Of a DNA stretch of 35,248 bases, positions 1 to 35,248 are shown piece after piece. How positions within the stretch are numbered: position 1 is the stretch's first letter; each line of letters starts with the position of its first letter. Made by a program: the position numbers and the translations under genes. Origin of the DNA: Desulfobacterales bacterium (lineage in GTDB: Bacteria > Desulfobacterota > Desulfobacteria > Desulfobacterales > C00003060); the NCBI GenBank assembly GCA_013375395.1, contig JABXJW010000012.1, forward strand, positions 1-35,248. The letters are read 5' to 3'. The notes below the pieces were generated by a model. That model searched no databases, was not told the origin of the DNA, and worked only from the letters and a program-made list of their open reading frames with translations.

Positions 1-1056
1 TGGAGCACTCTCTTTATCCTCCTCGGCGCAGGCCAACGCCTGGGCCGTGATAAGGGCCAGGGCAGGCAAGATCGGAAGTATGTAATGCGGCAGTTTCGTC
101 CGGACAAGCGAGAAAAACAGGAGCGGAATCAGCGCCCAGCTTAACAGAAATGGCTTTTCTAACCCCCCTCGTTTCCAGAGAGATCGTACGGCCCAGGGCA
201 CAAAAAAGCTCCACGGCAGAGTTGCCAACAGCAACACCGGCAAGTAATACCATATGGGGCCTCCGTGCCCCTCGCTAGGTTGAAAGGCCCTGTTGAGATT
301 CTCTGTGATGATAAACTCCAGCAAAAAGGCCCAGCCTGTCTTCCAGGTAACTGCCATGTACCATAAAGAGGCCACCAGGAAAAAAATTGCAAATGCGGCT
401 ACCGGATGCAGCCTGGGGAGCAGCCGGAACTTGCCACTCCATATCAGGGTGAAAAACCCCGTTGCCCCAACCAGCAGCAAGCCCAGTGGGCCTTTGGTGA
501 GAACCGCCATGCCCGTGGCAGCCCCGCAAAAAAGCATCCACCGCAGGGAGCCGTGAGGATTGCGGACGGCTTCCCAGAATCCCCATAGCGCACAGGTAAC
601 GAATAATGTCAGGTGGGCATCCATAATGGCCGAGCGGCAGATTACGAGAAACAGAAGGCTGGAAATGAGAATCACACCCGCCAAGAACCCGGTTTCGGCG
701 CCACGCATGCGGTAGCCCATGGCAAACACGACCAGTACGCATGCCACCCCGCTCACCGCTGAAAAAAAACGTATTCCGAATTCGTTCATTCCGAACAGGC
801 GCACCCCGGCAATCATGGCCCAATAGGAAAAGACCGGTTTGTGGGCAAACAATTTGCCATCGTACCTGGGTATCACCCAATCACCGCTGTGTATCATCTC
901 TCGGACCACTTCAGCATATGTGGTTTCATCCCGGTCCCACAGCTTTCCGTTGCCCAACCCGCAAAAGAGAAAAAGGGTGCCCATCAGCACCAACACGGCA
1001 GCCTGACGCCGCCAACCCGCGTGTTCCAGCTTGTTCCATTTCTCAACAATGTTCAT
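1..1056 (-). CDS. GT39/ArnT-like polyprenyl-phosphate-sugar glycosyltransferase, partial (runs off the left edge)
   Basis: Absent from the ORF track because it has no stop in the window. Read by hand: ATG at 1056-1054, MNIVEKWNKLEHAGWRRQAAVLVLMGTLFLFCGLGNGKLWDRDETTYAEVVREM..., frame open to position 1. The LWDRDE..YAE motif is typical of PMT/ArnT-like GT-C enzymes. Confidence 0.85.
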   Translation of the reverse strand, partial: MNIVEKWNKLEHAGWRRQAAVLVLMGTLFLFCGLGNGKLWDRDETTYAEVVREMIHSGDWVIPRYDGKLFAHKPVFSYWAMIAGVRLFGMNEFGIRFFSAVSGVACVLVVFAMGYRMRGAETGFLAGVILISSLLFLVICRSAIMDAHLTLFVTCALWGFWEAVRNPHGSLRWMLFCGAATGMAVLTKGPLGLLLVGATGFFTLIWSGKFRLLPRLHPVAAFAIFFLVASLWYMAVTWKTGWAFLLEFIITENLNRAFQPSEGHGGPIWYYLPVLLLATLPWSFFVPWAVRSLWKRGGLEKPFLLSWALIPLLFFSLVRTKLPHYILPILPALALITAQALACAEEDKESAP

Positions 1057-1151
1057 ACTATCTACAAGCCAAAGTGAGGGAAAGTCCGGCCATATTGCCA
1101 TTTCCCCTCGACGGTCAGGGGTTCTTCTCGTCCGCGCAAGCTCAGATTATT

Positions 1152-2687
1152 TCAGTCTTGCTCGGGAAAATATCTATCGCAAAAAAAGCAATCCCCAACC
1201 GGCAGTAACTTGGGAATATCATAACAATCCTGCAAAATTTTTGTCAGATACCCATTCCTGTACTTTTCGTATTTAAATCCTTCACCTAAGACAATGGTAT
1301 AATCATATCCCCTAACATTAATCGTATCGACTGCAACCCTCTCAAAATAGTCTTTGTACTCCCCGTGTTGTCTTTCTTTTACCTTTAATGTAGACAATAT
1401 CAGAATATTCCTGCCGTCCAAGCTCCTGAAATCCGTTACCTTGTCATCGTTCCTGCCGTTTCTGTCATAGTCCATAAAGACGATGAACCGCTGATCGCTG
1501 TGATAGGTCATAAGCGCGGCTGTGGTGTAGCCGGGTGTTCCAAGCACATATTTACTGTTATGTTTCTTTAAGTTTTCATATATCTCATCTCCGTAAAACC
1601 CCATGACAATATCGCGATAATATTCGTGCTTTTTGAATGTTTCAACGGGTAGCGATAGAGCCGCGACAATGATGATGACGTGAATCAAACTGAATATGGC
1701 GGAATATTTTATTATTTTTAACAGATGCGCTCCTTCGAGATAAACAAGGAGTAAAAAGAGGAACGGGTAGAAAGAAATGCTCCAGTGCAAACTGGCGTCA
1801 AAAAAGGAAAGAATTCCGAGTATGCAAATCGGGATGAATGATAGATGAAAAAAGAGATTGTTATCTCTTCTGATACCCGCTTTTATCCTTTTTGTATTCT
1901 TTGCCAGATAATATAACAGCCATGGTGTGGCAAGGTATACTTGGAACCCGAGAAAACTGAAAAAGGTGCCCAGCCCTAATGACTGGCTCTTATTTCTGCT
2001 GAAAACATTAAACATAAGATTTGTCCAGCAGTTGTTGTAACTCCAGTAGAAGTGCAGCAGGACGAAGGGCGCGGCCCCGGAAACTAATATCAAGCCGTTC
2101 TTGATCGCATCCCTGTTCCGTCTAAGAATCAGGTAGCACGCGAAGGCTATCAGCAGAAGACCTGCGAAGTACTTACTCAAGAGAGCCAGGCCAAGAAATA
2201 TGCCGGACACCAGGAGCGAAACACTGTTTTTCAGGTTTATGCCGTAATAGAAGAACACACCAGACAGGAAAACGAAAAGGAAAAGAGGGGTGTCGGTGCT
2301 AATCAGGACAAAGAGGATATTCAAGGGAGCGGCGAGGTATATCAAGGCTATCAATCTGGCCTTGGTCTCGTCTTTGAAAACATCTCTTACGATCAGGTAT
2401 ATGGCGATGGCGACTATAATGCCGCAGATAATTGGAAAGAGCCTGGAGAAGGATATGTGGTTGCCTAGCAGGGAGAAGAGGTAGACAATCCATCCGACCA
2501 TGGGGGGATGGTCGTAGTAGTTTACGTCGAGGTTTTCGCCCCAGGTGAGAAAGTAGGCCTCGTCCGAGGTTATGGGGATAAAATAGGCGAGTATCAGCTT
2601 GATTATTACGGTTGCTACAAAGATTTTTTTGTAATGTCTTTCCATCCGTTCCGTGTCCCAAACCAAGGGTTTGCGCAAAAATAGCAC
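1152..2687 (-). CDS. GT39 (PMT_2/ArnT-like) membrane glycosyltransferase; start may be internal (MERHYKK, ~2645)
   Basis: 511-aa ORF, many TM segments, motif ITSDEAYFLTWGENLDVNYYDHPPMVGWIV. Confidence 0.88.
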   Translation of the reverse strand: MLFLRKPLVWDTERMERHYKKIFVATVIIKLILAYFIPITSDEAYFLTWGENLDVNYYDHPPMVGWIVYLFSLLGNHISFSRLFPIICGIIVAIAIYLIVRDVFKDETKARLIALIYLAAPLNILFVLISTDTPLFLFVFLSGVFFYYGINLKNSVSLLVSGIFLGLALLSKYFAGLLLIAFACYLILRRNRDAIKNGLILVSGAAPFVLLHFYWSYNNCWTNLMFNVFSRNKSQSLGLGTFFSFLGFQVYLATPWLLYYLAKNTKRIKAGIRRDNNLFFHLSFIPICILGILSFFDASLHWSISFYPFLFLLLVYLEGAHLLKIIKYSAIFSLIHVIIIVAALSLPVETFKKHEYYRDIVMGFYGDEIYENLKKHNSKYVLGTPGYTTAALMTYHSDQRFIVFMDYDRNGRNDDKVTDFRSLDGRNILILSTLKVKERQHGEYKDYFERVAVDTINVRGYDYTIVLGEGFKYEKYRNGYLTKILQDCYDIPKLLPVGDCFFCDRYFPEQD

Positions 2688-2824
2688 TATTATATCGATT
2701 CCACAGTTAAGTCAATAGAGCATTCGAGTTGGCCTTTCTCCCGGGCTTTTTGGGTGGAAACCTGTTTATTCGTAGGTTGTATAAACTGCAGGCCATTCGA
2801 TCATGGACACATTCGGCTTTTGCC

Positions 2825-2853
2825 TTGACATGCCGTTGTCACGGCACTAGTTT
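2825..2853 (+). promoter_or_regulatory. Putative sigma70 promoter TTGACA-17-TAGTTT
   Basis: TTGACA at 2825-2830, 17-nt spacer, weak -10 TAGTTT at 2848-2853, just before the GTG at 2860. Confidence 0.45.
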
Positions 2854-2859
2854 GTCACC

Positions 2860-4485
2860 GTGACTTCAAAGAGTGATCGATTTTACATAAGGGCCGCCTG
2901 GATATGGCTCATAGGGTGGACTCTTTTTCGCCTGATATACACCACCACCTTTCCGTTGGTCCCTGATGAGACCAACTACTGGCAATGGAGCAGGCATCTG
3001 TCGTGGGGATACTATGATCAGGCCCCAATGATCGCATGGGCCATCAAACTTTCAACCATGATCTTTGGACATACCGAGTTTGCCGTCCGCCTTCCTTCGG
3101 TCATTGCAATGGCAGTAACCTTGGCCTATCTGGTTTTGATTTCAAAGCGCTGGATCGGACCCCGGACCGCCTTGAGCACAGCAATAATTACCCAGGGAAT
3201 ATTGGAATTCAACGTAGGAGGTCTCCTTGCAACCCCGGACGGTCTTCAGGCCGCTGCATGGGCCGCTGCCACCTACCACCTGGCCCGGGCCTATGAGAGC
3301 AACAACCGGTTGCAATGGTTGATCACCGGAGCCTGCTTTGGTTTCGGCATGTTGAGCAAGTATACCATGGTCATATTCCTTCCAGGCGCCCTTGCTTACG
3401 GCGTATTTTCTCCAACGCACAGGAAAAGACTGGCCGGCATCCGTCCCTATGTCGCCGGCCTGTTGGGCTCGGCCATGTTCGCCCCGGTAATTTTTTGGAA
3501 CGCCCGGCACAACTGGAGCTCTGTCCGCCATGTTGCCCACCTCGGAGGAGCAAATGAGGAATTCGCACTCCATCTAAACTATCTCGGGGATTATCTGGCT
3601 TCACAGGCCGGCCTCTTATCCCCCATTGTCTTTCTGCTCATTCTGGCCGCATGGGCGCTTGTCGTCAAAAAGCGGTATGAAAGGGACCACTGGATTTACC
3701 CTTTTCTCTTCTGGAATTCATTTCCAATGTTCGCCGGATTTGCCCTGCTTAGTCTTCATACGCGTGTATATGGAAATTGGCCTGGAGCAGCGTACTCTAC
3801 AGCCTCTGTGCTCATGGCCGCTTTTTTCGCAGGAAAAGGGCAACCAAAAGTTGGAACGCAAGGGGCATCCACTGAGATACCATCCCGAGCCAACTCATAC
3901 GTCAAGAAACGACATCCGGCATTGAGGCTGTGGCCATGGACTGTGGGGACATCTTATGGGATTACCGCACTTGTCTTGCTCCATACCTTATGGCCGGTCC
4001 TGCCTATCCCGGCAAAGATGGATCGAACGGCAATGGAAATGGCAGGGTGGCAGGAACTCGGAGAAAAGGCACGTCAAATGGTGCTCCAAATGCCGAATCC
4101 GGACAAGACATTTCTCTTCGGATTCCGCTATCAAATTTCCAGCGAACTGGCTTTTTATGTTCCGGGGCAACCACAAACGGTTTCCATAAACCGATGGGCG
4201 CGACCCAACGTCTATGACTATTGGTGGAAGGATGAAGATCTTCTGGGATGGGATGCGATCGGCGTAACCCGTAGCCACAAGAAGCAACTCAACCAAGTGT
4301 TTGACCGAGTTGATCCCCCGGTCAAGCTGCAGGTATTTCGTCAGACCGTTTTTTCAAAACAACGTGGTACAACCAACGAACTTGTCAAAACCTTTTATCT
4401 GTATCGCGCCTATGGCTTCCGTGGAGGGCTCAGGTGGGCGCCACCCGAGGAATTTGACGCAAGAAAAACCACTTCAGTCAATTAA
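2860..4485 (+). CDS. GT39 (PMT_2/ArnT-like) membrane glycosyltransferase
   Basis: 541-aa ORF with GTG start, motif LVPDETNYWQWSRHLSWGYYDQAPMIAW, multiple TM segments. Confidence 0.9.
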   Translation: MTSKSDRFYIRAAWIWLIGWTLFRLIYTTTFPLVPDETNYWQWSRHLSWGYYDQAPMIAWAIKLSTMIFGHTEFAVRLPSVIAMAVTLAYLVLISKRWIGPRTALSTAIITQGILEFNVGGLLATPDGLQAAAWAAATYHLARAYESNNRLQWLITGACFGFGMLSKYTMVIFLPGALAYGVFSPTHRKRLAGIRPYVAGLLGSAMFAPVIFWNARHNWSSVRHVAHLGGANEEFALHLNYLGDYLASQAGLLSPIVFLLILAAWALVVKKRYERDHWIYPFLFWNSFPMFAGFALLSLHTRVYGNWPGAAYSTASVLMAAFFAGKGQPKVGTQGASTEIPSRANSYVKKRHPALRLWPWTVGTSYGITALVLLHTLWPVLPIPAKMDRTAMEMAGWQELGEKARQMVLQMPNPDKTFLFGFRYQISSELAFYVPGQPQTVSINRWARPNVYDYWWKDEDLLGWDAIGVTRSHKKQLNQVFDRVDPPVKLQVFRQTVFSKQRGTTNELVKTFYLYRAYGFRGGLRWAPPEEFDARKTTSVN

Positions 4486-4601
4486 GGAACTCAAAAATCG
4501 AACCGGTACCTGTGCTTATTGGTTCCTAGTTATGAAGTCGGTGTTCTTCCGGCAGAAAATCTAGAAGATAATCACGAAAGGACGAAATTGAATTGCTTTT
4601 C

Positions 4602-5342
4602 TTAACCTGCTTTTCCATGAATCTTTCTTATCTTGAACAATTCCTGAAACACGAATATACACTTCCCTAAATTATCATACCTTATACGAGAATCAGGAGC
4701 ATGCGTCCATTGCACAGGGAATTCCGCAACCTTGTAGCCACTCTGCTTTGCAAGCCATAGAATTTCCGCGTCAAAAATAACACTATCGAGTTTTTGTTTC
4801 CCGAATAATTCCTTCGCAGCCTGAATTTTGAAAAGCTTGAACCCACACTGGGTATCGTTGTAATTGATCCCGAGATAGCAATTTTGAATGAAAGTATAAC
4901 ACCTGGCCGACAATTCTCGGATACGGCTTTGATGGCAAGTTAATGTTGATTCTGAAGCTGTGCGTGATCCCATGGCTATGTCATAACCATCATCGATCAA
5001 GACTATACCTTTTTCGATTTCTTCAATTGGAACCGAGTAATCAGCATCCATGAACAGGAGCAAATCCCCGCCTGCTCTCAAAATGCCGTAACGGACTGCA
5101 AAGCCTTTTCCGCGATTAGGATGATATTCAAGGACCCGGACCGAAATTTTTTTGTTCCCCCTAAATTTAAGAACAACATCTTTGGTGTGATCTTCGCTGC
5201 CGTCACTGACTACAATGACCTCACTATCAAAATTCTGACACTTAAGATAGTTCAATGTGTTTGCGAGGGTCCCCACAATTCTATCCTGTTCGTTGTATGC
5301 GGGAATGATAATGGACAGCTTTCTCATAGGCCGGTGTATCAA
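4602..5342 (-). CDS. GT2 family glycosyltransferase, dolichyl/polyprenyl-phosphate glucosyltransferase-like
   Basis: 246 aa; KLSIIIPAYNEQDRI, DADYSVPIEEIEKG, MGSRTASESTL, DTQCGFKLFK typical of DPG synthase-like GT2. Confidence 0.9.
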   Translation of the reverse strand: MIHRPMRKLSIIIPAYNEQDRIVGTLANTLNYLKCQNFDSEVIVVSDGSEDHTKDVVLKFRGNKKISVRVLEYHPNRGKGFAVRYGILRAGGDLLLFMDADYSVPIEEIEKGIVLIDDGYDIAMGSRTASESTLTCHQSRIRELSARCYTFIQNCYLGINYNDTQCGFKLFKIQAAKELFGKQKLDSVIFDAEILWLAKQSGYKVAEFPVQWTHAPDSRIRYDNLGKCIFVFQELFKIRKIHGKAG

Positions 5343-5406
5343 AACTGAAGACTTGCGATCGAAAATTCTATCACATCGTTATTGACCAATGCGACTAATA
5401 GGTCGC

Positions 5407-5495
5407 ACAGAGTCCCGGTATCGTGTTTATGGGAAAAAGACAATGGCAATATCTGAATATGGATGTAGGGCTCATCCCGTGATCGGATGATTCTT
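5407..5495 (-). pseudogene. msbA gene fragment (relic)
   Basis: ORF 5339..5542 encodes IIRSRDEPYIHIQILPLSFSHKHDTGTL, matching intact MsbA in this window (IIKRLRDELYSHIQMLPLSFFHKHDTGTLL). DNA of ~5407-5495 aligns with ~15251-15338, about 80% identical by eye. Confidence 0.85.
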
Positions 5496-5557
5496 TCACT
5501 TTGTCTCAAGCTTTGGCAATCCAGCGCCCCTGTTCGGGCCACGGTCTGCGGCTCTTT

Positions 5558-5731
5558 TCAGCCTTCTATCGGCTTTGCCTCGTCAATGAGCATTATGGGG
5601 ATGTCATCCTTGATTTCATAAAGGAGCCTGCACCTATCACAGATGAGCCCGTCATTTGTCTCGTTCAAATAAATGTCGCCTTTACACTTTGGGCAGGCCA
5701 AGATGTCCAGCAACTCCTGGCTGATCGTCAT
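5558..5731 (-). CDS. Trm112-like / UPF0434 (YcaR-type) small Zn-ribbon protein
   Basis: Below the ORF track length cutoff. Read by hand: MTISQELLDILACPKCKGDIYLNETNDGLICDRCRLLYEIKDDIPIMLIDEAKPIEG*, 57 aa with CPxC...CxxC. This family is known next to lpxK in E. coli-like genomes. Confidence 0.92.
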   Translation of the reverse strand: MTISQELLDILACPKCKGDIYLNETNDGLICDRCRLLYEIKDDIPIMLIDEAKPIEG

Positions 5732-5802
5732 GGTTATACCCCCTTTCTTAATCCGGACAAGCTCAAAGTTGAAAGCTCAAAGCAAGGCCTTCCACTATTC
5801 GA

Positions 5803-6744
5803 CTATTTGGCTGAGTTCTTTATCCACTCATACTCCGTACGCAGACCATTCTCAAGCGACACCTTCGGCCTATATCCCAGTTTTCCTTCCGCCTTGGTCA
5901 TGTCAGCCATAGTATGCCGCACATCACCCTTTTGTACGCCCCGGTACCGTATTTTAAGCTCACGGCCAACTATCTCTTCTATGATCTCTATCACCTCATT
6001 TAAAGTAACGCGTGAGCCTCCACCGATATTGAACACTTCTCCCGGCGCGGCTTTTCTGAAAGCCAGCCAGTTTGCTTCCACAATATCCTTAACGTGGGTG
6101 AAGTCCCTGCTCTGCTTACCGTCCCCGTAGATCTCAAGAGGTTTATCCTCCAGCGCCCATCTAAAGAAGCGGTGAAAGGCCATATCCGGCCGCTGCCGAG
6201 GCCCGTAAACCGTGAAGTATCGAAGTGAAACCGTTGGTGTCCCAAAGTTTTTGCAGTAAAGAGAGCACAGGTGTTCGGCAGCCAACTTTGAAACACCGTA
6301 GGGGGAAACCGGACACGGCAGAGAAGATTCCTTCGTGGGAAGATCTTTGGTGTCTCCGTAGACTGAAGACGAGGAGGCATAAACGAAATTCTTGACAGGA
6401 CTTTCTCTGCATGCCTCAAGCAGCATCTGGGTGGCAAGAATATTGTTATCAGAGTAAATTTTGAAGTTGTTACCCCAACTTGCTCGCACGCCGGCCTGTG
6501 CCGCTTGATGAAAGACGACATCGACCCCGTCCAAGAGTTTTGCCAAGTCGACGTCAAGAAGACTTTTGCCGATAAATCTAAAATTCTGATTCTTTTTCAA
6601 GGCAGCAATATTTGCTTCCTTTACGGCCCTGGAATAGTAATCCATAAAACTATCGATACCGACGACTTTCAATCCCCTTTCAATCAGATATTCACACAAA
6701 TGGGATCCGACAAACCCGGCTGCCCCGGTCACGAAAGCCTTCAA
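5803..6744 (-). CDS. NAD-dependent epimerase/dehydratase (extended SDR, UDP-sugar 4-epimerase-like)
   Basis: MKAFVTGAAGFVGSHLCEYLIERG (GxxGxxG), YGVSKLAAE (YxxxK), RYFTVYGPRQRPDMA. Confidence 0.92.
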   Translation of the reverse strand: MKAFVTGAAGFVGSHLCEYLIERGLKVVGIDSFMDYYSRAVKEANIAALKKNQNFRFIGKSLLDVDLAKLLDGVDVVFHQAAQAGVRASWGNNFKIYSDNNILATQMLLEACRESPVKNFVYASSSSVYGDTKDLPTKESSLPCPVSPYGVSKLAAEHLCSLYCKNFGTPTVSLRYFTVYGPRQRPDMAFHRFFRWALEDKPLEIYGDGKQSRDFTHVKDIVEANWLAFRKAAPGEVFNIGGGSRVTLNEVIEIIEEIVGRELKIRYRGVQKGDVRHTMADMTKAEGKLGYRPKVSLENGLRTEYEWIKNSAK

Positions 6745-6889
6745 GTCGCCCTCCTTTGAAATGCTGCAGATTCAAAACCGATGGTTTATTCTAAATACAG
6801 AATAGCCAAAAGGAAATCCTCTGTATCTCTTATGAACTGCAAAAGCGAGCGCATTCCACGCCGATTGCTGCAAGCAGCTTCAATAACCC

Positions 6890-7996
6890 TCATCCAGCAA
6901 CTTTGTCCTTTAAATAGCTTATAAAAGCCTCCTCGTCATGACCAAACGAGATGGAAATTGCCAGCACCAATAGCAGCGGCGCTGGTGGAATATCTGTGCA
7001 AATATTGACGTAATCTTTTTCCGTGGTGATGATGTTATCAACGTTTGAAGCTCCGGCCTTTTCCCAAATAAGCCTCAGATCATAACGAGAATACCGATGA
7101 TGGTCTGGAAATTCAAGGAATCCTGCAATATGTCCTCCAAGCTTGGAAACGGTTTCGCGAAAGCTATCATTTCTGGCAATGCCGGAAAATATGAAAAGCC
7201 TTCGTCCCTTTACGCTAGCCAAATCAAGTGGTTCATTTTGCCCGGCAAAAAACAGCCCGGCTGGCACGTGCGTGCATCGAAAAATAGGCTTCCCCTTTAC
7301 CAATTTTCGGATTACCGGAAGGCATGAGAACAACATAACCGCATCCGGATCGGATCGACTGAGAGTAAATGCATCGCCACGAATTAATCCGCTTAACGGT
7401 TCTCTGAGTATCCCTCTTGGGATAAGATGGCTGTTGCCAAAAGGGCGAGCGGCATCCAAAAGCACAATATCCAAATCGCGATTTAGTTGTAACTGCTGAA
7501 ATGCGTCATCCAGCACCAGTATGTCCGGGGCGAATTCCCGGAGTGCCAGCATGCCGATTTCAAACCGATGTCTGCCTACCAGTACCGGCACGCCTTCAAG
7601 CCTAAGTGCCATGAGATACGGCTCATCGCCTGCTGCCTCAGGGCTCATGCGTATTTTTTCCCCGTCGCTCACAATTCCCCCGGATCGTTCTTTACCCCCT
7701 CGATAGCCCCTACTGACTACCGCCACCTTGTAGCCAAGGTGCTTCAGCAAACCCGCCACATAGATTGTTAGCGGCGTTTTTCCCGTACCGCCAACCGTTA
7801 TATTCCCTATCGATATGACCGTGCAAGAGAGTCTTCTCGATTTCAAAAATCCTTTCTCGTACAAAAGAGCCCTTAGGCTTACAACGCCGGCATACATCAG
7901 CGAAATGAGGTACAGAAAGGTTTCGAAAAACGACGTCAGTCTGGCCTCGCTTCCGTGGATCATGACGGTTTCGATCTTTTTTCCAAGCAAGCTCAC
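6890..7996 (-). CDS. lpxK: Tetraacyldisaccharide 4'-kinase
   Basis: VISIGNITVGGTGKTPLTIYVAGLLKHLGYKVAVVSRGYRG; LVLDDAFQQLQLNRDLDIVLLDA; FPDHHRY; TTEKDYV. Confidence 0.96.
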   Translation of the reverse strand: MSLLGKKIETVMIHGSEARLTSFFETFLYLISLMYAGVVSLRALLYEKGFLKSRRLSCTVISIGNITVGGTGKTPLTIYVAGLLKHLGYKVAVVSRGYRGGKERSGGIVSDGEKIRMSPEAAGDEPYLMALRLEGVPVLVGRHRFEIGMLALREFAPDILVLDDAFQQLQLNRDLDIVLLDAARPFGNSHLIPRGILREPLSGLIRGDAFTLSRSDPDAVMLFSCLPVIRKLVKGKPIFRCTHVPAGLFFAGQNEPLDLASVKGRRLFIFSGIARNDSFRETVSKLGGHIAGFLEFPDHHRYSRYDLRLIWEKAGASNVDNIITTEKDYVNICTDIPPAPLLLVLAISISFGHDEEAFISYLKDKVAG

Positions 7997-8021
7997 GTTT
8001 TCAAAAGTCCTTCGAAAATTT

Positions 8022-8612
8022 TCAGAGTCCTTTCCACCGCTCTTTTGATAACATGAAATAGGCCCCCAATATACCTATACCCATTCCGGCAATGACATCC
8101 GATGGGTGGTGGGCATTAACCATTATTCTTAGCAATGCCATAAAAAGGGCGTAGAAAAGAGGTACGACACGATATCTTGAATGTCTCAGCAAATAGAACA
8201 AAAATACACCTGACACAAAGGCATCCGCCGAATGTCCTGACGGAAACGAGTTGTACTGGTTGTCGACGGAAAAAAATCTGAATTCTGTTCCGTATTCCGG
8301 CCTTGTACGGCCGAACAATATCTTCATGGACCTCACAACTGCGAAAGAAAAAATCAGTTGTGCCTTAAAATATGTCATGCATGCACTTTTCAATTCACTG
8401 TTTTTTCTAAAAAGGGCATAGATAAGCAGGCCTGCGAAAATAAGGTAAAAAAGATATAGTCCAAAATTGGAAAAGAATTCAAATAAGTAATCTAAACCAT
8501 CCGGCGTGAGTTTTCTCACAAATATCCCGATCTGGGCATCAAAGAAAAAGAGCACAAAGACCGTCAATGAAAAAATGGAGCTCGAGATCAGCAAATTTGT
8601 CTTCAATTCCAA
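8022..8612 (-). CDS. PAP2-family membrane phosphatase
   Basis: PAP2 motifs KILFGRTRP, FPSGHSAD, RIMVNAHHPSD. Confidence 0.9.
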   Translation of the reverse strand: MELKTNLLISSSIFSLTVFVLFFFDAQIGIFVRKLTPDGLDYLFEFFSNFGLYLFYLIFAGLLIYALFRKNSELKSACMTYFKAQLIFSFAVVRSMKILFGRTRPEYGTEFRFFSVDNQYNSFPSGHSADAFVSGVFLFYLLRHSRYRVVPLFYALFMALLRIMVNAHHPSDVIAGMGIGILGAYFMLSKERWKGL

Positions 8613-8633
8613 TAGTCACCTTTCAAGCAGCAA

Positions 8634-8729
8634 TTACAATACATAGACAAGATATAAAAACGCCCATAACATGATAGCAAAACAGCAAAAGGAGCTCAAA
8701 CCACATCTACACGGAACTCTAATCTTCAC
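8634..8729 (-). CDS. Possible 31-codon Cys-rich single-TM microprotein overlapping the lptG stop
   Basis: GTG at 8729-8727 overlaps lptG TGA (8728-8726); M(V)KIRVPCRCGLSSFCCFAIMLWAFLYLVYVL*. Reading by hand only. Confidence 0.35.
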   Translation of the reverse strand: MKIRVPCRCGLSSFCCFAIMLWAFLYLVYVL

Positions 8730-9814
8730 TGCTCTACCTTTGACATTAATAATCCGCCGATAAGAAAAAACAGTATGCTCGCAAACCAGGCTGCAACAAC
8801 GGATGGAAGGATTAAGAGGTATCCAAGCGACATAGAAAATGCATTCACAACCCAATAACCCCAATAACTTAATGCGATCAGCACGCCGAGTCCGATGCCC
8901 ACTGCCCTCGCTCTTGCCATCCGCATCCTTATCCCCAGTGGAACGGCTATCATTGTCATGATAAAGCATATCAGGGGGAATGCTATTTTTGCATGCATGT
9001 CTACCAGGTAACGTGAAGCGTCATAGCCTTGGGAAGTGAGCTTTGTCGTAAATCTCCGCAGTTCAGCAAAAGTGAGTTCTTCCCCGATGTCTTTTACCTT
9101 AAGAAAATCCTCGGGGGTTTCAGGCACTTCAAATGTCATGTTTTGAACCTTCTTTGTCTCTATTACTTGTCCATTTCGAAATTTGCTTGCGAACGCCTTC
9201 TCAAGCACCCATCTGCTATCTTTCCATACTGCAGAAAGGCTATCTACCCTCTGCACAAGATTAAACTCCCTGTCAAATGTCAGTATAATAACTCCTTGCA
9301 AAAGCCTCGTCTTTGGATCAAATGCCTTTATGCCGTATATATTTCTTCCGCTCTTGAACCACGTCTGGTCCAACTGAAAAGAGCTCGTGGTTTTTTTACC
9401 CTTTATTAATACCTGCATCACATAAGTACTATTTTTGATGGAATCGGGCACCATAAATTCACTCAACAAGAACATGACCGCGCTAAGAAGCGCTCCCATA
9501 GACAATACAGGAAGGCAGGTCCTTTTCGAACTGATACCTGCCGCTCTCATTGCAATAAGCTCGTTTGTTTTTGAAAACGAATCATAGGCAACAAAAGCTG
9601 AAATGAGAATAGTCATGGGCATAACGTGATAGATAATGAGCGGCAACTTGTATACAAAGAACAAAAGAATCAAAAAGACAGGTGCATCGTTTGATAAAAA
9701 GGTGTGCATCTCACCAATCAAAACGACGACAATGTAAATAGTCGCCAAGGCAAGCATGACAATGGCAAATATCGCCATGAATCTTTTTAGAATATAAGAG
9801 GTTAGTGTTTTCAC
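8726..9814 (-). CDS. lptG: LPS export permease, LptF/LptG family (LptG position)
   Basis: LptF/G (YjgP/YjgQ) architecture: N-terminal TMs, MPMTILISAFVAYDSFSKTNELIAMRAAGIS, periplasmic domain, C-terminal TMs. Confidence 0.92.
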   Translation of the reverse strand: MKTLTSYILKRFMAIFAIVMLALATIYIVVVLIGEMHTFLSNDAPVFLILLFFVYKLPLIIYHVMPMTILISAFVAYDSFSKTNELIAMRAAGISSKRTCLPVLSMGALLSAVMFLLSEFMVPDSIKNSTYVMQVLIKGKKTTSSFQLDQTWFKSGRNIYGIKAFDPKTRLLQGVIILTFDREFNLVQRVDSLSAVWKDSRWVLEKAFASKFRNGQVIETKKVQNMTFEVPETPEDFLKVKDIGEELTFAELRRFTTKLTSQGYDASRYLVDMHAKIAFPLICFIMTMIAVPLGIRMRMARARAVGIGLGVLIALSYWGYWVVNAFSMSLGYLLILPSVVAAWFASILFFLIGGLLMSKVEQ

Positions 9815-9861
9815 CTGTCACCGAAATCTGCGAATGCTGCTTTCAAGCAGTGCAGCGCATG

Positions 9862-10959
9862 CTACAGCCTGGTATTAAGCCGTCCGGCAATCGGAACTAT
9901 TGCCATAAAGACAATATTTGGCAACCATGCTCCCAGCAAAGGACCAACCATTTCCCGGCGAATCAACCTCTCTCCTGAAAGCATTAGCAAATAATAAAGC
10001 ATTATGAACAAAGTCCCCCACACCACCCCGGCGAAACTCCTGCTGGCTTTTGTCCTTAAACCCACAAACATTCCAATGATTCCCATGAAAATGCAGCCAA
10101 CCGGAAGTGAAAACTTGCGGTGGAGGATGTAAAGGTACTCCAGTTGATCACGTCTGCTATGACTCAACTCCCGTATCTTTTCCAATAACTCATCCAGATA
10201 ATACTCCTTTTTGACGAGACCAAAACCGGAAACAGATGACTCCGGCAGTGCAGCCGCAACGAAATCATAATATAAGAAGTGGATGAAATCAAGTTGCATA
10301 TCCCGCTCATCTTTGTATTGCACAGTTCCGTTCTTGAGATTGAACACAGGTCTGCCGTCATCTTCTCTCACAAAAACGGTTCCCTCTTTAGCTGTAATGA
10401 CGTAGGGCAAGTCTTTGTCGATCGTGTTGTAAATGAATATGCCTTTCATGTTCTGGTCACTCGGTGAGTTCGTATTCACATAGATTAGAATATCATCAGA
10501 CAGGCGGCTAAAAGTCTTTTCTCTTTGAATGGCAATTATACCCTTTCGTGCAATCTTCAGCAATGTCTCGCGGGAAGCATGATTTGTCCACGGCAATACG
10601 TAAATCATTAACAAATTGGTGATAATATATATTACAGCACAAACCGCCAATACAGGGCGTATCATAGGCATGATGCCTATGCCGGCTGCCTTCAATGCCA
10701 ATATTTCGTTATTAACGGAAAGCTTGCCGAAAGTAACTATAACGGAAAAAAAAAGAGCAATTGGAATGGCAGTAGTCACAAAAAACGGCATCACGAGAAA
10801 AAACAGCTTGATTATGTCCCAAACACCAATCCCCTTTACCATTACAAAGCTCGTCAATTCAAGAATGTTGCCTGAAAGCATTGTGAAGGTGACAATTATG
10901 AGAGCCAGGGAGAAGGAGTGTATTATTTCTGTGACAATGTATTTGCCAACAATTCTCAT
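9862..10959 (-). CDS. lptF: LPS export permease, LptF/LptG family (LptF position)
   Basis: IVGKYIVTEIIHSF..., VTFGKLSVNNEILALKAAGIG, RKFSLPVGCIFMGIIGMFVGLR. Confidence 0.92.
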   Translation of the reverse strand: MRIVGKYIVTEIIHSFSLALIIVTFTMLSGNILELTSFVMVKGIGVWDIIKLFFLVMPFFVTTAIPIALFFSVIVTFGKLSVNNEILALKAAGIGIMPMIRPVLAVCAVIYIITNLLMIYVLPWTNHASRETLLKIARKGIIAIQREKTFSRLSDDILIYVNTNSPSDQNMKGIFIYNTIDKDLPYVITAKEGTVFVREDDGRPVFNLKNGTVQYKDERDMQLDFIHFLYYDFVAAALPESSVSGFGLVKKEYYLDELLEKIRELSHSRRDQLEYLYILHRKFSLPVGCIFMGIIGMFVGLRTKASRSFAGVVWGTLFIMLYYLLMLSGERLIRREMVGPLLGAWLPNIVFMAIVPIAGRLNTRL

Positions 10960-12113
10960 GAACCTGATGGTCTTATGCGAGGCGGATTAGCCGGCTGCGT
11001 GCCCGAAAAATTGCGGTCATTCTCAATCCTATCTGGATACCGGTGAAAGAAGTCCCCCCATTTGGAGTTAAACCTGATAGTCTCTTGAATCCTTTTTCCC
11101 ACAAACCGCCACCACACATAATCATGATAGATAAAAGAGGCTATCACAAAGGCATAAACCAGGGGGGTGCGAAAAAACAGCTTTTGCGCCCTCTTGAGCG
11201 GACCGAACCACAAGGCCCGCCCAAACCTGCTGGCAAAGTTATGACCCACGCAGCATCTCATATTCTCCCCGCTTACGTCTTCACCGACTACTTCAATCTC
11301 TTCGGGCACGCCCTTGCCGAGGCCCTGCTCATGAGCCAGTCGGATATATCTTATGGACAGGGGATCAAAGCCCATGAGCTTCGCTGAAACGGCGTCGATG
11401 GCCACGCTGTCAGTGCCGGCCAGCATATAATCCTTTTCTATCGGGATCATGGTTCTGGGGCCAGGCCCACTTCCTATCAGGGTGCCGTCCATTACCGTGA
11501 ATATCCCGGCGTGAATTTCTTTTTGTATAGCTAGAAGATCAACCAAAGTCTCATGAATCACGGTATGGGTATAATGCCTCCTGGTATTGAGCAGGCCGCC
11601 AAAAGCATTTTTCATCGCGCCGGTGGTTGTTGTATAAATGTGGCATTTGACTGTTGGGAGATGGACGATATTTTTTTTCATAAAGTATTCCGGGATGCGT
11701 ATTCCTTCGGGATATATCTTGTCGAGTGCGAGCATTTTACTTTTTGGCTTGTATTCTACCCACTTGATGTCATCTGGCTTGAAATTATACCTTTCCCGAA
11801 CTGAATATTTTCTATATATGAAATCAAGCTTGTTTAGCTTGCCTCCCTTTACCGGATCTGTCACTACGGTGTTATTGTGAACGGCTGCCAGATCGCTAAA
11901 ACCGCCCTTTCTTAGGGCCAATATCGTCCCCTCCAGTTGCCACGGCGTGGTATTGGCGCTCAAGAAAGGAAAATGCCACGAGATATTGTCCTTTAGTATA
12001 GTGGTCGTGTTTGGATCAAGACAACTCCGGTACCCCGCCATTTCCATTAATCTTTCAACGTCTTCAAAGACAGTTTCAGGCCTGGTCTTTATGACAGCTA
12101 CTTTTGATCTCAA
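10956..12113 (-). CDS. DUF362 domain protein
   Basis: NIVHLPTVKCHIYTTTTGAMKNAFGGLL is a DUF362 hallmark. The track start at 12164 overlaps the UbiA gene; a TTG at 12113 preceded by GGGAGA is the better start. Confidence 0.85.
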   Translation of the reverse strand: MRSKVAVIKTRPETVFEDVERLMEMAGYRSCLDPNTTTILKDNISWHFPFLSANTTPWQLEGTILALRKGGFSDLAAVHNNTVVTDPVKGGKLNKLDFIYRKYSVRERYNFKPDDIKWVEYKPKSKMLALDKIYPEGIRIPEYFMKKNIVHLPTVKCHIYTTTTGAMKNAFGGLLNTRRHYTHTVIHETLVDLLAIQKEIHAGIFTVMDGTLIGSGPGPRTMIPIEKDYMLAGTDSVAIDAVSAKLMGFDPLSIRYIRLAHEQGLGKGVPEEIEVVGEDVSGENMRCCVGHNFASRFGRALWFGPLKRAQKLFFRTPLVYAFVIASFIYHDYVWWRFVGKRIQETIRFNSKWGDFFHRYPDRIENDRNFSGTQPANPPRIRPSGS

Positions 12114-12115
12114 GA

Positions 12116-12997
12116 TTATCTCCCATAAACGATAACAAGGACTGTGACCCCCCATATGAGGCAATTTATCAAAAAAGGAGGGTCTGAAAAAAAGGTGTCT
12201 GTTGGATTGCCACTGTGGCCCTTTTGATAAATAATGTATAGATAACGAAAAATGCCGTAAAGCACAAAAACCGATGTAAATATCAGCTTCCTGGTCCCAA
12301 ACTTGGCGACAGTCTCCTGGGCCAGGGTATAAAGGATATAAGAGATAAGGGTTGCCGCCGTCACTATGGCGATCATCTGGTCCAAAAACCTGATGCTATA
12401 ATCTTCCAGAACTTGCCTGGTGGTTTTTCCGCTGCTTGCTACCAACAACAGTTCCTGCCTCCTCTTGCAAAACCCCAGGAAAAGAGAAATGGTGATGGTG
12501 CATATGATCAACCAGTCGGACGGAGTAACCCCGGCGAGGCTGCATCCCGCCAGCACCCTTATCACAAAACCGGCAGCAATACTCATAACATCTATGATTA
12601 CAACATCTTTGAGCTTCACGGAATAGAGCATATTCACAAGTATATAGGTTAGTACCCATAAACCAAATCCTTTTCCGAGATGTAGAGAAAGTGTGATTAC
12701 AGTGACCATGATTATTATGGCGAAAAAAAGAGCGACCCCACCCTTTAAACGCCCAGAGGGAATCGGCCTGTTGGCTTTTTGCGGGTGGAGCTTGTCTTTT
12801 TCAACGTCCCTCAAATCATTGAAAAGATATACGGCGCTTGCACCGAAGGAAAAGAGGATGAATCCGGCCAGCAACGTTGCCAACACTTCCGTCATCAACA
12901 GCCTTTCGCCAAAGACGGCTCCCGCAAAGATAAAGGTGTTCTTTATCCACTCCCTTGGCCTTAACGCTTCCAGAAGAGCTGTCACCTGTTTGGTCAT
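12116..12997 (-). CDS. UbiA-family prenyltransferase, decaprenyl-phosphate phosphoribosyltransferase-like
   Basis: LRPREWIKNTFIFAGAVFG, YLFNDLRDVEKDKLHPQKANRPIPSG (NDxxDxxxD); likely start MTKQVTALL at 12997. Confidence 0.87.
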   Translation of the reverse strand: MTKQVTALLEALRPREWIKNTFIFAGAVFGERLLMTEVLATLLAGFILFSFGASAVYLFNDLRDVEKDKLHPQKANRPIPSGRLKGGVALFFAIIIMVTVITLSLHLGKGFGLWVLTYILVNMLYSVKLKDVVIIDVMSIAAGFVIRVLAGCSLAGVTPSDWLIICTITISLFLGFCKRRQELLLVASSGKTTRQVLEDYSIRFLDQMIAIVTAATLISYILYTLAQETVAKFGTRKLIFTSVFVLYGIFRYLYIIYQKGHSGNPTDTFFSDPPFLINCLIWGVTVLVIVYGR

Positions 12998-13166
12998 ATT
13001 AAAGTTTGTTCCCTCGAAAATTCTTCCCCAAAGAATAGTAAAAGATGCGAACAACCCTTCCATTTTTCACTATCTTTGATGCCGGAGAATTTGCATCACC
13101 CTTGGACCTGCGGCATCCTCGACTTTCACTATACAAGGGTTACCCCATCTTGCTCGGCATTTTTTG

Positions 13167-13802
13167 TCACTCTGGATAGGAGGAAAGATCTTGCCCGGAT
13201 TGGTCCCCCTTCTTTTTAAAACATCTACCTACAAGCTTGAGTAGCCAAACTGCTGAGATCCCGCATAACGTTCCCACCATTGCCCCAAATAAAACATCCG
13301 CGGGGTAATGGGCTCCCAGATACACCCTGGAATAGGCGACCATTGCAGCCGCCAAGTATAAGAACGGCCACCACTTCCGGTAGTAATAGCTTAGCAGCAA
13401 TGAGGCTGCAAATATGTTGGTAGCATGGCAGGAAGGCAAGGAATAAGAATGTTCTACGACGGGCTCCTTCAATCCTCGCGTGATGCTCCAGTCTCCGGTC
13501 CTATTATGATAACAACGCACATCTGACAATGCATCGTAAGGTCTCGGGCGGCCGAAAAAGGGTTTGAGAAGATCATAGCTGACCCATTCAGAAAAACCAA
13601 TCAGCAAAACAATTCCTAGAGCCAACGAGCGCGGCTTGAAGCCTTTCCTGGTGATCAGAAAGAGCCAGAACAGACCAAATGGGATGTAAAAATACTTGAG
13701 GCCGGAGACTACCGGCATCAAAGCATCAAAAAATACATTCTGCCCGGACCTGTTTATCAAATAGAAAAGAGCTATGTCCAATTTTTTTACGAACTGCCAC
13801 AT
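13167..13802 (-). CDS. PAP2-family membrane phosphatase
   Basis: KPFFGRPRP, SLPSCHATN (PSCH variant), SRVYLGAHYPAD. Confidence 0.9.
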   Translation of the reverse strand: MWQFVKKLDIALFYLINRSGQNVFFDALMPVVSGLKYFYIPFGLFWLFLITRKGFKPRSLALGIVLLIGFSEWVSYDLLKPFFGRPRPYDALSDVRCYHNRTGDWSITRGLKEPVVEHSYSLPSCHATNIFAASLLLSYYYRKWWPFLYLAAAMVAYSRVYLGAHYPADVLFGAMVGTLCGISAVWLLKLVGRCFKKKGDQSGQDLSSYPE

Positions 13803-13845
13803 GGCCTTTTGAACAAAGGATTTAGGTGTAGATGTTTTCTCACGC

Positions 13846-15678
13846 TCAGAGCATTCTTTTCAGGTGGTGACCGTCCTTGTTGTTTTCGAACTGCATCTCG
13901 TAAAGCTTGCAGTATTCACCGTTCAAGGCGAGTAGGTCTTCGTGTTTCCCATGCTCCACTATCCTGCCGTCTACGATGACGATGATCCGGTCGGCGTTCC
14001 GGATAGTTGAGAGCCTGTGGGCGATCACAAAGGTCGTTCGACTCTTCATGAGGTTTTCAAGGGCCTGCTGAACCACAAGTTCCGACTCTGTATCCAGTGA
14101 CGAGGTGGCTTCGTCCAGGATCAGGATGGGAGCATTTTTCAAAAGCGCGCGGGCAATGCAAATGCGCTGCCTCTCACCTCCGGAAAGCCGGCCCCCGCGC
14201 TCGCCAACCACTGTATCGAAGTTGTCGGGAAAACTCTGGATGAAATCATAAGCATGTGCGGCCTTGGCAGCTTCGATGATGTCGGATTCCGAGGCATCAG
14301 GATTGCCATAAGCAATATTGCTTCGAATAGTGTCGTTAAAAAGAATTGGATCCTGCGTCACAATGCCTACCTGATCGCGAAGTGATTTGATAGTTACATC
14401 CCGGATATCATGTCCGTCAACGAAGATGGCCCCTTCGGTTACATCGTAGAAGCGAGGAATCAAATTCACCAAGGTGGTCTTACCACCGCCGCTCGTGCCC
14501 ACCAAGGCAATGATTTCGTTGCTTTTGACCTCAAGTTTGATATTTTTCAGCACCATCTGGTCCTGGTACTTGAAAGAGACCTCTTGAAAAACCACTGGGT
14601 GATGCCTCGGCTTGAGATCCACGGCATTTTCACGATCTAGAATATCCGACTCAGTATCGAGGATGTCATAGATTCGAACTGCCGCAGCCAGCCCTTCCTG
14701 GATGACATTGTTCAGTGCACTGACCTTCTTGACAGGCTGATACAACATGATGAGCGCTGCCATAAAAGAAAAAAAAGTTCCGGGTGTCGATGTCCCCATA
14801 ATTACCTTGTATCCTCCGTACCAAATAATAAAGGTAATACCAATGCCACCCAGCAATTCCATAACGGGCGAGGACATGGATTTGACTGCTACGGCCTTCA
14901 TTTCGTACTTAAACAAGTGAACGGTTTTTTCAAAAAAACGCCTGTTTTCATGCTGTTCCATTCCAAATGCCTTTACGATTCCAGTGCCGGTAAAGGTCTC
15001 GTGGAGGAAGGAGCTCATATCGGCAATGGCTTCCTGGCATCGGGTACTCAAATGCCGCGCTCGCCTGCCGAATTTCACAATAGGCACTACAGCCACAGGA
15101 AAGACAATGATTGCAATCAAGGCCAGCTTCCAGTCGCGGTAAAAGATAACGAACAGCAAGCCTACGACTGTAAAGCAATCTTTTAGCACCCCTGTAACAG
15201 CATCGGATACCATCCCTTTAAGCCTATTGACATCATTGATAATCCGAGCCAGAAGGGTCCCGGTATCATGTTTATGGAAAAAGGACAATGGCAACATCTG
15301 AATGTGGCTGTAAAGCTCATCCCGTAATCGCTTGATAATGCTGTGCCCCACATAATTCATCAAGTATGCCTGTCCAAAGTAAGCAACCCCTCTCAACAGG
15401 TAGAGTACCATGATGGCAAGGGGAAGGAGCTTTAACATCTTCAGGTCTTTTTTAAAAAAGATTTCGTCCAGCACGGGCTTTACCAGATAGGCTGTCGCTG
15501 AAGTAAGAGATGCCACTACTATCATAAGAAACATTGCCGCGAGCAGACGAATCCAGTGTGATTTTACAATCGTCAAAATCCGCCGGTATATCTTTGACAG
15601 ATCCGCGCTACTGCCTTTTTTTGCAGCCATGCTACCCACAAAATAGGAAGAGATTGAAACCAAGGGGCTTCGCCCCAA
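13846..15678 (-). CDS. msbA: Lipid A export ABC transporter, ATP-binding/permease; likely start MAAKKGSS at ~15630
   Basis: TM domain plus GTSGGGKTTLVNLIPRFYD, LSGGERQRICIARALLKNAPILILDEATSSLD; context with lpxB. Confidence 0.95.
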   Translation of the reverse strand: MGRSPLVSISSYFVGSMAAKKGSSADLSKIYRRILTIVKSHWIRLLAAMFLMIVVASLTSATAYLVKPVLDEIFFKKDLKMLKLLPLAIMVLYLLRGVAYFGQAYLMNYVGHSIIKRLRDELYSHIQMLPLSFFHKHDTGTLLARIINDVNRLKGMVSDAVTGVLKDCFTVVGLLFVIFYRDWKLALIAIIVFPVAVVPIVKFGRRARHLSTRCQEAIADMSSFLHETFTGTGIVKAFGMEQHENRRFFEKTVHLFKYEMKAVAVKSMSSPVMELLGGIGITFIIWYGGYKVIMGTSTPGTFFSFMAALIMLYQPVKKVSALNNVIQEGLAAAVRIYDILDTESDILDRENAVDLKPRHHPVVFQEVSFKYQDQMVLKNIKLEVKSNEIIALVGTSGGGKTTLVNLIPRFYDVTEGAIFVDGHDIRDVTIKSLRDQVGIVTQDPILFNDTIRSNIAYGNPDASESDIIEAAKAAHAYDFIQSFPDNFDTVVGERGGRLSGGERQRICIARALLKNAPILILDEATSSLDTESELVVQQALENLMKSRTTFVIAHRLSTIRNADRIIVIVDGRIVEHGKHEDLLALNGEYCKLYEMQFENNKDGHHLKRML

Positions 15679-15852
15679 TCTTACTGCCTGCTACCCCGGT
15701 CCTCCCTGGCCCGGACCTGGTCTTCAAGGGCGACCGCTTGTTTCGCGGACGTCGTGCCAGGGCGGGCCAACACTCCATAATAAATGGCATAAAACGGTTG
15801 CCACTACACTAAAAGGCATATGAGTTCAATATGTCGCAGAACTCTCGAAATT

Positions 15853-16100
15853 TCAGTCCGTTGTGTGACCATAGCACTGGTCCACAGCTCTTGTGATCCG
15901 ATTGATCTCCTCTTCGAGCATTGCACGATAAACCTCTTGAGTCTCTCCACCGGCTTTTGGAGGGACTGCAATAGGCGTGCCGTGAGGTGGACCCCCTGAC
16001 AATCTCGTGGCCATGGCGTTTGAGTATCTGTGCCATGATCTCCCCGTCCTTTCCAAGCCAGCCGACCAGCCACCACTTGAATCTAACCCGTATGGGGTCT
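15853..16100 (-). pseudogene. Remnant of a DUF374 (PF04028-type) lysophospholipid acyltransferase-like gene with internal deletions
   Basis: Frame 1: VRFKWWLVGWLG|KDGEIMAQILKRHGHEIVRGSTSRH (family: FKWW.., SRDGEI...RGSSSRGG). A second frame continues HGTPIAVPPKAGGETQEVYRAMLEEEINRITRAVD, like the family C-terminus; the intervening region is missing. Confidence 0.75.
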
Positions 16101-16133
16101 ACCCGGTTTGTTGGATTCATTCCGTTTGTTGGG

Positions 16134-17276
16134 TTATTTATGGTTGCCTGAAAGTAATCTGATGGCCACCTTTGCAGCTTGCTCCGAGGCTCCTGGATCG
16201 CCCAGGCTCTGTGCAACGCGGCACAGCTGTTTTCGCATCTCGGCCAGCATGTTCTCGTCTCCAAGCATCTGCAAGGCATGGATGGCAATATTTTCGGCTG
16301 ATGCTTCGCGCTGAATCAACTCCGGCACTACAGCCTTCCCGGCCACCAGGTTGACCAGGCCAATATGTTTTACGCGAACCAGGCATCTCCCAAGCCAGTA
16401 ACTGATAGGCGACATCTTATACACGATGATCATAGGGGCGCCTGCTATGGCCGCCTCCAGTGTCACGGTGCCGGAGGCCGTTATGACCAAAGAAGCCTCA
16501 GCCAATATATCTTGCAGCCTGTCTGACAGGATAAAAACCTTCGCAGCGGCGCCCTCAACGATAGTCTCAACAAAGGCCCTGTCCACCGAAGAGGCCACAG
16601 GTACGGCAAAACGGGCGCCCGGGATACGTTCCGACAGAATCTCCGCCACCAGTAACATGGTGGGCAGGAGGCGTGTAACCTCCTCGTTGCGGCTGCCGGG
16701 CAGAAGACCGATCAGCAAGCCGTTGCCTCCTATATTTTCGGTTTTCTCCGTGCATCTCCCGGACGTCATGCCGTCCAGCAAGGGATGCCCCACAAAGGTT
16801 ACGGGGACATGCCACTTTTCGTAAAAGGCCGCCTCGAACGGAAAGATCACAACCATGTGATCGACTACTTTCCTAATCTTTTTGACCCTGCCGGTGCGCC
16901 ACGCCCATACCTGAGGACTGATGTAATACATGACCGGGATGCCCAGCTTCTTGGCTTGGGTTGCAACGCGCAGGTTAAAGTCGGGAAAATCGATCACAAT
17001 GAGAAGCCCGGGGCGGTTTTTTTTCAGGTCTTCCTTGGCAACCCTGAGTGCATCCAGAAGGACCCCGAGCTTTGAAAACGCCTCCGAAATACCGACGACC
17101 GCTATTTGAGAATTATCAACCCTTATGCGAACCCCGGCTTGTCGAAGGGCATTGCCGCCTATGCCGAAGAAATCGAGACCCGGCTCCAAAGACTGCATGC
17201 CCCTCACCAGGCGCGCACCATGATTATCGCCGGATGCTTCTCCGGCGATAATCATGACTTTTCGATTTCTATCCAT
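16134..17276 (-). CDS. lpxB: Lipid-A-disaccharide synthase
   Basis: IIAGEASGDNHGARLVRGM, GIGGNALRQAG, VWAWRTGRVKKIRKVVDHMVVIFPFEAAFYEKWHVPVTFVGHPLLD, LLPGSRNEEV. Confidence 0.97.
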   Translation of the reverse strand: MDRNRKVMIIAGEASGDNHGARLVRGMQSLEPGLDFFGIGGNALRQAGVRIRVDNSQIAVVGISEAFSKLGVLLDALRVAKEDLKKNRPGLLIVIDFPDFNLRVATQAKKLGIPVMYYISPQVWAWRTGRVKKIRKVVDHMVVIFPFEAAFYEKWHVPVTFVGHPLLDGMTSGRCTEKTENIGGNGLLIGLLPGSRNEEVTRLLPTMLLVAEILSERIPGARFAVPVASSVDRAFVETIVEGAAAKVFILSDRLQDILAEASLVITASGTVTLEAAIAGAPMIIVYKMSPISYWLGRCLVRVKHIGLVNLVAGKAVVPELIQREASAENIAIHALQMLGDENMLAEMRKQLCRVAQSLGDPGASEQAAKVAIRLLSGNHK

Positions 17277-17351
17277 AGCTTTGCCGTCCGGCAGGACGAA
17301 CCCATCAAATTCTTAGAGAAAAAACTTTGAAACGCTCTTCCCGGTCCAAAC

Positions 17352-18323
17352 CTATGATGTCACCCTCTTTCCGGGAAGCTGTTCATTGGTTGCCTCGATC
17401 TGCTCAATAATCCCATGGGCAACCCGGAGAGCGTTTCGCCCATCACGCGCAGAGACCAACGGCGCCTGCCGATTCCGCACCGACTCAACAAATGATCTAA
17501 GTTCAGCTTCCAAAGAATCGGCCTTTTCAAAGGTTGATTGCTCCATAGATATACCAGGAACAGGAAGTTCCGTCCCCCGGCCATCTTTTCGGAGGACGGT
17601 GATGTCATTGCTTGCATAATCGACGGCGACATAAGTATCTTTTTGAAAGATGCGTATCTTTCGCATATTCTTCATGGAAATGCGGCTGGCGGTCACGTTG
17701 GCGACGCAACCGTTTTCGAAAACCAACCGCGCATTTGCGATGTCCACGCGAGGAGATATGACAGGAACACCCACTGCATGAATGTTCTTAGGTTCGGACT
17801 TGACAAAGTTCAATATGATATCGATGTCATGAATCATCAAATCCAAAACCACGTCCACTTCGGTCCCACGCCCCTTAAAAATACTCAAGCGGTGAGACTC
17901 TATGAACAAGGGACGGTCCACCACGTGCATCAAGGCCACGACCGCAGGATTGAATCGTTCCAGGTGGCCCACCTGGATGATCAGGTCGCGGGAATCGGCA
18001 ATCTTTATTAAGGCGTCAGCTTCCTCAAGTGTCTCTGTTATCGGTTTTTCGATCAGGACATCAACATCATTTTCCAAGAAAACGCGGCTAATGGTAAAAT
18101 GAAGGGGCGTGGGCACTACAACGCTTACCGCATCCACCTGACCGATGAGATCCCTGTAGTCGGCAAAAGATTCCGTCCCAAGCCGTTTTGCAACACTTTC
18201 CGCCCTTTCCGGGACAACATCCACCACTCCAGCCAGCTTAACTCCCTTCATGCCGGCATATTTCTCTGCATGAAACTTTCCAAGATATCCGACTCCCACG
18301 ACTCCTACACGTATTGGTTTCAT
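17352..18323 (-). CDS. Gfo/Idh/MocA-family oxidoreductase (possibly GnnA-like)
   Basis: RVGVVGVGYLGKFHAEKYAGM, LIEKPITETLEEADALI, GHLERFNPAV; located between lpxI/lpxA and lpxB. Confidence 0.92.
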   Translation of the reverse strand: MKPIRVGVVGVGYLGKFHAEKYAGMKGVKLAGVVDVVPERAESVAKRLGTESFADYRDLIGQVDAVSVVVPTPLHFTISRVFLENDVDVLIEKPITETLEEADALIKIADSRDLIIQVGHLERFNPAVVALMHVVDRPLFIESHRLSIFKGRGTEVDVVLDLMIHDIDIILNFVKSEPKNIHAVGVPVISPRVDIANARLVFENGCVANVTASRISMKNMRKIRIFQKDTYVAVDYASNDITVLRKDGRGTELPVPGISMEQSTFEKADSLEAELRSFVESVRNRQAPLVSARDGRNALRVAHGIIEQIEATNEQLPGKRVTS

Positions 18324-18350
18324 AGCGCTCTCAGATTGTTAAGTGCCTAA

Positions 18351-19154
18351 CTATTCCAAAGCCACGATGGCAATCCCATTTTGATCCGCCAGCGCCACCA
18401 TCTCTTCCCTGTCAAAGACCAACGTCTTCCCAGCCTCAACGGCCAAAACCGAAACCCCAACATCGCGCATGGTCTGAATCGTTTTGACACCCACGGCAGG
18501 CATGTCAAATCGCATATCCTGGGTAGGCTTGCTTGCCTTTACAACGACCGTTTTTTCTTTTCCGAGGTTTCCTCCTCGCCTTATAGTAGCATCAGTGCCG
18601 TCAATCGCCTCTACCGCCATCACTGACCCGTTGCGAACCACCACGGTCTGGCCGATATCAAGCCTTCCGATCTCCTTGACTATGTACCATCCGAAACGGA
18701 CATCGGCATCCTCGGATCCGGACGGCTTGCGCCTTGTCCAGCATCCTTTCTGCGCCAGGAGTTTCGGGAGCAAAAAGGTGGAAGCGTGTATGGTGATCCC
18801 TTCTTCTTCCAACTCCCCGGCAAAAGCGCGCAGCAGGCCATCATCCTGCGTGTGGTCCATTGAGGCCAGAACCTTCAGGGCTTTCAGGTCCGGCCAAATA
18901 TCTGAAAACATCTTGGTCTTGGTTATGGCGCCTGCCATCACTGCATCCCTGACGCCATGCCGCCCAAAAAATGCAATGAGCTTTTTGACCTGACCAATCT
19001 TGATCCACTTTATTTCATCCACAAAGGTCTCTAAGCGAGCCTCGGTTTCCCCCACATGGGCTACTGCATAAACCCGCAACCCATTTTGCCGGGCCGCCTT
19101 TGAAAAAATAATGGGAAACTGGCCGCTGCCGGCAATGAGTCCGATTCGTTCCAT
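18351..19154 (-). CDS. lpxI: UDP-2,3-diacylglucosamine pyrophosphatase LpxI (DUF1009)
   Basis: IGLIAGSGQFPIIFSKAARQNGLRVYAVAHVGE; GQTVVVRNGSVMAVEAIDGTDATIRRGG; DMPAVGVKTIQTM. Confidence 0.95.
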   Translation of the reverse strand: MERIGLIAGSGQFPIIFSKAARQNGLRVYAVAHVGETEARLETFVDEIKWIKIGQVKKLIAFFGRHGVRDAVMAGAITKTKMFSDIWPDLKALKVLASMDHTQDDGLLRAFAGELEEEGITIHASTFLLPKLLAQKGCWTRRKPSGSEDADVRFGWYIVKEIGRLDIGQTVVVRNGSVMAVEAIDGTDATIRRGGNLGKEKTVVVKASKPTQDMRFDMPAVGVKTIQTMRDVGVSVLAVEAGKTLVFDREEMVALADQNGIAIVALE

Positions 19155-19155
19155 T

Positions 19156-19929
19156 CTACCTAATTATCCCCCGTTGAGATGACTTGATAAACTCTATGAA
19201 ATCAACAACCTCTGAGGCCTGGTCGACTTCGGCGGCAATTCTTCTGATCGCTTCGTTCAATCTCAGACCCAGGCGAAACAGGATACGATATGCCTTTTTG
19301 AGGGCAAGAATCGTCTCCGGTGCAAAACCATGCCGCTTCAACCCCACGATGTTCAACCCGTATGGTTTTGCGCGAGGTGCGCCAGAGGCCAGCAAGTAGG
19401 GCGGAACGTCCTTTGTGACCGTGCTCATGCCTCCAATAAAGGCATAATCTCCGATCCGCACAAATTGGTGGACACCCACAAGGGCACCCAGGATTGCATA
19501 ATCTCCCACCTTGATGTGGCCGCCGAGGCTGGCAGCATTGGCAAAGATCACATTTCGGCCGGTAAGGCAATCATGTGCAATGTGAGTATAGGCCATCAAT
19601 AAATTCTCTTCCCCAACTTCGGTGGCGCCACCGCCGAACGCGGTTCCCCGGTGAATTGTCACAAATTCTCGAATCGTTGTTCCGCGGCCTATCTTCACAA
19701 ACGTTTTTTCCCCTCCGAATTTTATCGCCTGGGGCTCAGCGCCTATGGCCGCGTGTTGGAATATCCTGCAATCAGGCCCTATGGTAGTATACCGCTCTAT
19801 TGTAACATGGGAGCCAATGACGGTGCCGGCATGTATTTGAACGTCACCGGCTATTACGGCATATGGTCCGATCTCGACATTAGAATCGATCTCGGCCTTG
19901 GGGGCGACCACAGCAGTGGGATGTATCAT
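19156..19929 (-). CDS. lpxA: UDP-N-acetylglucosamine acyltransferase
   Basis: Left-handed beta-helix hexapeptides, [31 protein letters not shown]. Confidence 0.97.
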
Positions 19930-20372
19930 AGTTTTTCTCCTGTCACAGCCGTGATTTCGGTTTCTGCAACCAGCGTTCCATCTACGGTCGCCTTGCCGGA
20001 AAATTTAAAAATGTCCGTGCGCGTTTTCAGCGAAACTATCTCAAGGATGAGCTGGTCTCCAGGAAAAACAGGTTTTCGAAAACGCGCCTTGTCGATTCCC
20101 GCAAAATAGAACAGCACTTCGCGCTCGTCCGGTGCACGCGAGGCATAGGCGAGAACGGCCCCAACCTGTGCTATGGCCTCAATAATCAGAACGCCCGGCA
20201 TAACAGGCATGCCTGGAAAGTGGCCCTGAAAAAACGGCTCATTTATGGTCACATTCTTGAGCCCGACAATCCGTTCATTGGGTGCTATTTCCATAATACG
20301 ATCGACCAGAATAAATGGATACCGGTGGTACAAGAGCTCCATGATCTTTTGAATGTCATATAGCGTTTCCAC
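19926..20372 (-). CDS. fabZ: 3-hydroxyacyl-ACP dehydratase
   Basis: [44 protein letters not shown]; overlaps the lpxA start (ATGA-type). Confidence 0.97.
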
Positions 20373-20400
20373 GTCTAATTCCTTTCACAAATGAGTTTTT

Positions 20401-21423
20401 TTATGACTTTTCCAGCTTCTTGACTCGCCTCTCCAACTCTGCCAACTTTCTTTTCATATCCGGAAGCTTGGGAACAATATTGGATATTTTCAACCAAAGC
20501 CGGTGGGGTATGGCCGGGATACCACTGACAATCTGACCATCCGGTATCGATTTGAAGGCCACTGATTGCGGCCCAACAGTCACCCGGTTGCCGATGGTGA
20601 TATTCTGTGATGTCCCTGACCGTCCGGCAAAGATCACATGGTCCCCAATAGTTACACTCCCTGATATTCCTACCTGCGCTACAAGCACCGTGTCTTCGCC
20701 TACCACCACATTATGACCTATATGAATCAGATTATCCGTCTTGACGCGGCGTTTGATCCAAGTTTGCCCGAAAGTGGCTCGATCAATGGTATTGCAAGCA
20801 CCTATCTCAACATCATCATCGATTCGAACGATACCGATCTGTGGAATTTTATGATACCTGTCGCCGTCGGTTGCAAAGCCAAAGCCATCGCTGCCGATCA
20901 CGGAACCAGCATGAATCACCACCCTGCTGCCGATCTGACAGCTCTCAAAGATAGTCACATTGGGATATATGATGACATCGTTTCCCATTGCAACACCATT
21001 TCCGACCACTGCCCCTGGATGCAAAGTAACTCGGTCGCCCAGCGTTACGTCGTCTCCAATGAACACGCCAGGATGTATTGAAACCTCTTTGCCGCACTTG
21101 AAATTATTGCCCACATATGCCTGTTGACTTATACCGGTCACGGGCCGCAAAGTAGCGTGAAACAAGGTTGAGACCTTTGCCAAGGCCAGATGCGGATTTT
21201 CAACGCGTACAAGGATCTTTTTAGATTGACGAACATCTAACGGGACAATCACCGCGCATGCCTTTGTCTCATCAATCCGTTTCTTGTAGCCGGCAGCGGC
21301 TGCAAACGTTATATCATTCGGGCCGGCCTCATCAAATGGGGCAACCCCCCGAATGATGAAACCACCGTCTCCCACGACATCTCCCTGAACAAGTTCAGCA
21401 ATCTCACCGACAGACAGTTCCAT
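20401..21423 (-). CDS. lpxD: UDP-3-O-(3-hydroxyacyl)glucosamine N-acyltransferase
   Basis: Hexapeptide repeats; VVIHAGSVIGSDGFGFATDGDRYHKIPQIGIVRIDDDVEIGACNTIDRATFGQT; LIHIGHNVVVGEDT. Confidence 0.97.
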   Translation of the reverse strand: MELSVGEIAELVQGDVVGDGGFIIRGVAPFDEAGPNDITFAAAAGYKKRIDETKACAVIVPLDVRQSKKILVRVENPHLALAKVSTLFHATLRPVTGISQQAYVGNNFKCGKEVSIHPGVFIGDDVTLGDRVTLHPGAVVGNGVAMGNDVIIYPNVTIFESCQIGSRVVIHAGSVIGSDGFGFATDGDRYHKIPQIGIVRIDDDVEIGACNTIDRATFGQTWIKRRVKTDNLIHIGHNVVVGEDTVLVAQVGISGSVTIGDHVIFAGRSGTSQNITIGNRVTVGPQSVAFKSIPDGQIVSGIPAIPHRLWLKISNIVPKLPDMKRKLAELERRVKKLEKS

Positions 21424-21458
21424 TTTTTATCTGCTTGCTTCCTCTTTGATCCTGCCGA

Positions 21459-22004
21459 CTACTTGCGCCCCTTGGGACGTTTTGCATCCAAGGCATTATA
21501 TGCTTGTATCACTTTGTCCGTGATGTCAATGGCATTGGGCGCATAGACAACGCCACCCACACGGCGTTCAAGAATCAGCAAGTAGCCTTCTTGTTTTCCT
21601 ATTCTTTCAACGATCTCAAAAACATCTTTCTTGATCCTATTGGAGAGCTTAAGATTCAGATCCTTCAAGACGTCCATGTACCGTTTTCTGAGTGACCTTA
21701 AGTCGTTGGTCTTGATCCGCAGGCTCCGCTCTTTTTCCTCGCGCGCCTCCCGGCTCATGACTAAAACTTTCTGTTCCAGGCTCTTCTTTATCTCCTCAAC
21801 CTTGGCCTCTTTGCCTTTCAGGATCTGCTCCATCTTCTTCCCCTGACTCTTAATCTCAACCGCTGACCGCTTGCCGGCATTGGAGGTGTCGATTATCCTC
21901 TGAAAGTCGATGACTCCTATCTTTGCGACCTCCGCACCAAAAGCAATTCCACTGACGGCAAACAAACAAAGGGTCAAGGTTAAGAATATTGTGCGCATGT
22001 TCAT
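21459..22004 (-). CDS. skp: Skp/OmpH periplasmic chaperone
   Basis: Signal peptide MNMRTIFLTLTLCLFAVSGIAFGA, IGVIDFQRIIDTSNAGK, coiled-coil. Start placed at 22004 because AAAGGAGG lies just upstream; the track's ATG at 22028 is in the heptamer array. Confidence 0.9.
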   Translation of the reverse strand: MNMRTIFLTLTLCLFAVSGIAFGAEVAKIGVIDFQRIIDTSNAGKRSAVEIKSQGKKMEQILKGKEAKVEEIKKSLEQKVLVMSREAREEKERSLRIKTNDLRSLRKRYMDVLKDLNLKLSNRIKKDVFEIVERIGKQEGYLLILERRVGGVVYAPNAIDITDKVIQAYNALDAKRPKGRK

Positions 22005-22020
22005 GAAGGACCTCCTTTTG

Positions 22021-22139
22021 TTGGTCATTGGTCATTGGTCACTGGTCATTTGTTACTGGTCATTGGTCACTGGTCACTGATTATTGGTATTTCCCAATGA
22101 CCAATGACTACTGACTATTGACTAATGACCAATGACTCA
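22021..22139. repeat. In-phase heptamer array (17 x 7 nt), TTGGTCA units then inverted TGACCAA-type units
   Basis: TTGGTCA TTGGTCA TTGGTCA CTGGTCA TTTGTTA CTGGTCA TTGGTCA CTGGTCA CTGATTA TTGGTAT TTCCCAA TGACCAA TGACTAC TGACTAT TGACTAA TGACCAA TGACTCA. Confidence 0.93.
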
Positions 22140-24608
22140 GAACGCCATCCCCATTGTAAACTCCAAGCCACCTTCGCCTTGCCGGTCTTCTTTATCATCC
22201 AGGATATAGCCATACTCCAAACGAATGGGGCCTATGGGAGAATACCATCTAAAGCCAAAGCCTGCGCTGCTTCGCAGCTCCGCCAGGTCCATATGTTCCC
22301 CTTTGCCGTACACGCTGCCCGTATCGTAGAAAAGGACCCCCATAAGGCCTGATTCTCTTGCGATGGGAAAGAGAAACTCCAGATTAAACTGCACCATCTT
22401 GTCCCCGCCTATCTCATTGCCTTCAGGGTCCTCGGCACTGATATCCCGCCAGCCATAACCACGTACGCTGTTCATGCCGCCCAGATAAAAACGCTCCCAA
22501 TCAGGCATCTTGCCATCGGTAACGTCGACTATGCAGCCTGCGCGGCCGTGCAGCACCCCGACGGTATTCCAGAAAAGGGGAGTGTACCATCCGGAATTCG
22601 CAATATACTTGGTAAATCCAATATCTCCGCCCATGGGCGCACCCGCGTGCTTGACCATGATGCTGTTATCCGAGCCTTCTGTGGGGTTGAAAATGCGGTC
22701 TCTTGAGTCTCGGCGCAGCACGGCTGTTATCGTATTGCCGACGTTTTCCCCCTCCATTTCCTTGATAGACTCGGTGGCCTTATCAGTATCAATATCCTTG
22801 ATGTCCGCTTTGTCATAGTTATATGACAAAGACAGCCGGGTGTAGTCGAAAACCGGATATCCGAACCGAATGGTTCCCCCCGAGCTATCCTTGTCATAGG
22901 TATCATAGTCCTTGGTCGTATTGTAAAGATCAAAGCCTGCCGTCAGGGGAATATCAAAAAGCCAGGGTTCGGTGAATCTGAATGTGTAGGTCGTGCTTAT
23001 CTTGCCCAAGTGTGCGTTAAGTCCCAAGATTTGGCCACGTCCGAACAGGTTTCTCTGTGAAATCGAAGCCATAGCAAACAGGCCGTCCACAGAGCTGTAT
23101 CCACCCCCGAAGCTGAATACTCCGGTGGGCTTTTCCGCCACATCGAGTCTTAGAATCAGTCTGTCATCGGCGCTCCCTTTTGAGGTGTTTACCTTGATAT
23201 CTTCAAAAAAATCAAGGCGGTAAAGGTTTCGCACCCCCCTCCTTAGGCTCTTGCCGCAAAAGACTTCCTGCTCGTACACTTTGAGTTCTCTGCGAATGAC
23301 CTTGTCACGGGTCTTGGTATTGCCGGAAATCATGATTTTTTCAAAATAAACGAGCGGCCCCTTGTTGATCACATAGATGATATCAGCTTTGAATTCTTTG
23401 AGATCCTGATCAATGCGCGGCGAAATATCTGCGTAAGCATAACCAGCGTCAGAATATACGTCCCCTAAGATCAAAATATCTTCTCGTATAATCTCGCGAT
23501 TGTAAAACTGTTCCTTATTAATCTTCATTTTATCCAGCAATTCCTCTTTTGGCTGAATTAGATCTCCTTCAATGTCAACCTTGCCGACCTTGAACCGTGG
23601 CCCCTCTTCTATCTTGATGTCGATATGAATCCACCTTCCGTCATAAGTGAAATGTGGCTCGGCAACTCTTGCTTGAATATAGCCGTGATTATGATAGTAG
23701 GCAGCTATCTTGGATATATCCTGGTCCAAGACCTCGCGGTCCAAATCCCCTGACGCAGTAAGCCACGAAAAGAAACCCTTCCCCTCCGTCTTCATCAGGT
23801 CTTTCAACGCGTCATCATCATAAGAATTGTTCCCCTCAAAAGAGATGGCCTTGATAAAGACCCTTTCCCCCTCTTCAATGACAAAATCAATATCAGCTCG
23901 ATTCTCAGATACAGACTTTGTCTCATGGGTCACCTTGACATGATGATACCCCTTTTCTTTGTAAAGGTTCTCAACCTCTCTCAAGTCACCTACAAGCGTA
24001 TTGACGTTCAGGATGGAACCCGGCCTTGTGCGAAGGACCTCTTTGATCTTTTCATCATCAAAGCTCTTGTGGCCCCTGATCCCGATCTTGCGTATTGTCT
24101 CATTTTCTGAAACCCGAAAAGTCACCACCTTCCCCTGTGGCGTGCTTTCGGCATCTGCACGAACGTCGCCGAAATAGCCCATCTTATGAATTGATTTCAG
24201 GTCATTCTGGATATGTTTTTCCGAATAGATATCACCCTTTTGGGTCTTTATGATCCGCTTGATCGCCTCAGCCTCTATCCGTCTGTTCCCTTTGATGACG
24301 ACCTCGGCCACCTTCTCCCGCCTTAATACCTTCATCACGATGCCTTGCCCCGGCCGCCTAATAGAATCCGGCAGGTCTCCTGCGCCCTCCACTGCCACAT
24401 GAAGGGCCTCCGGAGGCTCGGAGGTGTACGATTCCACAATGTTGGCATCCAGGCTGTCCTGAATCCGGCCTGCAACTGCATCCAGTCCTTCAGGGGCGGG
24501 CGCCTCAAAAGGCAGAATAGGCACTCGCACAGTCTCCCGGGCTGCAACACTGCTCGAACACAGCAACAAGATTAGAAAACTCGGCAACCATCGCCTGAAC
24601 ATACTCAC
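22137..24608 (-). CDS. bamA: Outer membrane protein assembly factor (POTRA repeats + beta-barrel)
   Basis: 823 aa, VAEVVIKGNRRIEAEAIKRIIKTQKGD..., repeated POTRAs, NSVRGYGWRDIS, terminal ...GLEFTMGMAF. Confidence 0.96.
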   Translation of the reverse strand: MSMFRRWLPSFLILLLCSSSVAARETVRVPILPFEAPAPEGLDAVAGRIQDSLDANIVESYTSEPPEALHVAVEGAGDLPDSIRRPGQGIVMKVLRREKVAEVVIKGNRRIEAEAIKRIIKTQKGDIYSEKHIQNDLKSIHKMGYFGDVRADAESTPQGKVVTFRVSENETIRKIGIRGHKSFDDEKIKEVLRTRPGSILNVNTLVGDLREVENLYKEKGYHHVKVTHETKSVSENRADIDFVIEEGERVFIKAISFEGNNSYDDDALKDLMKTEGKGFFSWLTASGDLDREVLDQDISKIAAYYHNHGYIQARVAEPHFTYDGRWIHIDIKIEEGPRFKVGKVDIEGDLIQPKEELLDKMKINKEQFYNREIIREDILILGDVYSDAGYAYADISPRIDQDLKEFKADIIYVINKGPLVYFEKIMISGNTKTRDKVIRRELKVYEQEVFCGKSLRRGVRNLYRLDFFEDIKVNTSKGSADDRLILRLDVAEKPTGVFSFGGGYSSVDGLFAMASISQRNLFGRGQILGLNAHLGKISTTYTFRFTEPWLFDIPLTAGFDLYNTTKDYDTYDKDSSGGTIRFGYPVFDYTRLSLSYNYDKADIKDIDTDKATESIKEMEGENVGNTITAVLRRDSRDRIFNPTEGSDNSIMVKHAGAPMGGDIGFTKYIANSGWYTPLFWNTVGVLHGRAGCIVDVTDGKMPDWERFYLGGMNSVRGYGWRDISAEDPEGNEIGGDKMVQFNLEFLFPIARESGLMGVLFYDTGSVYGKGEHMDLAELRSSAGFGFRWYSPIGPIRLEYGYILDDKEDRQGEGGLEFTMGMAF

Positions 24609-24609
24609 C

Positions 24610-25299
24610 TTAATTCACCGGCGCCACCTTCCCATCTATTAGCGTCACCTGACGGGACAATCTTTCGGCCAATTTCATATTGTGGGTCACGACAACGGCT
24701 GTAACACCCTCGTCGCGGTTCAATGAGATCAAAAGATCATGTATTGTTTCACCTGTCTTGGCATCCAGGTTGCCCGTGGGCTCGTCTGCCAGCAGGATGG
24801 ACGGTTTCAATGCCAAAGACCTGGCCACGGCAACCCTTTGCTGTTCTCCTCCCGACAGCTCCCCTGCCTTATGTCTAAGGCGATCCTTCAAGCCCACACG
24901 CACAAGTATGGCCTCTGCTCGTTCTGAGGCGTCTTTCGGATTCAACCCTTTGATCAAGACAGGCATCATAGTGTTTTCCAAGGCATTAAATTCCGGCAGC
25001 AAGTGGTGAAATTGAAACACAAAGCCGATGGTCTCATTGCGAAAAAAGGCCAATCTTTCGTCATCGTACGCAAAAACATTTTTCCCCTCATAAAGGACCT
25101 GGCCACTGTCAGGGCGCTCCAAGGTCCCCAGCACGTGCAGAAGGGTCGACTTGCCCACCCCGGAGGCCCCCACAACGGCAACCATCTCACCCCGGTGTAT
25201 TTCCAGGGACACACCTTGTAATACGTCCACCTTGTTGCCGTTTGTTATAAAGGATTTATGGACGTCTATGACGCTTACCAACGGTTGCAGGCTATTCAT
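24610..25299 (-). CDS. lolD: Lipoprotein-releasing ABC transporter ATP-binding subunit
   Basis: VVGASGVGKSTLLHVLGTLERPDSG, LSGGEQQRVAVARSLALKPSILLADEPTGNLD; start at MNSLQP (~25299), overlapping the end of lolC/E. Confidence 0.95.
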   Translation of the reverse strand: MNSLQPLVSVIDVHKSFITNGNKVDVLQGVSLEIHRGEMVAVVGASGVGKSTLLHVLGTLERPDSGQVLYEGKNVFAYDDERLAFFRNETIGFVFQFHHLLPEFNALENTMMPVLIKGLNPKDASERAEAILVRVGLKDRLRHKAGELSGGEQQRVAVARSLALKPSILLADEPTGNLDAKTGETIHDLLISLNRDEGVTAVVVTHNMKLAERLSRQVTLIDGKVAPVN

Positions 25300-26560
25300 A
25301 CCTGATGGCTGTGGCAGGGTCCAATCTGGACGCCTGATATGAAGGGTAGAGGGTAGCAAGAAAGCTGATGGCTATGGCCGACAGGGCTACAAGAGCCACA
25401 TCCAGCACCTGGACTCTCACGGGAAGCGTGGAAATATAGTAGACATCGCTCGGGAGCTTCACAAACTCGTATCGCTTTAACAAATAGCAGAGCACGCCCC
25501 CTCCAGCCAACCCAAGGACGGTCCCAGACACGCCTATGATAAGACCATCCAACATGAAGATTTTCATGATGCTCTTTGCCGTTGCCCCCATCGACTTGAG
25601 GATGGCAATATCTTTGGTTTTATCCATAACCATCATGATCAGCGTGCTGACGATGTTGAAAGCGGCCACTAAGATAATTAACACCAAGATAATAAACATC
25701 ACGGTCTTTTCCAGTTTCAAGGCAGAAAAAAAATTCTTGTTCATCTGCATCCAGTCCTGAGTCCAATAACCGTGCCCCAGGGCATCGAGGATGGCATCAG
25801 AGGTCTTGTCAACACGATAGATGTCATCCACCTTCGCCTCTATGCCGTCGACCGAATGACCGCGCCTTAACAGTTGCTGCGCCGATTCAATAGAAATATA
25901 GGCAAACGACGCATCATAGTCGTACATGCCTGAATCGAAGATGCCTATGACCCTGAATTTCTTCATATAGGGCACTCGAGCCCCGATCGGTGTGAGGCTT
26001 CCGCCAAAGGGTGATACCACGTAAAGCTCATCTCCAGGGTTCGCCATCAACATCCTGGCAAGCTCCTTGCCGATGATTATCCCGGGATGGACTGCTGCGC
26101 CTGCGGGTTTTTCATTCTGCGGTTCTTCGACCCCTTCCAAGGCTTGCAACCAACTGCCCTTCATGTTCTTTTCCAGATCCAATACACGTCCGGCCCGCAA
26201 AGGATCAATCCCTCTCAAGACGGCCCCGGAAACATATGAGCTGGAGCGAAGCATGACTTGACTGTGAATGAAAGGGGCTGCAGCTTGCACGCCATCAACG
26301 GCCTCAACCCTTTTTATAATCTCTTCGTATTGCCGCAGCTTGCCGCCGAAGCTCATAACCCGCACATGGGCGTTCATTCCCAGTATCTTCGACTTGATAT
26401 CAGCGCCGAAGCCGGTCATGACCGCCAGCACCACCACCATAGCCATCACGCCCAGCATCACCCCTGCAACGGATATCAAGGTGTTGATCGAAATAAATGC
26501 CTGCTTGCGTTTGGCCCGAAGGTATCGAAGACCGACAAAGAATTCAAAAGACATGTTCAT
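25292..26560 (-). CDS. Lipoprotein-releasing ABC transporter permease (LolC/LolE family)
   Basis: FFVGLRYLRAKRKQAFISINTLISVAGVMLGVMAMVVVLAVMTGF; FNIVSTLIMMVMDKTKDIAILKSMGAT. Confidence 0.95.
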   Translation of the reverse strand: MNMSFEFFVGLRYLRAKRKQAFISINTLISVAGVMLGVMAMVVVLAVMTGFGADIKSKILGMNAHVRVMSFGGKLRQYEEIIKRVEAVDGVQAAAPFIHSQVMLRSSSYVSGAVLRGIDPLRAGRVLDLEKNMKGSWLQALEGVEEPQNEKPAGAAVHPGIIIGKELARMLMANPGDELYVVSPFGGSLTPIGARVPYMKKFRVIGIFDSGMYDYDASFAYISIESAQQLLRRGHSVDGIEAKVDDIYRVDKTSDAILDALGHGYWTQDWMQMNKNFFSALKLEKTVMFIILVLIILVAAFNIVSTLIMMVMDKTKDIAILKSMGATAKSIMKIFMLDGLIIGVSGTVLGLAGGGVLCYLLKRYEFVKLPSDVYYISTLPVRVQVLDVALVALSAIAISFLATLYPSYQASRLDPATAIRYE

Positions 26561-26612
26561 GAATCGTTATTCGTTAATTGTTTTCATTCCTCTTAACCCA
26601 GTATTCCTACAT

Positions 26613-26640
26613 TGCGCACAGGTTGCGCCTGACGGCTTGA
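26613..26640. repeat. Dispersed GC-rich motif shared with the 33.7 kb insert
   Basis: TGCGCACAGGTTGCGCCTGACGGCTTGA vs GGCGCA-GGGTTGCGCCCGGCGGCTTGA at 33741-33766. Confidence 0.5.
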
Positions 26641-26771
26641 AAACATCACACTTCGTGCCCATTATTCCAATTGCGGAGCGAAGCGGAACTAAATTTTAAT
26701 TATATCAGAAATAGCACCAATAGCCAACAAAGAGTTACTGATGCCAGATACCTGGCAGTAGCAGGCCTTAA

Positions 26772-26813
26772 GCATCCGGCGCCACCCATCCGGCATCCAG
26801 CATCCTGCATCGG
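26772..26813. repeat. Heptamer array, GCATCCN units (6 x 7)
   Basis: GCATCCG GCGCCAC CCATCCG GCATCCA GCATCCT GCATCGG. Confidence 0.8.
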
Positions 26814-26826
26814 TTGCCAACACCAA

Positions 26827-26861
26827 TGACCACTGACCAATGACTACTGACTACTGACCGG
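26827..26861. repeat. Heptamer array, TGACYAN units (5 x 7)
   Basis: TGACCAC TGACCAA TGACTAC TGACTAC TGACCGG; contains the lysS stop codon. Confidence 0.85.
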
Positions 26862-28328
26862 AGACCTCATCTGCGGAAAAAGGATCACTTCCCGGATGGA
26901 TGGCGCATCGGTCAGCAACATTACAAATCGGTCAATTCCAATACCTTCACCCGCTGTTGGAGGCATGCCGTATTCGAGGGCAGCCACATAGTCTTCATCC
27001 ATGTAGCAGGCCTCTTCATCACCCTCCACTCGATCTTCAACCTGTTCCAGAAATCGCCTTTTCTGGTCAACCGGATCATTCAGTTCCGAAAACCCGTTAG
27101 CGATCTCACTTCCTCCGATAAAGAGCTCAAAACGCTCGGCCACCCCCGCATTCGAACCGCTCCTCCTGGCAAGGGGTGAAATTTCCACCGGATAGCCCAC
27201 GATAAAGGTGGGCTCAATCAGCTTGGGTTCCACAAGTACATCGAATAGTTTGTTAAGGATCTTGCCCAGCCGCCGTGCTTTTGTAATCTGGACCCCCTTG
27301 GACTCGGCAAAATCGAGCAATCGCTTCCGATCATTGAACAAAGAAGGATCAACTCCGCCCAGTTTGCTCAACGCATCTGCCAGGGTTAATCGCGGCCATC
27401 GTCCTTCCATATCAATCTCGTTGCCCTGGTATGTAAAATGCGGGGCTCCAAGGACTTGCTTGGCTACGAATGTTAACATCTCCTCGGTCAGGGTCATGAG
27501 ATCTTCATGAGTTGCATAAGCAAGATAGAATTCCAGCATAGTAAATTCCGGGTTGTGCCGGGTTGAAACCCCTTCGTTCCTGAAATTTCTGTTTATTTCG
27601 AAAACCCGGTCAAGACCGCCTATCACCAATCGCTTCAGATAGAGCTCCGGTGCAATCCGCAAAAACAGCTCCATGCCCAGGGCATTGTGAAAGGTCTTGA
27701 AAGGGGTGGCCTCAGCCCCTCCGGGAATGGGCTGCATCATAGGAGTCTCCACTTCCAGGAACCCTCGCTCCAGCAGGAAATCCCGGAAGGCTTGAATGAT
27801 TCGCGCCCTGTTGACAAAGATCTCCCTGACGTTCGGGTTCATGATGAGGTCAAGGTATCTTTGACGGTACCGCTTCTCAGGGTCCCTTAATCCATGGAAT
27901 TTTTCCGGCAGTGGCCTGAGCGCCTTGCAAAGGAGTCGAATCTCTTTGGCCTGAAGCGTCCATTCGCCTGTCTTGGTTCGAAACACGGCGCCCTTGATTC
28001 CAATAAAGTCGCCTATTTCAAATTGCTTGAACAAGGCATAGGATTGCCGGCCGATCTCGTCTTGTTTTACGTACGCTTGAAGTTGTCCGGTATAGTCCCT
28101 AAAATGAAGAAAGGCCGCTTTTCCAAAAGACCTCAGCCCTATGATGCGACCGGCCATTGCAAAAACGGCCGTCTCGTCCACAGCCCCTGCATGCTCGTGA
28201 ATATGTTGTTTTACCTCATCAACCGCATGTGAAACCTTGAAGTCGTTGGGATAAAGCTCAACACCCTGATCAGCCAGAGCCTTTGCTCTTTCTCGGCGTT
28301 GGCGAATAACTTCACTCGATTTGTTCAT
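26844..28328 (-). CDS. lysS: Lysyl-tRNA synthetase, class II
   Basis: GFLEVETPMMQPIPGGAEATPFKTFHNALGMELFLRIAPELYLKRLVIGGLDRVFEINRNFRNEGVSTRHNPEFTMLEFY; GIGIDRFVMLLTD. Confidence 0.98.
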   Translation of the reverse strand: MNKSSEVIRQRRERAKALADQGVELYPNDFKVSHAVDEVKQHIHEHAGAVDETAVFAMAGRIIGLRSFGKAAFLHFRDYTGQLQAYVKQDEIGRQSYALFKQFEIGDFIGIKGAVFRTKTGEWTLQAKEIRLLCKALRPLPEKFHGLRDPEKRYRQRYLDLIMNPNVREIFVNRARIIQAFRDFLLERGFLEVETPMMQPIPGGAEATPFKTFHNALGMELFLRIAPELYLKRLVIGGLDRVFEINRNFRNEGVSTRHNPEFTMLEFYLAYATHEDLMTLTEEMLTFVAKQVLGAPHFTYQGNEIDMEGRWPRLTLADALSKLGGVDPSLFNDRKRLLDFAESKGVQITKARRLGKILNKLFDVLVEPKLIEPTFIVGYPVEISPLARRSGSNAGVAERFELFIGGSEIANGFSELNDPVDQKRRFLEQVEDRVEGDEEACYMDEDYVAALEYGMPPTAGEGIGIDRFVMLLTDAPSIREVILFPQMRSPVSSQ

Positions 28329-28344
28329 AGTGCCGCATTCGTTG

Positions 28345-28379
28345 TTGGTTATTGGTTATTCGGAAATCGCTATTCGGGA
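28345..28379. repeat. Degenerate heptamer array upstream of lysS
   Basis: TTGGTTA TTGGTTA TTCGGAA ATCGCTA TTCGGGA. Confidence 0.6.
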
Positions 28380-28383
28380 AGCG

Positions 28384-28437
28384 TCTTCCGATAAACGATT
28401 TGCGATTGAGCTAACCTATTTGCCTGGATGTGTCAAG
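28384..28437. repeat. Intergenic direct repeat, uninterrupted copy
   Basis: TCTTCCGATAAACGATTTGCGATTGAGCTAACCTATTTGCCTGGATGTGTCAAG; recurs split at 33723-33740 and 33852-33886. Confidence 0.85.
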
Positions 28438-28698
28438 GCAAAAGGGCCGGTGAGGCTTTCCGATTTGAGCCGTGCAGGGTGGGACTCCCATTAATGTGTT
28501 TTTCCAAGAATCGGTGTTTAAAGACGATGCCGTGCCCGGGGCTGTTGTTGCCATACGAACCTTTGGGGGGTTCTTGGGATCTCATCCCCTGTGCCGCATC
28601 CTTTCTCCACGGCAAGGAATGCCATGATCGCTGACAAGATTTGTTAAGGGTGCGATGAAAGCTACCGTAAGAACAAATATAGTGCTGGAGATTCGTCA

Positions 28699-28727
28699 TT
28701 GACACGCAACCGCCTTTTCCTTATACT
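28699..28727 (+). promoter_or_regulatory. Putative sigma70 promoter TTGACA-17-TATACT
   Basis: Consensus -35, 17-nt spacer, 5/6 -10; upstream of the GT4 remnant. Confidence 0.65.
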
Positions 28728-28844
28728 TCCCCTCCGAAGCCCTCAGATTCATTCAATCTATGAAGAGTTCACGAGTTGAACATCTCACGGGTTCCGGTTT
28801 GAAATTCCGTATTAGGGTATCCGGTCCCAACCGGGATAAGTTCT

Positions 28845-29745
28845 ATGAGCAGAAAACGTTATAAGGTGTTGTTTGCGACCTCTTGGTATCCTTCGCCGGA
28901 GAAGCCCATGCAGGGGGTATTTGTCCGGGAGCACGCAAAGGCGGTTGCGATCCATGATGATGTTGTTGTGCTTCACTTGGCTGCCCCGTTGAAGGGGGAA
29001 AGAACTTGGTGGCGAACGGAGGAGGTCGGAGACGAAACCTTTACCGAAGGGATACCTACGTTCAGAGCCTGGTATCGGCGGAGCATGCGGAGCAAACGCC
29101 TGTCCATCCCGATTTACCTTTGGAGTGTGCACATGGCGTTCAAAAGAATAGAATCGGAAGTGTGGCGCCCCGATATCATACACGCGAATATCTACTCTGC
29201 CGGCTTTCCCTCTGTCGTCATAGGCAATCGGCGCCGTATTCCCGTTCTAATAACCGAACACTATAGTAAGTTTCCCAGAAGGGCGCTGCGTGCCCTGGAA
29301 GTTGTCAAGCCAAGGTATGCGTTTGCCAGAGCGCGCTTTGCTTTGCCTGTGAGTCAGGCGTTGCAAAAGGCGATTACAGATTATGGCGTTCGAGCGAAGT
29401 TCCGAGTTGTTCCGAACGTTGTTGACACAAGCGTCTTCTTCCCGCCTCCGAAAGGACGAAAACATTCCGGCCGGAAGCATCTGCTGTTTGTGGGCAGATT
29501 GACGGCGGCAAAAGGATTTGATAACCTGCTCAGGGCTTTTTCTGATTTGGCGCCTTCTTTTGGTGATTGGCGCTTGGATGTCGTGGGCGAAGGCCCTGCA
29601 AGCGCTGACTATGAAGCGCTCGCACGCAGCTTGCGAATCTCAGACAAGGTTTTTTTCCACGGTTACTAGACGAAAAGCCAGGTGCGGATTTTATGAGAAA
29701 GTCCGAGGTTCTCGTGAAAAACGGCTTCCGACAGGATCCAATCCG
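28845..29745 (+). pseudogene. GT4-family glycosyltransferase, frameshifted and C-terminally truncated
   Basis: N-terminus KVLFATSWYPSPEKPMQGVFVREHAKAV; HLLFVGRLTAAKGFDNLLRAF; stop right after VFFHGY (TAG 29667-29669). The next frame continues DEKPGADFMRKSEVLV, as expected after FFHGYL, then homology ends before the E-x7-E region. Confidence 0.85.
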
Positions 29746-29779
29746 CAAGAAACCGGGGGAACCCCTGATACTTTTTCCC

Positions 29780-29808
29780 TTGACACAAAGCTGGATTTCC
29801 TTTAATAT
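29780..29808 (+). promoter_or_regulatory. Putative sigma70 promoter TTGACA-17-TAATAT
   Basis: Perfect -35, 17-nt spacer, 4/6 -10; ~70 nt upstream of the radical SAM gene. Confidence 0.55.
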
Positions 29809-29876
29809 TCAGCGCATTAATACAACAAAGCAATACGATAAACCGAATCCTTATCACTTATTATCGCGGAGGGACT

Positions 29877-31517
29877 ATGACTTCTGTTTCTTATCTACGA
29901 AAGAAGAGGAAAGACATTGACAATATTGTCATTGTATATCCATTTACCTACGTTAACCCATATTTTGCCCTCCCTCCAATTGGCGCAGAATATTTGCAGG
30001 CCGGTATTACTGAAACCGGCAGAGAAGCGCTCTTACTTGATATGCGCTATGAAAAGGATATAACAAGACACTTGGAAAAAGCCGACCTTGTGTGCCTATA
30101 CGGCTATTTTGAAGACTGCTCCATATTTGGCAAATGGAAGGTTCATATTATACCTCAGATCATAGATCAGATCCCGTCAGACATACCGATTATTGCAGGG
30201 GGAACAGGTTTTAGTAATACAAAAGAGGCATTTAAGTCATATCCCCGACTTGATCTTATTATTCGTAGTAATCCTGAGATTCCTATACAAGAGCTTCTAA
30301 ACGGAAAGAATCTTGGGGACATAAAAAATTTAGCCTATCGCAGTCATGGCGAAGTGATCTACACAGAGCGTATTATCCATGCTCTTCCGGAAAACGTTTA
30401 TCCTCGCAGAAATTTACGTAATCCAAAATACAACTATCACATGATGGGAATAAAAACCGACCTTATACGGGCTGGAGTAGGCTGCAATTATAAATGTAAA
30501 TTCTGTTATGAATATGGGAAAGATTTTGACGGCAAGTACAGGCGCTGGCAGGGAAGATCGGCTCAGAGTTTGTTCAACGAGATAAAAGAAATTGATGCCC
30601 CCATTATTGCATGGGTTGACGACGATATGACTACCAGCATGAAAACTCTAGGCGAACTTGCGGACTTGCTTATTGAGAGTAGGATTCATAAATTATTTGC
30701 AGGTACCGGCAGAATTGATCACGTAAATAAAAGTAATCCGGAAACTCTCAAAAAATTAGAAAAGGCCGGTTTAATAGCCATAGGCTTTGGAGTTGAGTCA
30801 TTAAGAAATAAAACTCTACAATTTTATGGAAAAGGCCAAACCGTAGAACATATTGAAAAAGCCATGCGCCTTATGCAAAAGACAAATATACTATTGATCT
30901 GTAACTTTATTTTCGGGTCTCCCGGTGAAACCGAACAAGATATGCTTAATATGCTCTGGTTTGGACGCAAATGGAATGTTGATACTCTGGTAACAAACAG
31001 GTTGAGGGTGCCAAAGGATTCTCCCATGTATGATTTTATCTATGATCCTGAAACAGGTAAGGTAAAACCCGGTATGGAGAGAATAAGGGGCGATGAATTA
31101 GCGAAGATTAAATATAAGGTTAAATTTGCTCAAAGGACCCCGTTTAGAATATTACTGTCTCTGCTAAAACTTTATCGTCACCAAGGAATGTTTATCGATC
31201 CTCTATATCTTTTCTGCTGTACTCTTGAAACGGTAACTAAGCATACCTGGCTCGAAAAAACCAAGATTTTTCCTCTTTCTTTGAAAATAACCAAAAAGAT
31301 AGTCGTGTTTCCAGTAGTCCGTCAGGCATTGCGATTCATGGCTATTATTCTTACTCCTCCATTAAAGGCAATTAATTGGATATTTGAGCTTATCGATAAA
31401 CACTTACAAATTTCAACAAATCTCCTGCCTAAATTTCTACTATATATAAAAGACGGAATGTATAAAAAACAGTGTGTGCGCGCCCAAGTACAATATACGG
31501 GAGAAGTGAAAAAGTAG
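29877..31517 (+). CDS. Radical SAM protein with N-terminal B12-binding-type domain
   Basis: CNYKCKFC (CxxxCxxC) cluster motif; N-terminal YPFTYVNPYFALPPIGAEYLQAGITETG...; SD GGAGGG before ATG. Confidence 0.93.
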   Translation: MTSVSYLRKKRKDIDNIVIVYPFTYVNPYFALPPIGAEYLQAGITETGREALLLDMRYEKDITRHLEKADLVCLYGYFEDCSIFGKWKVHIIPQIIDQIPSDIPIIAGGTGFSNTKEAFKSYPRLDLIIRSNPEIPIQELLNGKNLGDIKNLAYRSHGEVIYTERIIHALPENVYPRRNLRNPKYNYHMMGIKTDLIRAGVGCNYKCKFCYEYGKDFDGKYRRWQGRSAQSLFNEIKEIDAPIIAWVDDDMTTSMKTLGELADLLIESRIHKLFAGTGRIDHVNKSNPETLKKLEKAGLIAIGFGVESLRNKTLQFYGKGQTVEHIEKAMRLMQKTNILLICNFIFGSPGETEQDMLNMLWFGRKWNVDTLVTNRLRVPKDSPMYDFIYDPETGKVKPGMERIRGDELAKIKYKVKFAQRTPFRILLSLLKLYRHQGMFIDPLYLFCCTLETVTKHTWLEKTKIFPLSLKITKKIVVFPVVRQALRFMAIILTPPLKAINWIFELIDKHLQISTNLLPKFLLYIKDGMYKKQCVRAQVQYTGEVKK

Positions 31518-31586
31518 TCAAAAATTCCCGCCTCTTACTTAACGGCCCCTCATACGAATTTGTGGATTGATAGTACGTGGCCCATT

Positions 31587-33713
31587 TCACTTAAGATTAG
31601 TTAACAATTTAACGTAACCAAATTTTTCCCCGCCCAATTCAATCATTTTACTGTAGATCTCTTTTGGAAAAGCTGGATAAAGATTATTTTGTTCCAGAGG
31701 ATCTTTCTGTAAGTCATAGATTTCTATAGTATATCCAGACAGGCCGGGCCGGGCCTGAATAGCTATATGGTCCATAATAAGTGCAAAATCCCTGGAATGA
31801 GTTTGGAAATTTTGAATGGTTCCGGCGACAAAGATCACTCTGTCATTCGGGATTTTTCTCAATAAAGATCGACCATCGAGATTTTCAATAAAAGCTCCGT
31901 CCCCATTATCAAGAATTCCGTACAGGTCCAAAACCGTAGGAACAATGTCAAGATTTGTAACATCGCGTCCAGTATTATATTCCAACATCTTAAGCCCTCT
32001 AAGAGACAAGATGTTCTTCACTTCCTCCGGGATAAAGATAAACATGGGGACGGCTATCATTTCCTGATAGTGGCTGACTACATGAAAGAGCTTGCCATGT
32101 TCGTTGAATGCCTCACCATGATCCGAGGTAAAGATGATGATCGTATCCTCCAGAAATCCCGCTCGATCCATATAATCAATAAGGTTTTGAATCAAATGAT
32201 CCTGATATCTAACAGCATTGTCATAATGGTTGATCAATTCGATTAGCTTTGTTTTGTCTTTTGTATAGCGTGCCGGTCTAAAGACTTTGAATTCCTCCGG
32301 ATAGTAATATGGATAATGGGTATTGGCAAATTGGACGACCCCAAGAAATCCATGATGCTTTAAGCCTTCTTGCCTGAGGTTTTTCAGGTGATCCTTTGCC
32401 CTCTCAATTACGATAGAGTCATCAATACCCTTATTGTGATCATCAACTCCAATGGTTCTGCTTTCAAAGAGATAGTCTAAGGATTCGGTTTTTAGATAAT
32501 CATCAAGGTGAAACCATCCTAAAGATTGGCCTGTGATAAAAAAAGTTTTCATACTTTTCGGGAAATAATCCCATAGCAGAGGTTGTAATTGATAATTCTC
32601 AATACTCTTCCCTGGAGCCAAGCCGGTAAACAGTGTTGGCATAGCAGTATTAGTTGAAGAGGTTGTTCCTACGCAATAGGGGAATACTAAACACCTGCTC
32701 ATCCATCTATCCAAGAAAGGCGTCGCTTTCCTTGAATATCCCATCCCTCCGACATGATCTCTCCTTAGTGATTCTGAAAGTATTATAAGAATATTGAAGG
32801 CAGGGGACTTTGACTCAATCAATTTCAACTTTTCTTGTATTTGGGTTCTTTTGGGATTATATAAGCTTTTTCTCTTTTTATTTGCGATAATGGTATGCCA
32901 AAGCAGGTGTGAAAACTGCTGGTCCATGGGAGCGAAATTGATGAAGGCCGTTTGATTCCAGAAAATGACGGAAGAGAACAGGTAAACAATAAAGATAAAA
33001 ATATATTTATTAAAGAAGCGAAAAACGATTTTAAAATGAAAAATAATCCATATTATTTGCATTAGTAGAAATAAACACAGTATCACCTGGAACAATCGGA
33101 AAGGCAGAGTGCTAAGATCATGCTTGAAAGACCACCTGATTTGTGCATAGAAACCGAAACATGCTATAAATACAAAGATAATATTAAGATAAAACCGTTT
33201 TGAAAGAATGTTTTTTGCGCTGCCTTGATAGTTTAGTTTGTGAAGGGGTGCGTTTTTGAATATCAGGGAAACCCTTTTGATCCAAAAAAAAGATAAAAAA
33301 CAGACCGCCAGAATAAAGAAGAATAACATCTCTCCGTTCATAGTATCTTTGAACAGTCCGAAGACATATAGTGGCACATCCAAGAGCAAGAACATTAAAT
33401 CTTTTTCTATTAACGTGTTATAGGTAACAAAATACTCTCTTTGAGCGGAAACGCCCAACATGAAAAAGGATACGAAAAAGACGGGAATGAATACCCAGAG
33501 CTTCGGAAAAACCAATTTTATGAAGATGGTATAACCGTGCAGAGAAATCCAGAATAAAAGAGAAAGTAAAAATCCGGCAAATAAGATAAATATATTACTT
33601 GCTGAGATATTGAAGTCTCTTGTAAAGAACCAATCAAAAACGACAAAAAATAGTGTACACTCAAAAAAAATATATAGGATAATATTATTTTTAAGCTTTT
33701 CTTTTTTCGACAT
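31587..33713 (-). CDS. Membrane-anchored alkaline-phosphatase-superfamily enzyme (sulfatase / phosphoethanolamine-transferase / LtaS-like)
   Basis: N-terminal TMs then NILIILSESLRRDHVGGMGYSRKATPFLDRW, TTSSTNTAMPTLFTG, IIIFTSDHGEAFNEHGKLFH. Start MSKKEK at 33713 preferred; the track's 33779 start lies in the repeat insert. Confidence 0.88.
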   Translation of the reverse strand: MSKKEKLKNNIILYIFFECTLFFVVFDWFFTRDFNISASNIFILFAGFLLSLLFWISLHGYTIFIKLVFPKLWVFIPVFFVSFFMLGVSAQREYFVTYNTLIEKDLMFLLLDVPLYVFGLFKDTMNGEMLFFFILAVCFLSFFWIKRVSLIFKNAPLHKLNYQGSAKNILSKRFYLNIIFVFIACFGFYAQIRWSFKHDLSTLPFRLFQVILCLFLLMQIIWIIFHFKIVFRFFNKYIFIFIVYLFSSVIFWNQTAFINFAPMDQQFSHLLWHTIIANKKRKSLYNPKRTQIQEKLKLIESKSPAFNILIILSESLRRDHVGGMGYSRKATPFLDRWMSRCLVFPYCVGTTSSTNTAMPTLFTGLAPGKSIENYQLQPLLWDYFPKSMKTFFITGQSLGWFHLDDYLKTESLDYLFESRTIGVDDHNKGIDDSIVIERAKDHLKNLRQEGLKHHGFLGVVQFANTHYPYYYPEEFKVFRPARYTKDKTKLIELINHYDNAVRYQDHLIQNLIDYMDRAGFLEDTIIIFTSDHGEAFNEHGKLFHVVSHYQEMIAVPMFIFIPEEVKNILSLRGLKMLEYNTGRDVTNLDIVPTVLDLYGILDNGDGAFIENLDGRSLLRKIPNDRVIFVAGTIQNFQTHSRDFALIMDHIAIQARPGLSGYTIEIYDLQKDPLEQNNLYPAFPKEIYSKMIELGGEKFGYVKLLTNLK

Positions 33714-33722
33714 CTTTCGACA

Positions 33723-33886
33723 TCTTCCGATAAACGATTTGGCGCAGGGTTGCGCCCGGCGGCTTGACAGTAAGTGCATCTTTTCAAGCCGTAAACGTAC
33801 AACCTTGAGACAAAAGATGCACTTTGTGTGCGACTGCGCAATTCACAATTTGCGATTGAGCTAACCTATTTGCCAGGAGGTGTCAA
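33723..33886. repeat. Intergenic direct repeat, second copy, interrupted by a ~111-bp insert (33741-33851)
   Basis: TCTTCCGATAAACGATTT then insert then GCGATTGAGCTAACCTATTTGCCAGGAGGTGTCAAG; the insert carries a 13-bp inverted repeat AAGTGCATCTTTT / AAAAGATGCACTT. Confidence 0.8.
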
Positions 33887-33958
33887 GATAAAATGGCCTG
33901 CCAAAGTCCACCGCCTTCGCATAACCGAAAACCGCCACATGCTGTGATCACTTTTTCC

Positions 33959-33987
33959 TTGACGCGCAACTCCATTTTTCCTATTGT
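33959..33987 (+). promoter_or_regulatory. Putative sigma70 promoter TTGACG-17-TATTGT
   Basis: -35/-10-like hexamers with 17-nt spacing upstream of the FecR gene; context resembles 28699-28727. Confidence 0.5.
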
Positions 33988-34018
33988 TGCTCCACCAAAA
34001 AGGGAGTCCTTTTGAGTT

Positions 34019-35131
34019 ATGAGTCTTCGTCTATTCGCCTCAATCATTGCACTTTTTGTGTTTGCAGGATCGGCCCTGGCAGATGCAACAGTGGTGCGAC
34101 TTGTTGCAGTCAGCGGTAAAGTGTTTATCCAGGTTCCCGGGGGTGATGAAATCCGGGCTCGAGCAGGTAAAACATTGGTGCCGGGAACCAGGATTCGCAC
34201 GGGTGATGACGGTCAGGCTGAGGTAAGCTTCGATGACGGTTCATCAATAATCGTCCAAAATAACACCTCACTGGTTCTTTCGGGAATCAAGCGACACAAC
34301 ATAAAAAAGACCTCGATTCTGATATTTTTCGGCAGGATTTGGAACAAGATTTCCCGCAAGGTCGGCGTTCAAGCCAGTTATGAGGTCAACACCCCAATCT
34401 TTATATGTGGAGTGCGTGGCACCGAGTTTGAAACCGCGGTTGGCGACGATGGTTCGGTGAGAGTGCGGGTGAGTGAAGGCCAAGTCGGCGTGGCGGACGG
34501 CGGCGGGGATAAGACGGTCAAATGCGGCGAAGAAGTTGAAGCGGATATAGACGGTGTGGGCAAAACCTCTGCTGCCGGGAAGGAGGCCGAATGGGACAAA
34601 TGGCATGAACGCAAGCGCAAGCACCTTCAGAAGCAGGGCCGAAGTATCATAGACAAGTTCAAGCATCGAATCATGACTCGCAAGGAGAAGCTTGAAGCCC
34701 TACGAGCGCGACAGAAAGAGGTCGAAGCCAAGCGCAAGCGAGCCGAGGAACGAGCGCGTGCCGGCGAATCGAGGGCCCTTGAGGAAATCCGTGGATATAA
34801 CCGGAAATTGGTTGAAATTGCGGATGAAATCGCCGATCTGGGTGATGCTGCGGGGAGTCAGTTTGGTCTTGTTGACCACTTTGCCGACCTGGCAACCGAT
34901 CCGCTCTTCCAGATGGTAGACGGGAAGTACGTTAAGGCCGAGGCTGAAAGCATGCGGCGCATCAAGGCGATGTTTGACAAGATGATCGCCGAGGGTACCG
35001 ACATATCCATGGAAGCAATGGACAAGATGCTGCGTGAGATGAGCGATGGTCAACGGGGCAGTCTAAGATTCAAGAAGGGTTCATCCGCAGAAGATCTTTT
35101 TGTCGGAGAGGAAATGGATATCAAGCCCTAA
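34019..35131 (+). CDS. Secreted FecR-domain protein with C-terminal coiled-coil
   Basis: Signal peptide MSLRLFASIIALFVFAGSALA; FecR-like GKVFIQVPGGDEIRARAGKTLVPGTRIRTGDDGQAEVSFDDGSSIIVQNNTSLVL..., VNTPIFICGVRGTEFET; charged helical region EKLEALRARQKEVEAKRKRAEERAR. Confidence 0.9.
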   Translation: MSLRLFASIIALFVFAGSALADATVVRLVAVSGKVFIQVPGGDEIRARAGKTLVPGTRIRTGDDGQAEVSFDDGSSIIVQNNTSLVLSGIKRHNIKKTSILIFFGRIWNKISRKVGVQASYEVNTPIFICGVRGTEFETAVGDDGSVRVRVSEGQVGVADGGGDKTVKCGEEVEADIDGVGKTSAAGKEAEWDKWHERKRKHLQKQGRSIIDKFKHRIMTRKEKLEALRARQKEVEAKRKRAEERARAGESRALEEIRGYNRKLVEIADEIADLGDAAGSQFGLVDHFADLATDPLFQMVDGKYVKAEAESMRRIKAMFDKMIAEGTDISMEAMDKMLREMSDGQRGSLRFKKGSSAEDLFVGEEMDIKP

Positions 35132-35137
35132 CCCGGA

Positions 35138-35152
35138 TCCGCCGTAGGCGGA
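35138..35152. other. Short hairpin TCCGCC-GTA-GGCGGA after the FecR stop
   Basis: Perfect 6-bp inverted repeat with 3-nt loop; no T-run, so not called a terminator. Confidence 0.4.
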
Positions 35153-35165
35153 GAACCCAAACTTT

Positions 35166-35248
35166 GATGGTCTCGTAAAAAGTCCAAATTAGACGGCAAA
35201 GTAAAAAGCGCCAAATTCAAGGCGCGCAAATCCTGAGGAATGAGGCGT
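35166..35248. repeat. Left end of a possible interspersed (MITE/REP-like) element, truncated by the window edge
   Basis: TGATGGTCTCGTAAAAAGTC... AAGGCGCGCAAATCCTGAGGAATGAGGCGT resembles a repeat I recall from Desulfobacterota intergenic DNA; cannot be confirmed here. Confidence 0.4.

Follow-up and report, generated by a model that had tools for sequence, protein, structure and literature searches.

Short repeats fill the whole gap between bamA and skp in this uncultured Desulfobacterota sediment bacterium, which raises the question of whether they serve these two genes in particular or represent one copy of something more widespread. Within the window (the entire 35,248-nt stretch of DNA analysed here), reading positions 22021-22139 in 7-nt steps from 22021 yields 17 heptamers in a single phase. 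On the + strand, about ten TTGGTCA-type units (TTGGTCA, TTGGTCA, TTGGTCA, CTGGTCA, TTTGTTA, CTGGTCA, TTGGTCA, CTGGTCA, CTGATTA, TTGGTAT) are followed, after the centre, by seven of TGACCAA type (TTCCCAA, TGACCAA, TGACTAC, TGACTAT, TGACTAA, TGACCAA, TGACTCA), and the weakest units (4-5 of 7 matches) cluster mostly around that centre. A sequence-only reading had described 17 in-phase heptamers with an inverted second half, unbroken phase across the centre, and an extent from the skp leader exactly to the bamA stop; the 7-nt reading and TRF bear out the array, the phase persists across the centre in degenerate units, and the final unit contains the bamA stop (TCA on the + strand, TGA in sense). 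Both genes lie on the - strand, and the order in the mRNA is bamA stop, W arm (TTGGTCA), W' arm (TGACCAA) and skp ribosome-binding site (RBS). The array begins 4 nt from the skp Shine-Dalgarno sequence and 16 nt from the likely skp ATG; the longest skp frame in the ORF list would start inside the array, at 22028. Pfam identifies LpxD as the next gene after skp. Two further heptamer arrays, of GCATCCG and TGACCA types, occupy 26771-26866 between lysS and the next gene, the latter crossing the lysS stop, and a short GGTTATT array just 5' of the lysS start (28336-28360) is related to the TTGGTCA unit in degenerate form.

Table 1. Coordinates of the bamA-skp array, its parts and neighbouring features in the window
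Feature	Coordinates	Strand	Basis
W' arm, TGACCAA-type in mRNA sense (TTGGTCA on +), ~9.7 units, directly 5' of skp Shine-Dalgarno	22021..22088	-	TRF (period 7, score 80; 14-mer score 91), sequence
Dyad centre, phase carried through degenerate units; array segments stop at 22088 and resume at 22094	22089..22093	.	sequence
W arm, TTGGTCA-type in mRNA sense (TGACCAA on +), ~6 units, adjoining bamA stop	22094..22136	-	TRF, inverted repeat I1
bamA stop codon TGA = degenerate 17th unit in register (TGAGTCA in sense)	22137..22139	-	ORF list, stop-codon statistics
bamA, upstream gene: POTRA repeats + Omp85	22140..24608	-	Pfam
skp Shine-Dalgarno AGGAGG	22011..22016	-	sequence; AGGAGG or GGAGG in most relatives' gaps reaching skp
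skp/OmpH-like downstream gene, likely ATG 22004-22002	21459..22004	-	Pfam OmpH, ORF list
The window's other TTGGTCA-type array (W in sense), crossing 3' end and stop codon of lysS	26822..26866	-	TRF

The unit recurs far beyond this gap. Searched with at most one mismatch, the seed ATTGGTCATTGGTCA had 96 matches in the 4.25-Mb draft genome versus one for its reversed control, and the arrays found were mainly intergenic. These counts derive from a pattern search together with about 0.49 Mb of own-genome regions chosen for containing the seed, in assemblies that are fragmented MAGs where repeats may be collapsed. Of 22 genomes sampled from the genus, the own genome included, 21 carried the seed; in other families of the order, most genomes had none or one to two matches, and seed-rich genomes were scattered elsewhere in the phylum. 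The closest named BamA record, at 72% identity, is from Deltaproteobacteria bacterium B60_G16, a Guaymas MAG. With gene borders drawn throughout by a simple longest-ORF caller, only 4 TTGGTCA arrays in the genus genomes fell inside ORFs of at least 120 aa. Intergenic self-matches were in excess at lags 7, 14 and 21, with little elsewhere besides lag 1, both in the own genome (lag-7 z = 22) and in a sister genome, G007 (z = 18). We therefore consider it probable that the bamA-skp array belongs, as a single copy, to a dispersed, lineage-specific family of paired heptamer arrays between cistrons: a fast-changing repeat family and not a switch specific to bamA-skp, since it recurs dozens of times in the genome and in sister species, nearly always intergenic and inward. 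A role particular to bamA-skp is not supported, given that dozens of unrelated gaps hold such arrays, that occupancy turns over and that the hairpin shows no sign of RNA-level selection.

The layout of paired arrays follows a rule. In four genomes of the genus, 31 of 32 pairs of TTGGTCA arrays that neighbour each other within less than 450 nt faced inward ('+-' 31, '-+' 0, '++' 1, '--' 0). A test that ignored the identity of the unit found 43 of 44 heptamer pairs inverted, across several families; the G-rich arm came first in 39 of these 43, and two of the four exceptions had nearly no skew. Arrays are enriched in co-directional gaps (56/62 vs 339/443, p = 0.013), where lone arrays read TGACCAA in sense more often than TTGGTCA (34 vs 11, p = 8e-4). 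The inward layout is present in convergent and divergent gaps too, so a ribosome-binding site does not explain it. Polarity inherent in the TTGGTCA sequence is ruled out by the TTGGTCA arrays of IMG/VR contigs, whose orders are mixed (6 '-+', 4 '+-' and 4 '--', several from one metagenome). These putative viral contigs hold exact TGACCAA triplets in 31 stretches (L265-L295), and several stretches from metagenome 3300017987 have the outward order.

The arrays also extend into the ends of genes. The W arm adjoins the upstream stop codon, often supplying TAG from the unit TTAGTCA, and the W' arm precedes the next gene. Stops beside W arrays were TAG in 19 cases, TGA in 6 and TAA in 1, versus 31, 35 and 34% elsewhere (Fisher p = 2e-5 for TAG). 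Several genes also end in codons that are themselves array sequence, for example ...SerGlyHis-stop in L121 and ...IleGlyHis-stop in L209. The bamA stop is TAG or TGA in all nine dyad-bearing species and TAA in most outgroup families. Since stop codons have been captured in this way, the arrays edit coding ends.

Occupancy of individual gaps changes between species. Among 18 genomes of the genus, the bamA-skp gap, which is 16 to 413 nt long and varies in unit number, carries a dyad in 9 (G000, G018, G007, G016, G017, G010, G006, G008 and G021), a partial or degenerate dyad in 4 and none in 5, as classed by eye. The sequence-only reading would have held a functional role to be unlikely had periodicity been absent in close relatives and placement inconsistent; periodicity is present in these relatives, if not in all, and placement is consistent genome-wide. 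Phylogenetic clustering of the dyad was dropped as an idea, because the BamA tree needs 8 changes versus a mean of 6.8 for shuffled labels. Relatives mostly lack the arrays seen at pdxJ-acpS and metK-ahcY. Where the own genome has TTGGTCA arrays in the pdxJ-acpS gap, G001 and G003 have a GAGTTGC/GGGTTAC heptamer dyad in common (L220 and L221), and the bamA-skp gap of G021 (L058) holds a palindromic, MITE-like insert (GAGACCTTTGCATAACCCC...GCAAAGGTCTC) between its heptamer arms. In other families the bamA-skp gap carries unrelated heptamers, AGTGAGA/TCTCACT (L072) and GGTTTCA/CTGAAAC (L062), likewise inward; thus what is conserved is the layout, not the sequence.

One alternative is that a selected RNA hairpin couples or balances translation of bamA and skp by joining the stop codon of one with the Shine-Dalgarno sequence of the other. 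The potential for a long imperfect hairpin, anticipated from the sequence, is real: arms 22024-22066 and 22094-22136 are 84% complementary, and as RNA the array folds better than shuffles on both strands (z of -7.1 and -7.8). The base of the hairpin is flush with the bamA stop and the skp RBS, dyads lie mostly in co-directional gaps (22/23), and other families show the identical layout with different heptamers. Any inverted pair of arrays would fold likewise, however, and a register shifted by one unit still gives 81% complementarity. Paired arms showed no unit-by-unit matching (Stouffer z 0.70, n=27), and changes tolerated by G-U wobble were not enriched on the proper arm but ran the opposite way (0/67 vs 17/102). 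Because the arms do not mirror each other unit for unit and show no wobble tolerance in their substitutions, neither selection for an RNA hairpin nor a pairing constraint is supported. By eye, the dyads of G010 and G006 differ by one change per arm, and these do not compensate; moreover, where a species has no dyad the gap is of ordinary, short length (16 nt in G002, 25 nt in G012). We hold a selected hairpin to be very unlikely. Recent fold-back copying or in-register pairing was also rejected, as the register-matched arms expected of it are absent, and no known RNA family was identified, as the window had no Rfam 15 match at the gathering threshold. Under the repeat-family reading, the paired arms would still bring the bamA stop near the skp RBS in the mRNA, and the hairpin may have short-range effects on translation; it would be a tolerated, nearly neutral by-product of the inward layout.

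A second alternative concerns recognition. In the own genome, changes to the unit concentrate at positions 1 and 3 (43 and 39 of 60 arrays, versus 7-13 at the others), giving the consensus GTCA-N-T-N, and the pattern in G007 is similar. This position-specific variation is the clearest hint that the motif is recognised. It is possible that the arrays are multivalent sites for a trans-acting DNA- or RNA-binding protein that reads GTCA-N-T-N at a 7-nt pitch, with inward pairs serving as loop anchors or paired operators. One unit at many loci, with positions 2 and 4-7 constrained and 1 and 3 free across loci and species, would agree with such a protein, and the opposite-strand heptamer pairs of Geobacter metallireducens have been called predicted binding sites of a global regulator (PMC2700814). 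In the IMG/VR arrays the variable positions are 3, 5 and 6 instead, which argues that the pattern of variation is lineage-specific. On the other hand, the flanking genes are housekeeping genes of unrelated function, species differ by gain and loss of sites, array lengths at one locus are very unequal, and the shared variants could also have spread by copying of mixed-unit arrays between loci. A binding protein of this kind thus seems unlikely to us. A broader proposal seems rather unlikely: that some factor present throughout the lineage reads GTCA-N-T-N at a 7-nt pitch and drives inward-facing array pairs to the borders of cistrons genome-wide, resetting protein ends by supplying stops, with other families doing likewise with other heptamers. 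Within the repeat-family reading, two observations nonetheless suggest recognition or selection and not pure neutrality: the concentration of variation at positions 1 and 3, and the bias of lone arrays towards one orientation on the sense strand.

How such a family might arise and spread can be sketched. A full copy consists of W(n)-spacer-W'(n), where W is TTGGTCA (GTCA-N-T-N in the genus) and W' its inverse. Arrays would lengthen and shorten by 7-nt steps, presumably through the replication slippage proposed by Mrazek et al. 2007, as quoted by Rehm et al. 2015 (PMC4692102) and cited in PMC4679880, and would have reached many gaps by dispersal between loci. Selection would exclude arrays from genes, and for this reason they would span the interval from stop codon to RBS, sometimes capturing the stop. 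A dispersal process is required, since plain local slippage cannot yield one unit at dozens of loci; no such process was found for these arrays. The many copies, the inverted ends and the presence or absence of arrays in orthologous gaps might be taken to indicate a MITE- or REP-like mobile element with array-type inverted ends, moved for example by a REP-associated Y1 transposase. Yet the spacer between paired arms ranges from 3 to 409 nt, and no conserved core or target duplication was noticed in the inspected copies. The five Y1_Tnp matches of the own genome have no arrays nearby and G007, with 56 seed matches, has no Y1_Tnp match, which excludes the RAYT/Y1 transposase link. A mobile element of this type is therefore quite improbable. 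The arrays resemble REP/BIME palindromes in being dispersed, extragenic palindromic units between cistrons, but are 7-nt tandem arrays and not palindromes of 20-40 nt.

The kind of repeat itself is already known, as heptamer reports from Xanthomonas and Nostoc, from Geobacter and on TAACTGA demonstrate. TTGGTCA itself is reportedly one of the three STRR heptanucleotides of Calothrix PCC 7601. Rehm et al. 2015 (PMC4692102) cite Mazel et al. 1990 for three tandem heptanucleotides in that strain, and describe G-rich GGGAATC and GGGGA(T/C)T heptamers in Xanthomonas and Nostoc that form convergent pairs under the same placement rule. The arrays described here share with the LSSR/STRR kind their in-phase tandem 7-nt units, the dispersal of one unit in many intergenic copies and a copy number that differs among relatives, in support of the kinship with cyanobacterial heptamer repeats noted earlier; with the Xanthomonas/Nostoc type they share convergent pairs whose G-rich strand reads away from the ORF. 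The Xanthomonas/Nostoc units form G-quadruplexes, whereas TTGGTCA has only GG and no GGG tract; hence the inward layout is independent of quadruplexes. In Geobacter metallireducens, the class 3 heptamers (MTYCTGA; Gmet_I) are likewise tandem, paired on opposite strands at variable distance and found in a delta-proteobacterial lineage, but they have another unit and are labelled predicted regulator sites (PMC2700814). The TAACTGA direct repeats of Beggiatoaceae, Cyanobacteria and Bacteroidetes (MacGregor 2015, PMC4679880) also consist of a single heptamer at very many intergenic sites, many closely 5' of starts, with a patchy phylogeny. A literature search by the TTGGTCA sequence returned unrelated papers only. 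Our arrays are probably best read as kin to the paired heptamers of Xanthomonas, Nostoc and Geobacter: lineage-specific repeats between cistrons, thought likely here to expand, disperse and be tolerated at gene borders.

Intergenic heptamer repeats have been reported piecemeal over decades, with quadruplexes, regulators or slippage proposed as causes. New here are a G-tract-free unit that obeys the inward rule, the takeover of stop codons by arrays, and the exchange of unit sequence at one locus while the layout is conserved; the latter two are not described for the Xanthomonas/Nostoc repeats in the excerpts of PMC4692102. By comparing Desulfobacterota it can now be tested why the unit has seven bases, why arrays are paired and why they lie at gene borders. 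Many arrays have a unit other than TTGGTCA: the own genome has GCATCAG/GATGCCG types, G031 has AGGCTGA, G086 AACCCTG and G069 TTAGCTG. The reversed control, (ACTGGTT)n, is itself abundant (25-51 matches) in G141, G176, G233 and G288, where it represents another heptamer family. In G031, from another family of the same order, AGGCTGA/CCTTCAG dyads occur at several loci with the G-rich arm first, for example at 12426-12518 of L133 and 6726-6812 of L137.
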